A stretch of DNA of 64,000 nucleotides. It comes from Dyadobacter jejuensis (GTDB taxonomy: Bacteria; Bacteroidota; Bacteroidia; Cytophagales; Spirosomataceae). The position numbers were made by a program, and so were the translations under genes. Under the pieces are notes generated by a model that searched no databases, was not told the DNA's origin, and saw nothing but the letters and a program-made list of their open reading frames with translations. Each line of letters begins with the position of its first letter. Within the stretch, counting starts at the first letter, position 1. Shown piece after piece: positions 1 to 64,000 of the stretch. The stretch spans positions 1 through 64,000 of the forward strand of contig NZ_QGDT01000002.1 of assembly GCF_003149085.1 (NCBI RefSeq), in the 5' to 3' direction.

Positions 1-78
1 TGAACTGAATTTTCTCCTTTTTGCTCTCATAGTTCCACTAATTTAAGATTAAAAATTAAATTTTAACAGTGGCCCTAA

Positions 79-555
79 TTCTGGGGAGTATTATATATTA
101 CGGCAGCTAACGGGAAAGAAAACATAGCTTTAGTAGAGATTAACCATGGTCCTTATTTGGTAAAACCCATTAATGAGGCATTTGATGATGGTCAAAGGCC
201 AATTAACATCCATGCTTCTAATGTAGTTTGGTTAGACTACAAAAATACAAGTTGGGTTAGTTCGAAAAGTAAAGCTGAAATAAGTTTTCTGCTAAATGAT
301 CACGAATACAAAAGTCTCTTCGTTAAACTTCCTAAGGGATATATCGGAACATTCGAAACCAATGGTTCTATTTTGCATTCGGTTGTAATACAAGGCCAAC
401 TGAGTTATGATATGCCACAGGGCCAGGAAACCAAAGTTCTAGATGCTGGAAGTTATTTTGGCTCGACAGAAAATGCTACTCATAAGGTCAAAAACATTTC
501 TAATGGAGCAACTATGCTATATATCAGAACGAACGGTGCCGTATATGTAAAATAA
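79..555 (+). pseudogene. Truncated DUF4437-like cupin protein (C-terminal half)
   Basis: The open frame runs from just after a TAA at 76-78 to a stop at 553-555. The protein-like part (TAANGKENIALVEINHGPYL, then a beta-rich cupin with an HSVVIQGQL strand and a GSYFGS turn) begins upstream of any ATG; the first usable start is a TTG at 157, which would give 132 aa. Family knowledge: DUF4437 proteins carry two cupin domains over about 250-300 aa, and the segment before the TTG looks like the linker between them. I infer that the N-terminal cupin has been lost, with AT-rich DNA at 1-78 in its place. It could still be expressed from the TTG as a single-cupin protein. No metal or substrate can be assigned. 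A convergent terminator follows at 671-706. Confidence 0.5.
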
Positions 556-670
556 AGGGGGCTGCGATCTACCCGCACCATCATTGAGAGTCGGTTTTCC
601 ATCCGAGCAACAGTAGGAATTTACCTAAATTGCTAGTTCTCTCAGGCCCACCCGCACCCCATTTCCAGCA

Positions 671-706
671 TATAGAAAAGCCACCCATTCCGGTGGCTTT
701 TCTATA
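671..706. terminator. Bidirectional terminator between convergent genes
   Basis: A perfect 15-bp inverted repeat (671-685 with 692-706) has a 6-base loop. The arms start AAAAG/CTTTT, so T-rich 3' ends occur on both strands. It lies between the cupin remnant (plus) and the YciF-like gene (minus), and can stop both. Confidence 0.8.
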
Positions 707-727
707 ATTAATATCCAATGAAAATCA

Positions 728-1267
728 CTACTCGTCCCCAGCCTCCTGGTTCACGTAGGTTTCGGCGAGTTCGGTGAGCAGGTGGTCGGTCTCGCCTTCT
801 TCGTCGAGGGTGAGCTGCAACTGCTTGGCGGCATCCTCATAGCCCAGTGTACGGGCTATATTCCGTAAGGTACCGTAAGAGGCCATTTCGTAATGCTCCA
901 CTTTTTGAGCCGCCATGATAAGCCCACAATCGCGCACCATGCTACCATCTTCAGTGTCCGAAATTATCTCGTTGGCCTCTTCAATAAGGCCTTCCATGGC
1001 CGGGCATTTTTTGGTCTTGGCCTTCTCTCCTACCATCTGAAATACCGACTCCAACCGGTCGATATGGCCTTCCGTTTGTTTTTGATGTGTTTCGAAAGCC
1101 TCCTTCAATTCATCGGATGTGGTGTTTTTGGTCATTTTGGTCAGGGCTTTCGAGAGGTTTTTCTCTGCCCAATAGATATCCTGAAGGCCATCTACAAATA
1201 AGGACTTCAACTTTTCGCTGTCTGTAGCGGTGATCTGATTCTTGGCTTTTTTCTTTGAAGTTTTCAT
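728..1267 (-). CDS. Ferritin-like YciE/YciF family protein (DUF892)
   Basis: 179 aa, the usual length for the DUF892/YciF family of ferritin-like four-helix bundles. Family hallmarks visible are the first-helix segment DIYWAEKNLSKAL (around residues 30-42), the HIDRLE segment of helix 2, the EHYEMASYGTLR helix 3 with candidate metal-ligand E and H, and the late EEGETDHLL segment of helix 4. The N-terminus is Lys-rich (MKTSKKKAKN) with no signal peptide, so it should be cytoplasmic. In enterobacteria these proteins are induced by osmotic and stationary-phase stress; an iron or peroxide function is only inferred from the fold. The ATG at 1267 is the only good start. It appears monocistronic, with an AT-rich upstream region holding a small inverted repeat. 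Confidence 0.85.
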   Translation of the reverse strand: MKTSKKKAKNQITATDSEKLKSLFVDGLQDIYWAEKNLSKALTKMTKNTTSDELKEAFETHQKQTEGHIDRLESVFQMVGEKAKTKKCPAMEGLIEEANEIISDTEDGSMVRDCGLIMAAQKVEHYEMASYGTLRNIARTLGYEDAAKQLQLTLDEEGETDHLLTELAETYVNQEAGDE

Positions 1268-1293
1268 AATAAAGTGTGATATTTTGATTTATA

Positions 1294-1314
1294 ATAATCA
1301 ACTGATTTGATTAT
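1294..1314. promoter_or_regulatory. Inverted repeat upstream of the YciF-like gene
   Basis: ATAATCAA and TTGATTAT are perfect 8-bp arms around a 5-base spacer, 27 bases upstream of the minus-strand start codon at 1267. The position fits an operator or a 5'-UTR hairpin. No regulator is identified, and AT-rich palindromes of this size also occur by chance. Confidence 0.3.
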
Positions 1315-1386
1315 AATCTATAAAATACTATGCCAGGTATTCGTAATCAATATTAAATTAAAATAATAATTTGGTATAGTTCGTCT

Positions 1387-1854
1387 TTAGGCCACCACCA
1401 AATAGGCTTGTCTGATTTGCAAATCGAAGGACCTCAACTCTTTCTTGATGCTGGCATCTAACTTTAATAACTGAACATAATGATCCTGGCATATCCTATG
1501 AGAGTCCTCATTAAGTATATTTTCTTCAATGTATTCGTTATAATACCTCAGCAACTCCTGCTGGGTACCATAAATCTGTTGAAGGCCATACTTAATGTCT
1601 GAATACTTTAATGCATTGGTTTCCTGCACATAAATACTCCTCAAATCGCCATCGTCGAAACAATTTCTTGCAGAGTCATAAAGAAACTCGATCTCTTTTT
1701 GGCATAGAACCGAACTTATATGCCCACATGCGCACAACTTACGTAAGGCGGGCGCTACCTCCAGGCGCATCATGGCCAGGAAACGGAGCTCCTGCTTCTT
1801 ATGCATCCTCCAAATCTTTGCGACTTCTAATACAAATTTTTCTTGCTGCCCCAT
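1387..1854 (-). CDS. Hypothetical protein, mostly alpha-helical
   Basis: 155 aa, not recognised. It starts at an ATG (MGQQEKFVLEV) and has no signal peptide or membrane segment. The composition (many K, E, Q, L and Y, few Gly or Pro) suggests a mainly helical, possibly bundle-like protein. A cysteine/histidine cluster LCACGH lies near residues 40-45, with another Cys at about 51; these could bind metal, but the spacing matches no motif I know. It is separated by 137 bases from the treY-malQ stop on the same strand, with a hairpin in between, so it is probably a separate transcript. The protein-like composition and the absence of a better frame support it being real. Confidence 0.55.
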   Translation of the reverse strand: MGQQEKFVLEVAKIWRMHKKQELRFLAMMRLEVAPALRKLCACGHISSVLCQKEIEFLYDSARNCFDDGDLRSIYVQETNALKYSDIKYGLQQIYGTQQELLRYYNEYIEENILNEDSHRICQDHYVQLLKLDASIKKELRSFDLQIRQAYLVVA

Positions 1855-1959
1855 GCCTTTTCAAATTACAGAACTAAAGATGCTGTCCTATTTAAAAAAG
1901 CATACCCAAAATGAGTCTCCCATCAAAAAGGGCCATACCAATCCAAATTCCATGAATTA

Positions 1960-1982
1960 GGGAAGTCGAGGCGAGACTTCCC
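1960..1982 (-). terminator. Hairpin downstream of treY-malQ
   Basis: GGGAAGTC and GACTTCCC form a perfect 8-bp stem with a 7-base loop, starting 10 bases past the treY-malQ stop. On the minus strand it is followed only by a weak TAATTC run, so termination may be inefficient. Confidence 0.45.
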
Positions 1983-1991
1983 CATAGCATG

Positions 1992-4900
1992 TTACCCCCG
2001 GTTATACAATTTTGTCCACACCCTCAGTCTATTTTCCTCTACAACACCTAGCTGGCCTGGCAACAGTCTCCAAGTCCAATTGTCCTGAGTAGAACCTGGG
2101 CGATTCATCATGGCTTCGGCACCCAAGGCAAGTACATCCTGAAGGGGGAGAATGGCCGTCTGAGCGACGGAAGCATATACCAGCCGAACGAAGAGGTCTA
2201 CAATATTTTCGGAGGTTACGTCCTGTCCTATATAGGCACCGATACGTTTCCGAGTCGCCTCATCGATATCCTCTTCAAACCAGCCTTTGGTGGTATTATT
2301 GTCGTGGGTGCCCGAATAAGCGATAAAATTGTTGGAATACTGATGCGGGATATGTGGATTTTGGGCAAAATTAGCATCAAAAGCAAATTGCAGCACTTTC
2401 ATCCCCGGCAAGCCAAAAAGGTCCCTAACCCGGTCTACCTCCGGATTGCTCGCACCCAAATCTTCCGCCACGAAAGGCAGATCGTTGAGGTCGGCCTTCA
2501 CCCTTTCGAAAAATGCGGCCCCAGGTCCTTGGCTCCAGGTGCCTGCCTGGGCGGTCGAACTTCCCCCGGGCACCTCCCAAAAATCGATAAAGGCTCTAAA
2601 ATGATCGATGCGCAGGGTGTCGAAATATTCCTTATTCTTTCTCAATCGTTGTATCCACCACTCGTATTGATTCTCCTGCATTTTTTCCCAATCAAAAACA
2701 GGCATCCCCCAGAGTTGTCCCTGATTCGAAAAGGCATCTGGCGGCACCCCAGCTATGCTGGCTATTTGTCCATCGGCATCTAGCTTAAACAAAGAGGTAT
2801 GTGCCCATACATCCACCGAGTTATAGCTCACATAAAACGGGATATCCCCTAAGAGCTGCACTTGCTTGCCATGAGCATACCGTTGAAGGGCTTTCCATTG
2901 TCTGTCGAAGATATATTGCACCCATTTTTGATATTGCAATGCGTCTTCCTGCTCTATATGTATGTCCTTCCACCCACCTAGGTTATAGTTTTTATATTTA
3001 TCGCTCCATTCGTACCACGGCCGTTCCGACTCCAACTGGCGAATCACCATAAACACGGCGTAGTCATTGAGCCAACCCTCATTTTTGGAGCAGAAGTCCT
3101 TAAAATCCTGCCAACGGGAAGCCGATGCTTTCTTCAGAAAAGAGGCATAGGCCTGCCTTAACAATTCCCCTTTCACGGCTTCTACCGCGGCAAAATCGAC
3201 CTTTCCCAATTGAGGCAGATAAAATTCCTTAAGATTCACATATTCCAGCAAGCCCTCTCTATACAACAGGGCTGGACTTATCAATAAGGGGTTACCTGCC
3301 TGGCTAGAGAGGGTACTATAAGGGGAATGATGCTCCAAAGCCGCTGTGGGGTTTAGGGGTAACATCTGCCAAACAGCCTGGTTACCTTTTGACAAAAAAT
3401 CGATAAAGCCGTAGGCCTCTGGTCCCATATCCCCTATTCCGAAAGGCGCAGCTAGGGAGGTTAGGTGCAGCAATATGCCTGCATTCCGTCTCTTTTCCTG
3501 TTTTTCACCCTTTAAAATGGCCAAAGGAAACCCTTGAAATATATCTCGAACATAAAACCCTGCATCCAGCTGACATTCGGAACCCTGTAGTAAGTGCTGC
3601 CATTGTACCATGGCCGTGTCGGGCCAGCGGACGTAGGTGTCCTTCCAGTCGAAACCTGCCGGCAAGCAAGCTAAGGAATCGGGCTGTTGCGCCAGGTGAA
3701 GCGGTACCACCACTACGATATATCTGTTTTTGAACTCCCGGGCATAGGCCAAAATATGCTGTGCATACGGACCTTCTACCGCTAAGGGTACATAGGTACC
3801 TTCCTCAAAGATCCGGTGATAGTCCTTGCGAACTTGCAGCAACTGTTGCATCAACCAGAGTTTTATCTCTCCGGAGTGTCGACGGTTCCAGAGCGACTCG
3901 ATTCGGATATTGGACTGTGAATGAGCTTCTAGCATCTGATTCCTCAATTCGTAGTCCACAGGACGACGATTGTCTGGGTCTACTAGTGACAGATCCCATA
4001 ACTCCGTTCCCTGATAAATATCCGGTACGCCAGGACAGGTAAATTTCAGGGTAAGCTGTACCAATGAATTTAATATTCCAAAGTCCTCAATCTTCTCTTT
4101 AAAAGGTATTAAAAGTTTATAGTAGGGTCCCTCCTTATCGAGCAATAGCGACACGAAGTCGTCCACTCCCTGCTCGTATTCAGCATTGGGCTTCTCCCAA
4201 TGTGTGAAGCGCTTAGCCTCCCTAAATGCCTTCTTAAAGTAGGCTTTTAGCCGCTCCGGATAGTCGTCTGCCTCTTCCCTACCCATTGGATAGGAGCCGA
4301 CAAGGGTTTGGTAAATAAAGTATTCGTCATTGGCATCGGGACCTATGCCGGGCTCACGGCCTTCGACGATGCTGCGATGAAGGCGCTCTACGAGGCCAAA
4401 CCACTCGGCAGGAACGTCGCTGAGAACGTTAAGCCTAGCCCGCACGTCCTCCCCTCTTTTGGTGTCGTGGGTGGCTGTGGCCGACATACTTCCGGGATAA
4501 TATGCTTGCCGATCCATCATTTTCTGGTGAAAGGCATCGATACTAAGTCCAAAATTGCATACGGAATCGCCAACTTCATTATGAGCGATATAGCGGTTGT
4601 AGGTGTACATCAAGGTATCCTCCACTCCCTTGGCCATAAGAGGCCCTGCCAGTTGCATACAGCGCGAATAGAAGTCGGCCACGCGACGCCTATAGGCAGC
4701 ATCGGCATCTAAGGGACTCACTAACAGGACCATTTCAAGGACTTGTACCGCCTCAGTAAGTGCAGGGTTACTCCCCCTTACGGCATCGAGGAGTTCATGA
4801 ACCTTACACGACTCCTGCTGAGATAGGGGAAATTGTCGGCCATAGTACCGATAAACCGGGCAACGCACCAAAAACTCGGCTAAAGCCTCCTTCACAGACT

Positions 4901-6197
4901 CGGCCATTCCTTTGTGGGTAGTTAGGTCGGTTAGATCGGCCAGCCTATTGAACAAATTCTGCCACTCCCCACCCATATGTTCCTTAAGAATCAACCTTTT
5001 CTTTTGTAAAAGCAATACTTCTGGCTTTTCGCCACTCCCTACGAATCGTTCATAAAATGAAGTAAAGCTATCGGCCTGCTGAGGATCCGTTAAAAGATTG
5101 TTAACCGTCGCCAGAAAATCATATCCCGTTGTTCCCTGTACGGGCCAATTCTCAGGCAGTCCTTCATCCGATTCCAATATTTTTTCGACCACCAGATATT
5201 TCTCCTCGCCCATAAGCTCCCTGAGCCTATGGAGGTAGGCGGTAGGGTCTAGCAATCCATCTATATGGTCGATCCTCAAGCCTATTACCTGCTCCTCTTG
5301 GAGAAGCTCTGCAATTTTTTGATGGTATTTTGTAAACACCTCAGGGTCCTGCATATTGAGGCAGATAAGGTCATTTACTGTAAAAAAACGACGGTAATTG
5401 ATCTGGCTGTTCGTTTTCCACCAAGGCACAAGGGTATAAGCTTGCACCTCCATCAATTGCGGTTCAAAGCCCCCCTCTTTCATCGCCTTTAGCCTATCGG
5501 CGATGAGTTGTTGCTCCCATTCCTGCTGGCTAAGCGCATAGATTTGCATCCTTATTTCATCCCATTGCAAAGCATATCGCTTAAGATCTTCTACCCTTTC
5601 GAGGTCATCTAATTGTTGAGATATTGACCTAAAGGCCTGGTTGCTGGCGAATATGGGATCCTTAAAAAACAATTGGTAGCCAGAAGGCCCCAGGGGAAAT
5701 AAATTTCCCGAATAATCGAAAAACAAGCGTTGGTGTTCATACAGCACCTGAACTTCGTTTTGCTGATAAATTTCCTCCAACGGACGGTCCAAGATGGGCC
5801 ATAGGAGTTTACCACCACAGTGGGGATGTTCCCAATCAATATCAAAAACGGGAGCATATTCCGATCGCCGACCTTTTTCCAGAACATCCAATAGCCATGG
5901 ATTTTGAATACTAAATGCTTGATGATTGGGTACGATATCCTGCAACCATTTCAGATTATGCGCTTTCAACCGTTCTAGCAAGGATGCTAGCTGATCCGGC
6001 GTACCAACCTCGGGATCCAGCTCATCGGGGTTGACCCCGTCATAGCCATGGGCACTGCCTTCCCGGGACTTCAAGATGGGAGAGGCATAAATGGTACAAA
6101 TACCCAAATCGGTTAGATATGGAATGATCTCGTTCAGTTGAGTAAAATCAAACTCCTTTCTTAACTGAATTCTATAGGTGATCTTAGGACTGTTCAT
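1992..6197 (-). CDS. treY-malQ: Fused malto-oligosyltrehalose synthase / 4-alpha-glucanotransferase
   Basis: 1401 aa and two enzymes in one chain. Residues 1 to about 890 are TreY (GH13), which turns the reducing-end alpha-1,4 bond of maltodextrins into an alpha,alpha-1,1 bond: YRIQL start, HGYDG, nucleophile region GLRIDHIDG near 310, VEKIL acid/base region, and the TATHDTKRGEDVRAR motif. Residues from about 903 onward (KRRNAGILLHLTSL) are MalQ (GH77): nucleophile region LRIDHFRAF near 1197, acid/base AEDLG near 1244, and SGTHDNNT near 1298. Both catalytic sets look intact. The ATG at 6197 overlaps the treZ stop by 14 bases, implying translational coupling. MalQ can disproportionate short leftovers back into longer TreY substrates. 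I see no frameshift or stop at the joint, so this is a true fusion and not two adjacent genes. Confidence 0.93.
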   Translation of the reverse strand: MNSPKITYRIQLRKEFDFTQLNEIIPYLTDLGICTIYASPILKSREGSAHGYDGVNPDELDPEVGTPDQLASLLERLKAHNLKWLQDIVPNHQAFSIQNPWLLDVLEKGRRSEYAPVFDIDWEHPHCGGKLLWPILDRPLEEIYQQNEVQVLYEHQRLFFDYSGNLFPLGPSGYQLFFKDPIFASNQAFRSISQQLDDLERVEDLKRYALQWDEIRMQIYALSQQEWEQQLIADRLKAMKEGGFEPQLMEVQAYTLVPWWKTNSQINYRRFFTVNDLICLNMQDPEVFTKYHQKIAELLQEEQVIGLRIDHIDGLLDPTAYLHRLRELMGEEKYLVVEKILESDEGLPENWPVQGTTGYDFLATVNNLLTDPQQADSFTSFYERFVGSGEKPEVLLLQKKRLILKEHMGGEWQNLFNRLADLTDLTTHKGMAESVKEALAEFLVRCPVYRYYGRQFPLSQQESCKVHELLDAVRGSNPALTEAVQVLEMVLLVSPLDADAAYRRRVADFYSRCMQLAGPLMAKGVEDTLMYTYNRYIAHNEVGDSVCNFGLSIDAFHQKMMDRQAYYPGSMSATATHDTKRGEDVRARLNVLSDVPAEWFGLVERLHRSIVEGREPGIGPDANDEYFIYQTLVGSYPMGREEADDYPERLKAYFKKAFREAKRFTHWEKPNAEYEQGVDDFVSLLLDKEGPYYKLLIPFKEKIEDFGILNSLVQLTLKFTCPGVPDIYQGTELWDLSLVDPDNRRPVDYELRNQMLEAHSQSNIRIESLWNRRHSGEIKLWLMQQLLQVRKDYHRIFEEGTYVPLAVEGPYAQHILAYAREFKNRYIVVVVPLHLAQQPDSLACLPAGFDWKDTYVRWPDTAMVQWQHLLQGSECQLDAGFYVRDIFQGFPLAILKGEKQEKRRNAGILLHLTSLAAPFGIGDMGPEAYGFIDFLSKGNQAVWQMLPLNPTAALEHHSPYSTLSSQAGNPLLISPALLYREGLLEYVNLKEFYLPQLGKVDFAAVEAVKGELLRQAYASFLKKASASRWQDFKDFCSKNEGWLNDYAVFMVIRQLESERPWYEWSDKYKNYNLGGWKDIHIEQEDALQYQKWVQYIFDRQWKALQRYAHGKQVQLLGDIPFYVSYNSVDVWAHTSLFKLDADGQIASIAGVPPDAFSNQGQLWGMPVFDWEKMQENQYEWWIQRLRKNKEYFDTLRIDHFRAFIDFWEVPGGSSTAQAGTWSQGPGAAFFERVKADLNDLPFVAEDLGASNPEVDRVRDLFGLPGMKVLQFAFDANFAQNPHIPHQYSNNFIAYSGTHDNNTTKGWFEEDIDEATRKRIGAYIGQDVTSENIVDLFVRLVYASVAQTAILPLQDVLALGAEAMMNRPGSTQDNWTWRLLPGQLGVVEENRLRVWTKLYNRG

Positions 6198-8025
6198 AAT
6201 AGTTGGTGTAAAGTGAGAAAGATTCTGCTGGAACCGTCCATTCCAGACGATTGCTTAGGACTTCAGGACCTTCGTCCGTCCCCCCCCAAGCGTTGTCGCA
6301 GGAGGCGATCAGCTTGTGCCAATTCCCCGAATGATGCGGAAGTGAAATGGGAACCAATTGGTTCGAGAAATTTAAGATCCCTATAACCACCTGGTTTTGA
6401 TACCGCCTTATCACCACCAATACTGGAGCATGCAGCTCCACGCTGCAGGACGGCCCGTCGAGGTGTCGTAAGGCCTCGTGGTGCTTCCTAAGCCTTATCA
6501 ATTGCTGATAATAAGCCAACATCTTTTTGTGTTTGGGCCTAGATAGCAGCTCCCATTCCAATTTGGAATTCATAAAGGTTTCTACGGCAAAAGGGTCCGG
6601 TGGTCGTTCTCCATAAAAATCTTTGAATTCCCTAGCCCTTCCTTCCCGCACTGCCTTTACCAGCTCCACATCCCCATGGTCGATAAAATACTGAAAAGGA
6701 TTAGGCTCGGCATACTCTTCCCCCATAAACAACAAGGGGATAAATGGCGCCAACAGGACCGCTCCTGCCAGGACCCTTTGCATTCCTGGGCTCAACAGTT
6801 TGCTGGTTCGCTCCCCCAGCATTCGATTGCCTACCTGATCATGATTTTGTGAAAATACGACGAATCGCTCTCCTTTGGCTGTAGAGACCTTCCGTCCAAA
6901 ATTCTTTTTCCGGTGTTCCGAATACGCTCCATCGTATACGTAAGCGTCTCGGTAAGCTTTTGCTAGGTGTTCCAATCCATTAAAGTCGGAATAATACCCC
7001 ATTTTCTCCTGGCCACTTGCCACGCGCAATGCATGATGAAACTCATCGACCCATTGGGTGTCCAACCCATAGCCTCCATCTGCCAGCGTATCGGTATAGC
7101 GGGGATCATTGAGGTCCAGCTCGGCAATCAGATAATGACACCGACCCGTTGCTTCCATGAGTGCATCGGTTTGTTGCAGCAGCTCCCTCATGATATGGTT
7201 AGGGCTAAAGTCGACGATAGCATGTACGGCATCGAGGCGCAAAGCGTCGAAATGAAAATGCTCGAACCACATACGTGCATTCTCAAGGAAATATCGACGA
7301 ACCCCATCGCAATAGGCATCGTCATAGTTGACCGCCTTCCCCCATGGGGTTCGATATTTATCTGTAAAATAAGGAGCATATTGAGGAAGATAATTACCCT
7401 CAGGCCCCAAGTGGTTATAGACCACATCGAGGATTACGGCCAGGCCTTTGCAATGGCAGGCGTTCACCAGAGCTTGCAAACGCTGGGCGCCACCATAGGA
7501 GTTTTGAACTGCAAAGGGAAACACGCCGTCGTAGCCCCAATTGCGCCTACCGGGAAACTGCGCTACGGGCATCAGCTCAATGGCTGTAATACCCAGCGCC
7601 TTGAGGTAGTCTAAGCGCTCCAATAGGCCATCGAAGTTACCCTGGGAAGAGAAAGCACCTACATGTACCTCGTAAATAATGTACTCAGAAAGTGGCTTAT
7701 TGGTCCATTTCATGTCGGTCCACGGGAAATCATCAAGGCGCAGGGCCTGGCTAGGACCATGTACCCCATCGGGCTGGCTCCTGGAGGCGGGGTCGGGCAA
7801 CAAGGGTGCTCCATCCAAGCGGAACCAATATCGATCTCCCGGCTTCAATGTTGGCGTTTTCAAATACCAGTACTCCCTATCTACTTGGACTAGGGCCAGA
7901 GGGGCCTCATGGCCTTGTATCGTTAATTCCACAGAAAGAGCCAGCGGAGCCCATAATAGGATTTGGGCATTACCCTGTTGGTCAAAAGTTACCCCAAGAC
8001 TACCTGTATTTTCATTTATTTTCAT
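6184..8025 (-). CDS. treZ: Malto-oligosyltrehalose trehalohydrolase
   Basis: 613 aa from the ATG at 8025 (an upstream TTG at 8040 is possible but less likely). It releases free trehalose from maltooligosyltrehalose made by TreY. An N-terminal CBM48-like domain (about 15-95, LLWAPLALSVEL) precedes the GH13 barrel. Motifs visible are VILDVVYNHLGPEGNYL, the nucleophile region LRLDAVHAI (Asp near 264), the acid/base IAELDLNDPRY (Glu near 300) and SQNHDQVGNR (Asp near 396). The length agrees with the family. It is the first gene of a two-gene operon and overlaps treY-malQ. About 200 bases upstream, the divergent FecI gene starts on the other strand. No dedicated regulator is seen. Trehalose produced here would serve as a compatible solute or reserve. 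Confidence 0.93.
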   Translation of the reverse strand: MKINENTGSLGVTFDQQGNAQILLWAPLALSVELTIQGHEAPLALVQVDREYWYLKTPTLKPGDRYWFRLDGAPLLPDPASRSQPDGVHGPSQALRLDDFPWTDMKWTNKPLSEYIIYEVHVGAFSSQGNFDGLLERLDYLKALGITAIELMPVAQFPGRRNWGYDGVFPFAVQNSYGGAQRLQALVNACHCKGLAVILDVVYNHLGPEGNYLPQYAPYFTDKYRTPWGKAVNYDDAYCDGVRRYFLENARMWFEHFHFDALRLDAVHAIVDFSPNHIMRELLQQTDALMEATGRCHYLIAELDLNDPRYTDTLADGGYGLDTQWVDEFHHALRVASGQEKMGYYSDFNGLEHLAKAYRDAYVYDGAYSEHRKKNFGRKVSTAKGERFVVFSQNHDQVGNRMLGERTSKLLSPGMQRVLAGAVLLAPFIPLLFMGEEYAEPNPFQYFIDHGDVELVKAVREGRAREFKDFYGERPPDPFAVETFMNSKLEWELLSRPKHKKMLAYYQQLIRLRKHHEALRHLDGPSCSVELHAPVLVVIRRYQNQVVIGILNFSNQLVPISLPHHSGNWHKLIASCDNAWGGTDEGPEVLSNRLEWTVPAESFSLYTNYYEQS

Positions 8026-8234
8026 AGCCTGTATGTTCAACTACATCCGATTAACACTAGCGAAACTATTTTAAAGGGTCCCGTTAATAATATTGTACCA
8101 AGGAGATGGCACTCAGTCGAAAAAGGGAAATTTTATAGAGAGAAATGGATTTACAAGCAAGATAAAAGTAGAAATATACTTAAAATTTCAACAAATATTT
8201 ACAAATTGCACATCCATCCTTTTCATTTGCCCTC

Positions 8235-8840
8235 ATGAAACAGCATCCTTATTCAGGTGATGAAAGCCTATGGCTCGACTTCCAGTCGGGCAGTGAGCTG
8301 GCCTTGACCCAATTAATGGATCAATATATTGAACCCATGACCTATTATGGAAGGAAGCTTTCGCGCAACGACGATTTGATTCAGGATTGTATCCAGGAAA
8401 CGTTTATTGAGATTTGGCAGTACCGCCAAAGCCTAAAGGCCCTTCAAGAAATAAGACCATACCTGCTTACCTGCCTGAGAAGGAAGATAGGCAAGGCGAT
8501 AAAAAAGGATAACCACATATCCCTGGAAGAGAATCCTCCCACGTTGACCTTTGAGTTGGACTTCTCCATAGAGGATCGTCTCGTCAAAAACGAGGAAGAA
8601 ACGCAACGCTTACAAGAACTCAACCGTCATATCAATAGCTTATCGAAGCGGCGAAAAGAAATAATCTACCTTAAGTTCTATCAAAATCTAAGCAACGAGG
8701 AAATTGCCCAGATCATGGGAGTTCGCTACCAAACCGCCACTAATTTACTTCATGAGGCCATCAGCTCCCTTCGCGAACTAATCCCCTCCAAATCAATCCT
8801 TTCGCTCCTATACACCTGGGGCTATTTATTCGCACATTAA
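8235..8840 (+). CDS. FecI-type ECF sigma factor
   Basis: 201 aa, sigma-70 family, extracytoplasmic-function type. Region 2 is seen around residues 20-90 (DLIQDCIQETFIEIWQYRQ), and region 4 lies at about 130-185 with LSKRRKEIIYLKFYQNLSNE and a helix-turn-helix EIAQIMGVRYQTATNLL. It should direct RNA polymerase to the SusC operon downstream. The next gene encodes FecR, and the following SusC has the STN signalling domain, giving the complete transenvelope regulation set. The ATG at 8235 is clear; the AT-rich region upstream is shared with divergent treZ. The C-terminus ends shortly after region 4, as usual for Bacteroidota ECF factors. Confidence 0.9.
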   Translation: MKQHPYSGDESLWLDFQSGSELALTQLMDQYIEPMTYYGRKLSRNDDLIQDCIQETFIEIWQYRQSLKALQEIRPYLLTCLRRKIGKAIKKDNHISLEENPPTLTFELDFSIEDRLVKNEEETQRLQELNRHINSLSKRRKEIIYLKFYQNLSNEEIAQIMGVRYQTATNLLHEAISSLRELIPSKSILSLLYTWGYLFAH

Positions 8841-8922
8841 TATTTTCTAAAAAAATATTATAAAAAACAGTATAAAGTCAACATAGCGTTCCTACTGGGT
8901 ATGAATAGCTCAATTGACTTTG

Positions 8923-9990
8923 ATGAAAAATTATATCGATTACCAACTAGAGGACTTTCTGGAAGACCAAAGCTTCAGGGAATGGGTCAGGGCTGGGGGA
9001 AAAGACCAGCCAGCTACCCAGTGGCACCTATGGCTTTCGCAGCATGCAGAACAGGCCGCAATAGCGGCCACTGCGCAGGAGATCCTGTTGGCTACCGGGG
9101 TAAAGGAGCAAGCCCTCCCCGCTCAATATAAGGAACGTATTATAGAGAATACCCTTCAAAGCGTACAGGAATTGGCGCCGCATCGTAATGTATTTGGCCG
9201 TAACTGGCATTTCCCCCTTTCTATTGCGGCATCCATCGTATTGCTTATTATGGCGCTGTGGCAGTTTAATATTGGCCCATTTGGGAAGCAAGATCCTACA
9301 CCATGGACCATCATAGCCAACAAAGGGGAGGGTGCCACTATAAAACCCATAGCACTGTCGGACGGGAGCACGGTATTGCTTTATCCTGGAAGTAGCCTTC
9401 ACTTACCCCCCACCTTTGCCAGCAAGCAACGGGTGGTACATTTGGAGGGTAAGGCCTTTTTTGAAATTCAGAAAGACGCCAGCCGCCCATTTTACGTGCA
9501 CAGCCAGGAAATGGTGACCAAGGTACTAGGTACTAGCTTTCTTATAGAAGCCTTCGAAACCGACCCTCGCTTCGAGGTCGTGGTAAAAAGTGGTAAAGTG
9601 ACCGTGAGCACGGTAGAAAAGGACAGCAAAAAACAACAGGAAATAGAATTGTCGCCCAATCACCAACTGGTACTAGAGCGGGATAGACATACGATGGTAA
9701 AGAAGGTCATTACCACCGAGGAGGTACAGCGAGTAAGCCCTAATAATATTCAGAAGTTGATCTTCGAAGACAGCTCAGTGGCCTCGATTCTTCAAGTCTT
9801 AGAAAAGCGTTATGATGTAAAAATCGTTCTAAAAGGCGCTTCACTAGCGGACTGCGCATTAACGACCACTTTCAACGACGAACCTCTTTTTGAAAAACTA
9901 AAAATCATTTGTCAGGCCATCGGACCGTCGACAGATTTCAAAGTACTCGAAAATCAAATTTTAATTACCACTAAAGGATGTAATAACTAA
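8923..9990 (+). CDS. FecR-family anti-sigma factor
   Basis: 355 aa from the ATG at 8923; a TTG three codons earlier (8914) is the alternative. It is a single-pass inner-membrane protein: a cytoplasmic N-terminal part binds the sigma factor, one membrane segment follows (LSIAASIVLLIMALWQF, about residues 93-110), then a periplasmic FecR domain (about 130-225, SDGSTVLLYPGSSL and VHLEGKAFFEI) and a C-terminal DUF4974 domain (about 275-350, IFEDSSVASILQVLEKRY). The periplasmic part reads the STN domain of the SusC gene product encoded 156 bases downstream. Architecture and length are typical of Bacteroidota. Signal from the loaded transporter would release the FecI sigma factor encoded just upstream. 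Confidence 0.9.
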   Translation: MKNYIDYQLEDFLEDQSFREWVRAGGKDQPATQWHLWLSQHAEQAAIAATAQEILLATGVKEQALPAQYKERIIENTLQSVQELAPHRNVFGRNWHFPLSIAASIVLLIMALWQFNIGPFGKQDPTPWTIIANKGEGATIKPIALSDGSTVLLYPGSSLHLPPTFASKQRVVHLEGKAFFEIQKDASRPFYVHSQEMVTKVLGTSFLIEAFETDPRFEVVVKSGKVTVSTVEKDSKKQQEIELSPNHQLVLERDRHTMVKKVITTEEVQRVSPNNIQKLIFEDSSVASILQVLEKRYDVKIVLKGASLADCALTTTFNDEPLFEKLKIICQAIGPSTDFKVLENQILITTKGCNN

Positions 9991-10026
9991 ACCCCCAGTG
10001 CCTATGCCCTAAACACCATAGAAAAA

Positions 10027-10102
10027 GTCAGCCATGTTCGCACCATGACTGACCCAATGATCCCCTACTGAAAACCAACAGGATGCATCCTTACAGATGC
10101 AT
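10027..10102 (+). other. Two small hairpins in the fecR-susC intergenic leader
   Basis: The 156-base gap between fecR and susC holds a 10-bp stem with one mismatch (10027-10036 with 10044-10053) and a perfect 7-bp stem ATGCATC/GATGCAT (10083-10089 with 10096-10102). The sigma-dependent promoter of the susC operon should also lie here, but its consensus is unknown to me. Confidence 0.4.
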
Positions 10103-10146
10103 AGGGGGACGTTTTTGCCTTATTAATTTCAAAAACATTTAAAAGT

Positions 10147-13100
10147 ATGAAAAAAAAACTATTCAACGCTCATACCTGGAGCCAGATCATGAAAATTTCC
10201 AGCATACAGATACTGATGGCTCTCGTGCTGACCTCCGCCACCTGGGCGAATACATCGGCTCAGGAGATGCTAAAGGTTCGGGTTAATATTAGCCATAAGG
10301 AATCGAGCCTGCGTACCATCCTCAGTGAACTAAGCCAAATGACTGGGGTAAGAATCACCTATAACTCCAAGGTGGTGACACGTACGGCAAAAGCCTCTAT
10401 ACAGGCTACCAACAAGCCTCTTTCAGCCGTCTTAGAACAATTACTGACACCCAAAAGTATCACCTATCTAGTTTTTGACGACCAAATTGTTCTCAGAAAT
10501 ATGGAAAAAGCTCCGTCACCACCTAAGACGGAACAACCTATTCCTCAGGTCAAACAAATCATTTCGGGCTCGGTAACCGATGAGTCTGGAACGGCCTTGC
10601 CGGGTGTAAGCATACTGGTAAAAGGCACCCAACAGGGTACTACCAGCGATGTTGACGGGAAGTATGAGCTAAGCTTGGACAAAACGCCCGTTACGTTAGT
10701 CTTTTCCTTCGTAGGATATCTAAAAGAGGAGCTCGTGATCAACAACCAGACCCAGCAAAATGTAATCCTCCGCCCGGACACCAAGGCTTTGGACGAAATA
10801 ATAGTAGTGGGTTACGGTACCCAACGTAAAATTGAAACGACCGGATCCATAGCATCTGTAAAGGCCGAGGATCTTAATCAGCTCCCCGTCACCAATGTTG
10901 CTCAGGGGCTACAAGCCAGAGTATCGGGGGTACAGATCAACCAAAACTCAGGAGCGCCAGGTGGTAACATTAGTGTCCGCATCCGTGGAACGAATTCTAT
11001 TAATGGAAACTCCGAGCCACTTTATATCATCGATGGAATTCAGATATCTAATAGTGGGGGAATCAACGATGTGAGCCCATTATCTTCTATTAATCCCAAC
11101 GACATAGAGTCGGTAGAGGTACTAAAAGACGCTTCCGCTTCGGCTATTTATGGTTCCAGAGCGGCCAACGGAGTAGTCCTAATCACCACGAAAAGAGGGA
11201 AAGCAGGGGCTACTAAAGTATCCTTTGAGAGCTATTATGGCGTGCAAGAAGTATCCAAAAAAATGGATGTATTAAATGCCTCCCAATTTGCACAACTAGA
11301 GAATGAGGTCTTCAAAAACAATTATTATACCGACCCTGCTTCGTTGGGTGAGGGTGTTAACTGGCAGGATCTTATCTTTAGAAAAGCTGCCATACAGAAC
11401 CATCAGCTAACTATTTCTGGAGGAAGCCCTAAGACACAAATGTCCCTGTCTTTAAACTATTTCAATCAAGATGGAATCATCATCAATTCCGGTTTCAAAA
11501 GATTCTCTTACCGATTAAACCTCGACCATCAGGTCAACGATAAGCTAAAGGTGGGTACGAGCCTGATGGGTAGTTTTTCGGACAATAACGGTATCAACGC
11601 GGGAAGCACCAATATAGGGGATGCCTCCGTGGTGACTAGCAGTGTGTTGGGCGCGGCCATAGGAGCCCCTCCAACCTTACAACCCTATCGGGAAGATGGC
11701 AGTATTTTCCCCTTTGCCGAGCAGGGTAATGGACAATACCGAGAGGTAATTAACCCTTTGAATTATACCTCTATCCTTCAAAACAGAAATAGCAAAAGAG
11801 CGCTGATTAATGTTTATGGAGACTATGCCATAGCTCCTGGCCTCAACTATAGGGCTTCTTTTAATGCAGATGTTACCACTGGCCTCAATGATAGCTACTC
11901 CCCTATTTCGATCATTGCCGTCAACGACCGTAATGATAATTCGGGCTCGGCCTCTAAGTACAATTCCAATTCTTTGAATTTATTACACGAGAGTATCTTA
12001 ACCTATGCCAAAACTTTCGCAGGGCAGCATAGTCTGAAATTTACGGGTCTTTATGCTTTCCAATCCCAAAAATTCAATTCAAACACCCTGAATGCCAGCG
12101 GTTTCCCCAATGATGCCACCCAAAACGAAGCCATGGAACTGGCCTTGAACCGAACCGTAAGCAGTTACCGTAGCTTAGAAAGGCTCGACTCTTATATGGG
12201 ACGGGTCAACTATGGCTTCAAGGAACGTTATTTCCTGGATCTTACTGCCAGAATGGATGGATCCAGCAAATTCGGCGCCAATCATAAATATGGTTTCTTT
12301 CCGGCCATTTCGGCTGCATGGCGAATCATCGAGGAGCCATTTTTACAGGACGTCAGCTGGCTGACCGACCTTAAGCTCCGTGCTAGCTATGGTATTACTG
12401 GAAATGCAGGAGGTATCTCTCCTTATAACTCTCTGGCTACTGTATCATCGGGAGGTGGTTATAATTTCAATAACGCCTATCAAACGGCCATACGCCCTTC
12501 AGGGATCGCCAATCCAGATTTAAGATGGGAGAAGTCGGCACAAAGTAACTTTGGGTTGGATATTAGCTTACTAAAAAACAGGGTCTCTGTAATCATAGAC
12601 CTTTATCATAAGCGGACCAACGACCTGTTATATATCAAAACCCTACCATTATCGTCGGGCTACGCCAGTATCACGGGCAATTACGGATCCCTAGAAAATA
12701 AAGGATTCGAATTTGCCACCAATGCGGTCTTGATCGATGGGCCCCTAAAATGGACCGTCAATGGTAACTTTACCGTTAACCGAAACAAAGTTTTGGACCT
12801 GGACGGTGGAACTACCGACGAACGCTTTATTACCAACTACACCATCCTAAAAGTGGGTCAGCCGTTGGGTATGTTCAAAACCTATGTATTTGATGGAATC
12901 AATCAAACTGGAGAAGCGATCCTCCCTGGCTATGACGGTCGCCTAGGTGGCCACAAGGTCAAGGACCTCAATGACGATGGGGTGATTAATTCTAGCGATC
13001 AAACCATTACCGGTAATCCTAACCCCAAATTTATCTACGGATTTTCGACCAACTTAGCCTACAAGAACTTCGACTTTGCCGCATTCTTCGCTGGGAGCTA

Positions 13101-13503
13101 TGGAAACGACATCTTAAATGCCAGCAGGCTTTCCTTCGAAAACCCATTGGGACAACGGAATTTATATGCGGGCGTCGTGGATCGGTGGACTCCCGACAAC
13201 CCCAGCAACCAATACGTAAGCCCACTCGTTGCCGGCCGACTGCCGATCTCCAACTACCCTGTTGAAGATGGATCTTATCTGCGTTGTAAGAACCTAATGT
13301 TGGGATATACCATCCCTAACCTAAAGAGCATCAGTAGGCTGCGCGTATACGTAAGTGCCAACAATCTCTTTACGTTCACCAAGTATACTGGCTTCGACCC
13401 GGGTGTCAATACCCATGCGGGATCTAACACCACTATTGGGATCGACAACTTGGTATACCCTCAGGCCAAATCGATATTGGGTGGTCTTCAGCTTACTTTT
13501 TAG
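10147..13503 (+). CDS. SusC/RagA-type TonB-dependent receptor with STN signalling domain
   Basis: 1118 aa outer-membrane importer. The order is: signal peptide to about residue 39 (cleavage near TSAQ), STN domain (about 40-118), carboxypeptidase-regulatory-like domain (about 138-215, GSVTDESGTALPGVSILVKG), a TonB-box-like DEIIVVGYGTQ near 218, plug domain (PLYIIDGIQI, SINPNDIESVEVLKDASAS, YGSRAANGVVLITTKRG) and a 22-strand-type barrel ending in ILGGLQLTF with a C-terminal Phe. The STN domain links substrate binding to the FecR/FecI pair upstream. It should pair with the SusD lipoprotein encoded 20 bases downstream. The substrate is unknown: no glycoside hydrolase is in the locus. The ATG at 10147 gives a complete signal peptide. 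Confidence 0.95.
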   Translation: MKKKLFNAHTWSQIMKISSIQILMALVLTSATWANTSAQEMLKVRVNISHKESSLRTILSELSQMTGVRITYNSKVVTRTAKASIQATNKPLSAVLEQLLTPKSITYLVFDDQIVLRNMEKAPSPPKTEQPIPQVKQIISGSVTDESGTALPGVSILVKGTQQGTTSDVDGKYELSLDKTPVTLVFSFVGYLKEELVINNQTQQNVILRPDTKALDEIIVVGYGTQRKIETTGSIASVKAEDLNQLPVTNVAQGLQARVSGVQINQNSGAPGGNISVRIRGTNSINGNSEPLYIIDGIQISNSGGINDVSPLSSINPNDIESVEVLKDASASAIYGSRAANGVVLITTKRGKAGATKVSFESYYGVQEVSKKMDVLNASQFAQLENEVFKNNYYTDPASLGEGVNWQDLIFRKAAIQNHQLTISGGSPKTQMSLSLNYFNQDGIIINSGFKRFSYRLNLDHQVNDKLKVGTSLMGSFSDNNGINAGSTNIGDASVVTSSVLGAAIGAPPTLQPYREDGSIFPFAEQGNGQYREVINPLNYTSILQNRNSKRALINVYGDYAIAPGLNYRASFNADVTTGLNDSYSPISIIAVNDRNDNSGSASKYNSNSLNLLHESILTYAKTFAGQHSLKFTGLYAFQSQKFNSNTLNASGFPNDATQNEAMELALNRTVSSYRSLERLDSYMGRVNYGFKERYFLDLTARMDGSSKFGANHKYGFFPAISAAWRIIEEPFLQDVSWLTDLKLRASYGITGNAGGISPYNSLATVSSGGGYNFNNAYQTAIRPSGIANPDLRWEKSAQSNFGLDISLLKNRVSVIIDLYHKRTNDLLYIKTLPLSSGYASITGNYGSLENKGFEFATNAVLIDGPLKWTVNGNFTVNRNKVLDLDGGTTDERFITNYTILKVGQPLGMFKTYVFDGINQTGEAILPGYDGRLGGHKVKDLNDDGVINSSDQTITGNPNPKFIYGFSTNLAYKNFDFAAFFAGSYGNDILNASRLSFENPLGQRNLYAGVVDRWTPDNPSNQYVSPLVAGRLPISNYPVEDGSYLRCKNLMLGYTIPNLKSISRLRVYVSANNLFTFTKYTGFDPGVNTHAGSNTTIGIDNLVYPQAKSILGGLQLTF

Positions 13504-13523
13504 CAGTCAAAACTTGAAATATC

Positions 13524-15020
13524 ATGAAAAAATCATATAAAAAAATCTATACGGCTCTTGCCTCCTGCTGCATCGTACTAGGAATGGGAGCTTGCCAATT
13601 AGAAGAGGAGGTATACTCTTCCATATTTACGGAAACGTTCTATAAAACATCCTCCGACGCCGAAAAGGGGCTTATTGCCGTTTACGATTCCTTTGGACAG
13701 CTATATGCAGCCCCGGCAGCTATTATGGTGCCCGAGTACAGTGGGGACCAAATCTACCCACGCGGGGTGGTAGGTAGAAACTCCCTCACTTTGTTTTCAG
13801 TGGAACCTACTTACACCGTCCAAAAGAGTGCAGGAAGGACATTTGAATCCCCTCAGCATCTATGGTCGAGCTCCTATAGCGGAATCGAAAAAGCCAACTG
13901 GATTATCGCCAAAGTGCCCGATGCCACCATGGACGAAACCCGTAAAAAACAAATCATCGGGGAAGCGTACTTTTTGAGAGCCTTTTTTCACTGGACCTTA
14001 ACCAAGAACTTCGGAGAAGTGGTGATTAAAACTGCTCCAAGTTATTCGGAAGAGGAGGCGTTTGTAGAAAAAAGCACAATCCCGGAGGTTTATAAGCAAA
14101 TTTATAGCGATCTGGATCAAGCCGCTCAATCGGGCCTACCCTCCTACCCTGCGGTAGAAAAAGGAAGGCCCTCCAATGAAGCAGTGTCGGCCCTTTATGC
14201 CAAGGTGGCCCTTTATAATAAAGACTGGGCTACGGCCTTGTCTAAGGCAAAGGCGGTGATCGCTTCGGGCAAGTATCAACTGATGGCCAGCGTACCAGAC
14301 CTTTACAGCTACCTCAAAGAGGATGATGCCCGAAAGGAAAACATATGGGCCTATGAGGCCGACCCGATTAGCCCTGGTAACTCGCACCAGCTGATTGGCC
14401 TATGTGGACCATCGGGTAGTGCAGGAGTGGAATATGCCAGAACCTCCTATGGCTCCATGTTTGCCTATATGTCCTTTTATAATTCCTTTGACCCTGCCGA
14501 TAAGCGCCGACAGATGCTCGACACCACTTACCTAAACAAATCGGGGCAATGGGTGGCTCAAAAGGACATCACACCAATTACGACGGATGGGGTATTGATC
14601 AAAAAATACCAAGACCCTGTCTCTACTACGGGCACCATTCCCAATATCCCTGTTCTGCGTTTGGCAGATATGTATTTGATAGCTGCCGAAGCGGAAGCGG
14701 AATTGAACGGTGCTAGTTCGGAAGCATATTCACTGATACAGGTGATTCGGGATAGGGCCGGACTCGACGCTCTACCTACGGGCATGACCAAGGACCAGTT
14801 TATCAAGGCGGTCATTCAGGAAAGGGCTTGGGAATTCTTCGGCGAAGGCGATCGCTGGTACGACCTCTCCCGCACCGACCAGTACCAAGAGGTGGTTTCT
14901 AAGGCGGTTAACTCGGTTTATCCCGAACGCCCCATTCAGAAAAAAAACAAGTACTTCCCCATCCCACAGGATGAAATCAATGCCAATCCCAAATTGACTC
15001 AAAATACCGACTGGCTTTAA
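13524..15020 (+). CDS. SusD/RagB-family outer-membrane lipoprotein
   Basis: 498 aa surface substrate-binding lid for the SusC immediately upstream. It has a lipoprotein signal with lipobox LGMGAC (acylated Cys24). The fold is the TPR-rich SusD type: YFLRAFFHWTLTKNFGEV near residue 150 and the C-terminal PVLRLADMYLIAAEAEAEL, RAGLDALP and QERAWEFFGEGDRWYDLSR segments are the family signature. Length is usual. It is 20 bases after susC and 87 bases before the next start, in the same operon. The ligand cannot be predicted from sequence reading. Confidence 0.95.
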   Translation: MKKSYKKIYTALASCCIVLGMGACQLEEEVYSSIFTETFYKTSSDAEKGLIAVYDSFGQLYAAPAAIMVPEYSGDQIYPRGVVGRNSLTLFSVEPTYTVQKSAGRTFESPQHLWSSSYSGIEKANWIIAKVPDATMDETRKKQIIGEAYFLRAFFHWTLTKNFGEVVIKTAPSYSEEEAFVEKSTIPEVYKQIYSDLDQAAQSGLPSYPAVEKGRPSNEAVSALYAKVALYNKDWATALSKAKAVIASGKYQLMASVPDLYSYLKEDDARKENIWAYEADPISPGNSHQLIGLCGPSGSAGVEYARTSYGSMFAYMSFYNSFDPADKRRQMLDTTYLNKSGQWVAQKDITPITTDGVLIKKYQDPVSTTGTIPNIPVLRLADMYLIAAEAEAELNGASSEAYSLIQVIRDRAGLDALPTGMTKDQFIKAVIQERAWEFFGEGDRWYDLSRTDQYQEVVSKAVNSVYPERPIQKKNKYFPIPQDEINANPKLTQNTDWL

Positions 15021-15107
15021 TCCACGATGTATAAACTCCCTCCCATGGGCCCTCTCCAAGCAGAGGGTTCAGCTGGGAAGGAGTCCAACTTAAATCCAAA
15101 TCAGGCT

Positions 15108-16226
15108 ATGAAAAGATATTGGGGCTTTCCATCTGGGCTGTTCGTTTTTATGATGATGTTATGGGGCCAACCGGCGTATTCCTCCACGCCGTCGGGTCCC
15201 CTTGACAAAGGCATACCGACTATTCGCGAATTCCAAATCACAGAAAACGACACCCTGAGCTATACCCTCAAACTGGCTTTTGATGAGTCGGGGAGGCCAC
15301 AATATTTCTACCGGAATATTTTCACACCGGTTTGCTATACCAACGAATGCAAGCCGGTGTATATCAACTTCTATTGGGACCTGTTGGGAAACTACCAACG
15401 CTTTGACCTACCAAAAGGAAAAATCCTTACCAAGGTTGACCATGATCCCTTTATGGAGGAAGATTACCAGAAGCTGCAGGAAATTCTTAGCAAGGAGAAC
15501 TCCATATTTATCGATCTTGAAATGAATGATTTGATCGTGGAAGGCACCGACGATCTCAGCGATTCGGTAGACACCAAGTCGGGAGCTACACTTAAAACCA
15601 TTAAGAATGAGATTATCGATGGGGCAGTTTACACTTGCTTTACTTTATGGAAAATTGCCCATGGCAAGATAGCAGAGGTGATTCCAGGCCTCATTCACGA
15701 ATATGAGGATGATATGCTGATTCACGAATTTTTAAGGAGTTCGAATCATCATTACCAAAACTGGGCCTTAGACCGCCTCTTCGATTCCCAGGGAAAAGTC
15801 AGAGATACCTTTTCAGAGGACCTCATGGGGGTGATGTCGGGAAAAAATATATTCACCGCCAAACAGGCATGGACGCGCGTGAACCCCTCCTTTTTTGAAA
15901 ATCCTAACCGCCAGCAATGGCTAGTAAGATCATTTGACAGCGTTCCCTATTCTACCCAGTTGGTAATCCTCGACAAGCTGCCAAAGATTAGGTTTCAAGA
16001 TGGGGTGCTAGCCCGCTGGATCGACCGGCTGCCAAGCTCGAACCGAGAACAAAGAGAAGGCCTGGTAGAAATGCTTAAAGCACAGGATCTATCTAGTCGC
16101 TCACAACAACAGTTACTGGCCTTTTTGGACCGTAACGATGCCGCCTTGACACAGAGCTGCCTGGCCGTTCTGGAACAAGTGGAGCACCCCGACCCAAGAA
16201 TAATACAAAAGCTAAAAGAATACTAA
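15108..16226 (+). CDS. Secreted protein with ApbE-type flavinylation motif (putative flavin carrier)
   Basis: 372 aa from the ATG at 15108, which gives a clean signal peptide (MKRYWGFPSGLFVFMMMLWG, cut near AYSS). An ATG at 15027 would add 27 residues and bury the signal. Residues 156-161 read DTKSGAT, matching the Dxx(S/T)GAT motif in which ApbE esterifies FMN to the Thr (here Thr161). Around it are two cysteines near residues 76 and 81 (VCYTNEC), a YWDLLGNYQRF segment, TKVDHDPF and GAVYTCFTLWKIAHG. The C-terminal half (about 200-372) looks like helical HEAT-type repeats. ApbE is encoded two genes downstream and an FAD oxidoreductase in between. I infer a periplasmic or secreted flavoprotein carrying electrons; its partner is unknown. 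Similarity outside the motif was not checked. Confidence 0.6.
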   Translation: MKRYWGFPSGLFVFMMMLWGQPAYSSTPSGPLDKGIPTIREFQITENDTLSYTLKLAFDESGRPQYFYRNIFTPVCYTNECKPVYINFYWDLLGNYQRFDLPKGKILTKVDHDPFMEEDYQKLQEILSKENSIFIDLEMNDLIVEGTDDLSDSVDTKSGATLKTIKNEIIDGAVYTCFTLWKIAHGKIAEVIPGLIHEYEDDMLIHEFLRSSNHHYQNWALDRLFDSQGKVRDTFSEDLMGVMSGKNIFTAKQAWTRVNPSFFENPNRQQWLVRSFDSVPYSTQLVILDKLPKIRFQDGVLARWIDRLPSSNREQREGLVEMLKAQDLSSRSQQQLLAFLDRNDAALTQSCLAVLEQVEHPDPRIIQKLKEY

Positions 16227-16289
16227 CCTATTCCTAAACCCTAGCTTTTTTTAGCTAAATAATTCCTTTACATCAAAACATTTATCGTT

Positions 16290-18095
16290 ATGTTCAAATT
16301 CTTAGGTTACCTCTTCCTAATGGGGTACATTCTGATACCGGCTTCTATGGCCCAAAATCATGTTTTTGTAGAAGCCGAATCCTTCGACAACAAAGGGGGT
16401 TGGGTAATCGACCAGCAATCTTTCGCCGTTATGCAATCCTCCTACCTGATGGCCCATGGCATGGGCGAGCCTGTGAGCGATGCCAGTACCACCGTACAAT
16501 TCCCCAAGGCGGGCACCTACCAAATGTGGGTACGGACCAAAGACTGGGCCCCCTATCCAAAAGGCCCCGGACAATTCCAGATGTCGATCGATGGCAAGCC
16601 CCTCCCCACCGTGTATGGTGCCAGTGGTAATGACGAATGGAAATGGTACAAAGGGGAACGTATTACTGTAAAGCAATTGCAGGTAAAGCTCGCCATCCAA
16701 GACCTTACGGGTTTTAATGGACGTTGTGACGCCATCCTGTTTACCGAATCTACAGACTTTACCCCGCCCAACACCCTGGACGAACTCACCGCATTTCGTA
16801 AAAAGCAGCTAAAGCTTTCCGATCAGCCTATGGAAGCCGGTCATTTCGACCTCGTAGTGGTGGGTGGCGGAATAGCGGGTACTACGGCGGCCATCTCTGG
16901 CTCCCGGCTAGGCCTCAAAGTGGCCCTCATACAGAACCGTCCCGTATTAGGCGGCAATAATAGCTCGGAAGTACGCGTCCATTTAATGGGTGATATTGAT
17001 AAAAATCATTATCCCAAATTGGGGAGAATCGTCAGAGAGCTCGATAATGGTGACCCTGGCAATGGTAACCCGAATGCCAAAGAATATGGAGATGCACGGA
17101 AAATCGCCATCGTTAAGGCCGAGAAAAACATCAGTTTATTCCTAAACACCCACGTATACCGTCTTGAAAAACAACAAGATATCATCACCGCTGTGATAGG
17201 AAGGGACATAGCCACCAACCAGGAGATACGTTTTACGGGTTCATTTTTCTCTGACTGTACCGGCGATGGTACCCTGGGTTATTTGGCCGGTGCCGATTTC
17301 AGGATGGGGCGGGAAAGCCAAGCCGAAACCGGCGAATCGCTAGCCAGTACCAAGGCCGACGATTTCACTTTAGGAACCTCAAACCTTTGGGCGTCCACCC
17401 CCCGCGACTCTGTATCCACCTTCCCCCGTTTGCCTTGGGCGCTTCAATTTTCGGACGAATACCATATCGACGAGCCCCAGTCCGACTGGCAGTGGGAAAC
17501 AGGATTTGGGAATTATAATACCATTACCCAAGCCGAACAAATCCGGGATCATAACTTACGCGCCATTTACGGAAACTGGTCGTACCTCAAAAACAACAAG
17601 GCAGAGAAGTATGCCAAACATAAACTGGCCTGGGTAGCCTATATCGGTGGAAAACGAGAATCGCGCCGAATTTTAGGAGATCATATTCTTAACCAAATGG
17701 ACGTTCAAGAAGGAAAATTCTATAAGGATGGCACCGTAACCGCCACTTGGACCATTGACCTGCACTTCCCGGACAAGAAAAACAGCCAGTATTTCGAAGG
17801 TCAAGAGTTTTTTGCTGGCACCAAGCATATTAGGGTAGCTCCTTATACCATTCCTTACCGTTGCCTCTACTCTCGGAATATCCAGAATCTTTTTATGGCC
17901 GGTAGAAATATCAGTACCACCCACGTCGCCTTTGGAAGTACCCGCGTTATGCGAACCTGCGGTATGATGGGCGAAGTGGTAGGAATGGCCGCTTACGTAG
18001 CCAAAAAACATAATACCACTCCCAGGGGTGTATATCAGGATTATTTAAGCGACCTGCTGGTGCTCGTAAAAGACGAACCCACTCCACAACCCTAA
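16290..18095 (+). CDS. Secreted FAD-dependent oxidoreductase with carbohydrate-binding-like domain
   Basis: 601 aa. A signal peptide (cleavage near SMAQ, residue 21) leads into a beta-sandwich-like domain (about 24-160) with FVEAESF, AGTYQMWVRT and a GRCDAILFT end, like CBM35/galactose-binding folds. Then comes an FAD_oxidored-type Rossmann domain starting FDLVVVGGGIAGTTAA near 187 and PVLGGNNSSEVRVHLMG; the second FAD site DCTGDGTLGYLAGADF lies near 325, and NLFMAGRNISTTHVAFGSTRVM near the C-terminus closes the flavin site. The signal peptide places it outside the cytoplasm, unusual for an FAD enzyme. It likely oxidises a sugar-like or glycan substrate; the substrate is unknown. It sits between a putative flavin-carrier gene and apbE in the SusCD operon. 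Annotations as xanthan lyase for such proteins are not supported here. Confidence 0.82.
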   Translation: MFKFLGYLFLMGYILIPASMAQNHVFVEAESFDNKGGWVIDQQSFAVMQSSYLMAHGMGEPVSDASTTVQFPKAGTYQMWVRTKDWAPYPKGPGQFQMSIDGKPLPTVYGASGNDEWKWYKGERITVKQLQVKLAIQDLTGFNGRCDAILFTESTDFTPPNTLDELTAFRKKQLKLSDQPMEAGHFDLVVVGGGIAGTTAAISGSRLGLKVALIQNRPVLGGNNSSEVRVHLMGDIDKNHYPKLGRIVRELDNGDPGNGNPNAKEYGDARKIAIVKAEKNISLFLNTHVYRLEKQQDIITAVIGRDIATNQEIRFTGSFFSDCTGDGTLGYLAGADFRMGRESQAETGESLASTKADDFTLGTSNLWASTPRDSVSTFPRLPWALQFSDEYHIDEPQSDWQWETGFGNYNTITQAEQIRDHNLRAIYGNWSYLKNNKAEKYAKHKLAWVAYIGGKRESRRILGDHILNQMDVQEGKFYKDGTVTATWTIDLHFPDKKNSQYFEGQEFFAGTKHIRVAPYTIPYRCLYSRNIQNLFMAGRNISTTHVAFGSTRVMRTCGMMGEVVGMAAYVAKKHNTTPRGVYQDYLSDLLVLVKDEPTPQP

Positions 18096-18153
18096 TCCAA
18101 AAATTATAGATGCTAAGACCCAATGCTATGGATTCGGTTGGTATATTCGAACT

Positions 18154-19173
18154 ATGAATATCGTCCATACTATTTTCATTAAATGCCTTATCTTGCCATT
18201 CATGCTGCTTTCCCCTATGCTGGGGAGGGCAGCAGCTGGCGATATACCCTTGGTTACCCTAGAAGGGGAAACCCAAGGGACGACTTACCATCTTAAATAT
18301 TACGACCAAGAAGCCCGAAACTATAAAGGCGCTATCGACTCCATCCTGTTGGCATTTGACCGCTGCCTATCCCTCTATCGGCCCGATTCGGAAATTTCGC
18401 GCTTCAACCGCTCCGACCAGCATACTTTCGAATCCCCCTTTTTTTACCCGATACTGCTCAAATCGCGTGAGGTATACGAGCAAACCCAAGGGGCTTTTGA
18501 CCCTACCATTTTCCCCTTAGTAGAAGCTTATGGTTTCGGGCCCAATCGAAAACACCAGGTATCGGAAGTGATCCTTCAGGAAATACTTCCCCTAGTGAAT
18601 TTCGATCGCATACACTTCGATTCCATTTCGGTACGAAAAGAACACCCAGGTATTCGCCTAGATTTCAATGGAATAGCCCAAGGCTACTCCGTGGACCTTT
18701 TGGCGATGTTCCTAGAGAAACAAGGTATTCATCGTTATATGGTCGAAATAGGCGGGGAGATACGTTGCCAGGGGAAAAAAGAGAATGGCAAGCCATGGAT
18801 GGCCGGGATAGAGGACCCCACCCGCCCCAGCAGGCTCATCGCCACCCTTCCCCTCTTAGACCGCTCCTTGACCACCTCAGGAAACTACCGCAACCATTTC
18901 GTGCACAACGGGCGTCTCTATAACCATATCATTAACCCTAAGACGGGAGATATGGAGTCCAGCAATATATTGAGTGTAACGGTACTCGCCAATGATGCCA
19001 TTACGGCCGATGGGTACGACACACCGCTATTCCTAATGGGGGTAGCGCAAAGTATAAGGTTTATTCGCGAAAGGAAGGATCTAGAAGTTTATCTCGTTTA
19101 TACCGACGACCAAGGGCAGCTGCAGACCTATGTGAGCCCTGGCCTAAAGGAGATCATCCAAGAAAAAAGGTAA
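18154..19173 (+). CDS. apbE: FAD:protein FMN transferase
   Basis: 339 aa flavin transferase that moves FMN from FAD onto a Thr of a target protein. A signal peptide (about 1-28, ending GRAAAG) sends it to the periplasm. Family motifs are visible: GTTYHLKY near the start, SEISRFN, GAFDPTIFPLVEAYGFG, the DFNGIAQGYSVD site near 175-186, EIGGEIRCQGKK, TTSGNYRNHF, HIINPKTGDMESSN and the metal-binding ADGYDTPLFLMG (Asp and Thr conserved). It closes the operon that encodes a protein with a DTKSGAT motif, its most likely substrate. No NqrC/RnfG gene is in the window to offer an alternative local target. A terminator-like hairpin overlaps its stop. Confidence 0.92.
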   Translation: MNIVHTIFIKCLILPFMLLSPMLGRAAAGDIPLVTLEGETQGTTYHLKYYDQEARNYKGAIDSILLAFDRCLSLYRPDSEISRFNRSDQHTFESPFFYPILLKSREVYEQTQGAFDPTIFPLVEAYGFGPNRKHQVSEVILQEILPLVNFDRIHFDSISVRKEHPGIRLDFNGIAQGYSVDLLAMFLEKQGIHRYMVEIGGEIRCQGKKENGKPWMAGIEDPTRPSRLIATLPLLDRSLTTSGNYRNHFVHNGRLYNHIINPKTGDMESSNILSVTVLANDAITADGYDTPLFLMGVAQSIRFIRERKDLEVYLVYTDDQGQLQTYVSPGLKEIIQEKR

Positions 19174-19196
19174 TCTCATCTTCATTTTTCTTGGAT
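19156..19196 (+). terminator. Terminator-like hairpin at the end of the apbE operon
   Basis: A perfect 12-bp inverted repeat (19156-19167 with 19185-19196) has a 17-base loop and an internal T5 run. The left arm overlaps the last apbE codons. Confidence 0.5.
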
Positions 19197-19353
19197 AAAT
19201 AGGCGGGTCTGTAAAAAAACATATAACCAATTCATACGTAACTCCTGCAAGGATTGGCTCTAAAGACCTATCACACTCCAAAATAGCGCGAAGAATAACC
19301 ATATTCCGATCAAGGGTAGATGGACAAGCAACAAATTTCCGCCAGCAGATTCC

Positions 19354-19384
19354 TTTGAATAATAATAATTACCCTTTATCTTTG
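19354..19384 (+). promoter_or_regulatory. Bacteroidota promoter of the sulfate assimilation operon
   Basis: TTTG at 19354-19357, 19 bases, then TATCTTTG at 19377-19384 match the Bacteroidota primary-sigma consensus (-33 TTTG, -7 TAnnTTTG). Transcription would start near 19390, leaving a leader of about 75 bases before the TSUP gene. Confidence 0.7.
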
Positions 19385-19400
19385 CCGCAAGCCTAATACC

Positions 19401-19421
19401 TAGCAAATGAACAGTTTGCTA
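19401..19421 (+). promoter_or_regulatory. Leader hairpin with T run upstream of the TSUP gene
   Basis: TAGCAAA and TTTGCTA pair perfectly around a 7-base loop and are followed by ATTTTTATT. Placed about 10 bases after the predicted transcription start, it resembles a small attenuator. No riboswitch core is recognised before it. Confidence 0.4.
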
Positions 19422-19466
19422 TTTTTATTAAGCTATTACTCTATAAGATTACTATACTAAATAGAC

Positions 19467-20636
19467 TTGAAGGCAGCAACCGATCTATCCCCAACCGAAG
19501 ACAAGGGTGAACTTCACGAATTTGAAACGATACCCGTAGTAGTTATTGCTACAGGAAATATCGAGGAAGACCGTCGCCTAGCCGCTATAGCCAGGGGCAA
19601 CGGCCAAAAGGTGCTTCTTACCAACCTGCCTCAGGAATCGGACCTAATCGTCAACAGTCCGCGACCGACCCCCGAAAGCCGACAAACTACTAGCCCCCTC
19701 AGTGGTAAGCCATTCAGTTGGGACTTGGTACAGAAAAAAATATGGGCAGCGACCTTCCGGCCCCGCACTGGGACCGAAACAGCCATGAATATCTTTGCGG
19801 CCATAGCCCTGATGATCATCGGCCACGTGCTATTTACCTATGTTACTTTCGACCGGCTCACGTTGGTATGGAACGAACTGTCGGTAAGTGAAGAGTTCTT
19901 CTATTTTTTAATGGCGGGCTTTATCGCCCAAATGATCGACGGGGCTTTGGGAATGGCCTATGGGGTTACGGCCTCCACCTTTTTGCTGACCATTGGCGTC
20001 CCGCCTGCGGCGGTCAGTGCAAGTGTACATACTTCCGAAATTTTCACCAGTGGGGTTTCGGGTTATATGCACCTAAAATTTGGAAACGTTAACAGCAAAC
20101 TATTTAAGAAAATCCTTATCCCCGGTGTAATTGGGGCTATTACGGGGGCTTACCTAGTGTCGTCCTTGGAACAATATATTTATATCATCAAGCCTTTGGT
20201 CGCGCTTTATACCCTTATATTGGGAATTCTTATCATACAGAAAGCGTTAAAAAAACGGGTTGAAAAGCGACCCATAAAGAAAATAGGATGGCTGGCATGG
20301 GCTGGCGGAACACTCGACTCCATCGGCGGAGGCGGCTGGGGGCCTATCGTCACCTCGACGCTTATTGCCAGAGGCCGTCACCCAAAGTATACCATTGGCT
20401 CGGTGAACCTAGCCGAATTTTTCGTTTCCTTGGCCAGTTCCGTTACCTTTATTACTTTAATTGGGTTTTCGCATTGGCAGGTGGTATTAGGACTTATATT
20501 GGGTGGGATGACCGCCGCTCCTATCGCAGTCAGCCTGTCGCGACGACTACCCATCAAAACCATGATGATCCTGGTAGGTACTATCGTGATCATAGTTAGT
20601 TTGAGAATTATTTACATGGTCTGGTTTGGGCATTAA
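19467..20636 (+). CDS. TSUP (TauE/SafE-like) transporter with truncated soluble N-terminal domain
   Basis: 389 aa. Residues from about 107 form a TSUP/TauE membrane domain of about eight helices, with FIAQMIDGALGMAYGVTAS and the repeat GTLDSIGGGGWGPIVTS: the two half-repeats expected of sulfite/sulfate-type TSUP carriers. Position at the head of a sulfate reduction operon suggests sulfate or sulfite transport. Residues 1-100 are soluble. VVVIATGNIEEDRRLAAIARGN and LPQESDL resemble the middle of a precorrin-2 dehydrogenase (Met8/CysG-N) Rossmann domain, but the GxGxxG half is absent. Only a TTG start (19467) is available, since the frame is closed by TAA at 19458. I infer a decayed or trimmed siroheme-synthase/TauE fusion; the transporter half looks intact. 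Confidence 0.8.
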   Translation: MKAATDLSPTEDKGELHEFETIPVVVIATGNIEEDRRLAAIARGNGQKVLLTNLPQESDLIVNSPRPTPESRQTTSPLSGKPFSWDLVQKKIWAATFRPRTGTETAMNIFAAIALMIIGHVLFTYVTFDRLTLVWNELSVSEEFFYFLMAGFIAQMIDGALGMAYGVTASTFLLTIGVPPAAVSASVHTSEIFTSGVSGYMHLKFGNVNSKLFKKILIPGVIGAITGAYLVSSLEQYIYIIKPLVALYTLILGILIIQKALKKRVEKRPIKKIGWLAWAGGTLDSIGGGGWGPIVTSTLIARGRHPKYTIGSVNLAEFFVSLASSVTFITLIGFSHWQVVLGLILGGMTAAPIAVSLSRRLPIKTMMILVGTIVIIVSLRIIYMVWFGH

Positions 20637-20664
20637 CAGCACCAAAACAAACCGATTACAACAA

Positions 20665-20672
20665 TACCTTTG
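20665..20672 (+). promoter_or_regulatory. Possible internal -7 element before metZ
   Basis: TACCTTTG fits TAnnTTTG, 23 bases before the metZ ATG in a 59-base intergenic gap. No TTTG lies at the proper distance upstream, so it is weak evidence for an internal promoter. Confidence 0.3.
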
Positions 20673-20695
20673 CCATACGCCTTAGGCCCCATTGA

Positions 20696-21868
20696 ATGAA
20701 AAAGCAAACCAAAGCGGTGAGGACGCAAACCACCAAGACACAGTACCGGGAGCACTCTACTCCCCTATTCCTTACCAGCAGCTTCACTTTCGAAACTGCC
20801 GAACAGGGGAAAGCCTTATTCGACGAAACCGAACAAGGAAACCTTTACTCCAGATTTTCGAACCCCTCAGTTCAGGAATTTGTAGATAAGGTGTGTATGA
20901 TGGAAGAGTGTGAGGAGGGCGTAGCCACGGCTACCGGCATGGCGGCCGTATTTGCGAGCATGGCCGCATTACTGCAAAGTGGAGACCATATTTTAGCAAG
21001 TCGTGCCCTTTTCGGTTCGGCTCACCAGATCATAACTCAAATCCTGAGCAAATGGAATATTAGCTATACCTACCTGGAATCGACGGCTACAGAACAAGAA
21101 TGGGAAGCGGCCATATTGCCCAATACCAAAATGGTATACCTAGAAACTCCCTCTAACCCTGGCCTCGACCTAGTGGACCTAGAGATGATCGGTAAGCTCT
21201 GTAAAAAGCATGGACTTATTTTTAACGTCGACAATTGTTTCGCTACCCCATGTCTGCAAATCCCAGCACAATATGGTGCCGACCTGGTCGTACATTCGGC
21301 TACCAAGTTTATGGACGGACAGGGGCGAGTACTTGGGGGAATCGTAGTTGGTAAAAAAGAATACATCAAGGACATTCGTTTTTTCTGTCGCCAAACGGGT
21401 CCCTCCATGTCTCCTTTCAATGCATGGGTGTTAAGCAAAAGTTTGGAGACCTTAGAGCTACGCATGGAAAAACACTGTGCTAATGCACTTGAACTGGCCC
21501 AGGCTTTGGATGCTCATGAGTCGGTAAAAAGGGTCAATTATCCCTTCCTTCCCTCCCATCCGCAACATACCCTGGCCCAACAACAGATGACAGCAGGCGG
21601 TGCGGTCATCACCATAGAACTGGAGGGTGGCTTTAGCAGGATTTCGGCCTTTATGAAGGCACTGAAAATCGCAACGCTGTCGTCGAACCTAGGAGATACC
21701 CGTACCATCGTGACCAACCCTTATACCACCACCCACGCCAAGCTTAAAGAGGAAGACAAACTATCCTTGGGCATTACTCCAGGGTTGTTACGTATTTCGG
21801 TTGGACTAGAACATATAGAAGACCTGATTGAAGACTTTACCCAAGCAGCAGCAATATCGGCCCAATAA
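20696..21868 (+). CDS. metZ: O-succinylhomoserine sulfhydrylase (Cys/Met metabolism PLP enzyme)
   Basis: 390 aa PLP-dependent gamma-family enzyme, full length. It would combine sulfide from the operon's sulfite reductase with an activated homoserine to give homocysteine. Visible family motifs: YSRFSNPSV near residue 50, EGVATATGMAAVFASM (about 75-90), LETPSNPGLDLVDL, VDNCFATPCLQ, the PLP lysine in VHSATKFMDGQGRVLGG (Lys204) and the C-terminal SLGDTRTIV-like region (SSNLGDTRTIVTNPYTTTH). The choice of succinyl over acetyl substrate follows from similarity to MetZ as I remember it and is not proved. Related cystathionine gamma-synthases share these motifs, but the sulfate-assimilation context favours direct sulfhydrylation. 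Start at ATG 20696. Confidence 0.85.
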   Translation: MKKQTKAVRTQTTKTQYREHSTPLFLTSSFTFETAEQGKALFDETEQGNLYSRFSNPSVQEFVDKVCMMEECEEGVATATGMAAVFASMAALLQSGDHILASRALFGSAHQIITQILSKWNISYTYLESTATEQEWEAAILPNTKMVYLETPSNPGLDLVDLEMIGKLCKKHGLIFNVDNCFATPCLQIPAQYGADLVVHSATKFMDGQGRVLGGIVVGKKEYIKDIRFFCRQTGPSMSPFNAWVLSKSLETLELRMEKHCANALELAQALDAHESVKRVNYPFLPSHPQHTLAQQQMTAGGAVITIELEGGFSRISAFMKALKIATLSSNLGDTRTIVTNPYTTTHAKLKEEDKLSLGITPGLLRISVGLEHIEDLIEDFTQAAAISAQ

Positions 21869-21889
21869 GCCATTTTGGAAAGATTACAT

Positions 21890-22594
21890 ATGATGAATAC
21901 AACAATAGAAGACTTACAAGCGGCACTGGCAGGAAAAAATGAAACCGAATCTTTGGCCCTGCTGGCCGACCTATTTCCTGGCCAAATCGTATTTTCCTCT
22001 AGCCTAGGCTATGAGGACCAGGTGATTACCGATTTTATATTAAAGAATAAAATCGATATCGAAATTTTCAGCCTCGATACAGGACGGCTATTTAATGAAA
22101 CTTATATGACCTTGCAAAAGACCAACAACCGGTACGATGCCAAGATCAAAATATATTACCCACAGACCGCCGCAGCAGAAAATTTGGTGAGCACCAAAGG
22201 CCCATTGAGTTTTTATGAATCGGTAGAAAACCGTAAGGAATGTTGCTTTATCCGTAAAGTGGAACCCTTGAATCGCGCCTTGAAAGGTGCCAAAATATGG
22301 GTGACTGGTATTCGGGCTGAGCAGTCGGGCAACCGCCACGACATGCCCCAGCTAGAATGGGATGAGGCCCACCAACTTTTTAAGTTCCACCCTATACTGC
22401 ATTGGAGCTTCGAGGAGGTAAAAGAGTACGTCAAGTCCAATGGGATCCCTTACAACCCCTTGCACGACAAAGGCTTCGTAAGCATAGGTTGCGCGCCATG
22501 TACCCGGGCCATACAGGAAGGTGAAGACTTCCGTGCAGGCCGATGGTGGTGGGAAGATGAATCTAAAAAAGAATGTGGCTTACACGCTAAATAA
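21890..22594 (+). CDS. cysH: Adenylylsulfate (APS/PAPS) reductase
   Basis: 234 aa from the ATG at 21890 (a second ATG follows at 21893, and a TTG at 21875 is unlikely). It reduces APS to sulfite and AMP with thiol donors. The PP-loop-like FSSSLGYEDQVI segment lies near residue 40, followed by FSLDTGRLFNETY. Four cysteines sit as in [4Fe-4S] APS reductases: Cys118-Cys119 (ECCFIRKVEPL) and Cys201/Cys204 (GCAPCTRAI), and the C-terminal KKECGLH supplies the catalytic Cys. PAPS-specific enzymes lack the cluster cysteines, so APS is the expected substrate. No cysC kinase is seen in the operon, which agrees. It lies 21 bases downstream of metZ and 76 bases before cysD. Confidence 0.92.
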   Translation: MMNTTIEDLQAALAGKNETESLALLADLFPGQIVFSSSLGYEDQVITDFILKNKIDIEIFSLDTGRLFNETYMTLQKTNNRYDAKIKIYYPQTAAAENLVSTKGPLSFYESVENRKECCFIRKVEPLNRALKGAKIWVTGIRAEQSGNRHDMPQLEWDEAHQLFKFHPILHWSFEEVKEYVKSNGIPYNPLHDKGFVSIGCAPCTRAIQEGEDFRAGRWWWEDESKKECGLHAK

Positions 22595-22670
22595 TTGCGG
22601 GTCACCCAAAGGATCCATCCCTTGTGGAGGTCCGAATAATTAATGAAAGTGTAAATAACAAATTGAGATT

Positions 22671-23570
22671 ATGAATTTTGATTATCTGGATCAGTTAGAG
22701 GCGGAGGCCATCTATATCATGCGTGAAGTCGCAGGCCAGTTCGAACGCCCGGCATTGCTATTTTCGGGTGGGAAGGACTCCATTACCCTGGTACGTCTGG
22801 CTCAAAAGGCCTTTGCTCCTGGCAAAATACCCTTCCCCCTGGTACACGTAGACACGGGGCATAACTTTGTGGAGGCCACAGATTATCGCGACATGTTAGC
22901 GGAAAAAACGGGCTCCAAATTGATCGTAAGATATGTAGAGGACACCATCAAAGCCAAGGGCTTGGAAGAACCTACCGGTAAAAATGCCAGCCGTAACTGG
23001 CTGCAAACATTTACCTTGTTGGACACCATCGAGGAATTTGAATTTGACGCCTGTATTGGTGGTGCCCGCCGCGACGAGGAAAAGGCCCGTGCCAAAGAAC
23101 GTATCTTCTCGTTTAGAGACGAGTTTGGTCAGTGGGATCCAAAACGCCAACGCCCGGAGCTATGGAACCTTTTCAATGGAAGGATTCATAAAGGGGAGAA
23201 CGTACGGGTATTCCCTATTTCGAACTGGACAGAACTTGACGTTTGGGCTTATTTAAAAAGAGAGGGAATAGAACTACCCTCTATCTATTTTGCACACCAA
23301 AGAGAGCTCATCCTTCGCGACGGACGGTTGTTGAACAACACCCCCGTCATAGAAAGTGACCCCGAAGATCAAATTGTGACACGCCAAGTGAGGTTCCGTA
23401 CCGTAGGCGATATGACCTGTACCGCTGCAGTGGAGTCGTCGGCCGCAACCATCGAAGAGGTGATCGCCGAGATTACCGTTTCCCGTATCAGCGAACGTGG
23501 GGAAACGCGAATTGACGATCAACAAACAGAAGCCGCCATGGAAGACCGCAAAAAAGGTGGATACTTCTGA
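22671..23570 (+). CDS. cysD: Sulfate adenylyltransferase subunit 2
   Basis: 299 aa, normal length. It is the catalytic subunit that makes APS from ATP and sulfate, driven by GTP hydrolysis on CysN. The ATP-pyrophosphatase loop LLFSGGKDSITL (SGGKDS at residues 32-37) and downstream signatures FPLVHVDTGHNFVE, CIGGARRDEEKARAKER, RVFPISNWTELDVW and the C-terminal RKKGGYF are typical. The ATG at 22671 opens a good N-terminus (MNFDYLDQLEAEAIYI). The partner cysN starts 57 bases downstream; the pair is in the usual order and part of the same operon. Confidence 0.96.
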   Translation: MNFDYLDQLEAEAIYIMREVAGQFERPALLFSGGKDSITLVRLAQKAFAPGKIPFPLVHVDTGHNFVEATDYRDMLAEKTGSKLIVRYVEDTIKAKGLEEPTGKNASRNWLQTFTLLDTIEEFEFDACIGGARRDEEKARAKERIFSFRDEFGQWDPKRQRPELWNLFNGRIHKGENVRVFPISNWTELDVWAYLKREGIELPSIYFAHQRELILRDGRLLNNTPVIESDPEDQIVTRQVRFRTVGDMTCTAAVESSAATIEEVIAEITVSRISERGETRIDDQQTEAAMEDRKKGGYF

Positions 23571-23627
23571 TACAATTCGAAAAGGCCCTCTCTGAGCCAT
23601 AGTTGCAAACATTAAAATTACTTCAAA

Positions 23628-24872
23628 GTGGATTTACTAAGATTTATAACGGCAGGTTCCGTCGATGACGGTAAAAGTACCCTCATCGGACGTCTGCTTT
23701 TCGATACCAAAAATATATTGGCCGACCAAATGGAGGCCATTGAAAAAGCCAGTAAAACGCGTAATGCAGGTGAAATTGACCTGGCCTTATTGACCGACGG
23801 CTTGCGTTCGGAACGCGAACAGGGCATTACCATCGATGTGGCCTACAAGTATTTTCAAACTCCCAATCGGAAGTTTATCAGTATAGATGCTCCAGGTCAT
23901 ATCCAATATACCCGTAACATGGTGACGGGTGCCTCTAACGCCGACCTAGCCATTATCCTGATCGATGCCCGTCATGGAGTGTCCGAACAGACCCGCCGTC
24001 ACTCCCTTATCGCCTCAATGTTGGGAATCCCGCATGTGGCAGTAGCCATCAACAAAATGGACCTAGTAGGGAATTCCGAAGACGTTTTCCTTAAAATAGC
24101 CTCTGATTATAAGGAACTGGCTAAGAAACTAAACATCAAGGACCTTACCATCATTCCAGTTAGTGCCCTTATAGGAGATAATATCGTGGAGCGGTCGACC
24201 AATATGCCCTGGTACACCGGTGAAACCCTGCTCTCGGTGCTCGAAAACGTAAATGTCCTAAAAGACTATAACAGCGAAGACGGTCGTTTTTCGGTACAAT
24301 ATGTGGTGCGTCCTCAAACCGAAGCCCTTCACGATTACCGCGGCTACGCAGGAAGAGTGCAGAGCGGAACCTTTAAAAAGGGCGATTCTATCAAAGTGCT
24401 CCCTTCTGAATTCGAAAGTAAAATTGCAAAAATTGAGTTTGGAGGAAACGAAGTAGACCAAGCTACTGTTTTAGAGTCTGTGACCATATTACTTGAAGAC
24501 GATATTGACATCAGCCGTGGAGACACCATCGTGTCGGCCAACAGCGCACCCATCGTAAGTCAAGATATCGACGCCTTGATCTGCTGGATGGACGACAAAA
24601 AACAGCTGAAACCCGGCAATAAATATGTGCTTCAGCATGGCACCGCCAGAACACGCTGCTCAGTACGCGGAATCGACTACCAAATTGATATCAGCACTTA
24701 TGAGCAGCAAGACGAGGTGGACAGCCTAAAACTTAACGATGTAGCCAAAGTGGTTCTGCGTACGGCACAACCTATTGCCTACGACCCTTATCAAAGCAAC
24801 CGGGCTACAGGCGCAGCCATATTGATCGACGAGACTTCCAATATTACCGTGGGAGCTTGCATGATCGAGTAA
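23628..24872 (+). CDS. cysN: Sulfate adenylyltransferase subunit 1 (GTPase)
   Basis: 414 aa translation-factor-type GTPase that stimulates CysD. The start is GTG at 23628, giving MDLLRFITAGSVDDGKST, the expected N-terminus with the P-loop at residues 10-18. Other GTPase motifs are EQGITIDVAYKYF (switch I), DAPGHIQYTRNM (G3), INKMD (G4) and a beta-barrel domain with DYRGYAGRVQSG. It ends after domain 3 with no fused APS kinase (CysC) domain, consistent with direct APS reduction by the CysH of this operon. A strong hairpin follows in the gap before the sulfite reductase gene. Confidence 0.95.
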   Translation: MDLLRFITAGSVDDGKSTLIGRLLFDTKNILADQMEAIEKASKTRNAGEIDLALLTDGLRSEREQGITIDVAYKYFQTPNRKFISIDAPGHIQYTRNMVTGASNADLAIILIDARHGVSEQTRRHSLIASMLGIPHVAVAINKMDLVGNSEDVFLKIASDYKELAKKLNIKDLTIIPVSALIGDNIVERSTNMPWYTGETLLSVLENVNVLKDYNSEDGRFSVQYVVRPQTEALHDYRGYAGRVQSGTFKKGDSIKVLPSEFESKIAKIEFGGNEVDQATVLESVTILLEDDIDISRGDTIVSANSAPIVSQDIDALICWMDDKKQLKPGNKYVLQHGTARTRCSVRGIDYQIDISTYEQQDEVDSLKLNDVAKVVLRTAQPIAYDPYQSNRATGAAILIDETSNITVGACMIE

Positions 24873-24878
24873 CCCTCA

Positions 24879-24917
24879 CCCCGACGACAATCGGTTCATA
24901 CCGGTTGTTGTCAGGGG
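24879..24917 (+). other. Imperfect hairpin between cysN and sulfite reductase
   Basis: The segments CCCCGACGACAA and TTGTTGTCAGGGG frame an 18-bp-class stem with G-U pairs, one bulge and a TCAT loop. It starts 7 bases after the cysN stop and lacks a T run, so it is more likely a processing or stability element than a full terminator. Confidence 0.5.
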
Positions 24918-24977
24918 AATATAATTATAACCGTATATTTATACTATACTAATCCGATAGACAAAAGGAAAATTACT

Positions 24978-27197
24978 ATGAGCGAATTAATCATTTCTGA
25001 TAAAGTTTCCCCCGCTGCTAAAAGGGATATCCTTGACCTTAATAATAGAATACAGGGCTTTTATAGCGGAGAAACTCCTGAGGAGGCTTTCCGTAAGTTT
25101 CGCCTTACCCGTGGAGTATACGGCCAACGCCAACCCGGGGTGCAGATGATCCGTATCAAATTGCCTTTTGGCCGTATCACGGCAGAGCAGCTGGTAAAAA
25201 TTGCCGATACATCCGATAAATATGCTACTGGAAATTTGCATGCCACTACGCGGCAAGACATTCAGCTTCACTTCGTAAAACTCGCCGACTCACCACAGCT
25301 GTGGGCCGACCTGGAAGAGGCGGGCATCACTTTGAAAGAGGCCTGTGGGAACACCATCAGAAATGTAACGGGTTCGGCAGAGGCTGGAATCGACCCCAAT
25401 GAGCCTTTCGACGTGTCGCCGATGGCTTATAATATTTTCTCTTATTTTCTACGGAACCCTATCTGCCAAGATATGGGGCGTAAGTTTAAGATATCCCTTT
25501 CCTCTTCTGCCAAAGATTCGGCGTTCTCTTTCATCCACGATGTGGGACTAATCGCCCAAAATGGCACCAACGACCAGGGAGAAACGGTAAGAGGGTATAC
25601 GGTATATGTAGGTGGCGGCTTAGGAGCCCAGCCATTCTCGGCTCAGAAAGCCTTCGATTTCCTTCCCGAAGAGGATGTGATTCCATTTATTGAGTCAGTG
25701 CTAAGGGTGTTTGACCGCTATGGCGAACGAGTACGTCGCCACAAGGCCCGTATGAAATTCCTGCTCAACGATATAGGCCTAGAGTCCCTATTAGAAAGGG
25801 CTCGTGAGGAACATAAAGCCCTTAAAAACAAGAAATTTCAGATCTCCCAAACGATACCTTTCGATATCAGCGAAGCGTACACCGACAGGGCTTCCCTTAC
25901 AGAAACAGAAATACTGACCCTGGCTCAGCAGCAGGTGCAAGCTGACGAGCTTGTTGACTTCGAAAAATGGTTAAAAACCAACGTATTCGAACAGAAGCAA
26001 AAAGGGTGGTATGGCGTGAATCTTCGGGTGCTACTCGGCGATATGAACTCCGATACCGCTCGTTCTTTGGCGGCCATCGTGAAAGACCTAGCCGGCAACG
26101 ACATTCGGGTAACGGTAAACCAGGGCTATTTGCTTCGTTTCGTAAAAGGCGAAGATCTACCCACTCTTTATCTTAAATTAAAGGCCTTAGGCCTAGCCAA
26201 TCCTGGCTTCGACAGCACGGCCGACATCACCACTTGCCCAGGAACCGACACTTGTAACCTGGCTATTTCGAGCAGCTATGGTATTACCCGTGCCTTGGAA
26301 GATGTGATGCATAAGGAGTTTCCGGAGATGATCTATAACCAAGATATCAAAATAAAGATCAGTGGATGTATGAACGGTTGTGGGCAGCATAACGCCTCCA
26401 ATATCGGCTTCCATGGTAGCTCTATAAAAAAAGGCAAACTAGTTTTACCCGCCTTGCAGGTACTACTAGGAGGTGGATTTACGGGTGACGGCATAGGGCT
26501 TATTGGCGACAAGGTCATTAAGGTACCTACCAAACGTGGCCCCGAAGCCCTACGTGTCCTCTTTAACGATTTCGAAGCCAACGCTTTTGAAGGTGAATAT
26601 TTCAACCAGTACTACCAGCGCCAAACCAAAAACTATTTCTATCAACTGCTGAAGCCCTTGGCCGACTTGACGGAAGTTCAGGACGACGAATTCCGGGACT
26701 GGGATCACGATGAGCTATTTAAGACCGAAGTAGGTGTTGGGGAGTGTGCGAGTGTATTGGTGGATTTGGTAGGAACTACCCTGATAGAAGCTAAGGAAAA
26801 ACTGTCGCTGGCCGAAGAAAACTTTGAATCCAAGGTATGGGCCGATGCGATTTACCATGCCTATAACGTACTCATTACAGGCGCCAAAGCCTTGTTGATG
26901 ACCACCGACGTGTCGACCAACACGCAATATGGGATTGTCAACGACTTTGAGACCCATTTTGGAAAGGCCTTCCAATATGAAGTCCCAGCAGCCTTCGCCT
27001 TGCCCGAAGCCACGGAGACTCCTTTCAAATCGCTGGTGTTCAGCCTCAACAAGTTTGAACCTACGGAGGCTTTTGCTAGCTATTATATCGCTACTGCCAG
27101 TAAATTCCTTACGTTTGTAAACGACACCCGTGAGGCTCAGCTTCAAGAAACCGGAGAACCCACATTGAAAGAGCTGACTTTCGGCCAGGATAGCTAA
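24978..27197 (+). CDS. Siroheme [4Fe-4S] sulfite (nitrite/sulfite) reductase, hemoprotein
   Basis: 739 aa. It carries out six-electron reduction of sulfite to sulfide. Two ferredoxin-like half-domains (GVYGQRQPGVQMIRIKLP near residue 50; VNQGYLLRFV near 380) and two catalytic halves are visible. Cluster/siroheme ligands are Cys420 and Cys426 (TCPGTDTCNLA) and Cys464 and Cys468 (SGCMNGCGQH), the Cx5C ... Cx3C signature. The last 190 residues (about 550-739) are a helical extension with EAKEKLSLAEENFE and ADAIYHAYNVLITGAKALL, resembling a HEPN-type bundle; its job is unknown. The sulfate operon context points to sulfite rather than nitrite. No flavoprotein subunit is adjacent, so ferredoxin or another donor is needed. 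Confidence 0.9.
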   Translation: MSELIISDKVSPAAKRDILDLNNRIQGFYSGETPEEAFRKFRLTRGVYGQRQPGVQMIRIKLPFGRITAEQLVKIADTSDKYATGNLHATTRQDIQLHFVKLADSPQLWADLEEAGITLKEACGNTIRNVTGSAEAGIDPNEPFDVSPMAYNIFSYFLRNPICQDMGRKFKISLSSSAKDSAFSFIHDVGLIAQNGTNDQGETVRGYTVYVGGGLGAQPFSAQKAFDFLPEEDVIPFIESVLRVFDRYGERVRRHKARMKFLLNDIGLESLLERAREEHKALKNKKFQISQTIPFDISEAYTDRASLTETEILTLAQQQVQADELVDFEKWLKTNVFEQKQKGWYGVNLRVLLGDMNSDTARSLAAIVKDLAGNDIRVTVNQGYLLRFVKGEDLPTLYLKLKALGLANPGFDSTADITTCPGTDTCNLAISSSYGITRALEDVMHKEFPEMIYNQDIKIKISGCMNGCGQHNASNIGFHGSSIKKGKLVLPALQVLLGGGFTGDGIGLIGDKVIKVPTKRGPEALRVLFNDFEANAFEGEYFNQYYQRQTKNYFYQLLKPLADLTEVQDDEFRDWDHDELFKTEVGVGECASVLVDLVGTTLIEAKEKLSLAEENFESKVWADAIYHAYNVLITGAKALLMTTDVSTNTQYGIVNDFETHFGKAFQYEVPAAFALPEATETPFKSLVFSLNKFEPTEAFASYYIATASKFLTFVNDTREAQLQETGEPTLKELTFGQDS

Positions 27198-27253
27198 TAA
27201 TGGCTATAGGCCAGTCATGGGCCTTTCTAATATTATCGCCAAAATAAATGAAT

Positions 27254-27280
27254 GGACAACGGGAAGTTTTCCCGTTGTCC
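27254..27280 (+). other. Perfect 12-bp hairpin just before cobA
   Basis: GGACAACGGGAA pairs perfectly with TTCCCGTTGTCC around a 3-base loop. It ends 11 bases before the likely cobA ATG and has no T run after it. It may block RNase decay or control cobA translation. Confidence 0.6.
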
Positions 27281-27291
27281 CACTTGCTAAG

Positions 27292-28053
27292 ATGAAACTT
27301 ACCTTGATAGGCGCCGGTCCCGGCGACCCCGAACTCATCACCCTAAAAGGGGTGAAGGCCTTGCAAAAAGCCAAAGTAGTCCTTTATGACTCCCTGGCTC
27401 ACCCCGACTTGCTGGAGTATTGCCCTCAGGATTGCGTAAAAATATTGGTGGGAAAGCGTTTTGGTAAGACCAGTTGTGGACAAGACGAGATAAATGCCCT
27501 TATTGCCGAATATGCCCAGTTATATGGAGAGGTTGTCCGACTTAAAGGCGGAGATTCATTTGTATTTGGACGGGGTTATGAGGAGCTCGCCTTTGCCGCC
27601 CAACAAGGTATTAGTACGGTGATTATCCCTGGAATATCTAGCAGCTATGCCGCACCGGCTCTGGCAGGCATACCAGTCACCAGCCGTGGGCTCAGCGAAA
27701 GCTTCTGGGTGGTGACGGGCACTACCAAAAACCACTCTTTGTCCAAAGATGTCCATTTGGCGGCACAGTCTACCGCTACCGTGGTGATCCTGATGGGGCT
27801 CCATAAACTGGAAGAGATCGTGGAGATTTATGCCTCTTTAGGTAAATTGGACGAAGCTATATCCATCATTCAAAATGGTACCTTGCCACACCAAAAAGTG
27901 GTTACCGGAAAAATAAGCAATATCGTGGCCTTGTCCAATATCGCCGAAATGGCCTCTCCTGCCATCATCGTCATTGGCAAAGTAGCAGCCCTCCCCGACC
28001 AGTCGGCCGACCAAATAGCGGCTATGATAATAGCCTCAGAAACGAAGCATTAA
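27292..28053 (+). CDS. cobA: Uroporphyrinogen-III C-methyltransferase
   Basis: 253 aa from the ATG at 27292. An ATG at 27217 would add 25 residues, but those include a coding-unlikely perfect hairpin, and homologs start at MKLTLIGAGPGDPELITLKG. It methylates uroporphyrinogen III twice, giving precorrin-2, the siroheme precursor needed by the sulfite reductase upstream. Family motifs: GAGPGDPEL at residues 7-15, VLYDSLAHPDLL, VRLKGGDSFVFGRGYEE near 83-100, IIPGISSSYAAPALAGIPVTSRGL and the late ATVVILMGLHKLEEI. It is the last gene of the sulfate operon. A precorrin-2 dehydrogenase/ferrochelatase gene is not seen intact in the window. Confidence 0.93.
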   Translation: MKLTLIGAGPGDPELITLKGVKALQKAKVVLYDSLAHPDLLEYCPQDCVKILVGKRFGKTSCGQDEINALIAEYAQLYGEVVRLKGGDSFVFGRGYEELAFAAQQGISTVIIPGISSSYAAPALAGIPVTSRGLSESFWVVTGTTKNHSLSKDVHLAAQSTATVVILMGLHKLEEIVEIYASLGKLDEAISIIQNGTLPHQKVVTGKISNIVALSNIAEMASPAIIVIGKVAALPDQSADQIAAMIIASETKH

Positions 28054-28133
28054 TGCACCCTTCTGAACCTGCCTACACCATCCTATTGGCATAACTTTTG
28101 AAGTACAGACTGTATTCATTAAAACTTACAGCC

Positions 28134-28313
28134 ATGACCAAATACTCAAAAAAAGCCAGTGAAAAGGTAGCTGAAAACCTTCATGAACTTAAGGAAGGAA
28201 AGCTAAAATCGGGAAGCGGCAAAAAAGTCACCTCCCGCAAACAAGCCATAGCCATTGGGCTTTCAGAAGCCCGTAAAGAAGGCGCTAAAGTTCCAAAGAA
28301 AAAGGAGGATTAG
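28134..28313 (+). CDS. Small basic DUF6496 protein
   Basis: 59 aa starting at the ATG at 28134 (MTKYSKKASEKVAENL). A longer frame from a TTG at 28098 is unlikely. The core LKSGSGKKVTSRKQAIAIGL and SEARKEGAKVPKK match the DUF6496 pattern I know from soil and aquatic bacteria. It is very Lys-rich and has no membrane segment. The function is unknown; a nucleic-acid-binding or stress role is speculation. It lies 80 bases after cobA but probably has its own transcript, since the sulfate genes end there. A tandem repeat and a terminator follow. Confidence 0.75.
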   Translation: MTKYSKKASEKVAENLHELKEGKLKSGSGKKVTSRKQAIAIGLSEARKEGAKVPKKKED

Positions 28314-28359
28314 CGGTGGTACTTAGTCCCATTTTAACCAAAATGAGCTAAAAATATTG

Positions 28360-28395
28360 ACCCGGTTGGAAACCCGGTTGGAAACCCGGTTGGAA
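28360..28395 (+). repeat. Three direct copies of a 12-bp unit
   Basis: ACCCGGTTGGAA occurs three times head to tail without spacers or mismatches. It lies 47 bases after the DUF6496 gene. The unit carries no stop in two frames but is not part of a visible gene. Confidence 0.9.
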
Positions 28396-28446
28396 TTATT
28401 AAAAGGTAAAGCCCGACTTTTGTCGTGGACCAACTCCTTAAAAAAC

Positions 28447-28484
28447 AAAAAAGGCTACTGATCGTAAAATCGGAAGCCTTTTTT
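28447..28484 (+). terminator. Rho-independent terminator after the DUF6496 gene
   Basis: AAAAAAGGCT pairs with AGCCTTTTTT across an 18-base loop, and the stem ends in a T6 run on the plus strand. It can end the DUF6496 transcript, and could act on the minus strand as well. Confidence 0.65.
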
Positions 28485-28865
28485 GCTTAAAATAGTTTTA
28501 AGGCTTTTAATTCCTTATTAAATTATTCGGATTATGATGACTTTGATGTCAGAAGTGGAACTTATGATAATAGAAAGTTAGTCATATTTACAATAATAAA
28601 AATACTTTACAATTCCTTTTAAGAAAAGGCTCAAGCTGCTATTTTACTCGAAACACTTTAAGCCAATATATTATTAGCTGGCCTCCATAATATGCTAATC
28701 AATTATGTAATCCATTGGCTGGAAAAAGCATTTTTTATACCAAAAGTTACTTCTAGAAGCGGTAATTCCCTTGGGAAGGAAATGAATTGAAGGAAACTCA
28801 AGAATCGGGTTAGAGGAATGACCAAGGTGTCGATTATAAATATAACGGTTTACTGCGGAACAGCA
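28485..28865. other. Non-coding gap, nothing recognised
   Basis: AT-rich DNA without a convincing gene on either strand. A 30-odd-codon stretch without an ATG (around 28503-28622) looks slightly protein-like, and a minus-strand frame at 28695-28910 lacks any family feature. Either may be a decayed remnant. Confidence 0.5.
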
Positions 28866-28901
28866 TTGGCCCAAATCCTGGTTTGAAAAGATTTGGGCCA
28901 A
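28866..28901 (-). terminator. Hairpin downstream of the phosphatase gene
   Basis: TTGGCCCAAATC and GATTTGGGCCAA are perfect 12-bp arms with a 12-base loop, 18 bases after the minus-strand phosphatase stop. No T run follows, so it is terminator-like only. Confidence 0.5.
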
Positions 28902-28919
28902 TAAATTCAAGATAAAGAA

Positions 28920-29966
28920 TCAGTAAGTATACTTATCGACCAAAGACTGGATCTTGGCTCGATCCAACCCCAATTCCCTTTCTAGCATGGCTGCAACTGA
29001 ACCATATTTTTCCTTAATTGCATGAAGGCTAGCTTGGATATATTGGGGTTTAACTCCCGCCAATGCTTCGGCTATCTCCGGTTTTATTCCTTTCATCATC
29101 GGATTTTTCATAAAGGCATCCACAGTATACCGATTGGAAAGGGTATATTCATCGATAATCGTCTGCTCAGGAACATTCAGGGCCGACAGGATCAAGGCCG
29201 AAGCAAGCCCGGTTCGGTCCTTGCCGGCGGTGCAATGAAATAAAAGGGCTTCCCCGTAACCATTTTCGAGTAACTCGTCGAATAGAGGTTGGTAGTCCTT
29301 AGCACCTAAAGCCATCGCCTCGTAAAAACCCGCAAAAATATTTTCTACCGATGATGCTGTGGCCGAAGGATCCATAACTACTTGCATAAATTTGGCCATG
29401 TCCTTTCCGTCGGACGTGCCAATTGGAGTATGTATACGATTCATGGCGTATTCCTTCGGATAGCGATCGGGACTCTTTTCAATTTCGGAGTCATTTCTAA
29501 AATCTACCACGTCTTTGATGTTTAATCTTCCTATAATTTGAAGATCTTGGCCTGAAAGCTGCCCCATGTCACCGCATCGGAACAGAGTATTCCAACGAAC
29601 CGTCCTTCCATCCATTGTTCTCAATCCACCGAGATCCCTAAAGTTGGGTGTACCAGCCATAGGAATTCTTCTTTCCGAAAAGACAATGGTGTCTTTTTGG
29701 TGCACAGCTGCATAAAAAATCCGATTCTGTGGATCAGCTGATTGCACAATGGGTTCCCCTTTCCAGGTAGCTATTTTACTTTTCCAATTAATGGAATTGA
29801 TGGAGGTCCCACTAAATAGTTTCCATTCTACCGACTCCGTTGAGTTTATGGTATAGTTACCAAGGCTGTCACGCACTGCCCAAATTCTCTCGGAAGGCAA
29901 GTTGCTCTGTTGCGCAAAGGCAAAAACTGGGGTAACAAGAAAAACACTCAAAATGAACTTTAACAT
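28920..29966 (-). CDS. Secreted tyrosine-phosphatase-like enzyme (Y_phosphatase3 type)
   Basis: 348 aa. A signal peptide (MLKFILSVFLVTPVFAFAQ) sends it to the periplasm or beyond. Residues from about 100 form a phosphatase domain: TPNFRDLGGL near 105, LFRCGDMGQLS, VDFRNDSEIEKSPDR and the CX5R active-site loop FHCTAGKDRTG with nucleophile Cys near residue 244. The first 95 residues (beta-rich, unassigned) are extra. Family knowledge: these enzymes act on phosphotyrosine, phosphoinositides or other phosphate monoesters; the substrate here is unknown. The gene lies 79 bases downstream of a TonB receptor gene on the same strand, so the two are probably co-transcribed and may act on the same phosphorylated substrate. 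Confidence 0.88.
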   Translation of the reverse strand: MLKFILSVFLVTPVFAFAQQSNLPSERIWAVRDSLGNYTINSTESVEWKLFSGTSINSINWKSKIATWKGEPIVQSADPQNRIFYAAVHQKDTIVFSERRIPMAGTPNFRDLGGLRTMDGRTVRWNTLFRCGDMGQLSGQDLQIIGRLNIKDVVDFRNDSEIEKSPDRYPKEYAMNRIHTPIGTSDGKDMAKFMQVVMDPSATASSVENIFAGFYEAMALGAKDYQPLFDELLENGYGEALLFHCTAGKDRTGLASALILSALNVPEQTIIDEYTLSNRYTVDAFMKNPMMKGIKPEIAEALAGVKPQYIQASLHAIKEKYGSVAAMLERELGLDRAKIQSLVDKYTY

Positions 29967-30045
29967 AATATAATAAGGTTTGAAAAACTTAATATGGATG
30001 ATTGGGTTGGATTGTATACGAGCGCGTAGTCCATGCGCACCGACC

Positions 30046-32901
30046 TTAAAATAAATTCCATCGAAGGCCTGCCTGTCCTCTAATCGAGTACCATTCCTTG
30101 GAAGTTAACCTCCGTGAGTCATTGCCAAGGTACATTACCAAGGGTTGATTGGTAAGGTTGTTAATTTCAACAAAAAATCGGAGTTTGGGCGTTATGGCAT
30201 AGGCGCCAGAAAAATCTACTGTGAAATTTTTACCCGAATGCGTATAAAAATCAGGACCCAGTTGCTGGTTAATGGCTTCTACTGAAGTACCTCTAAAATT
30301 ACCAGCCACACGCATCATGAGCCCATTACGTTCATAGAACAATATGGCGTTGAACATATCCTTCGACTGGTTGGGCAATCTGGTCTTATCCATAGTCGTT
30401 GTCGATTCATCCACACTGCGAGGCACTTCGACCTGTGAATCGATACGGGTATAATTAAACTCAACTCCTAAGCCACTTAGTATCCCAGGCAAATTCCTAA
30501 AACGTCTGGTAATCCCCGCCTCAAAGCCCACCAGTCGGGCTTTCCGAAGATTTTTGGGTTGTGTTACTATAAAATTATTGCCATTGATCGATTCATTTGA
30601 AACATCGCTAAAGATCACATCGCTGATATCTTTGTAAAACACCCCTCCCGAAATCAGACCAATGGTACTAAAGAAGTATTCACCCATCAGATCGAAATTA
30701 TTAGAGAAAGTAGGCTTTAGATTCGCATTTCCTCTGGTAATGACCCCTGGTGTTTTTGTAACGTCGACCGACTCTCCCGGATTAAGATCTGGGAAATTGG
30801 GCCTAATAAAAGTCCTAGTGTATGCCGCCCTAATATTGGATTTATCATTTATGGCATATTTAAAATGAAGCATAGGCAACAAGGCATTATAGTTATTCTC
30901 GGCCTTGAGAGCTACAATTTTTTTCTCCTGTGCCAGGTACTGTGAGCCATTCATCGTTAGCTTGGTAAATTCATTTCTTAGACCTCCTATGACCTTTAGC
31001 TTATCCGTAAGGTCGTAAATACCCATAATATATCCTGCCAGAACATTCTCTGAACCATCATAAATAGTTGTAGGGTTAGAGGCAGAAGAAAAATTATGGA
31101 ATCCATTTTCATCAAGAAATTCAGGCGAAAAGGTATCGAACAACTGATTTTTCGTGATTGGGTTCACAATCAAATTATTAAAAGGAGCGCCTATTTCGTT
31201 GAAGAAGTTACCAGATACAGGAAAATCCGTCGTCTGCATACTACTCATGGGGACCAAGGATGGTGAATTTGGAATTCCAACGGCAGCCCCAGGAAGCCAT
31301 ACCTGTACCGTCTGGTTGTGACTCTCTCTAATTTTTGAACGGTATTTCCCTCCGACTTTAAGGATTAATCGGGAGTTGGCATTCCAGGTCAAATTCATTT
31401 GCCCCGTTTTATCATGCTCCTTGGTATCGAGTTGTATCACCACGAGTTGCTGCAGGGAGAGTTTCGACGGGTCCAAAAGATCTTCTGGATTCGTAAGATA
31501 GGGTTTTATCGACTCGGCCTCATCGCCGACTCCATCGGGTGCATCGAAGTGCAAGTATTTTCTTCCGTCTGAAGAAAGTTTACCGAATCCTCCCGCTAGT
31601 TTTTGCCGAAAAGTGGCAATCGGCAGACCTCTTAGGCTTTTATCTAATGTAGGAGGAGTATCGATAAAGAATTTAGAAACATAATTAGATGCCAACCAAT
31701 CCACCTTAAGTTTATCCGAAAGTTGATGCTCCCCACCCAATTCTATACCATTTAAAGGGGACTGGTATTCGGAAAAACGGTAATTGACCTGATACCGGCT
31801 ATTATTAAAATCGTAATACGATTCGTAAACCGGACGTACGTCGTCGAATTTATCGATTAATAGCCTGGTATAAAGACGGTGAGCCGCATTGAACCTATAT
31901 TCCAGCCCAGCATTAATCCCATAGGTCTTTCTTTTCCCCATATAACGCTTAGCCAACATGGTATTCACCGAATATTTTTGAACTGGGTCCGGCAGGGAGG
32001 TATTATAGGTTAATGCCAGTTCGTCTGTAGCCCAATTCCTGTCCCATATGGAAGCGGCCACCATAACACCCAGTTTGTCCTTAAAGAACCTATCCCCGTA
32101 TACGATAGAGGCATTATAGGTTCCGTCCTTCGACCTCTGGTTATAACCACCAGCCGCACTAATGTTGAGCACACGATGTTCTGGTGCTGTCCGCATCACA
32201 AAGTTGATTGACCCGCCTATGGCGTCACCTTCCATATCGGGTGTGATGGCCTTAGCCAACTGTACATATTGAATCATTTCGGATGGAACTGCATCCAATA
32301 TTGAATTCCTACTTCCGTAGACATTGGCACTAGGCATTCGCGTACCATTAAAAAGGGTGGATGTCCAGGCAAAGGGCGTCCCCCTCACTGTAGCCTGGTC
32401 TGCCTCCCCATGGTAACGGGCTACCGCCACACCTTGCATGCGCTGAACAGCCTCTGCTGCGTTTCGATCAGGCAACTTTCCAATGGCATCGGCCGCCATA
32501 ACTTCCATAATGGCGTAAGAATTTTTTTTGATACTCATGGCCTTAATTTGCGACGGGGCCATTGTACTTTTCACGACCACTTCCCGTAAATTATTATTAA
32601 TATCAGTCAAGGAAATCACCCCAAGATCGTTGATCCCTTCTTTCACTTCCCAATCCACTACACGATCTTCGTACCCCATAAAAGTAATCACAACCTTTTG
32701 TTTGCCTGCAGGTACCCCGCCTAACTGGAAGCCCCCATTCAGGTCAGTGGCTGTGCCTTGGTTACTACCCATCAACACAACATTAGCTCCCGGCAAATAG
32801 CCTGTCGGATCGGATATATACCCAGTCAGCATACCCGTTTTTTGAGCCGTACTCCAATATGCCGATAGCATACATAGTACGATTAGTAAAGACTTTTTCA
32901 T
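30046..32901 (-). CDS. TonB-dependent receptor (non-SusC type)
   Basis: 951 aa outer-membrane receptor. A signal peptide (cut near STAQ, residue 20) is followed by a carboxypeptidase-regulatory-like domain (about 22-108, GYISDPTGYLPGANVVLMGS), a plug with MSIKKNSYAIMEVMAADAIG, KLPDRNAAEAVQRMQGV and MEGDAIGGSINFVMRTAP, then a barrel ending QAGLRWNLF with terminal Phe. The plug phrasing resembles the proteobacterial-type receptors grouped as TIGR01782 rather than SusC, and no SusD follows. The secreted phosphatase gene is next in the operon, and an AraC-type regulator gene lies 165 bases upstream on the same strand. The cargo is unknown; a phosphorylated organic compound is a guess from context. 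Confidence 0.9.
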   Translation of the reverse strand: MKKSLLIVLCMLSAYWSTAQKTGMLTGYISDPTGYLPGANVVLMGSNQGTATDLNGGFQLGGVPAGKQKVVITFMGYEDRVVDWEVKEGINDLGVISLTDINNNLREVVVKSTMAPSQIKAMSIKKNSYAIMEVMAADAIGKLPDRNAAEAVQRMQGVAVARYHGEADQATVRGTPFAWTSTLFNGTRMPSANVYGSRNSILDAVPSEMIQYVQLAKAITPDMEGDAIGGSINFVMRTAPEHRVLNISAAGGYNQRSKDGTYNASIVYGDRFFKDKLGVMVAASIWDRNWATDELALTYNTSLPDPVQKYSVNTMLAKRYMGKRKTYGINAGLEYRFNAAHRLYTRLLIDKFDDVRPVYESYYDFNNSRYQVNYRFSEYQSPLNGIELGGEHQLSDKLKVDWLASNYVSKFFIDTPPTLDKSLRGLPIATFRQKLAGGFGKLSSDGRKYLHFDAPDGVGDEAESIKPYLTNPEDLLDPSKLSLQQLVVIQLDTKEHDKTGQMNLTWNANSRLILKVGGKYRSKIRESHNQTVQVWLPGAAVGIPNSPSLVPMSSMQTTDFPVSGNFFNEIGAPFNNLIVNPITKNQLFDTFSPEFLDENGFHNFSSASNPTTIYDGSENVLAGYIMGIYDLTDKLKVIGGLRNEFTKLTMNGSQYLAQEKKIVALKAENNYNALLPMLHFKYAINDKSNIRAAYTRTFIRPNFPDLNPGESVDVTKTPGVITRGNANLKPTFSNNFDLMGEYFFSTIGLISGGVFYKDISDVIFSDVSNESINGNNFIVTQPKNLRKARLVGFEAGITRRFRNLPGILSGLGVEFNYTRIDSQVEVPRSVDESTTTMDKTRLPNQSKDMFNAILFYERNGLMMRVAGNFRGTSVEAINQQLGPDFYTHSGKNFTVDFSGAYAITPKLRFFVEINNLTNQPLVMYLGNDSRRLTSKEWYSIRGQAGLRWNLF

Positions 32902-33066
32902 TTTAGGTTTTGTAAGTTTTAAATACAGTCACAAAACTGAATATTAAACCCTTCACCATGCGACCGTGTCAATTAAGACGTACGCCACCTGAAGAAAACA
33001 AAACCTTAAACGCTGTATATCAATTTATTACAAATATTAAGGAATAGTTAACAAATGAATACCATT

Positions 33067-34140
33067 TTAGTTAAGTGGTATCTTTGACGTCCTTTCATGA
33101 TACTCGGAGGGACTTAATCCAGTCAATTCTTTGAAATACTTATTAAAGGTCGACTTAGATTTGAACCCACTAGCAAATCCTATTTGAATCAGGCTTTCGC
33201 TCCCACTCATGTTTTCAATTAACGTTCTACACTCATCTACCCGATACTGATTAATAAATTTATAAAAGTTCACATGAAGGGAGGAATTCAATGCTTCGGT
33301 AACATGATGCTTCGGTATCGATAAGGCGTCCGCAAAATACTCTAGAGAAAGGTCAGCATCCAAGTAGGGTTTTTTATCCTTCATGATTCTGAGAAGTTGG
33401 TGGGTAATTTCTTCGAGCCTAGAGTTGGAAAGCGAGGAGCTATGATACTTACGTCCATCAGTGCTTTTCTTTTCTTGATGGTCTTTTACAATGTTCGATA
33501 TTTTGAATCGATAATTCAGAACTATAGCGAGCATAAGTACTATTGCACTGTACCATCCGAAACGATTCAGGTATTCGGGGATGCCAAAAAACATCCAAAA
33601 TATAAAAATGACAGAAGGTAAAAATAAAATCCCTAATATGGTTTGAACAATTTTTAGCTGATAACCAAATATAATATCGTCAGTTGTCCTGAAGGTCAGT
33701 CTTTCACGTAAAATATAAAGTGAATAACCCAAAGACGAAGCTAGAACAATATAGAGGGTAATTCTATGAAACAACTCAATATGCGTCCTATTACCTAAAA
33801 TAAAAACATCGAAGAGGATAAAAATATTAAGAAAAAACGTGGCTACAAAAGGCAGAAAATGAACTGGAAGGGAATGTCGACTCAGGGGTTTGCCTATCAC
33901 TTTACGCCAATAAAAAAGTAGGTAAGGTCCATATAATAATGAAAAGCAGCCATGTATCTTATCAAATACAGAATAGTCGTCAGATAAAACTAATAAAGTG
34001 TACTTAAATGCCGTATGAGCCAGAAATAATCCCATAATCACCACCAAATAGAAATCCTCACTATTTCTTCTTCGGTTCGACCATAGGAGGAATACATTGA
34101 TTCCAGCTTGTATCAGTATCGTATTGATTAATGATAACAT
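33067..34140 (-). CDS. Membrane-bound AraC-family transcriptional regulator
   Basis: 357 aa. The first 215 residues hold about six to seven hydrophobic helices (for example LVVIMGLFLAHTAFKYTLLV and FVATFFLNIFILFDVFILG), and the last 110 residues are an AraC-type double helix-turn-helix DNA-binding domain (LSLEYFADALSIPKHHVTEAL; IGFASGFKSKSTFNKYFKEL; TGLSPSEYHER). Such membrane-AraC proteins are frequent in Bacteroidota, where the membrane part is presumed to sense a signal. It lies directly upstream of the TonB receptor/phosphatase genes in the same orientation and is a plausible regulator of them. The ligand is unknown. ATG start at 34140. Confidence 0.9.
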   Translation of the reverse strand: MLSLINTILIQAGINVFLLWSNRRRNSEDFYLVVIMGLFLAHTAFKYTLLVLSDDYSVFDKIHGCFSLLYGPYLLFYWRKVIGKPLSRHSLPVHFLPFVATFFLNIFILFDVFILGNRTHIELFHRITLYIVLASSLGYSLYILRERLTFRTTDDIIFGYQLKIVQTILGILFLPSVIFIFWMFFGIPEYLNRFGWYSAIVLMLAIVLNYRFKISNIVKDHQEKKSTDGRKYHSSSLSNSRLEEITHQLLRIMKDKKPYLDADLSLEYFADALSIPKHHVTEALNSSLHVNFYKFINQYRVDECRTLIENMSGSESLIQIGFASGFKSKSTFNKYFKELTGLSPSEYHERTSKIPLN

Positions 34141-34441
34141 TTTTTGGTTTCAATCTAATACTAATAAGCTACTCATACACCTTTTAGGATGTTATCATTT
34201 AGTTATATTTCATTTGGCACGCCGACAGCGGAGAGCGAGCAACATGAATCGAATCATGCTAAAAGCAAGGCTTTAGGCTAAGGACAAATTAATTAGCTTT
34301 CCGAAATTAGCTGGGAAGGATATTCTACAAGAAAGGTCAATTCAACCTTCTAAGCGTGCTTCTAAGGCGCTAAAGAGCGATGGCACAGGATTGGTAGGTA
34401 ACTAAGGCAAACGAAATGTAGAACTTAAAACTTTGTCAATT
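34141..34441. other. Intergenic region between the AraC gene and DUF1328
   Basis: Divergent promoter region of about 300 bases with no coding signal. I find no clear TTTG/TAnnTTTG pair on either strand. The plus-strand text near 34422-34434 (TAAAACTTTG) has a wrong spacer for a -7 box. Confidence 0.4.
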
Positions 34442-34606
34442 ATGTTAAGATGGACCATCATATTTTTAGTCGTAGCGATTATAGCGGGAATTTTAGGCTT
34501 CGGAGGCATTGCTGCTGGAGCGGCTGGTATCGCCAAAATACTCTTCTTCGTATTTTTAGTACTTTTCGTACTCAGCCTAATCAGCAAAGGCTTCGGACGA
34601 TCCTAA
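34442..34606 (+). CDS. Small DUF1328 (YtjA-like) membrane protein
   Basis: 54 aa, and easy to overlook because of its size. It starts [20 protein letters not shown], continues [20 protein letters not shown] and ends SKGFGRS. This is the DUF1328/YtjA pattern: two hydrophobic helices joined by a Gly/Ala-rich [14 protein letters not shown] turn. Family members are 50-60 aa inner-membrane proteins of unknown function, often linked to stress. The ATG at 34442 is preceded by AT-rich DNA. A minus-strand frame overlapping it (34402-34587) is an antisense shadow. A strong bidirectional terminator separates it from guaA. Confidence 0.88.
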
Positions 34607-34626
34607 AGCCCATTCATATATCCCAT

Positions 34627-34661
34627 AAAAAAAGAAGACGGCGAAACCGTCTTCTTTTTTT
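34627..34661. terminator. Bidirectional terminator between DUF1328 and guaA
   Basis: A perfect 15-bp stem (34627-34641 with 34647-34661) with loop CGAAA has A7 at one end and T7 at the other, so it works for both converging genes. Confidence 0.92.
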
Positions 34662-34668
34662 ATGCTTC

Positions 34669-36198
34669 TTATTCCCATTCGATGGTAGCCGGTGGCTTAG
34701 ACGAAATATCGTACACCACTCTATTGACTCCCTTTACTCGATTGATAATATCGTTGGAGACCTCGGCCAGGAAGTCGTAGGGTAAATGGGCCCAGTCGGC
34801 CGTCATACCGTCTACGGAGGTAACTGCGCGTAAGGCTACTACATTTTCATAAGTCCTTTCATCGCCCATCACCCCTACACTTTGTACCGGTAGGAGCATT
34901 ACACCTGCCTGCCAAACCTCTTTGTATAAATCCCACTTTTTCAATCCATTGATAAAAATGGCATCTACCTGCTGTAGGATATGAACCTTTTCGGCGGTGA
35001 CATCACCCAATATACGGATGGCCAAGCCTGGTCCTGGGAAGGGGTGTCTTCCCAAAATATTCTCAGAAATACCCAAAGTGCGGCCCACAGCCCTCACCTC
35101 GTCTTTGAAAAGGGTTTTCAAAGGTTCAACAACCTTCAACTTCATAAAGTCGGGGAGCCCCCCTACATTATGGTGCGACTTGATGGTAGCCGATGGCCCC
35201 TTCACCGACACCGACTCTATGACATCGGGGTAGATGGTACCCTGTCCGAGCCATTTCACATCTTCTATCAGATGCGCCTCTTGGTCAAATATATCAATAA
35301 AGGCCTTACCAATCGCCTTTCTCTTGGCTTCTGGGTCGGTCAGGCCGGCTAATTCACTATAAAATAAATCTTTAGCATCCACCCCTTTAATGTTCAGCCC
35401 CATGTCCTCATAGGAATGAAGCACCTGCTCGTATTCATCTTTACGTAGCAAGCCATTATCTACAAAAATACAGAAGAGGTTCTTGCCTATGGCGTGGTGC
35501 ACCAAGGTAGCCGCTACGGAGGAGTCCACCCCACCCGACAAGGCCATCACCACCCTATCGTTTCCGAGCTCTACTTTAAGTTCGGCGATGGTCTGTTCTG
35601 CGAAGGACTCTGAGGTCCAATCCTGCTTGCACTCACAGATCCCCACTACGAAGTTATGCATCAACTGCTTACCCTCGGTAGAATGGGTAACTTCTGGGTG
35701 AAACTGGATACCATACGTAAGCTCATCGGCAAGCTTGTAAGCCGCCACTCGTACCGATTCGGTAGAGGCAATCACGTGAAAGGAATCGGGAATACTTACG
35801 ATGGTATCGCCGTGCGACATCCATACATGAGAGCTGGATGAAAGACCAGCCAACAAGGAAGAATCATGATCGGCAATATTTAATTTAGCCCTTCCGTATT
35901 CGCGAGTTTGAGAGGCCTGCACCTCTCCACCCAACATTTGGGCCATCACCTGCGCTCCATAGCAAATGCCTAATATAGGTACTTGGCCTCTGATCTGTGA
36001 TAAATCGACTCTTGGGGAGCCTTCATCCCTTACCGAGCAAGGGCTTCCCGACAGGATCACCCCTTTTATATTGGGGGTAAGTTCAGGAAAATTATTATAT
36101 GGATGAATCTCACAATAAACATCTAGTTCGCGTACCCTACGCGCTATCAACTGAGTGTACTGCGATCCAAAATCGAGGATTAAAATCTGTTCTGTCAT
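34669..36198 (-). CDS. guaA: GMP synthase (glutamine-hydrolysing)
   Basis: 509 aa, normal length. It converts XMP to GMP with ATP and glutamine. The class-I glutamine amidotransferase domain (1 to about 195) has [18 protein letters not shown] at the start, nucleophile Cys79 in GICYGAQ, and [10 protein letters not shown] with the His-Glu pair. The ATP-pyrophosphatase domain carries [12 protein letters not shown] near residue 216, and the C-terminal dimerisation domain ends KPPATIEWE. The start is the ATG at 36198. A TTG at 36240 would extend the frame, but it lies upstream of the predicted -7 box at 36218-36225. It is a housekeeping gene, monocistronic. Confidence 0.97.
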
Positions 36199-36217
36199 GT
36201 ATATGCTATCTAAAACG

Positions 36218-36225
36218 CAAAGGTA
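36218..36225 (-). promoter_or_regulatory. Predicted -7 element of guaA
   Basis: CAAAGGTA on the plus strand reads TACCTTTG on the minus strand (TAnnTTTG). It lies 20 bases before the chosen ATG. No well-spaced -33 box is found. It supports the shorter guaA start. Confidence 0.45.
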
Positions 36226-36331
36226 GCCAGATTGGACCAAAGGAAAAAATACTTTCCAGCCAATCAGCCCACATTATTGACCACCGCAGGTCAGCCGCTC
36301 AGAGAAAGCTGTACTAGAAAAATAAAAATTC

Positions 36332-36363
36332 TTTGCAATTAGTTACAATTACTCGTATATTTG
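36332..36363 (+). promoter_or_regulatory. Bacteroidota promoter of the cold-shock gene
   Basis: TTTG at 36332-36335, a 20-base spacer and TATATTTG at 36356-36363 match the -33/-7 consensus. The leader to the ATG at 36390 would be about 20 bases, so the long 5'-UTR known from E. coli cspA is absent. Confidence 0.65.
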
Positions 36364-36389
36364 GTCAAATTTATAATTTAAAAGTTAAT

Positions 36390-36581
36390 ATGAATCAAGG
36401 AACAGTAAAATTCTTCAATGACTCTAAGGGATACGGGTTCATTAAAGACACAGAATCAGGTCAAGATTATTTCGTACACATCTCAGGCTTGGTTGACGAG
36501 GTTCGCGAAAACGACGAGGTTACTTTTGACCTTCAGGAAGGCCGTAAAGGCATGAACGCCGTGAATGTTAAGCTTGCATAA
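36390..36581 (+). CDS. Cold-shock domain protein
   Basis: 63 aa single cold-shock domain, an RNA/ssDNA chaperone. RNP1 KGYGFIK (residues 13-19) and RNP2 YFVHI (27-31) are intact, as are the aromatic residues F8/F9. It starts at the ATG at 36390 (MNQGTVKFFNDSKGYGFI); a longer frame from TTG at 36333 would start on top of the promoter. It is monocistronic, with its own promoter and a clear terminator, as expected for an abundant RNA chaperone. Which csp paralog it is cannot be told. Confidence 0.95.
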   Translation: MNQGTVKFFNDSKGYGFIKDTESGQDYFVHISGLVDEVRENDEVTFDLQEGRKGMNAVNVKLA

Positions 36582-36608
36582 TCGTAACTTAATATAAATG
36601 TATTACAT

Positions 36609-36635
36609 AAAAGGCCTCACTGAGTGAGGCCTTTT
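36609..36635. terminator. Terminator of the cold-shock gene
   Basis: AAAAGGCCTCAC pairs perfectly with GTGAGGCCTTTT around a 3-base loop, followed by ATTTTT on the plus strand. It can also serve the minus-strand SIMPL gene ending at 36666. Confidence 0.85.
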
Positions 36636-36665
36636 ATTTTTGCCGATGCTACCACTCAGGGCATC

Positions 36666-37400
36666 TCACTCAGTTTCATACTGAAGTCGCACGGTAATAT
36701 TCGCCGTTTTGCGCTTGGAAGCCGTATTGAAGGAGCCACCCCAAGAAAACTCTTCTGAAGAGTTTTGGGCTACAATCTGAAACACGCCCATATCCGCTTT
36801 TTTAAGATCCCCTATTTTACTTTCTGAATTCTCCGCTATTTTCTTAGCACGCATATTGGCATCCTTGGTCGCTTCTGCGATCATCTCAATTTTGAGTTCC
36901 TTCAATTTGGTATAATAATACTCGGGGCTATTGGAATAGAACTCTACTCCTTTATTAATTAATTCGCTCACACGCCTAGAGATACCCTCTACCTTGTCTA
37001 CCTCTTTCGATTCTATCTGTACGTTCTGGCTTAAACTGTAGCCTGTAAAAGTAGAGCGAATCTTCATCCCATTATCACCATACACATTATCAAATTCTTT
37101 TGAAATGTTAACGGCCGAGAAAATTATTTGGTCATCTTGAATACCCTTCGAGATGAGGTACTGACGAATACTCTCCCTGTCTTTATCCAAATTGGCATAA
37201 GCACTCTTCAGATCCAGATCCTTTTTACTAAAGGATCCGCTCCAAACGATCAGGTCCGACACAAAATCCTTCGTACCAAGACCTGTGACGCTGATGGTGT
37301 TCTGGGCCTTGTTCCGATTTTGAAAGGCGTTGGACAATATTAGGGACGTGACAATAATAGACAAGGCCAGGATCAGGGCATTAAAGGGAGTCGTCTTCAT
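36666..37400 (-). CDS. SIMPL (DUF541) domain protein
   Basis: 244 aa. One N-terminal hydrophobic segment (LILALSIIVTSLILSNAF, about 9-26) acts as anchor or uncleaved signal, and the rest is periplasmic. The SIMPL/DUF541 domain is recognised from ISVTGLGTKDFVSDLIVWSGSF, the repeated DKDRESIRQYLISKGIQDDQI pattern, GYSLSQNVQIESKEVDKV and the C-terminal ANITVRLQYE strand. The family (YggE-like) is linked to oxidative-stress tolerance and periplasmic multimers, but the molecular function is unknown. It is a single gene, ending in a convergent arrangement with the cold-shock gene. Confidence 0.85.
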   Translation of the reverse strand: MKTTPFNALILALSIIVTSLILSNAFQNRNKAQNTISVTGLGTKDFVSDLIVWSGSFSKKDLDLKSAYANLDKDRESIRQYLISKGIQDDQIIFSAVNISKEFDNVYGDNGMKIRSTFTGYSLSQNVQIESKEVDKVEGISRRVSELINKGVEFYSNSPEYYYTKLKELKIEMIAEATKDANMRAKKIAENSESKIGDLKKADMGVFQIVAQNSSEEFSWGGSFNTASKRKTANITVRLQYETE

Positions 37401-37509
37401 TTCTTAGCTATTTTTTACAATGCAACGACAAACCACCACTTCTATTGCCAAGTAGCGTGGCCAAAATTATTGAAGCAATTCTTCATTATCGGAACCGGGT
37501 ACTAAAACA

Positions 37510-37554
37510 AATGCCTATAGACCCCTCCCCTTCCGAGGCTGACCTATAGGCATT
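37510..37554 (-). terminator. Terminator-like hairpin after glyS
   Basis: AATGCCTATAG and CTATAGGCATT form a perfect 11-bp stem with a long 23-base loop. On the minus strand the stem is followed by TGTTTTAG, a short T run. Confidence 0.5.
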
Positions 37555-37578
37555 GTATTCATGCAATTTTGGTATCTT

Positions 37579-39063
37579 TTAGATGGCCTCCAAAATACGT
37601 TCCATAGCTACTTCATAGCCAATTTTGGCCTTCAGATCGGCTATAGCCACACGCTCCTGTTCCATGGTATCCCGATGACGAATGGTCACGGTTTCATCTT
37701 CCATGGTCTGGTAATCCACCACGATACAGTAGGGCGTTCCGATAAGGTCCTGCCGGGTATAGCGTTTCCCTATGGCCGCTCCATCGTCGTAGGTAGTCCT
37801 AAAGGTAGACTTCAACGAGGCAGCTACCTCTTGGGCCTTTTCGGCCAATCCATCCTTTTTGACGAGTGGAAGTACCGCAGCCTTGAAAGGAGCCAATGCG
37901 GGGTGCAGCTTAAGATAAGTCCTCTGCTTCGCACTATCTCCCTCACCCACCGACTCTACGGTATAGGCATTGCAGAATACCGCTAGGAACATACGATCGG
38001 CCCCAACGGAAGTCTCTACTACGTAGGGGATATAATTCCCATAAGGCTTTCCATCTTCGTTTAGCTCGGCATCGAAATATTGCTGCTTCTTTTTGGAGAG
38101 GTCCTGGTGGTTGCGCAGGTCGAAATCGGTACGGGAATGGATCCCTTCCATCTCGCGGAAACCAAAAGGAAACTTATATTCGATATCCACGGCGGCATTG
38201 GCATAATGTGCCAACTTATCGTGATCATGAAACTGAAGGCTGTCGGCAGGGAGGCCCAAGGCCACATGGAATTTCATACGTGCCTCTTTCCAGGCATTGT
38301 ACCAGGTCATTTCGGTGCCAGGCCGTACGAAAAATTGCATCTCCATCTGTTCAAACTCCCTCATACGGAAGGTAAACTGGCGGGCTACGATTTCGTTCCG
38401 AAAGGCTTTCCCTATCTGAGCGATACCGAATGGCACTTTCATGCGCCCGCTTTTCTGTACATTAAGGAAATTAACAAAAATTCCTTGCGCAGTTTCTGGA
38501 CGTAAATAAATGGTAGACGAGTCTTCGGCAACGGAACCTACCTGTGTACTAAACATCAGGTTAAACTGTCGCACTTCCGTCCAATTGGTAGTCCCCGACA
38601 CGGCACATTTGATATCCTGAGCGATTATCAGCTCCCTTACTCCCGTCAGATCTTCAGCAGAGAGCAAGCGTCCCATCTCGGCCAACAGGGCCTGGGCCTT
38701 TTCGGGTTCTCCGGCTGCAGCGAGCTCTTCCGCCTTGGCTTCCAGGAGCTGATCGGCACGGTAGCGTTTTTTCGAATCCTTATTATCGATCATTGGATCG
38801 CTGAACCCATCGATATGCCCAGAGGCCTTCCAAGTGAGGGGGTGCATAAAGATGGCCGCATCGATGCCCACGATATTGTCATGAAGTTGTGTCATGGCCT
38901 TCCACCATGCCGTTTTCAAGTTATTTTTAAGCTCTACACCGTTCTGACCGTAGTCATACACGGCTTGCAAGCCATCATAAATTTCCGATGAAGGAAAAAC
39001 AAAACCATATTCTTTTGCATGTCCTACAATATCTTGCAGGGATGTAGCCGGTGCTTGATCCAT
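37579..39063 (-). CDS. glyS: Glycyl-tRNA synthetase (dimeric, eukaryote-like type)
   Basis: 494 aa class-II aminoacyl-tRNA synthetase. The N-terminal GFVFPSSEIYDGLQAVYDYG is typical of the alpha2-type glycine-tRNA ligase found in Bacteroidota. Motif 2 (FRNEIVARQFTFRMREFEQ) lies near residue 225 and motif 3 (VVETSVGADRMFLAVF) near 355, then a C-terminal anticodon-binding domain (VDYQTMEDETVTIRHRD). TYLKLHPALAPFKAAVLPL bridges the two. The length agrees with the family and no catalytic element seems to be missing. It is transcribed alone. Upstream at 39129-39136 is a possible -7 element. Confidence 0.96.
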   Translation of the reverse strand: MDQAPATSLQDIVGHAKEYGFVFPSSEIYDGLQAVYDYGQNGVELKNNLKTAWWKAMTQLHDNIVGIDAAIFMHPLTWKASGHIDGFSDPMIDNKDSKKRYRADQLLEAKAEELAAAGEPEKAQALLAEMGRLLSAEDLTGVRELIIAQDIKCAVSGTTNWTEVRQFNLMFSTQVGSVAEDSSTIYLRPETAQGIFVNFLNVQKSGRMKVPFGIAQIGKAFRNEIVARQFTFRMREFEQMEMQFFVRPGTEMTWYNAWKEARMKFHVALGLPADSLQFHDHDKLAHYANAAVDIEYKFPFGFREMEGIHSRTDFDLRNHQDLSKKKQQYFDAELNEDGKPYGNYIPYVVETSVGADRMFLAVFCNAYTVESVGEGDSAKQRTYLKLHPALAPFKAAVLPLVKKDGLAEKAQEVAASLKSTFRTTYDDGAAIGKRYTRQDLIGTPYCIVVDYQTMEDETVTIRHRDTMEQERVAIADLKAKIGYEVAMERILEAI

Positions 39064-39128
39064 TATAATCGTTTATGTCAATTTAAAAAACTAGGTCATT
39101 TCTAAGCCTACCATCGGCAGGTAGCGGG

Positions 39129-39136
39129 CAAAATTA
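39129..39136 (-). promoter_or_regulatory. Possible -7 element for glyS
   Basis: CAAAATTA on the plus strand reads TAATTTTG on the minus strand (TAnnTTTG), 66 bases before the glyS ATG. No good -33 box is seen. Confidence 0.3.
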
Positions 39137-39264
39137 GGAAATTTGATCGCAATGATGGAGTATGTCAGGGAATTTTGTAAATTAATATTGGCATTCCTCT
39201 GTCGACCTAGTAGTTCTCCCTCCTTCGTTTAAAAATGTTTCTCATTTTTAACGTTTCCATTCAC

Positions 39265-40254
39265 ATGCTCAGACGGATATACCATCGACTCCAGGATTTC
39301 TTCGGAATAACCCCTAAACAGGCTAGAGCCACCCTGGCACTCATATTCTTGATGATCGTACTGTCGGGTTTCCCTTATATTTTTAATCGGTATCTACTAC
39401 CCTACTTGCCTATTGCCGACGACCCCGTAGATACCCGACGATTGGACAGCATTGCGCAAATACTAGAGGCCGACGCCAAGGCAGCAGAAAAATACCCCTC
39501 CCAGGAATCTAGGCACGCCTCATCAGCTTCCATAAAAGGGCCCATCCAGCATAGTCCATTTAATCCCAATACGATCGGTGTTCCGGAGATGGAATCACAA
39601 GGAATCCCACTCTTTTTGGCACGAAGAATCGCCAACTATAGGGCTAAAGGCGGGCAGTTTAAGAAAAAAGAGGACCTTTTGCGTATATACGATTTCCCGT
39701 CGGACTTGTTCCACCAGCTGGCTCCCTATATCAGAATACCAGAGTCGACAGCCCCCTTACCAACGACTTTTCGTGAATCCAAGGACTCGTCTAGCTCCAG
39801 GTTCCGATCGGCCCGCTCTCCCGCCGACAGACCCTTCGTTCCCAAAAAAACGCTGGCCCCATTCGATATCAATCGGGCGGATACGACCGAACTAAAAAGC
39901 CTTAAAGGCATAGGCAGCAAACTAGCCCTTCGAATCGTCAAATATCGGGATTTACTAGGAGGCTTTCACTCCAAAAGTCAATATGCGGAAGTGTATGGAT
40001 TGGACTCTTTGGTGCTACTGGAACTGGACCAATACGCCCAGCCCAATAGTCCGGTCCATCTCCTTGCCATTAATAAGCTTTCGGCCCAAGAACTTAGTAC
40101 CCATCCCTATTTGCGCAATAAAAAACTGGCGCAAGTGATTGTCAATTATCGACTGCAACACGGAAACTATACCAATGCCGACGACCTAAAGAAGATTAGT
40201 ATCATGGATGAAGCTACTCTAGCCCGACTAAGTCCATACCTCTCCTTCGAGTGA
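39265..40254 (+). CDS. Membrane-anchored helix-hairpin-helix (ComEA-like) protein
   Basis: 329 aa from the ATG at 39265 (MLRRIYHRLQDFFGIT); an ATG at 39235 gives 10 more residues. One transmembrane segment (ATLALIFLMIVLSGFPYIF, about 22-40) is followed by a low-complexity Ser-rich linker and three helix-hairpin-helix units: one around GIPLFLARRIANYRAKGGQF, one at FDINRADTTELKSLKGIG with RIVKYRDLLGGF, and a third at LRNKKLAQVIVNYRLQHGNY. The middle unit has the canonical LKGIG hairpin. Such proteins are ComEA-like DNA binders; here no other competence gene is adjacent, so DNA uptake is only one possibility. It converges with the K+ channel gene, 11 bases away. Confidence 0.85.
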   Translation: MLRRIYHRLQDFFGITPKQARATLALIFLMIVLSGFPYIFNRYLLPYLPIADDPVDTRRLDSIAQILEADAKAAEKYPSQESRHASSASIKGPIQHSPFNPNTIGVPEMESQGIPLFLARRIANYRAKGGQFKKKEDLLRIYDFPSDLFHQLAPYIRIPESTAPLPTTFRESKDSSSSRFRSARSPADRPFVPKKTLAPFDINRADTTELKSLKGIGSKLALRIVKYRDLLGGFHSKSQYAEVYGLDSLVLLELDQYAQPNSPVHLLAINKLSAQELSTHPYLRNKKLAQVIVNYRLQHGNYTNADDLKKISIMDEATLARLSPYLSFE

Positions 40255-40265
40255 ACCGGGAAGTA

Positions 40266-41255
40266 TTAAGCCAAGGAACGGAGTAGCTTTCGGGCTTCCT
40301 CCAATTGTTTTTTACTACCCATCAGAAGCATTCTTTCGGCCTGGGCGGTGTAGTAGTCGGGACTGGGATTACGTAGGTACTGGCCATTCAACTGTTTAAT
40401 CCCCAAGATAGTACATCCCGTCTCTAACCATAAATTCAGACTCCCTAAATGCGCTTTTCCATGCACCTCTAGTTCGGCGATCTGAAAATGATCGTTATGT
40501 TGCGTACTCATGAGGGTAACAAATTCTTGGACGTCCGGGGTAAGTACCAGGGAGGCCATATAGGCTCCGCTTATTTTGTCGGGCATAATTACATTATTGG
40601 CACCCGCAATTTTGAGCTTGCCCACACTCTGGTCGTAAGAGGCCCGACTGATGATGAGAATATCAGGACTCAGCTGCCTGGCCGTAAGGACCACGAAAAG
40701 GTTGGCAGCATCCTCTGGTAAGGCTATAATAATGGCCTTGGCCTTTAAAATCCCCGCTTCCAGCAGCACTTCATCCCTGGTAGCATCGGCATGTAGCACA
40801 ATATCGCCAGGATGTGCTTCTATTTTTGAGGCCTTTTCTATCACTACAAAAGGGACTTGATTGTCACGCAGTATGGCGCAGGCCTCTCCTCCGTTACGGC
40901 CATAACCACATACAATGACATGATTCTCCATTTTTTTCAAATTTTTATATTGCTTAAACCGCTTGTATTCTTTCGACCATTCTCCATCGGCTATTAGCCG
41001 GGTAACAAAAGTGAGGTAATAGGCCACAAAACCGATGCTGGTAATGATAAGCACAATGGTAAAGATACGACCTTGGTACGTGAGCTGGTTGACCTCCCCA
41101 TACCCTACCGTACTCACCGTAATGACCGTCATATACAAGGAATCGACCCATGAGAACCCATCGATGATCCTATACCCTACCGTCCCAAAAAGTGTAAGGA
41201 CTCCAAGATATAGCAAAGGGACAATAAATTTCTTGATCAAAAACCAGCGATTCAT
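40266..41255 (-). CDS. Potassium channel with RCK (TrkA-N/TrkA-C) domains
   Basis: 329 aa. Two transmembrane helices (about 10-30 and 65-85) flank a pore loop with the selectivity filter TVGYG at residues 49-53. The cytoplasmic part is a Rossmann RCK domain (VIVCGYGRNGGEA at about 113-125, then ILHADATRDEVLLEAGI-like HADATRDEVLLEAG) and a C-terminal TrkA-C domain with LNLWLETGCTILGIKQLNG. This is the MthK/YugO-like ligand-gated channel architecture. Gating ligand (nucleotide, Ca2+ or other) is not predictable. It is likely monocistronic; cysQ lies upstream on the same strand with a 93-base gap. Confidence 0.93.
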   Translation of the reverse strand: MNRWFLIKKFIVPLLYLGVLTLFGTVGYRIIDGFSWVDSLYMTVITVSTVGYGEVNQLTYQGRIFTIVLIITSIGFVAYYLTFVTRLIADGEWSKEYKRFKQYKNLKKMENHVIVCGYGRNGGEACAILRDNQVPFVVIEKASKIEAHPGDIVLHADATRDEVLLEAGILKAKAIIIALPEDAANLFVVLTARQLSPDILIISRASYDQSVGKLKIAGANNVIMPDKISGAYMASLVLTPDVQEFVTLMSTQHNDHFQIAELEVHGKAHLGSLNLWLETGCTILGIKQLNGQYLRNPSPDYYTAQAERMLLMGSKKQLEEARKLLRSLA

Positions 41256-41348
41256 ATGACAATATAGGCGAATTTCCTCAAAAAAAGGAAGGCCTGAGGC
41301 CGGGATAGTAGCAGTAGACCGTCGTAGGGAGCTGTTGATGCCACAACC

Positions 41349-42116
41349 CTACTCCCCTACCAAACACAAGAAGCTGCCATTATGCAAATCCTCTTTGTTG
41401 TAAAGGAAATCCTCACCTTGTGGCCCAGTAAGCGTACCGCCACTATATTTCAAAATGGCATGCCCGGCAGCCGTGTCCCATTCCATGGTAGGGCCATGAC
41501 GATAATACACCTGAGCCAAGCCTTCGGCTAGCAGGCCAAATTTCAATGAGCTACCGATGGCAATGCTTTTGGCTATCGGGAATTTCGATAATTTCTTCAG
41601 CTCGTATTCTGAAGCATGCGACCTACTGCCCACCGACACCCAGGAGTCTGCTTTAGGACGTACCTTTAGGGAGTTTTGAAGGCCTTGAGGGTCCACCTTA
41701 AAGGCCCCATCACGGGCACTACCAGCATACACGACCCCGGTAACTGGAACATAAATCACCCCTAAAACGGGCTTATTCTCCTCTATTAAGGCAATATTCA
41801 CTGTAAATTCCCCATTCCTATTTATAAATTCGCGGGTACCATCCAATGGATCCACACACCAATACCGTTGCCACGTTTTTCTTTGCGAATAGGGCGCCAG
41901 ATTACCTTCTTCCGAAAGCAAGGGAATAGCCGGATACTGGGCCAATAGCGCCCGTTGAATGACCCCATGCGCAGCCTGATCGGCCAGGGTAAGCGGGGAG
42001 TGATCGGCTTTCCACGCTACTTGTCCTTTCAATTGATCGTCTTCATAAATAGCCATTATAGCCTCTCCCGCCTCCTTGGCGATGGCTATAATGGCCGCAA
42101 TGTCTATTTGATGCAT
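41349..42116 (-). CDS. cysQ: 3'(2'),5'-bisphosphate nucleotidase
   Basis: 255 aa inositol-monophosphatase-family enzyme. The metal sites are visible: LLSEEGN (Glu69/70), VDPLDGTREF (Asp89, Asp92, Gly93, Thr94) and the C-terminal WDTAAGHAILKYSGG. DGT-REF-INRNGEFTVNIALI is typical of CysQ as opposed to SuhB. It hydrolyses PAP to AMP. The sulfate operon of this window appears to reduce APS directly and would not make PAP, so CysQ here more likely handles PAP from phosphopantetheinyl transfer, or supports lipid or signal turnover. It is separated by 39 bases from the upstream LOG-family gene on the same strand, so the two may be co-transcribed. Confidence 0.9.
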   Translation of the reverse strand: MHQIDIAAIIAIAKEAGEAIMAIYEDDQLKGQVAWKADHSPLTLADQAAHGVIQRALLAQYPAIPLLSEEGNLAPYSQRKTWQRYWCVDPLDGTREFINRNGEFTVNIALIEENKPVLGVIYVPVTGVVYAGSARDGAFKVDPQGLQNSLKVRPKADSWVSVGSRSHASEYELKKLSKFPIAKSIAIGSSLKFGLLAEGLAQVYYRHGPTMEWDTAAGHAILKYSGGTLTGPQGEDFLYNKEDLHNGSFLCLVGE

Positions 42117-42155
42117 AAATGAATGACTGCTAAAAGTTGGGGCACGTTGCTCTTC

Positions 42156-42926
42156 TTAAAAATTGGGCTTAAGTAGATACTTCGAATAAAAATCATCGAT
42201 TACCTTCACTACCTCATCGGCGCTGTCTACGACGTTGATAAGCTTTAGATCCTCGGGACTGATGTTTTTCTCGGTGAGCATCACATTTTTAATCCAGTCC
42301 AATAGGCCCGACCAAAAAGAGCTACCCACTAAAACGATAGGAAAACGCCCTATTTTCTTAGTCTGGATCAGTGTCATCGCCTCAAATAGCTCATCCAAAG
42401 TACCGAAGCCCCCGGGCATCACAATAAAGCCCTGAGAGTACTTAACAAACATAACCTTTCGAACGAAGAAGAAGTCGAAGTTAATATTCTTGTCGACGTC
42501 GATATAGATATTACTTTGTTGCTCAAATGGCAATTTTATATTAAGACCTACTGACTTCCCCCCTTGCTCGAAGGCCCCCTTATTACCGGCCTCCATAATA
42601 CCGGGTCCTCCCCCAGTAATGACTCCATAGCCATGGCGTACCAGCTTGGCCGCTATTTCTTCGGCCAATTGATAATGAGGATTATCGGGCAAGGTTCTGG
42701 CCGATCCAAATATAGAGACACAGGGACCTATCTTAGCCAGATGGTCAAACCCGGTAACGAATTCGGACATCACTTTAAAAATAACCCATGAATCAGAACT
42801 CTTGATTTCACTCCAGTTTCTATCTTCAAAAGCCTCCTTAATGCGTATTTCGTCCTCTTTAACCGCAGGATTCATCAATGATAAATCCGTAGCATTTTCT
42901 TCTATATGGTTTAATTCTTTACTCAT
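42156..42926 (-). CDS. LOG-family / TIGR00730 Rossmann protein
   Basis: 256 aa. It carries the lysine-decarboxylase-like LOG motifs: SIFGSARTLPDNPHY near residue 72, ITGGGPGIMEAGNKGAFE near 100-117 and the signature PGGFGTLDELFEAMTLIQTKK near 175. Family members are nucleotide 5'-monophosphate phosphoribohydrolases (cytokinin-activating in plants and some bacteria). The substrate in Bacteroidota is uncertain, and an AMP/purine nucleotide is likely. The first 50 residues are an extension not found in the shortest family members. It is upstream of cysQ, in the same direction. Confidence 0.88.
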   Translation of the reverse strand: MSKELNHIEENATDLSLMNPAVKEDEIRIKEAFEDRNWSEIKSSDSWVIFKVMSEFVTGFDHLAKIGPCVSIFGSARTLPDNPHYQLAEEIAAKLVRHGYGVITGGGPGIMEAGNKGAFEQGGKSVGLNIKLPFEQQSNIYIDVDKNINFDFFFVRKVMFVKYSQGFIVMPGGFGTLDELFEAMTLIQTKKIGRFPIVLVGSSFWSGLLDWIKNVMLTEKNISPEDLKLINVVDSADEVVKVIDDFYSKYLLKPNF

Positions 42927-42956
42927 AAGCTTTGTTTTTCAGTTTGTTTCCGATTT

Positions 42957-42976
42957 GATAGTACCTTTGTACTATC
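42957..42976 (+). promoter_or_regulatory. Inverted repeat overlapping the predicted rpiB -7 element
   Basis: GATAGTAC-CTTT-GTACTATC is a perfect 8-bp inverted repeat in the LOG-rpiB divergent gap. TACCTTTG (42962-42969) inside it matches TAnnTTTG, so a bound repressor would cover the promoter. A second possibility is a transcript-start hairpin. Confidence 0.45.
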
Positions 42977-43048
42977 GTCAATCCTTTCAAATTACTCACC
43001 AGACCGCCAGTGTAAAACGGCAAGGTGGATACAATTAACAAAAAAGAA

Positions 43049-43480
43049 ATGAGAAAAATTGCAATTGGGTCGGACCACGCAGGATTTCCCTACAAGGAGC
43101 CAATCGTCACCTGGCTTACTACTAATGGCTATGAAGTGAAGGATTTCGGCACCTATAGTGCCGATTCGGCCGACTATGCCGACTTCGCCCATCCGGTGGC
43201 CAGCGCCGTAGAATCGGAAGGTTTTGAAAAAGGCATTCTACTTTGCGGAAGCGGCCAGGGGGTGTGTATCACAGCCAATAAGCACCAGGGAATTCGGGCA
43301 TCCTTAGCTTGGGAAAAAGAAATTGCCGCGCTATCACGTCAGCATAACGACGCCAATATCATCTGCTTTCCGGTACGCTTTATTGGCCTAAAGGAGGCTC
43401 TAGAATCGCTAGAGGCTTTTTTGAATACCGAATTTGAAGGAGGCCGGCACCAGCGAAGGGTCGAAAAAATCTCTTGCTAA
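43049..43480 (+). CDS. rpiB: Ribose-5-phosphate isomerase B
   Basis: 143 aa from the ATG at 43049 (MRKIAIGSDHAGF); a GTG at 43025 would add 8 residues. It interconverts ribose 5-phosphate and ribulose 5-phosphate in the pentose phosphate pathway. RpiB/LacAB features are all present: GSDHAG (residues 7-12), YADFAHPVASAV, catalytic Cys66 in LLCGSGQG and ANKHQGIRASLAW. The length is usual. It is monocistronic, converging with the neighbouring membrane-protein gene nine bases beyond its stop. Divergent from the LOG-family gene across a short gap with a palindrome. Confidence 0.95.
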   Translation: MRKIAIGSDHAGFPYKEPIVTWLTTNGYEVKDFGTYSADSADYADFAHPVASAVESEGFEKGILLCGSGQGVCITANKHQGIRASLAWEKEIAALSRQHNDANIICFPVRFIGLKEALESLEAFLNTEFEGGRHQRRVEKISC

Positions 43481-43489
43481 GCCTGCCAT

Positions 43490-44911
43490 TTATTCTGGTG
43501 AGGCCTGTCGCTTATAAATCCCCTTACTGGCACTCAAAACAAACTGCTTTTTGAGTGCCGGAACCCTTTCCAGCAGTTTTGGCATGATATCAGACTTATC
43601 AATTACGTAGTCGGGAGGGTCTTTTTGGAAGTTGTCGTAAACCTGCACCACGTTTTCGAAGTTATCCAAATCCTTCAGATAGGGACTAGCCAGATCCCAG
43701 TTCAGATATGGAGTCGCCGAATAATTGCGCAAATATTCCCCCTGATGATATCCTAAAACCAATATTTTTCTATTTACAATTTCGGCAGGTAAGGCAGAGG
43801 CCTTTGCCTGTAGATTCTCTAACCTACCTACCGATAGCCCAGGAATGATACCTCGCATTCCTTGATACTGAAGAGTGAGAATCGCCCCAGTCATAGCCAA
43901 AAACTGTAGTTCGTCTAAATAATTCTTTTTCTTAAAGCTCTGGAAATAATAACTCGCAAAAAAGGCCAATGGGGGGATAAAAATCACAAACTGCATCGGA
44001 GCCAAAAACTGCATGAGTGGAATGGTAGCTATGGCAGCCAGGAACCACAAGGCCAGTACCTGTTGCACCCGGGTCTGAAAATTGACGAAACGAATCGAAG
44101 TGGATATTCTAAGGAAACCCAACACACCTATAAAAAGGGGCAGAAAAATTGAAATCAGTAAAGAAAAGAAATCGTTCAAATCGTATTGTTTCACCTGAAA
44201 TACCGAAGTGAGCAAATTACGGTTGAGCGCCTCCAGGCTGCCGCTCATATAGAAGATCAATACCACCATCAATAAGGGGAAAGCGGCACCAAAAAACCCC
44301 AGTAGATGATGACGAAACGTGGCGCCCGTATAGAATAGTAAGGCAAAAAAGCCCCATAACATAAACAAACACGCCGGCAAATAGAATAAGGTGGCGATGC
44401 CAATATACAGTCCTATCTCGAATACCTGTACCGACACTTCGCGCCGTAGCAGCACCTGCACCATCGTACCAAAAGCAAATAGCAGGAAGGTAGTGGCCAT
44501 CAGCATCGGCGATAAGGTACCCAAATCGAAGGATATACTTAAAAAAATGGCATAAACAGCCCCTGGTATGAAGGAACGAACGGAAAGTAGATCCTTGGAC
44601 CTAACGAGGTAATTGAAGTACAAAATCTGTACGATAGAAATAGCCATGGCGGCAAACTGGTAGGCCCATTGCGCCCGCCCAAAGAGGGTGTCCATCAACC
44701 AATAGACCAGGCCTGACAAGGGGCTTATATTGTCCCAGATATCCTTATATAACATAAAACCATGGCCTAGCTGCTCGCCTACCAGCATCCAGCTGAGCTC
44801 TGGCACCAATAAAGGTGCTCCTCCAAATAGGAAAGGAAGCCTCAGTAGCAGGAAGAATACAACCAAACTTACGGTTTGATATCGAGCGTTTACCCTAAAA
44901 AAACTTAACAA
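43490..44911 (-). CDS. Multi-span membrane protein, DUF6427-like
   Basis: 473 aa with about 11-12 hydrophobic helices in the first 360 residues and a soluble tail (about 370-473) with KILVLGYHQGEYLRNY and YDNFQKDPPDYVIDKSD. The start is TTG (44911); no in-frame ATG lies near. The loop after the first helix, HGFMLYKDIWDNISPLSGLVYWLMD, looks like the first periplasmic loop of GT-C glycosyltransferases, where Asp or Glu followed by Pro is common. I recall such proteins as DUF6427 in Bacteroidota; function is not known. A glycosyl- or lipid-linked transfer role is only an inference from topology. Confidence 0.6.
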   Translation of the reverse strand: MLSFFRVNARYQTVSLVVFFLLLRLPFLFGGAPLLVPELSWMLVGEQLGHGFMLYKDIWDNISPLSGLVYWLMDTLFGRAQWAYQFAAMAISIVQILYFNYLVRSKDLLSVRSFIPGAVYAIFLSISFDLGTLSPMLMATTFLLFAFGTMVQVLLRREVSVQVFEIGLYIGIATLFYLPACLFMLWGFFALLFYTGATFRHHLLGFFGAAFPLLMVVLIFYMSGSLEALNRNLLTSVFQVKQYDLNDFFSLLISIFLPLFIGVLGFLRISTSIRFVNFQTRVQQVLALWFLAAIATIPLMQFLAPMQFVIFIPPLAFFASYYFQSFKKKNYLDELQFLAMTGAILTLQYQGMRGIIPGLSVGRLENLQAKASALPAEIVNRKILVLGYHQGEYLRNYSATPYLNWDLASPYLKDLDNFENVVQVYDNFQKDPPDYVIDKSDIMPKLLERVPALKKQFVLSASKGIYKRQASPE

Positions 44912-45046
44912 AAGGTGTGTTGGTTATAGGTATCAAAAGAATAAGTTTCACGAAATTACAATGGCAAGCCCTACAAAAACAAAATAAGTACGGATATTTG
45001 CAGTTATTTTAAATATAACATCCTGGAAGGATCTTCTAAGGAAAAG

Positions 45047-45061
45047 TTATCATAATGATAA
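45047..45061. promoter_or_regulatory. Palindrome upstream of rbfA
   Basis: TTATCAT-A-ATGATAA is a 7-bp inverted repeat with a central A, 7 bases before the rbfA ATG. It may be an operator, or a hairpin that masks the start region. Confidence 0.3.
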
Positions 45062-45068
45062 AGTTCAG

Positions 45069-45458
45069 ATGGAATCGAAGAGACAACAGAAAGTAGGCCG
45101 ACAAATACAGAAAGACCTTGGTGAGATATTTCAAAAGGATGCCCCTCATTTGGCGAATGGATCCTTTATAACCATTACGGCGGTGAGGGTAACACCCGAT
45201 TTGGGTATTGCGAGAGCCTACTTAAGTTTTTTGCCGGATAAAAATAAGGAGGAAATCTTAAAGGGCATTCAGCAAAACACCAAATTTATCAGACAGAAGC
45301 TGGGCGATCGGGTGCGACATCAGTTAAGAATAGTGCCCCATCTACAATTTTACCTAGACGACACAGCCGAATACGCGTCCAAAATGGACCAATTGTTTTC
45401 GGATTTGGTCATCCCCCCTGCCGACCCAGAGGACGAGCAAGACGACACCCAGCCATAA
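45069..45458 (+). CDS. rbfA: 30S ribosome-binding factor A
   Basis: 129 aa. It binds the 30S subunit during late maturation of the 16S rRNA 5' end. Family features: RQQKVGRQIQKDLGEIFQKD at the start, ITITAVRVTPDLGIARAYLSFLP in the KH-like fold and RHQLRIVPHLQFYLDDTAEYASKMDQLF near the C-terminus. The acidic tail (ADPEDEQDDTQP) is common in Bacteroidota. It is followed after 12 bases by a LolC/E-type permease gene, so the two are probably co-transcribed. Confidence 0.93.
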   Translation: MESKRQQKVGRQIQKDLGEIFQKDAPHLANGSFITITAVRVTPDLGIARAYLSFLPDKNKEEILKGIQQNTKFIRQKLGDRVRHQLRIVPHLQFYLDDTAEYASKMDQLFSDLVIPPADPEDEQDDTQP

Positions 45459-45470
45459 AAGGTACCTGAA

Positions 45471-46700
45471 ATGAATCTTCCCTTTCGAATCGCGTCAAGG
45501 TACTTCGTCTCCCGCAACAAAAGAAGCTTCATTAGCCTCATTGCCCGCATCGCTATGGTCGGTGTGGCTGTAGGCACTATGGCCTTGGTGGTGGTGTTAT
45601 CGGTTTTCAATGGGATGGAAGAACTCAACAGAAGCATTTTCAAAACCTTCGATGCCGATGTTACGATTACACCTACTCAAGGCAAGCGTTTTAAAATCGC
45701 CGACGATTTGCTGCAGAATATTCAATCGATAGACGGCGTCAAGAGCGTCACCCAAGTGATTGAGGACAACGCCCTGGCCCGCTATGGAGACCAACAGAGC
45801 ATAGTCAGACTAAAAGGGGTAGATAGTACCTTCAGCCAGCGCAACCAGTTGGAGAAAGCCGTGGTGGAAGGGCAGCTTCGCCTGTATGGAGAGAATGGGA
45901 CCCCTTTCGCTATAATAGCCGAAGGAGTGCGTAGTGCTTTGGCGATATCCCTGCAGGACATCATCATCCCCCTGGAGCTTTGGTATCCCAAAACGGGCAC
46001 TAGGGTGCTCAACCCTACGGCCACCGATGCCTTCAGCCAGATTCCTGTGAGGCCTGGAGCCGTTTTCTTTATAGAAACTCGCTATGACGACTATGTGATA
46101 GTACCCCTCAAAATTGCCGAGGAGCTGCTTCAATATAATCATGAACGTACCTCCCTAGAAGTCCAGCTTAAGGAAGGGTACGAGCCCAAGCAAGTAGTCT
46201 CCAAAATAGAAACCGCTATGGGGGATACATTCGTCGTAAAAGACCGCGATGCCATGAATGCCGATCTCTTAAGGGCTATAGGAATTGAAAAACTATTCGT
46301 GACTATTACCCTTTCATTTATAATTTTGGTAGCGGGTATCAACATATTCTTTTCCTTAAGCATGTTAGCCATCGAAAAGAAAAAAGACATAGCCATGTTA
46401 ATGGCTCTTGGTGCTACTCCTCGAATGATCCGCCAAATATTCCTGATGGAAGGCGCCATAGTCGCCTTCACGGGCGCCGCTTTCGGGATCGTCAGTGGAG
46501 TGCTGCTTTGTTTGGCCCAGCAGCAGTATGGTCTGGTGTCTATGGGAATGGTGTCCTCTCTTGTAGACGCCTATCCCGTCAAATTAATTGCCGGTGATAT
46601 CCTGTTGTCGGGAAGTATTATCGTGGTGATCACCTTGACCGTATCGTATATCCCAGCCAAAAGGGCTGCCTTGTCGAGCACCATCGCCCGCCAAGCCTAA
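45471..46700 (+). CDS. FtsX-family ABC permease (LolC/LolE-like)
   Basis: 409 aa. It has four transmembrane segments: one N-terminal (FISLIARIAMVGVAVGTMALVVVLSVFNG, about 18-45), a periplasmic MacB-type core domain (about 46-270) and three C-terminal helices starting LFVTITLSFIILVAGINIFF. The AIEKKKDIAMLMALGATPRMIRQIFLMEG loop is the FtsX hallmark. Family members move lipoproteins to the outer membrane. No ATPase partner is adjacent. In Bacteroidota this gene is often found after rbfA, as here (12-base gap). M1 peptidase follows 57 bases later and may be in the same transcript. Confidence 0.88.
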   Translation: MNLPFRIASRYFVSRNKRSFISLIARIAMVGVAVGTMALVVVLSVFNGMEELNRSIFKTFDADVTITPTQGKRFKIADDLLQNIQSIDGVKSVTQVIEDNALARYGDQQSIVRLKGVDSTFSQRNQLEKAVVEGQLRLYGENGTPFAIIAEGVRSALAISLQDIIIPLELWYPKTGTRVLNPTATDAFSQIPVRPGAVFFIETRYDDYVIVPLKIAEELLQYNHERTSLEVQLKEGYEPKQVVSKIETAMGDTFVVKDRDAMNADLLRAIGIEKLFVTITLSFIILVAGINIFFSLSMLAIEKKKDIAMLMALGATPRMIRQIFLMEGAIVAFTGAAFGIVSGVLLCLAQQQYGLVSMGMVSSLVDAYPVKLIAGDILLSGSIIVVITLTVSYIPAKRAALSSTIARQA

Positions 46701-46756
46701 TCATATCTGAATTAATTTTGAATCAACTCATACAAACAACCTATCGAGTGGAGAAA

Positions 46757-49345
46757 ATGAACGCTAACAGGACTACATTCAACAACTTTATCATTATTGG
46801 TACTGCCCTTGTTTTGTCATTAATTTCCAACTTTTCGGTTTCTGCCAATAGTACCCTGGACACGACCTACCGAAAAAACCCTGGGATGCAAAGCCCTAAT
46901 GGCCCGTATCGGCCACAAAAACCGATGCCGATGCAGTTGATCTATACCCGCCTCGACCTTCAGTTCGACTGGCAACGACAACGCGTACCAGCCACGGCTA
47001 TACTTCAATTCAAACCTCATTTCTATCCCCAGAATAGTATCTCCATCGATGCCAAAGGATTCGAAATAAAATCGGTATACCTACTAAAGGATCAGTCCGA
47101 CCTTGGAGAGGCTTCTTCGAAGGACATAGACCGTAAAAAAGCCAACAAATTAAAGTATCAATACGACAGTCGGAAATTGACGGTCGACCTTGGTAAAACC
47201 TATACCAGAAAGGACACCATCGCTATTTGGATCGACTATATTGCCAAGCCCAACGAGCTTCCCCGTAACCAGCCCAACGACCACCCTACCGATAAGGGCT
47301 TGTACTTCATTAATGCCGATGGAATGGAAGAAGGAAAACCACGGCAAATATGGACGCAAGGAGAAACTGAGGCCAGCTCCTGTTGGTTCCCTACCTTAGA
47401 CGCCCCCAACCAAAAATTCACCCACGATATATATTTGACCGTCGACAGCACCTATAAGACCCTGTCGAATGGAATTCTGGTCGAATCGGAACCTGCCAAA
47501 GACGGCCAGCGTACCGACCATTGGCGGCAGTCTATTCCACATGCCCCCTACTTGGCCATGGTGGCTGTCGGCGACTTCGCCGTGGCCAAGGACCTTATGC
47601 CCAATGGCATGGAGCTGAGCTATTATGTGGAGCCACAATATGCTGCCGATGCACACGCCATTTTCGGGCGAACTCCCGCCATGATTGCCTTCTTTACCAA
47701 TATTTTCGGTATGCCTTTCCCTTGGGAGAAATATGCACAAATCGCCGTAAGGGACTTTGTAGCTGGAGCCATGGAAAACACCACCGCCACCGTTCATGAA
47801 GAAGGGGTGCAGAACGACACCCGATCCTTGGTGGACGGCAATTCGGACGGCGTCATAGCCCACGAACTCGCACACCACTGGTTTGGCGACTATGTAACCG
47901 CCGAAGAATGGGGACAATTACCCCTAAACGAATCCTTTGCCAACTACTCCGAGTACTTATGGGCCGAGTACCGGGAAGGACGCGACCAAGCCGACTGGAT
48001 CAACCTGCAGGAAACGAACCAGTACATGGCGGAGGCTGAGACCAAAAAAGTGCCTATGATACGTTATTTTTATAAGAACCCCGACGACCTCTTCGATAGC
48101 CATTCCTATGCCAAAGGCGGGCGTATCTTGCATATGCTAAGAAGTTATGTGGGCGACGACGCCTTCTTTGAATCTTTAAAATTATACCTACAAAACAATG
48201 CCCTAGGTACGGCCGAAATAGGTAACCTAAGAATGGCCTTCGAAAAGGTTACTGGTGAAGACTTGAATTGGTTCTTTGACCAATGGTTCTTCCGCCCTGG
48301 ACATCCTAACCTGGCTGTGTCTCAAGAATACATCCCAGCCAGCAAGACCCTTCAACTGACGGTCCAACAACTACAAGATACCCTCGCCAGCACGGTATAC
48401 CGTATTCCTGTAGCGATCGACGTTTGGGTTGCAGGGAAAAAACAACGCCATGAGGTGTTACTTGAACGCGCCAACCAGACCTTTAGCTTTACCGCTGCCG
48501 AAAAACCGAACCTGGTGCTATTCGATCCTGAAGCTACCCTGTTGGCTTCCATCGACCATCGTAAGGATAGGCAGGAGATGATTTTCCAATATCAACACGC
48601 CGATCGCTTCCTACCCAAATACCAGGCCATTGCCCAGCTAGAAGGGCAACTTGCCGACACCACCGTGAGAAACGTCTTGGTAAAAGCAATGACCGATCCA
48701 TTTTGGAAAATCAGACAAATGGCGATAGCCAATTTTGCCGAGTACGACCGGGCCGACTTTGCCGCTATAGAAAAGATCGTACAAAGCCGTGCACGCATCG
48801 ATGCCCACCCGCAGGTGCGTTCCGAGGCGATTATTACCCTCTCTACCTATGGTGATAATAACAGCGATCAAATATTCAGAGAAGCGCTCACCGATAGCTC
48901 TTACCAGGTCGTATCCATTGCCCTAGACAAATATCTGCTCAACCGCCCCGACGATGCAGACGAGATAGCCCTACAGTTTGAGAACTCCCCCAACGACGCC
49001 ATAGTGACCTCAGTGGGCAACTATTACGCCGGCCTGGCGCAGCCAGAAAGGTACGAATGGTTTTTAGAAAAAATGAAGCGAATGAAACCTACCGAAAAAT
49101 ATAACTTCCTGCAAGTATTCGGTAAATACTTACTCAAGTCCAAGCCGGATATTCAAAGACAAAGTATTCCCGTACTGGAAGGCTTAGCGCGGAATAACCC
49201 TGCTTACTTCGTGCGTTTTGGAGCCTATCAGGCTTTAGGCCTGCTCACCGATATTCCAGGAGTGACCGCCATTCGGAAAGATATCAGGGCAAAAGAATCG
49301 GAACCCAAGCTTAAGGAAATGTATGAGCAGTTCAGTGCTTTTTAG
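46757..49345 (+). CDS. Secreted M1-family metallo-aminopeptidase
   Basis: 862 aa from the ATG at 46757 (an upstream TTG at 46718 is not needed). A signal peptide (FNNFIIIGTALVLSLISNFSV, about 7-27) precedes a beta-rich N-terminal domain, then the M1 catalytic domain: AGAMENTTATV exopeptidase motif (about 338), zinc site VIAHELAHHWFGDYV near residue 370 and the distal Glu in NESFANYSEYLW. The C-terminal part (about 580-862) is a helical HEAT-like region. Zinc ligands and catalytic Glu are intact. It should trim peptides in the periplasm or outside the cell. Neighbours upstream are rbfA and a permease; a telomere-like repeat overlaps its stop codon. Confidence 0.93.
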   Translation: MNANRTTFNNFIIIGTALVLSLISNFSVSANSTLDTTYRKNPGMQSPNGPYRPQKPMPMQLIYTRLDLQFDWQRQRVPATAILQFKPHFYPQNSISIDAKGFEIKSVYLLKDQSDLGEASSKDIDRKKANKLKYQYDSRKLTVDLGKTYTRKDTIAIWIDYIAKPNELPRNQPNDHPTDKGLYFINADGMEEGKPRQIWTQGETEASSCWFPTLDAPNQKFTHDIYLTVDSTYKTLSNGILVESEPAKDGQRTDHWRQSIPHAPYLAMVAVGDFAVAKDLMPNGMELSYYVEPQYAADAHAIFGRTPAMIAFFTNIFGMPFPWEKYAQIAVRDFVAGAMENTTATVHEEGVQNDTRSLVDGNSDGVIAHELAHHWFGDYVTAEEWGQLPLNESFANYSEYLWAEYREGRDQADWINLQETNQYMAEAETKKVPMIRYFYKNPDDLFDSHSYAKGGRILHMLRSYVGDDAFFESLKLYLQNNALGTAEIGNLRMAFEKVTGEDLNWFFDQWFFRPGHPNLAVSQEYIPASKTLQLTVQQLQDTLASTVYRIPVAIDVWVAGKKQRHEVLLERANQTFSFTAAEKPNLVLFDPEATLLASIDHRKDRQEMIFQYQHADRFLPKYQAIAQLEGQLADTTVRNVLVKAMTDPFWKIRQMAIANFAEYDRADFAAIEKIVQSRARIDAHPQVRSEAIITLSTYGDNNSDQIFREALTDSSYQVVSIALDKYLLNRPDDADEIALQFENSPNDAIVTSVGNYYAGLAQPERYEWFLEKMKRMKPTEKYNFLQVFGKYLLKSKPDIQRQSIPVLEGLARNNPAYFVRFGAYQALGLLTDIPGVTAIRKDIRAKESEPKLKEMYEQFSAF

Positions 49346-49426
49346 GTTTTAGGTTTTAGGGGTTAGGGGTTAGGTTTGCGATACTTTTAACTTTTAACCT
49401 TTAACCTTTAACCTTTAACTTTTAAA
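49339..49426 (+). repeat. Telomere-like repeat tract: TTTTAGG/GGGGTTAG then TTTAACC units
   Basis: Starting in the last codons of the M1 peptidase gene, several T-rich/G-rich TTTTAGG and GGGGTTAG units (49339-49377) are followed by four to five CTTTTAAC/CCTTTAAC units (49384-49426). The two tracts do not pair cleanly. It may act as a 3' end element for both the plus-strand gene and the minus-strand LacI gene. Confidence 0.8.
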
Positions 49427-49442
49427 CTGCTAGACATTCCGT

Positions 49443-50522
49443 TTAAGAAAGAGGGTCTAAGTAGTAATCAAGATTCTCTTTGGTTATAATATCGAGGGGT
49501 AAAAATAAGATGGGTTGAATTTTTTTATTGAAAATGAGATGATTGGCCAATTGTTGAATCCCCCAATAACCTTGTCCATGAGGATTTTGATTGATCAAAA
49601 AGTCAATATAGCCTAGTTTTAAGAACTTCTGATTCTCTTCCAGCAAATCATACCCCACAAGCTTGATCTTACGGTGTTTGTTGGCGAATAAATAGCTGGC
49701 AATTTCATAGGCCTTGGAGTTGGTAACATAGATGGCCGCCAATTCCGGATGTGTGAGTAGGAGCTCATCCATATGCTTACTCAACTCTAGTGCGGTCGAA
49801 GTATTTATTTCGGTGCGGATCACCTGATGCTTGGTTTCCGAAGCAGTCTCGAAAAAGGCATTAAAACCTAGTTCCTTATCCTGGAGGTGTACTGAGTTGG
49901 GGATATCTTCGTTGATATGGGCGATAAGGACGGTTTGGGGCTCATTGGACAGGCCATAGCTGATCAGCTTGGCCGCCAGATAACCGCTACGATACGAATC
50001 CTGACCTATATAACTCAGGGGACTAACTTGCTCTATTTGGGTGTTAATTAATACAAATGGGATTCCGTCTTTTTTCCATTTTTCAAAAAATGGCAGTCCT
50101 TCCTTATGGAATATAGGAGCTATGATAATACCTTCCGGCTTTTCGGCCGTCACTTCACCAGCCTTTTTAATGAAGGAGGCCACATCATGCGGATTAAACT
50201 TATAGTCGTTAACTTGAACCCCAAATTGCCGTAATTCCTTATTGGCCTTATGAACCCCCTCACTGGGCGATGCCCAATACGGATCGAAAGATTCGCTAGG
50301 AATTAATGCAGCAAAATTATAACTTTTCTGAGATTTCAGGGTTCGTGCAATCAGATTAGGCTCATACTCCAGCTCCTTAATAATCTTTAAGACGCGCTCT
50401 TTTACATCTTCCGCTACCCGCCCCCTATTATGCAATACCCTGTCAACCGTTCCCTTAGAAGTTCCAGCTTTTTCGGCAATATCCTTAATTCTCGTGATTT
50501 TCTTTTTACTCATTTCCCGCAT
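49443..50522 (-). CDS. LacI-family transcriptional regulator
   Basis: 359 aa. The N-terminal helix-turn-helix is ITRIKDIAEKAGTSKGTVDRVLHNRGRV, followed by the hinge region YEPNLIARTLKS; the rest is a periplasmic-binding-protein-like effector domain (LIPSESFDPYWASPSEGVHKA, GIIIAPIFHKEGLPFFEKW, AIYVTNSKAYEIASYLF). Start could be 50522 or, three codons in, 50513 (MSKKKITRIK). The inducer is probably a sugar or sugar-like compound. No enzyme or permease sits in the same transcript. The nearest candidates for regulation are the two SusCD pairs starting at 52058, or the HPP gene. It was not possible to match a LacI operator. Confidence 0.9.
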   Translation of the reverse strand: MREMSKKKITRIKDIAEKAGTSKGTVDRVLHNRGRVAEDVKERVLKIIKELEYEPNLIARTLKSQKSYNFAALIPSESFDPYWASPSEGVHKANKELRQFGVQVNDYKFNPHDVASFIKKAGEVTAEKPEGIIIAPIFHKEGLPFFEKWKKDGIPFVLINTQIEQVSPLSYIGQDSYRSGYLAAKLISYGLSNEPQTVLIAHINEDIPNSVHLQDKELGFNAFFETASETKHQVIRTEINTSTALELSKHMDELLLTHPELAAIYVTNSKAYEIASYLFANKHRKIKLVGYDLLEENQKFLKLGYIDFLINQNPHGQGYWGIQQLANHLIFNKKIQPILFLPLDIITKENLDYYLDPLS

Positions 50523-50799
50523 TTAATAGGCCAATTCCTATCAATCCCAATTTAGTGTTCTCAATAATTCCAATGCCCTGCTCCACAAAAAAACGATCCT
50601 AAAGAGAGCCCACTCTCTCGATAAAATAGAATTCGTATTAAAGGATAGGGTCCAGTAAACACCGCAAGTTAGCTAAAGAAGCAGCTTAATGCTTTTTTTA
50701 TGCTTAAAATATTGACAAACTGAGTTTCCGGATCTTCCACCTATAAGGGTTGAAGGCCGTCTTTTTACTATATACGCCCCAACCGGATCCCAAAAAGCC

Positions 50800-51381
50800 T
50801 TAACGGTAACGTCTTTTCCAGATTTTATACCAATCCTTATTGGCCGGGTAATTCCTATGAGCGGCTCTATTATTGATCAAAATAGCCACTAGCAACAGGA
50901 TCGTGACACCGGTAAGCACCGGGCTTAACACATACATATACCCTAGGCTGGTGATTTGCGGCGAACCAATATTAGCGATCAGCGCCGTAGCTCCGCCAGG
51001 AGGATGCAGGGTTTTAGTCATTTGCATGGCCACAATAGAGAGGGAAACGGCAAAAGCCGAAGCCACCCATATTTGATCGGGAAGCACCATATGTACCGTA
51101 ACGCCCACAATTGCGCTGATCACATGACCACCAATCAGGTTGCGAGGCTGAGCCAAGGGGCTGTTTACCAACCCGTATACCAGAACGGCAGAAGCCCCAA
51201 AAGAACCAATTAAAAATACCTGGTCGATCCTACTAAAATAATCGGTATGAAAAAAGCCAATAAGGGCGATCCCCCCGAAGGAGCCAACGAAGGTCCAGAA
51301 ATGCTCCTTAAAATCTATTAACGTCTCCTTATAAAATATATAGCGCGCAGTACGAACTTGTTTCTGTATATGTTTCTTCAA
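50800..51381 (-). CDS. HPP-family integral membrane protein
   Basis: 193 aa. It contains the HPP motif (TLHPPGGATALIA, about 125-137) and about four to five membrane helices, for example QVFLIGSFGASAVLVYGL and MYVLSPVLTGVTILLLVAIL. The only start in the open frame is TTG (51381), since TAA closes the frame six bases before it. HPP proteins of cyanobacteria and plants are reported to move nitrite; the cargo of this one is unknown, and the name is only a family label. It is separate from the LacI gene by a 277-base gap and points away from the SusC gene at 52058. Confidence 0.85.
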   Translation of the reverse strand: MKKHIQKQVRTARYIFYKETLIDFKEHFWTFVGSFGGIALIGFFHTDYFSRIDQVFLIGSFGASAVLVYGLVNSPLAQPRNLIGGHVISAIVGVTVHMVLPDQIWVASAFAVSLSIVAMQMTKTLHPPGGATALIANIGSPQITSLGYMYVLSPVLTGVTILLLVAILINNRAAHRNYPANKDWYKIWKRRYR

Positions 51382-51983
51382 AACTTAAGACTTAAAAGCA
51401 CAAAATCAATCCATTCAACTCCTTTTCACCTGCTTTGGTTCTACGAGGCCAAATTTTAATTCGAGCCACAAGGTACATTTCTCTAGATAATATTTACTAA
51501 AATAAAGGAAACACTCCGATTTCCTAAAAAATAAAAAGTTAGGCTTTCAAAAATAAATCGACATGCTGGCCCATTTTTTTCAACAACACGATTTAATCAC
51601 TAATGGGGCACCCCAAACGGAATAGCAGGATCGATTTAATAGGAGGATTAAGTATAGGCGCTATAATTGAGCCAAAAAAGGAAAATTATTAAATGAATCA
51701 GAAAAAAATCCGCCTTATGAATCACTCTACCTATGAGTATCAAAGGGTTAATTTTGAAATAGTGTCATTGAACGGAATGAGAAAAGGAACGGCCGCGTTT
51801 ATTACAATTCCATTAATAAAAGGCAGAAAATATTAAAAATACATTAACATCCTTCCAAAGAAACGGCAAATTCATCAACCAAGCCATTTTGAAAATATCG
51901 CAATAAAACCCAAATATTTGATATAATATTTTCCATTTTCGCCTATGGAAACATAGTTTATTTGGAAATTTTTCAAAGAACAA

Positions 51984-52014
51984 ATTGTAATGGTCAAAAC
52001 AATAGTTAATTTTG
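51984..52014 (+). promoter_or_regulatory. Candidate susC promoter
   Basis: ATTG at 51984-51987, 19 bases, then TAATTTTG at 52007-52014 match TAnnTTTG with an imperfect -33 box. It would start transcription about 20-25 bases past it, a short distance before the ATG at 52058. Confidence 0.5.
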
Positions 52015-52022
52015 CAATATTA

Positions 52023-52035
52023 TGTTATCATAACA
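52023..52035. promoter_or_regulatory. Palindrome between promoter and susC start
   Basis: TGTTAT-C-ATAACA, 6-bp arms with a central C, lies 9 bases after the -7 box. Its position fits a repressor operator. It lacks the central CG typical of LacI-family sites. Confidence 0.35.
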
Positions 52036-52057
52036 AACCTAACATTTTAACTAAAGT

Positions 52058-55000
52058 ATGAGGAAGACTCTATTATCATTATTGGGGTGCTTGTTGCTTG
52101 TAGGAGCGCAGGTATTCGCCCAAGACCGTTCAGTAACCGGAAAGGTTACTGCTGAAGATGGCTCCATCTTGCCAGGAGTAAATATTACAGTAAAAGGTAC
52201 CACTAGAGGTACTACTACGAATGTACAAGGAGAGTATACCGTGATGGCCTCACAGGGATCTGCCCTAATTTTTAGCTTTATCGGGTTCGAATCTAAAGAA
52301 GTGAAGATTGGTTCAGAATCCGTACTCAATGTTTCTTTAAAGAGTGACGTAAGCCAACTACAAGAAGTAGTGGTAACGGCCTTGGGACAAGAAAAGAAAA
52401 GAAATGAGCTGGTTTATGCCGCTCAGCAAGTTACGGCCGAACAAATGACCCAAGCCCGTGGAGGTAACGTAATGAATGCCCTTTCAGGAAAAGTGGCTGG
52501 ACTTGACATTAAAGCCAGCAACACCATGGGTGGTTCTACGAGTACGATTATCCGTGGATATAAGTCTATTACTGGTAACAACCAGGCCTTGTACGTAATT
52601 GACGGGGTGCCTATTTCCAATGCCAATAACAATACGTCTGACCAGCAAAGAGGCCGGGCCGGAACCGATTACGGTAACGCCGCTTCGGATATCAACCCTG
52701 ACAACATCGCTTCGGTAAACGTTTTGAAAGGTGCTGCTGCAACGGCGCTTTATGGATCTAGAGCCGCCAACGGGGTGATCATGATCACTACCAAACAAGG
52801 TAGAAAAAACAGTTTTGATGTAACGGTCAACACTGGTGTAACTTGGGGTACCATTAACAAAAACACTTTTGTAAAATACCAAGATCAGTACGGAGCAGGT
52901 TATGATGGTGCAATCACCTCTACTGGTGCTGCCCAACCTAAGGCCTTTTACACGGGAGATCTAGGCTCGGGAACTGGCGATATCGCTCTATTCGATGCTG
53001 ATGCTTCTTTCGGTGCCAAGTTTGACCCTAGCCGCATGGTATACCAATGGGATGCGATTGATCCATTCTCTCCTAATTTCGGAAAAATGACCCCTTGGAC
53101 TGCTGCTCAAAACGGTCCAGACAAGTTTTACGAAACTGGTGTTAACTCCAACCAAAGTGTGACCATCACTGGTGGAGCCGAGAATTCGACCTTTAAACTA
53201 GGTTATACTCGTAACGATGAAAAAGGAGTGTTGCCTAACAGTAAATTGGGTAAAAACCTTTTGAGTTTCTCCGCTTCTTACGATCTTACGAAGAAGCTAA
53301 AGGTTTCGGCCAATGTTAACTACTCTCAAATCACAGGGTTGGGACGGTACGGAACGGGTTACCAAGGTAAAAACCCTAACCAACAGTTCAGACAATGGTT
53401 CCAAACTAACGTAGATATTCTTGAACAAAAAGAAGCCTATTTCCGTAACGAACAAAATGTAACTTGGAACTGGGCTAGCCCCACCGATGCATTCGCCGAT
53501 AATGGACCTATCTACTCTGAAAACCCGTACTATTCACGTTATAAGAACTACTCGAACGATTCTAGAGATAACGTCTTTGGTTATACTCAGTTGAACTACA
53601 AATTAGCTTCATGGGTAGATTTCACGGGTCGTTTCGCCTATAACGGCACCAACGACATGCAAGAAGAGCGTATCGCCGCCAACAGTGCCGATCCTTCAGA
53701 ATACTCTCGTTATAACCGTTCTTTTAACGAAACCAACTTAGACCTTTATTTGAATTTCCACAAGAGCTTCGCTAGCAACTTTAACTTAAGCGGTCTTTTG
53801 GGTACCAACATGCGTCGTTCAAAGGAAGTGTCTATCAGGGCGAGCACCAATGGTGGTCTTGTAGTACCTAACCTTTTTTCATTGTCTAACTCAGCAAGTC
53901 CTGTTGAGCCTCCAACAGAATTCTACAAGAGAATCGCTGTAGACGGTATTTATGGACAAGCATCTTTGGGATATAAAGGCTTGGCTAACGTAGAATTTAC
54001 CGCTCGCCAAGACAAATCTACTACCTTGCCAACTTCTAGCAATACGTATTTCTACCCATCTATTGGTGGTAACTTCGTTTTCTCTGAATTAGCGCAATTA
54101 CGTAACAACTGGCTTACCCTTGGTAAATTCAGCATTAACTATGCTGAAGTAGGAAACGATGCTCCTTGGGGTAGTGTATACGACGTGTATGACAAACCTA
54201 CTGCCATTGGATCCATCCCATACTTCTCATTGCCTAATACCAAAAATAACAGCAATCTGAAGTCTGAGCGTACCAAAAACTTAGAATTCAGTCTTGAAAC
54301 TGCTTTCCTAGAAGATCGTCTAGGTCTTAACTTTACCTATTACAAATCGAGAACGTTGGATCAGATCCTACCCGTTTCTGTTTCCACTGCTACTGGTTAT
54401 GGGTTTAAATACGTAAACTCTGGTGAAGTAGAAAACAAAGGGATTGAGATTGCAGCGTATGTAACACCAATTAAGACGGAAGATTTCTCTTGGACCATGA
54501 ATGTTAACTTCTCACGTAACCGCAACAAGGTAATTAGCCTATATGGTGAAGGTGAGAACAGAGTTAAAAACGTAGTAATTGCTTCTCTACAAGCTTCGGT
54601 AAGTTTAAATGCGGCTGAAGGCGAGCCCTTCGGTGTATTGAAAGGTACCAACTTTGTATACCATGAAGGTACTGGTGAAAAAATCGTGAAATCGAACGGT
54701 ATTTACCAAGCCAGCGCATCTGCAAACGAGATCATCGGTAACCCTAATCCAGATTGGATCGGCGGTATTTCAAATAACTTGAAATACAAAAACTTAGCTC
54801 TAAGCTTCTTGATCGACATCCGTCAAGGCGGTGACCTCTTCTCTTTGGATCAGTGGTATGGAGAAGGAACTGGATTATATCCTGAAACTGCCGGCCTTAA
54901 CGAACTAGGAAATGACAAGCGTAGCCTAGTAGCCGATGGTGGTGGTGTATTATGGCCAGGGGTACAAGCCGATGGAACTCCTAATACAGTGAGAGCCGAA

Positions 55001-55327
55001 AACTACGATGGTAATACCCATTCAGCTTTTGGATATTCTTCTGGAGCACCTAGAGCCCTTTACGTTTATGATGGAAGCTATGTAAAACTAAGAGAACTAG
55101 CCCTTACTTATGCGCTTCCACAAGCCGTAGTTAACAAGCTTCAGGCATTCAAATCCATCGATGTTTCTTTGATTGGACGTAACTTGTTTATCTTCCACAA
55201 GAACATGAAGTACTCCGATCCTGAGGATGGCCTTGGTTCTGGTCTTTCTAATGGTGCTGGTGGATACCAAAGTGGTGCCTACCCTGCCGTAAGAAGCTAT
55301 GGTTTCAATGTTAAATTCCGTTTCTAA
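52058..55327 (+). CDS. SusC/RagA-type TonB-dependent receptor, first of two tandem copies
   Basis: 1089 aa. The order is: signal peptide (cut near VFAQ, residue 22), carboxypeptidase-regulatory-like domain (about 25-100, GKVTAEDGSILPGVNITVKG), QLQEVVVTALGQEKKRNEL near residue 110, plug with LYVIDGVPISN, NPDNIASVNVLKGAAATALYGSRAANGVIMITTKQG, and a barrel ending SYGFNVKFRF. It has no STN domain, so it is not coupled to a FecR. Codon use looks strongly biased (frequent GGT, CGT, AAC, few CCC/GGG), unlike the neighbouring copy, which suggests high expression. It pairs with the SusD-like gene eight bases downstream. Substrate unknown; peptides (RagAB-like) or glycans are both possible. Confidence 0.95.
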   Translation: MRKTLLSLLGCLLLVGAQVFAQDRSVTGKVTAEDGSILPGVNITVKGTTRGTTTNVQGEYTVMASQGSALIFSFIGFESKEVKIGSESVLNVSLKSDVSQLQEVVVTALGQEKKRNELVYAAQQVTAEQMTQARGGNVMNALSGKVAGLDIKASNTMGGSTSTIIRGYKSITGNNQALYVIDGVPISNANNNTSDQQRGRAGTDYGNAASDINPDNIASVNVLKGAAATALYGSRAANGVIMITTKQGRKNSFDVTVNTGVTWGTINKNTFVKYQDQYGAGYDGAITSTGAAQPKAFYTGDLGSGTGDIALFDADASFGAKFDPSRMVYQWDAIDPFSPNFGKMTPWTAAQNGPDKFYETGVNSNQSVTITGGAENSTFKLGYTRNDEKGVLPNSKLGKNLLSFSASYDLTKKLKVSANVNYSQITGLGRYGTGYQGKNPNQQFRQWFQTNVDILEQKEAYFRNEQNVTWNWASPTDAFADNGPIYSENPYYSRYKNYSNDSRDNVFGYTQLNYKLASWVDFTGRFAYNGTNDMQEERIAANSADPSEYSRYNRSFNETNLDLYLNFHKSFASNFNLSGLLGTNMRRSKEVSIRASTNGGLVVPNLFSLSNSASPVEPPTEFYKRIAVDGIYGQASLGYKGLANVEFTARQDKSTTLPTSSNTYFYPSIGGNFVFSELAQLRNNWLTLGKFSINYAEVGNDAPWGSVYDVYDKPTAIGSIPYFSLPNTKNNSNLKSERTKNLEFSLETAFLEDRLGLNFTYYKSRTLDQILPVSVSTATGYGFKYVNSGEVENKGIEIAAYVTPIKTEDFSWTMNVNFSRNRNKVISLYGEGENRVKNVVIASLQASVSLNAAEGEPFGVLKGTNFVYHEGTGEKIVKSNGIYQASASANEIIGNPNPDWIGGISNNLKYKNLALSFLIDIRQGGDLFSLDQWYGEGTGLYPETAGLNELGNDKRSLVADGGGVLWPGVQADGTPNTVRAENYDGNTHSAFGYSSGAPRALYVYDGSYVKLRELALTYALPQAVVNKLQAFKSIDVSLIGRNLFIFHKNMKYSDPEDGLGSGLSNGAGGYQSGAYPAVRSYGFNVKFRF

Positions 55328-55335
55328 AATATACC

Positions 55336-56766
55336 ATGAAAAAATTACTTGTATTTATATTGCCCGCCATGCTGATGACAGCCTGTGTGGACAGCCTTGA
55401 CGATTATAATATCGACGAAAAAAAGGCCAGTAGCGTGCCTGCGGTAACCCTTTTCTCTAGTGCTCAAAAGGAGTTTACCGATGCCATCGTTACCCCCAAC
55501 GTAAACGAAAACAACTTCCGGCTGTATATGCAGCAGTGGACCACCACGACGTATCTGGACGAGCCTCGTTATAATATGACGGCCCGCCTGATTCCGCTAA
55601 ACCTGTGGTCATCGATTTACAAAGATGTGCTGTCGGACTTGAACGAAGCGAAAAAAATCATCAGTGAGGATGCTATTTTGACGCCTGCAGTAAAAACAAA
55701 TCAGCTTGCGCAAGTTGAAATTATGGAAGTAATGGCTTGGTCGGTATTGGTCAATACCTTTGGTAATGTACCTTACTCAGAGGCTTTGGATGCAGATAAC
55801 TCTTTGCCTAAATACGACGACGCCAAAACCATCTATGACGATCTATTGACCCGTCTGTCTGGCGCATTGAGCAATATTGACGCCTCAGCGGGTGGCTTTG
55901 GTGACGGAGATTTGTTTTACAGTGGAAACGTAGCGCAATGGAAAAAGCTAGGGAATTCTTTGATGCTTAAACTCGCCCTTGTCATTGCCGACAGCGACGA
56001 AGCCAAAGCTAAATCCCTTGTAGCTGCCGCCGCTCCCAATGTGTTTACATCTAATGCGGATAACGCTGCATTCCCGTATATTTCGTCCCCCCCAAATTAC
56101 AACCCGGTATCGGCTAATCTTAACTCGCTTTTTACTTCACGTCAAGATTTTATCCCTACTTCGGTTTTAATCGATTATATGAACGAGCTTTCGGATCCTA
56201 GAAGAGCCGAATTCTTCACTACTGTTAATGGCGAGTATAAAGGTGGCGAGTATGGATTTACCAACACCTATTCGGCTTTCTCTCATATCAGCGACAAGAT
56301 CATCGACCCAACTTTAGAAGGTATCGTTATGGACTATGCTGAAGTTGAGTTTATGTTAGCCGAAGCCGTAGAAAGAGGCTTTATTACCGGAGATGCCGCC
56401 ATGCATTATGAAAAAGGGGTAACGGCTTCTATTACCTATTGGGGTGGTAGCGCCGAAGATGCCAGTGCCTATTTGGCTCAGCCCGGCGTAGCCTACGAAA
56501 CTGCAGGTGCCAACTACAAGGAGAAAATTGGAATGCAGATTTGGTTAGCTTACTTTAACAGAGGCTGGGACTCTTGGCTAACTTGGAGAAGGCTAGACTA
56601 CCCACAGATTAAAGCTCCGGTGGTAACTGGACTGGACCTTAAACTCCCAGTTCGATTGATCTACCCCCATAATGAGCCCAACCTCAACGGCGATAACTAT
56701 GCCGTTGCAGCTCAGGCCATGGGCGGAGACTTAGCCACTAATAAGCTATGGTGGGATAAATTCTAA
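55336..56766 (+). CDS. SusD-like (SusD_like-2 family) lipoprotein
   Basis: 476 aa surface lipoprotein. Signal peptide with lipobox MTAC (Cys17), then DSLDDYNIDEKKA. The family pattern is the SusD_like-2 type: ALDADNSLPKYDDAKTIYDDLL, LFYSGNVAQWKKLGNSLMLKLAL and the C-terminal KIGMQIWLAYFNRGWDSWLTWRRLDYP with NYAVAAQAMGGD. It starts eight bases after susC and should lid that barrel. Downstream is a strong terminator, so the pair forms a two-gene transcription unit. Confidence 0.93.
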   Translation: MKKLLVFILPAMLMTACVDSLDDYNIDEKKASSVPAVTLFSSAQKEFTDAIVTPNVNENNFRLYMQQWTTTTYLDEPRYNMTARLIPLNLWSSIYKDVLSDLNEAKKIISEDAILTPAVKTNQLAQVEIMEVMAWSVLVNTFGNVPYSEALDADNSLPKYDDAKTIYDDLLTRLSGALSNIDASAGGFGDGDLFYSGNVAQWKKLGNSLMLKLALVIADSDEAKAKSLVAAAAPNVFTSNADNAAFPYISSPPNYNPVSANLNSLFTSRQDFIPTSVLIDYMNELSDPRRAEFFTTVNGEYKGGEYGFTNTYSAFSHISDKIIDPTLEGIVMDYAEVEFMLAEAVERGFITGDAAMHYEKGVTASITYWGGSAEDASAYLAQPGVAYETAGANYKEKIGMQIWLAYFNRGWDSWLTWRRLDYPQIKAPVVTGLDLKLPVRLIYPHNEPNLNGDNYAVAAQAMGGDLATNKLWWDKF

Positions 56767-56783
56767 ACATCCCCCAAAATAAC

Positions 56784-56817
56784 AAAAAAAGGCTGCCAGA
56801 ATTGGCAGCCTTTTTTT
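56784..56817. terminator. Rho-independent terminator after the first tandem SusCD pair
   Basis: GGCTGCCA/TGGCAGCC stem with 4-base loop, flanked by A7 and T7 (56784-56817), 17 bases past the SusD stop. It separates the two SusCD pairs into different transcripts. Confidence 0.92.
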
Positions 56818-57157
56818 GTTTCATCGTCACCCACCCTTCCTTAACCTCAGAACAACTTAACTAACCATTCATTTTCAGATTATAATCATCAAATAATTAA
56901 GTAAATATTACCAATTTTTTTCTAGTAAAAGGTATGAATAACTCGACTACATTAAAAATATATTAGATTTCACTCTTAGTCATTCCCATAGGCCATTTAG
57001 CTTCATTGCCCGGTACCCTACACCCAGGTCCTAACCCCACCCCTAACCGAAGCCCTACAAAATAAATAAGTAACTGACAAATAATACTATTTATCTTTTT
57101 GTTATCCAGTAGTTTTTTGGTAACTTAACCGTACACTCATCTTAATAACTTGTTCTT
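56818..57157. other. Intergenic region before the second tandem susC
   Basis: About 340 bases without a supportable gene. A pyrimidine-rich stretch with repeated CCCTA/CCTAAC words lies at about 57000-57060. Two near-misses of the -7 box (TATCTTTTTG, TAGTTTTTTG) occur at 57090-57120, each with two extra T bases; the promoter is therefore unproved. Confidence 0.45.
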
Positions 57158-60100
57158 ATGAAGAATACTCTATTTTCAGTCATGGCCTGTTTTCTTCTGG
57201 CCTGTAGTTACGGATATAGTCAAAATCGGACCATCACGGGTACCGTGACCGATGAAGACGGAAGCGCCTTACCTGGGGTAAGCATCGCCATCAGGAACAC
57301 GAACCAGGGAACCATCACCGAAGCCGATGGCTCCTACCGCTTAGAAGCGGATCCAAACGCAACATTGGTTTTCAGTTTTATTGGTTTTCTGAACCAAGAA
57401 ATAAAAATTGGAAATCAGTCAGTCATTAATGTATCCTTAAAAAACGATATCAACCAGCTTCAAGAAGTCTTGGTAACTGCGCTCGGGATTAAACGAGAGG
57501 CGCGGGCCGTGGGCTACTCTGTGGCTCAGGTAGACGGCAGTGAGCTCGTACGCAAAAGCGAGGTGGACCCCTTAAAATCCCTGCAAGGAAAAGTAGCTGG
57601 AGTGGATATACGTACCTCTCAGGGTACTCCCGGAGCGGCCACCAAGATTAGTATACGGGGGAACACCTCCTTTTTTGGCTCAAACGAACCATTAATCATC
57701 GTCGACGGCATCCCCTATAACAACCGACAGGTTACCACCTCAAGCCAAACCTCTGGTGGGGGCGCCTACTCCAACGGGCTGTCGAGTTTAGACCCCAACG
57801 ACATTGCGTCGATGAATATATTGAAAGGGGCTGCCGCAGCGGCTTTATATGGATCGAGAGCCTCCAATGGGGCTATCATCATTACCACCAAGTCGGGGAG
57901 TTCGAGCCCTGGTCGAAAAGGGATGGAAGTCACCTACTCGGGGTCCTTTGCTACGGAGACCATCGCCAACCTACCCGACTACCAGAATACCTATGGCCCA
58001 GGGTCCTCCTTCACCTATGCCAATGCCAATGGATCGTGGGGGCCCAGTTTTGCATCTAGAGATAGCATTCCGGTATGGCCCGATTACCTGTCGGCCTTCC
58101 CAGGATCCTTTCCCGCTAGTGGAAATATTGCTTACGAAGCCGTTCCTAATAATGTAAAAGACCTATTTAGGACTGGAAAAGTATGGGATAATTCGGTAAA
58201 CGTTACGGGAGGTAACGAGAAATCCTCGGTAAGCGCTACCATGTCTTTTCTAAAACACAGCGGGTATGTTCCCAATTCCAGCTTCGATAGAGGAAGCATA
58301 GGCTTAGGGGGAAACACCAAGCTGGACAATGGCCTTACCATAGGCGGGAACTTCAGCTATTCGCATACGAACCAGGCGGGAAGTACTTTTGGTGAAAACC
58401 AGGTAGAAGGAGCATCCTCCTCCTTTGCCAGAAACCTCTTCCTGGGCAGAAACTGGAATATTGCCGGCCTACCCTTCGAAGATGCCAATGGCTACCCTGT
58501 ATCGACCAGCAACGCCCAATACGACAATCCGCTTTGGGCCTGGAAGCATAATGTGGTAACTACTAAAAACGACAGAGCTACCGGAAACATTAACCTTTCC
58601 TATGATATCACCTCCTGGCTGAACGCCAGCTACCGAATCGGTATTAATAATTACAGCCTTTTTAGAAGGGAAGTAGTTGATTTGGGCTCTAGAGGCTCCG
58701 GAGGATTAGGTACGATCAAGGAACAAAACTTCAACAATAAAGAAATAGAGTCTATTTTCCTTTTGAACTTCAATCCTGCTCCCATCGGAAAGTTCGATGT
58801 CAAAGCTTTTCTAGGACATAACGTCAACAGCCGCGATTGGAGGGATCAACTCACGACTGGTAACCAGATCGTAGCTCCGGGGATTTATACCCTTACAAAC
58901 ACCAAAACTCAGGTAGCCGATGCCTCTGATTATTTTCAGCGCCGGCTTTGGGGGATATTTGGGGAAGTCAGTGTCGGATATGACGACCTAGCTTATCTGA
59001 CCCTGACGGGCCGTAACGATTGGTCATCGACCTTGCCGAAATCGAACAGAAGCTATTTTTACCCCAGCGCCTCTTTGGCAGTGAATGTTACCAAGATGCT
59101 CAATATCCCAGAGCAAAACTTTTATGGTAAGCTAAAGGCAAGTTGGTCTAAGGTAGGGCGGGATGCGGACCCTTACTATCTTCAAAATACCTATGTTATT
59201 AACACCCCATTCCTGGGAGAAAGTAGTGCTTCCATTAATCCATCAGCCGCTAATCCCAATTTAAAGCCCGAATTCACCACCGACCAAGAAATAGGTGCTG
59301 AAATGTGGATCTTAAAGCGGAGAATTGGCCTAGATTTGGCCCTGTATAAGCGAATTTCGAAGAACCAAATCGCCCCGATTACCCTTCCCCGTTCTACGGG
59401 TTTCGACGAAACTTATGAAAATTTCGGAGTTATCTCCAACAAAGGAGTCGAGGTGGACCTGAAGGCGATCCCCGTTCAGACCGACGACTTTGAATGGAAT
59501 GTGCACTTTATTTACACCAAAAACAAAAGTATAATCGAGGAGCTACAGGACGGGGTAACCCTCATTGAGCTAGCAGGCGTACTTACCGATATTAGGCCCG
59601 TGGCGATACGCGACCCAGAAAAAGGAATCGTTAACCAGCCATATGGCGCACTGTACGGAACACGCAGTGCCCGGGATGAAGAGGGTAATTTGCTGATTAA
59701 CCCTACCACAGGAGAGTTAATTCCCGCCTTGGAACCGGGGGTAGTAGGCAATCCGAACCCCGACTATAAAATGGGCTTTTCAACGGGAATCAGCTACAAA
59801 GGTTTTTCACTCAACGCCCTACTCGACTACACCCATGGCGGAGACATGTACTCGGTGACCGTCACCTCCATGCTTGGCCGTGGCGTGACCAAGGACACTG
59901 AAGACCGGGAAACTAGCTGGGTAATACCAGGGTACTACGGCGACGCTAACACCGGAACCCCATTATTGGTCGATGGTCAAAAGGTACCAAACACGACGGC
60001 CATCAGTACCAACGGATTGTATTTTGGAGAGACCTTCGCCATCAATTCGGCCACCGAATGGAACGTTTTCGATGCCACATTATGGACCTTACGCGAAGTT

Positions 60101-60328
60101 TCACTGGGCTACGAAATACCGAAAAAGTTCCTTACTAAAACCCCTTTCGGTAGTGCTAATTTATCCGTGAGTGGTAGAAACCTCTGGTATTTGGCTCCCA
60201 ACATGCCTAAACACACCAATTTCAACCCCGAATCGGCTAGCTATGGCTCTACCAATATTTCTGGAATCGAGCTCTCAGCAGCACCCACCACCCGCCGTTT
60301 CGGAGTCAATCTTCGTGTATCGTTTTAA
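57158..60328 (+). CDS. SusC/RagA-type TonB-dependent receptor, second tandem copy
   Basis: 1056 aa. Signal peptide (cut near GYSQ, residue 21), carboxypeptidase-regulatory-like domain (GTVTDEDGSALPGVSIAIRN), INQLQEVLVTALGIKREARAVGYS, plug with NEPLIIVDGIPYNN, DPNDIASMNILKGAAAAALYGSRASNGAIIITTKSG, and barrel ending RFGVNLRVSF. The N-terminal 230 residues are clearly paralogous to the copy at 52058 (shared SLKNDI/SLKSDV, QLQEV(V/L)VTALG), but the barrel differs, so the substrates probably differ. No STN domain. It uses more CCC/GGG codons than the first copy. SusD partner follows after 23 bases. Confidence 0.95.
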   Translation: MKNTLFSVMACFLLACSYGYSQNRTITGTVTDEDGSALPGVSIAIRNTNQGTITEADGSYRLEADPNATLVFSFIGFLNQEIKIGNQSVINVSLKNDINQLQEVLVTALGIKREARAVGYSVAQVDGSELVRKSEVDPLKSLQGKVAGVDIRTSQGTPGAATKISIRGNTSFFGSNEPLIIVDGIPYNNRQVTTSSQTSGGGAYSNGLSSLDPNDIASMNILKGAAAAALYGSRASNGAIIITTKSGSSSPGRKGMEVTYSGSFATETIANLPDYQNTYGPGSSFTYANANGSWGPSFASRDSIPVWPDYLSAFPGSFPASGNIAYEAVPNNVKDLFRTGKVWDNSVNVTGGNEKSSVSATMSFLKHSGYVPNSSFDRGSIGLGGNTKLDNGLTIGGNFSYSHTNQAGSTFGENQVEGASSSFARNLFLGRNWNIAGLPFEDANGYPVSTSNAQYDNPLWAWKHNVVTTKNDRATGNINLSYDITSWLNASYRIGINNYSLFRREVVDLGSRGSGGLGTIKEQNFNNKEIESIFLLNFNPAPIGKFDVKAFLGHNVNSRDWRDQLTTGNQIVAPGIYTLTNTKTQVADASDYFQRRLWGIFGEVSVGYDDLAYLTLTGRNDWSSTLPKSNRSYFYPSASLAVNVTKMLNIPEQNFYGKLKASWSKVGRDADPYYLQNTYVINTPFLGESSASINPSAANPNLKPEFTTDQEIGAEMWILKRRIGLDLALYKRISKNQIAPITLPRSTGFDETYENFGVISNKGVEVDLKAIPVQTDDFEWNVHFIYTKNKSIIEELQDGVTLIELAGVLTDIRPVAIRDPEKGIVNQPYGALYGTRSARDEEGNLLINPTTGELIPALEPGVVGNPNPDYKMGFSTGISYKGFSLNALLDYTHGGDMYSVTVTSMLGRGVTKDTEDRETSWVIPGYYGDANTGTPLLVDGQKVPNTTAISTNGLYFGETFAINSATEWNVFDATLWTLREVSLGYEIPKKFLTKTPFGSANLSVSGRNLWYLAPNMPKHTNFNPESASYGSTNISGIELSAAPTTRRFGVNLRVSF

Positions 60329-60351
60329 TTTCATTTCAAGCTAGAAAAAAT

Positions 60352-62067
60352 ATGAAAAATCCAATCATATATATCGTATTCATCTTGTCCGTCTTATCGG
60401 GTTGCACCAAGGACTTCTTAGATGTAAATACCGACCCAAATAGTCCCACCGATATATCGGTTCACCAATTATTGCCTAGTGCCGAAAGAGGCTTAGCGGC
60501 CGTATTGGGCTATACCAACGACGCCCGTGGGGCGCGTGGAATCAGTACGGTATTATCCGTATACATGCACCAGATCGTGGTTCGGGAGACCCCCGACCAG
60601 TATGGCGCCACTGGTTCGGAGTTCAATATCAATGGTTCCTGGAAAGGGATGTACAGTCCCCAAATATCCCAGGGCTCCCCCGACTATGTGGGCTGTCTGC
60701 AGAATACCGAAATCCTGATTCAGAAATCCGAAGCCGCAGGCAACTTAAGATATGCCGGAATTGGAAAGATTATCAAGGCCTACGCACTTAGTCTGATGGT
60801 CGATATTTATGGAGATATACCCTTTACGGAGGCAAACAAATTTGCCGAAGAAGGCATAAAATACCCTAAATTCGACAAGGGAGAGGATATATATCCTGCC
60901 TTATTGGCCATGCTGGACGAGGCTATAGCCGACCTGAACAACACTTCGGCGGCCAATACCCTGGTCCCCTCTAGCAACGACCTGTTCTACGCTGGCAGCA
61001 CTGCGAAATGGGAAAAAGCCGCCAATACCATCAAGCTTAAGCTTTATAACCAAATTAGGCTCACCACCGATGTTTCGTCAGAAGTTCAAGCCCTGCTAAG
61101 TTCCGGAAAATTAATGGCCACCACTACCGATGGCCTCATGTTCAACTATGGAACCAGCATCTCTCCTGAAGACCGTAACCCGGCTTATTCGGATTATCCA
61201 GCTGGCCAAAAGTCCAATTACATCAGCCCCTGGTTTTACAGTACCTTAAAGGGCTATAATGCTATTTTCTCAGGAATAGAAGATCCACGAATTCCATTCT
61301 ATTTCTACCAACAACTAGAACCTACCGAAGCCTCACAAAATACCGCAGAATTCAGAGATGGGGGCTTTTTGTCTATTTATTTCGGGTCTGTTGGCAGGAA
61401 TCGCGACTGGTCCCAGGACCAGAGTATGACCCTGGTGGGCGTATATCCGGCAGGAGGAAAATATGATGATGGAGGAGCCGAGAAAATAGGAGCCACCTCG
61501 GGAACTGGGGCAGCTCCCCTCAGACTGCTCACTTATGCCGACCGACTTTATATAGAGGCAGAACTCATCAATGCCGGGCTAGCCAACGGAGATGTTGAAG
61601 CCGTTTTCAATAATGCTGTGGCAGAATCCTTTAAGTTGGTCGACTATGTATCGAGCAAAGCCGCAACTACGGCTCCTAAACTAGTGGGAACCGCCCCAGC
61701 GACCAGCTATCAAGAAGCCATTGAAATGGCATTTGGTGAGGCTACTCCTACCAAACAGTTGGAAATGATTATGACCCAGAAGTGGATTTCCAGCTTCGGC
61801 TTCAGTGTGGACCAATACACCGACTACCGGAGAACAGGCTACCCCATTTTATTCGATCCGAACGATCCAACTATGGCACCTGGTGGTTTTGTTCAGCCTC
61901 CTATCAACGGAAATTTCGAAACGCCCGGTGCGCAACCACTCGTGCCCGTACAGCGCTCTAGGGACTATCCCTTGTCGCTTCCATGGCCCACCGACGAGCT
62001 ATTGGTCAATCCCTCTGCACCCGCGCAGAAAACCCCATCGACCTACAACGTATTTTGGGACAATTAA
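60352..62067 (+). CDS. SusD-like (SusD_like-2 family) lipoprotein
   Basis: 571 aa. Lipobox LSGC (Cys18), then TKDFLDVNTDPNSPTDISVHQLLPSAERGLA, the classical opening of the SusD_like-2 family. SLMVDIYGDIPFTEANKF, LFYAGSTAKWEKAANTIKLKLYNQIRL and ESFKLVDY/QLEMIMTQKWISSFGFSVDQYTDYRRTGYP identify it. It is longer than the neighbouring SusD of the first tandem pair (476 aa). The gene sits 23 bases after susC and 30 bases before a small lipoprotein gene, in one operon. Confidence 0.94.
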   Translation: MKNPIIYIVFILSVLSGCTKDFLDVNTDPNSPTDISVHQLLPSAERGLAAVLGYTNDARGARGISTVLSVYMHQIVVRETPDQYGATGSEFNINGSWKGMYSPQISQGSPDYVGCLQNTEILIQKSEAAGNLRYAGIGKIIKAYALSLMVDIYGDIPFTEANKFAEEGIKYPKFDKGEDIYPALLAMLDEAIADLNNTSAANTLVPSSNDLFYAGSTAKWEKAANTIKLKLYNQIRLTTDVSSEVQALLSSGKLMATTTDGLMFNYGTSISPEDRNPAYSDYPAGQKSNYISPWFYSTLKGYNAIFSGIEDPRIPFYFYQQLEPTEASQNTAEFRDGGFLSIYFGSVGRNRDWSQDQSMTLVGVYPAGGKYDDGGAEKIGATSGTGAAPLRLLTYADRLYIEAELINAGLANGDVEAVFNNAVAESFKLVDYVSSKAATTAPKLVGTAPATSYQEAIEMAFGEATPTKQLEMIMTQKWISSFGFSVDQYTDYRRTGYPILFDPNDPTMAPGGFVQPPINGNFETPGAQPLVPVQRSRDYPLSLPWPTDELLVNPSAPAQKTPSTYNVFWDN

Positions 62068-62097
62068 TATTCATTCATCCATTCGAAATCTGTCCAT

Positions 62098-62949
62098 ATG
62101 AAAACGATAAAAAGTATATATTCGCTATTGCTTATTTTAGCCCTATTAGCTACCTCCTGTAGCGACGATGGAGGCGGTAACCTCCCCGACTTATCCCGTG
62201 TGCCCATCCCTTTGCTCACACAGGTAGAAAATTCGGATATCCTGATTCAAGATCCGGCAATATTTCAAGGAAAATTCTCTGTAGATCTTTTATTTCCCGA
62301 GGACGTAGCCCCCAAATTTATCGATGTAGTCATTACCATGAATGGGGACTACAAGACGATAAAAGTATTGGAGTCCAATTTAACTAGCTTCCCAACCGTC
62401 ATCGACTTGGATGCAGCAAAGATTGCCAGTGCCTTCGGAATCAATGTAAGCGACATCGTCCCGGGCGATTATTTTGAAGTCGGAGCCAATATCAACACGG
62501 TAGATGGAAAGCTAATTCCGGCTTTTGCCGAAGTAGGCAACCAGTTTTCGGCCGATATCGCCAACTTCCCCGGATCGAACCTCAAAATAAAATATCCGGT
62601 GGTTTGCCCCTTGGATCTGGACGAATTTGTTGGTGAATTCACCATCGACGACCCCAACTTCTGGGAAGCGTCCTACCCAGTTACCATTGAGCGCGAAGGT
62701 GAAAATGTTTTGGTAATCACTGGATTTGTAGAGGACCCCGATGCCGTCATCAAGGTGACCATCGACCCTCAGACCACCAAAGCATCCGTCAGTAAGCAGG
62801 TATTTGCGCCCGTATTCTTTAGCTATACCAATGGAGCCGTAGAAGGAAGCGGCGAAATCAACGCTTGTGAAAACAGCATCACATTAAACCTCACTTACAC
62901 GGTAGACCAAGGAAGTTTCGGCAGCTACGGTTTAACCATTAAGAAGTAA
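62098..62949 (+). CDS. Accessory surface lipoprotein of the SusCD operon
   Basis: 283 aa, not assigned to a family. A lipoprotein signal ends in TSC (Cys21), and the mature start C-SDDGGG is acidic/small, similar to the lipoprotein export signal that places Bacteroidota lipoproteins on the cell surface. The rest is beta-rich with no enzymatic motif. KFIDVVITMNGDYK, CPLDLDEFVGEFTIDDPNFWEASYPV and VKVTIDPQTTKASVSKQVF suggest two immunoglobulin-like or SusE/F-like sandwich domains. The position right after susD is the usual place of surface glycan-binding or accessory proteins. A binding role is inferred from context only. A perfect hairpin follows. Confidence 0.7.
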   Translation: MKTIKSIYSLLLILALLATSCSDDGGGNLPDLSRVPIPLLTQVENSDILIQDPAIFQGKFSVDLLFPEDVAPKFIDVVITMNGDYKTIKVLESNLTSFPTVIDLDAAKIASAFGINVSDIVPGDYFEVGANINTVDGKLIPAFAEVGNQFSADIANFPGSNLKIKYPVVCPLDLDEFVGEFTIDDPNFWEASYPVTIEREGENVLVITGFVEDPDAVIKVTIDPQTTKASVSKQVFAPVFFSYTNGAVEGSGEINACENSITLNLTYTVDQGSFGSYGLTIKK

Positions 62950-62959
62950 GTATCATTGT

Positions 62960-63003
62960 CATGAACAAAGCCTTCTCAGTCTGCTGAGAAGGCTTTGTTC
63001 ATG
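62960..63003. terminator. Perfect 20-bp hairpin at the end of the SusCD operon
   Basis: 62960-62979 pairs without mismatch with 62984-63003 around a 4-base loop, beginning 11 bases after the lipoprotein stop. There is no T run, so it ends or protects the transcript by structure alone. Confidence 0.7.
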
Positions 63004-63087
63004 CTATGTCACTAAATTTTTATCAACGATTGTATTAATTAAAAGTGGATATCCCTAGTCCTAGCTATCACTTAGGCTAATTATTAT

Positions 63088-63095
63088 TAACTTTG
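63088..63095 (+). promoter_or_regulatory. Predicted -7 element of the aminotransferase gene
   Basis: TAACTTTG matches TAnnTTTG, 26 bases before the ATG at 63121. The -33 box is not recognisable. Confidence 0.4.
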
Positions 63096-63120
63096 TTACT
63101 TGCATCAAGCCATTAGTACC

Positions 63121-64000
63121 ATGAATTTCCAAAAAAGCCAACGCCTCAATAATTTACGTTATGAAATTAGAGGGGCAACCTACGAAAAAGCCCTCGAGCT
63201 AGAAAACCAGGGATTTAAAATCCACAACCTGAACATAGGGAACCCTGCACCTTTTGGCTTCGATGCACCCGATGAGATCGTTCACGACATCATTATGAAC
63301 CTGCGCAACGCTCAGGGATATTCCGACTCGAGAGGCCTTTTTGCAGCAAGAAAAGCCATCATGCACTATACCCAAACGATAGGGATTCCGGACGTAGAAA
63401 TTTCGGATATTTTCGTGGGCAACGGAGTAAGTGAGCTTATTTTGCTATCCATGCAAGCTTTATTGAACCCTGGTGACGAGATACTGGTCCCCTCTCCAGA
63501 CTACCCCTTATGGACGGCCAGCATCTCCCTCAGTGGAGGCAAACCTGTCCACTATGTATGTGATGAGCAGGCCGACTGGAATCCCGACATCGCCGACATG
63601 GAAAGTAAGATTACCCCGCGCACCAAGGGTATTGTCCTCATTAATCCCAATAACCCCACTGGGGCTGTTTACGAAAAAGATATTCTGCTACAAATCGCTA
63701 AACTCGCCGAAGAACATGGGCTCATCATATTTTCGGATGAGATCTATGATAAAATACTTTTCGACGGAGCGGTACACTACCCCATGGGCACCCTCGTACA
63801 CGAGACGCTCTGTGTTTCCTTTGGTGGGCTTTCCAAAAACTATCGCTCCGCAGGTTTCCGTGGAGGATGGATGATCATGAGCGGAGCCAAGCACAAGGCG
63901 AAGTCGTATATGGAAGGAATATTGCTACTGGCTAGTATGCGCCTTTGCGCCAACGTACCTACCCAATATGGGATACAAACGGCCCTGGGAGGGTTTCAAA
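63121..64000 (+). CDS. Class I/II aminotransferase, AlaA-like (3' end outside window)
   Basis: At least 293 aa; the frame is open to the window edge. It starts MNFQKSQRLNNLRYEIRGAT and is followed by NIGNPAPFGFDAPDE, GYSDSRGLFAARKAI and VGNGVSELILLSMQALL. PLP-site residues are visible: Asn in INPNNPTGAVY (about 180), Tyr in FSDEIYDKI (about 205) and the Schiff-base Lys in GGLSKNYRSAGFRGGW (about 238). The opening (RYEIRG, EKALELENQG) and EVLLPSPDYPLWTA-like ILVPSPDYPLWTAS are those of the alanine-type enzyme AlaA/YfbQ. It makes alanine from pyruvate and glutamate; the exact substrate is inferred. It is the first gene after the SusCD operon, with its own promoter element. Confidence 0.88.
   Translation, partial: MNFQKSQRLNNLRYEIRGATYEKALELENQGFKIHNLNIGNPAPFGFDAPDEIVHDIIMNLRNAQGYSDSRGLFAARKAIMHYTQTIGIPDVEISDIFVGNGVSELILLSMQALLNPGDEILVPSPDYPLWTASISLSGGKPVHYVCDEQADWNPDIADMESKITPRTKGIVLINPNNPTGAVYEKDILLQIAKLAEEHGLIIFSDEIYDKILFDGAVHYPMGTLVHETLCVSFGGLSKNYRSAGFRGGWMIMSGAKHKAKSYMEGILLLASMRLCANVPTQYGIQTALGGFQ

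Follow-up and report, generated by a model that had tools for sequence, protein, structure and literature searches.

The 64,000-nucleotide stretch of the Dyadobacter jejuensis genome analyzed here (the window) contains a SusCD locus for which the best-supported reading is a flavinylated electron-carrier module. The putative carrier, here designated FAM, would represent a class of ApbE substrate that has not been described before: on the best reading, it carries FMN in the periplasm, serves PF12831 enzymes specifically, and is usually encoded in SusC/D loci. We consider the mechanism as a whole, an ApbE-loaded FAM-FMN carrier paired with a PF12831 enzyme, to be probable. The neighboring ApbE would move FMN from FAD onto Thr161, located in a loop of the FAM N-terminal domain, and FAM, acting as a periplasmic electron carrier, would use this FMN to exchange electrons with the FAD bound by the PF12831 enzyme encoded next to it. 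The enzyme would most likely oxidize a sugar- or glycoside-like compound imported by SusCD, and the electrons would then pass from FAM toward the respiratory chain via a partner encoded elsewhere. The HEAT-like C terminus of FAM may provide a docking surface.

The FecIR-SusCD locus with FAM, an FAD oxidoreductase, and ApbE, described in the initial annotation, was borne out by ORF coordinates and Pfam matches (Table 1). All genes are on the plus strand, in the order ECF sigma–FecR–SusC–SusD–FAM–FAD_oxidored–ApbE. The intergenic gaps are 20 bases (SusC-SusD), 87 bases (SusD-FAM, to the start at 15108), 63 bases (FAM-FAD enzyme), and 58 bases (FAD enzyme-ApbE), and the next listed ORF lies 293 bases after the end of ApbE. 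A promoter and terminator scan gave counts no higher than chance. An STN-like stretch in SusC (24.1 bits, under the Pfam cut-off of 28.4) suggests signaling to FecR.

Table 1. Features of the FAM locus in the window
Feature	Coordinates	Strand	Basis
ECF-type sigma factor	8235..8840	+	Pfam Sigma70_r2/r4_2
FecR-type anti-sigma factor	8914..9990	+	Pfam FecR, FecR_C
SusC/RagA TonB-linked outer-membrane transporter	10147..13503	+	TIGR04056 E 1e-274; Pfam Plug, CarbopepD_reg_2
SusD-type protein, lipoprotein by eye	13524..15020	+	PF07980/PF14322; SusD_RagB E 3e-39
FAM, putative secreted FMN carrier	15108..16226 (longer ORF from 15027)	+	without matching Pfam, NCBIfam, or PHROG model
FAM conserved N-terminal domain, five strands then helices	15216..15683	+	AlphaFold2 model, mean pLDDT 84.2; conservation
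DTKSGAT (D155-T161), predicted ApbE site, last residue Thr161	15570..15590	+	pattern match, Thr conservation
FAM C-terminal helical repeat, HEAT/armadillo-like	15627..16223	+	structure model; Foldseek
FAD-dependent oxidoreductase	16290..18095	+	PF12831 E 2.5e-73; signal peptide by eye
ApbE, FAD:protein FMN transferase	18154..19173	+	PF02424 E 2.7e-76; signal peptide by eye

The DTKSGAT motif ending in Thr161, previously noted in the protein starting at 15108, was confirmed (Thr161 is T188 in the longer FAM ORF). The motif as a DNA pattern has 11 matches in the genome, compared to 2 for the reversed pattern, and 4 of the 11 are the four FAM paralogs of the genome; given this number of matches, the 7-residue motif was set aside as weak evidence by itself. 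From the sequences compared, it is the fact that the Thr never varies among family members, together with gene linkage, and not the motif alone, that strongly supports the predicted site as more than a chance occurrence. The acceptor Thr161 is kept in all 104 distinct FAM N-terminal domains with sequence letters and in ten further members, while neighboring motif positions vary; C76, C81, W90, and G94 are likewise kept in 104 of 104. The published consensus Dxx[S/T]GA[S/T] is fitted exactly by 49 of these domains. Three kinds of variant count against reading FAM as a flavinylated carrier: DxxAGAT, which falls outside the consensus (42 of 104), replacement of Asp155 by Asn (3 of 104), and SGST, seen in one further member. 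Two plasmid-borne homologs, left out of the family building, keep DxxSGAT; one is encoded directly after a gene annotated as an FAD-dependent oxidoreductase, and the other has an FAD_oxidored-type ORF ~2.2 kb downstream.

Searches of FAM against Pfam, NCBIfam, and PHROGs gave no credible match. The FAM N terminus has a signal-like stretch, judged by eye, and the protein is probably exported to the periplasm. In whole-protein Foldseek searches, the best matches were designed armadillo proteins (E 7e-4), the matches listed being helical-repeat proteins, and a HEAT_2 Pfam match was obtained for 1 of 28 FAM members. Both structure models are least certain in the loop that bears the motif (block means, 41 to 57), which counts against the carrier reading.

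Membership of FAM in the FMN_bind family, raised in the initial annotation, was not supported: the Pfam profile search gave no match, the hhalign alignment was motif sized, and the Foldseek similarity was insignificant. Matches to the FMN_bind Pfam model were seen for 2 of 28 FAM members, with E values of 0.077 or worse. Filing FAM under FMN_bind was rejected as unproven on the basis of these searches and of a PDB profile search. That the FAM N-terminal domain is an extremely divergent FMN_bind domain is a possibility that we entertain without favoring it; it concerns the origin of FAM and is compatible with the carrier mechanism. Consistent with such an origin, hhalign of the N-terminal domain profile against 26 FMN_bind relatives gave 82% probability at the motif, compared to <1% against the SusD, ApbE, and FAD_oxidored profiles, and the PDB profile search returned the multi-flavinylated domain 8p2b at E 0.028 (0.14 with the N-terminal domain profile). 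In the Foldseek search with the N-terminal domain, the 50 best rows also included the four chains of NqrC 4xhf, which had the highest TMq among them (0.32). However, the NqrC matches had E values of 0.4 to 1.8 and an rmsd of about 12 A, the hhalign probability fell to 20% when NqrC proteins were the target and to 38% when the profile of the whole FAM protein was used, and nothing significant was found beyond about 16 to 42 residues around the motif. The hhalign alignment itself covered 16 to 22 motif columns (about 19). The FMN_bind set was obtained from 30 loci, 26 of which yielded an ORF under the motif filter; for the NqrC-type set, the filter was widened because the NqrC of the relatives reads SGGT, and 13 of the 15 ORFs entered the alignment once two short ones had been removed.

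The identity of the protein starting at 18154 as ApbE proved correct: PF02424 matched across the whole profile, residues 34 to 334 aligned with an FMN transferase of known structure (E 2e-51), and the HIINPKTG and TADG stretches align with solved FMN transferases. The window ApbE is 38.6 to 61.6% identical to 63 ApbE ORFs (55 distinct) of other FAM loci, compared to 24% and 27% for the two other ApbEs of its own genome. An ApbE gene is found within 5 kb for 59 of 115 distinct FAM members, including the distant FAMs in loci L177 (32% identity over 169 residues) and L180 (24% over 377), and the L180 ApbE is 48% identical to that of the window. This linkage covers only about half of the members, which counts against the flavinylated-carrier reading. 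The statement that NqrC and RnfG are lacking holds for the whole assembly, in which the FMN_bind search found no match. The genome has one DUF2271 protein, a known ApbE substrate; it is encoded on contig 1, close to the second of the three ApbEs, and the third lies in another SusCD locus. Asking which genomes have FAM, ApbE, and FMN_bind together was uninformative because ApbE is nearly ubiquitous (148 of 150 family genomes; FMN_bind, 21 of 150).

FAM might also be unflavinylated, with the motif forming a structural turn, ApbE serving another protein, and FAM assisting the FAD enzyme as its chaperone or as a docking subunit. The Ala and Asn variants and the lack of an above-threshold FMN_bind match, with a profile alignment of motif size only, would fit such a role. 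We nevertheless regard it as quite improbable, given the unchanged Thr, the related ApbE group linked even to distant FAM members, and the occurrence of the strict motif, Dxx[ST]GA[ST], in FAM but in none of SusC, SusD, the FAD enzyme, and ApbE, the other proteins of the five-gene operon. In addition, a single-change study, as retold in section 8 of PMC12052999, found that loss of the Asp was tolerated and loss of the Thr was not.

FAM is tightly linked to PF12831-type genes: for 104 of 115 distinct members, such a gene lies no more than 300 bp away in the same orientation, and for 109 it lies within 5 kb. The six members with no FAD_oxidored-type gene within 5 kb, which count against the carrier reading, belong to a Draconibacterium/Sunxiuqinia-type group, and two of these are <1 kb from a contig end. 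All four FAM genes in the genome of the window occur together with PF12831 genes, and six of its eight full-length PF12831 genes (E<1e-70) are in FAM loci. The recurrence of the trio beside SusCD in other genomes, which the initial annotation had proposed checking, was found in several genera, and the gene order is thus not unique to this strain. Distance correlations between genes were 0.88 (FAM-FADOX), 0.55 (FAM-ApbE), 0.45 (FAM-SusD), 0.25 (FADOX-ApbE), 0.26 (FADOX-SusD), and 0.57 (ApbE-SusD) for 57 of the 58 loci with FAM, the enzyme, and ApbE, one without SusD being omitted. Since ApbE tracks SusD as closely as it does FAM and shared ancestry is uncorrected, we build no argument on these values.

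In the FAD enzyme, PF12831 scored 248 bits (cut-off, 27), covering profile positions 1 to 410 of 416 and residues 187 to 584. No Pfam model claims the N-terminal region, whose carbohydrate-binding resemblance was judged by eye only. PDB relatives of the window and L138 enzymes were discarded, as the match was confined to the nucleotide-binding stretch. The two PF12831 genes of the genome outside FAM loci form a pair whose SusCD locus also contains Gluconate_2-dh3 and GMC genes, which counts toward the oxidation direction. GMC oxidoreductases with a Gluconate_2-dh3 subunit likewise combine, in sugar loci, a flavin dehydrogenase and a small partner protein; both the enzyme and the partner family differ from those of the FAM module. 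No PepSY-, NapH-, or MsrQ-type donor was found among the typed FAM neighbors, and this also counts toward oxidation. Several of the typed neighbors had no family match, a point against the carrier reading.

Electrons could instead flow in the opposite direction, with reduced FAM-FMN donating to the PF12831 enzyme as a periplasmic reductase, in the manner of FMN_bind domains with extracytosolic fumarate and urocanate reductases. This is unlikely in our view, although flavinylated domains are described as feeding fumarate-reductase-like enzymes from carriers encoded elsewhere (PMC8238504, section 16). The nucleotide-binding stretch of the enzyme gave weak flavocytochrome c matches, among many other flavoproteins, but these cover that stretch alone, and the best family is PF12831. 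Glycosidases and sulfatases in some other FAM loci (GH43-like, GH78, GH2, and sulfatases) and the aerobic lifestyle of the genus also argue against a reductase.

A further point against the carrier reading is that the window operon encodes no downstream electron carrier. Near FAM, ORFs with a CXXCH motif were found in 5 of 131 loci, of which two (L174 and L180) have a Pfam cytochrome c domain and the other three are untyped; a local cytochrome as the next carrier was rejected, Pfam cytochrome c domains being found only at these two loci.

No description of the FAM module was found among the papers listed by searches of an open-licence library, and the passages of PMC9606717, on a Dyadobacter, that were examined mention neither flavin nor ApbE. 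More tentatively, FAM could be a new ApbE-flavinylated class, nonhomologous to FMN_bind, and the standard carrier for the secreted PF12831 oxidoreductases that Bacteroidota encode in SusCD loci. Periplasmic glycan attack would then be oxidative as well as hydrolytic, and covalent FMN, rather than cytochrome c, would connect its oxidative part to respiration. If the carrier role is true, FAM would be the electron acceptor for uncharacterized PF12831 oxidoreductases of SusCD loci and would therefore offer a way to assay them. It is also a concrete candidate class of ApbE substrate with a strongly linked enzyme, relevant to the orphan ApbEs left in 4% of the genomes of one set after DUF2271 and DUF3570, both ApbE substrates, were counted (PMC8238504, section 7).

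Like the FMN_bind proteins (PF04205: NqrC, RnfG, and flavinylated reductases), FAM has a Dxx[ST]GAT-type site, a predicted extracytosolic location, a nearby ApbE, and a putative carrier role, but the likeness is confined to the motif, with no above-threshold Pfam match, and FAM has a HEAT-like tail and a conserved Cys pair and Trp. DUF2271, DUF3570, and the flavinylated Flavodoxin_4 and FMN_red proteins (PMC8238504, section 7; PMC11334425, section 6) were similarly recognized by an ApbE neighbor and a conserved motif; these four were tested by coexpression, whereas FAM, a different family, is a candidate. Fumarate-reductase-like flavinylation clusters (PMC8238504, sections 16 and 17) also combine an extracytosolic FAD oxidoreductase with a flavinylated domain, whereas FAM loci have a PF12831 rather than a PF00890 enzyme, a separate putative carrier without an FMN_bind match, and a SusCD context.

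The sequence DTKSGAT, with Thr161 as the candidate flavinylation site, lies in the protein encoded at 15108, a putative secreted FMN carrier whose family is here called FAM. An ORF and domain recheck confirmed the coordinates, the motif, and the residue numbering that the initial annotation had given for this locus. The signal peptides of the operon proteins were called by eye, as was the resemblance of the FAD enzyme N terminus, to which Pfam assigns no family, to a carbohydrate-binding domain.

Features of the FAM operon in the window
Feature	Position	Strand
ECF sigma	8235	same as rest of run
FecR	8914	same as rest of run
SusC	10147	same as rest of run
SusD	13524	same as rest of run
FAM (protein under study)	15108-16226	same as rest of run
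FAD_oxidored enzyme	16290	same as rest of run
ApbE	18154	same as rest of run

The profile search for FMN_bind (PF04205, a known ApbE substrate family) proposed in the initial annotation gave no support, as the window FAM had no match in Pfam at an E value of 1. PHROGs also gave no match, and NCBIfam gave a single chance match (E value, 0.19). Among 28 FAM members scanned, HEAT repeats were matched in one (E value, 0.0002) and FMN_bind was matched in two (E value, 0.077 or worse).

FAM genes are closely linked to genes for FAD_oxidored (PF12831) enzymes. In 131 loci (the window, L034 to L153, and L171 to L180), all chosen for holding FAM, we counted 115 FAM proteins of 200 amino acids or more, taking as distinct those that differ within the last 150 residues. 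Using an enzyme profile made in this analysis from those same loci, a FAD_oxidored-type gene was found on the same strand within 300 bp of FAM in 104/115 cases and within 5 kb in 109/115. SusC or SusD was located within 9 kb in 100/115 cases and ApbE within 5 kb in 59/115. The gene set recurs near SusCD in other genomes, a check that the initial annotation had proposed. Pfam confirmed PF12831 in all FAM-locus enzymes submitted (window, L138, L048, L050, L055 [both], L056 [both pieces], L060, L062 [downstream gene], and L054 [upstream gene]). Each of the four FAM genes in the window's genome is accompanied by a PF12831 gene, and FAM loci account for six of the eight full-length PF12831 genes. 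The remaining two lie together in one SusCD locus, which also contains an MFS transporter, Gluconate_2-dh3, and a GMC oxidoreductase. In the paralogous locus L056 (contig 5, 175000 to 191000), which may be decaying, a stop codon interrupts the FAD_oxidored gene and FAM has just 278 amino acids. Two tandem FAM-FAD_oxidored pairs flank a single ApbE in three Dyadobacter loci (L074, L077, and L083).

The six FAM genes with no FAD_oxidored-type gene within 5 kb (L142, L144, L145, L146, L148, and L153) come from Draconibacterium, Sunxiuqinia, and a Bacteroidetes MAG, and two of them (L142 and L148) lie less than 1 kb from a contig end. Their typed neighbors include HlyD, NIF3, MFS, and DPP IV genes, and the motif reads Dxx[S/T]SAT in five of the six. 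Two plasmid-borne homologs keep the motif: in Flammeovirga, FAM (annotated as a hypothetical protein) is directly 3' of a gene annotated as an FAD-dependent oxidoreductase, and in Persicobacter, a FAD_oxidored-type ORF lies ~2.2 kb downstream.

The Dxx[ST]GAT motif alone is hardly more than chance: its DNA pattern had 11 matches in the 5.76-Mb genome, and reversing the pattern gave 2. However, four of these 11 matches correspond one-to-one to the genome's four FAM homologs. Conservation was assessed in 105 distinct N-terminal domains, taken from the window plus 126 ORFs. Because one is a fragment without letters at the motif, counts are out of 104. Thr161, C76, C81, W90, and G94 are each kept in 104/104 and Asp155 in 101/104. 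The variants are Dxx[S/T]GAT (49), DxxAGAT (42), Dxx[S/T]SAT (9), NxxTGAT (3), and DxxSAAT (1). Each of ten further members (L171 to L180) likewise has the Asp, Thr, and Cys pair, and one of them reads SGST. In the part of the literature consulted, the motif is given as Dxx[S/T]GA[S/T], with loss of the Thr reported to abolish flavinylation and loss of the Asp to have little effect (review PMC12052999). The Ala at the fourth position of DxxAGAT (e.g., L066 to L070) is outside this consensus, is not discussed in section 8 of that paper, and may mark a changed ApbE specificity.

The window's genome encodes three ApbEs and has no match to FMN_bind or DUF3570. The second ApbE is near DUF2271 and a PepSY_TM-flavodoxin-reductase protein, a locus of the same kind as systems described in the consulted part of PMC8238504. 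The third is in a SusC-SusD-GH2-ApbE-phosphatase locus (L168; contig 8, 142500 to 162000), where no recognized ApbE substrate was found; the sole motif-like match at this locus falls within the phosphatase, whose active site it may represent. The window ApbE is 38.6% to 61.6% identical to 63 ApbE ORFs (55 distinct) of other FAM loci, including 48% in L180, where FAM is 24% identical, but only 24% and 27% identical to the other two ApbEs of its own genome, which fits an ApbE line traveling with FAM. The search around this genome's other three FAM paralogs gave no ApbE (the contig 4 paralog is near a contig end), and these paralogs would therefore need to make common use of one of the genome's three ApbEs.

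FAM is present in 51/150 genomes of the same family and 20/36 genera, and in 9/296 Bacteroidota genomes sampled phylum-wide, one by a borderline match outside the motif (own genome counted in both). When the genomes of 84,980 species were scanned, 139 relatives were confirmed, the best 80 of which include Dyadobacter, Spirosoma, Larkinella, Runella, Chitinophaga, Parapedobacter, Olivibacter, Flexithrix, Sunxiuqinia, and others; since these 80 are skewed to Dyadobacter and the scan used one peptide pattern, it is no gauge of absence elsewhere. ApbE-flavinylated extracytosolic carriers are of a known kind. We found no description of FAM or its PF12831 pairing in the open-licence papers searched, and the main texts of PMC8238504 and PMC11334425 do not mention SusC, HEAT, or FAD_oxidored.

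We favor a scheme in which SusCD would import a glycan-derived compound, the PF12831 enzyme would oxidize it, FMN on FAM would accept the electrons, and a partner encoded elsewhere would hand them back to respiration. Sugar oxidation is supported by the glycosidases and sulfatases held by some other FAM loci and by the GMC oxidoreductase and Gluconate_2-dh3 beside the FAM-less enzymes. As no glycosidase is present among the typed genes of the window operon, its substrate is a guess; several typed neighbors of FAM matched no family. By analogy, electrons could flow in reverse, as in the flavinylated fumarate-type reductases described in the consulted part of PMC8238504.

The AlphaFold2 model of FAM (mean pLDDT, 86.8) has a beta-rich N-terminal domain (84.2 when modeled alone) and a HEAT/armadillo-like tail, and the motif, right before a helix, lies in the least certain stretch. 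With Foldseek, the whole model matched designed armadillo proteins and the N-terminal domain had no significant match; the four chains of NqrC 4xhf were among its best 50 rows (E values, 0.4 to 1.8; rmsd, about 12 Å; not significant). The N-terminal domain profile aligned with 26 FMN_bind relatives over 19 columns around the motif (82% probability), the whole-protein profile reached 38%, and comparison with an NqrC alignment reached 20%; SusD, ApbE, and FAD_oxidored controls gave <1% and FMN_bind versus NqrC gave 100%. A profile search of PDB sequences listed the multi-flavinylated domain 8p2b (E value, 0.028) below an unrelated helical match; with the N-terminal domain profile, the E value of 8p2b was 0.14. 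Given the nonsignificant Foldseek matches, the 19-column alignment, and these E values, a common origin of the FAM N-terminal domain and FMN_bind is no more than a possibility. HEAT-like regions occur both in FAM and in a DUF7133-HEAT-cytochrome c protein located about 5.0 and 1.1 kb away in L174 and L180, respectively.
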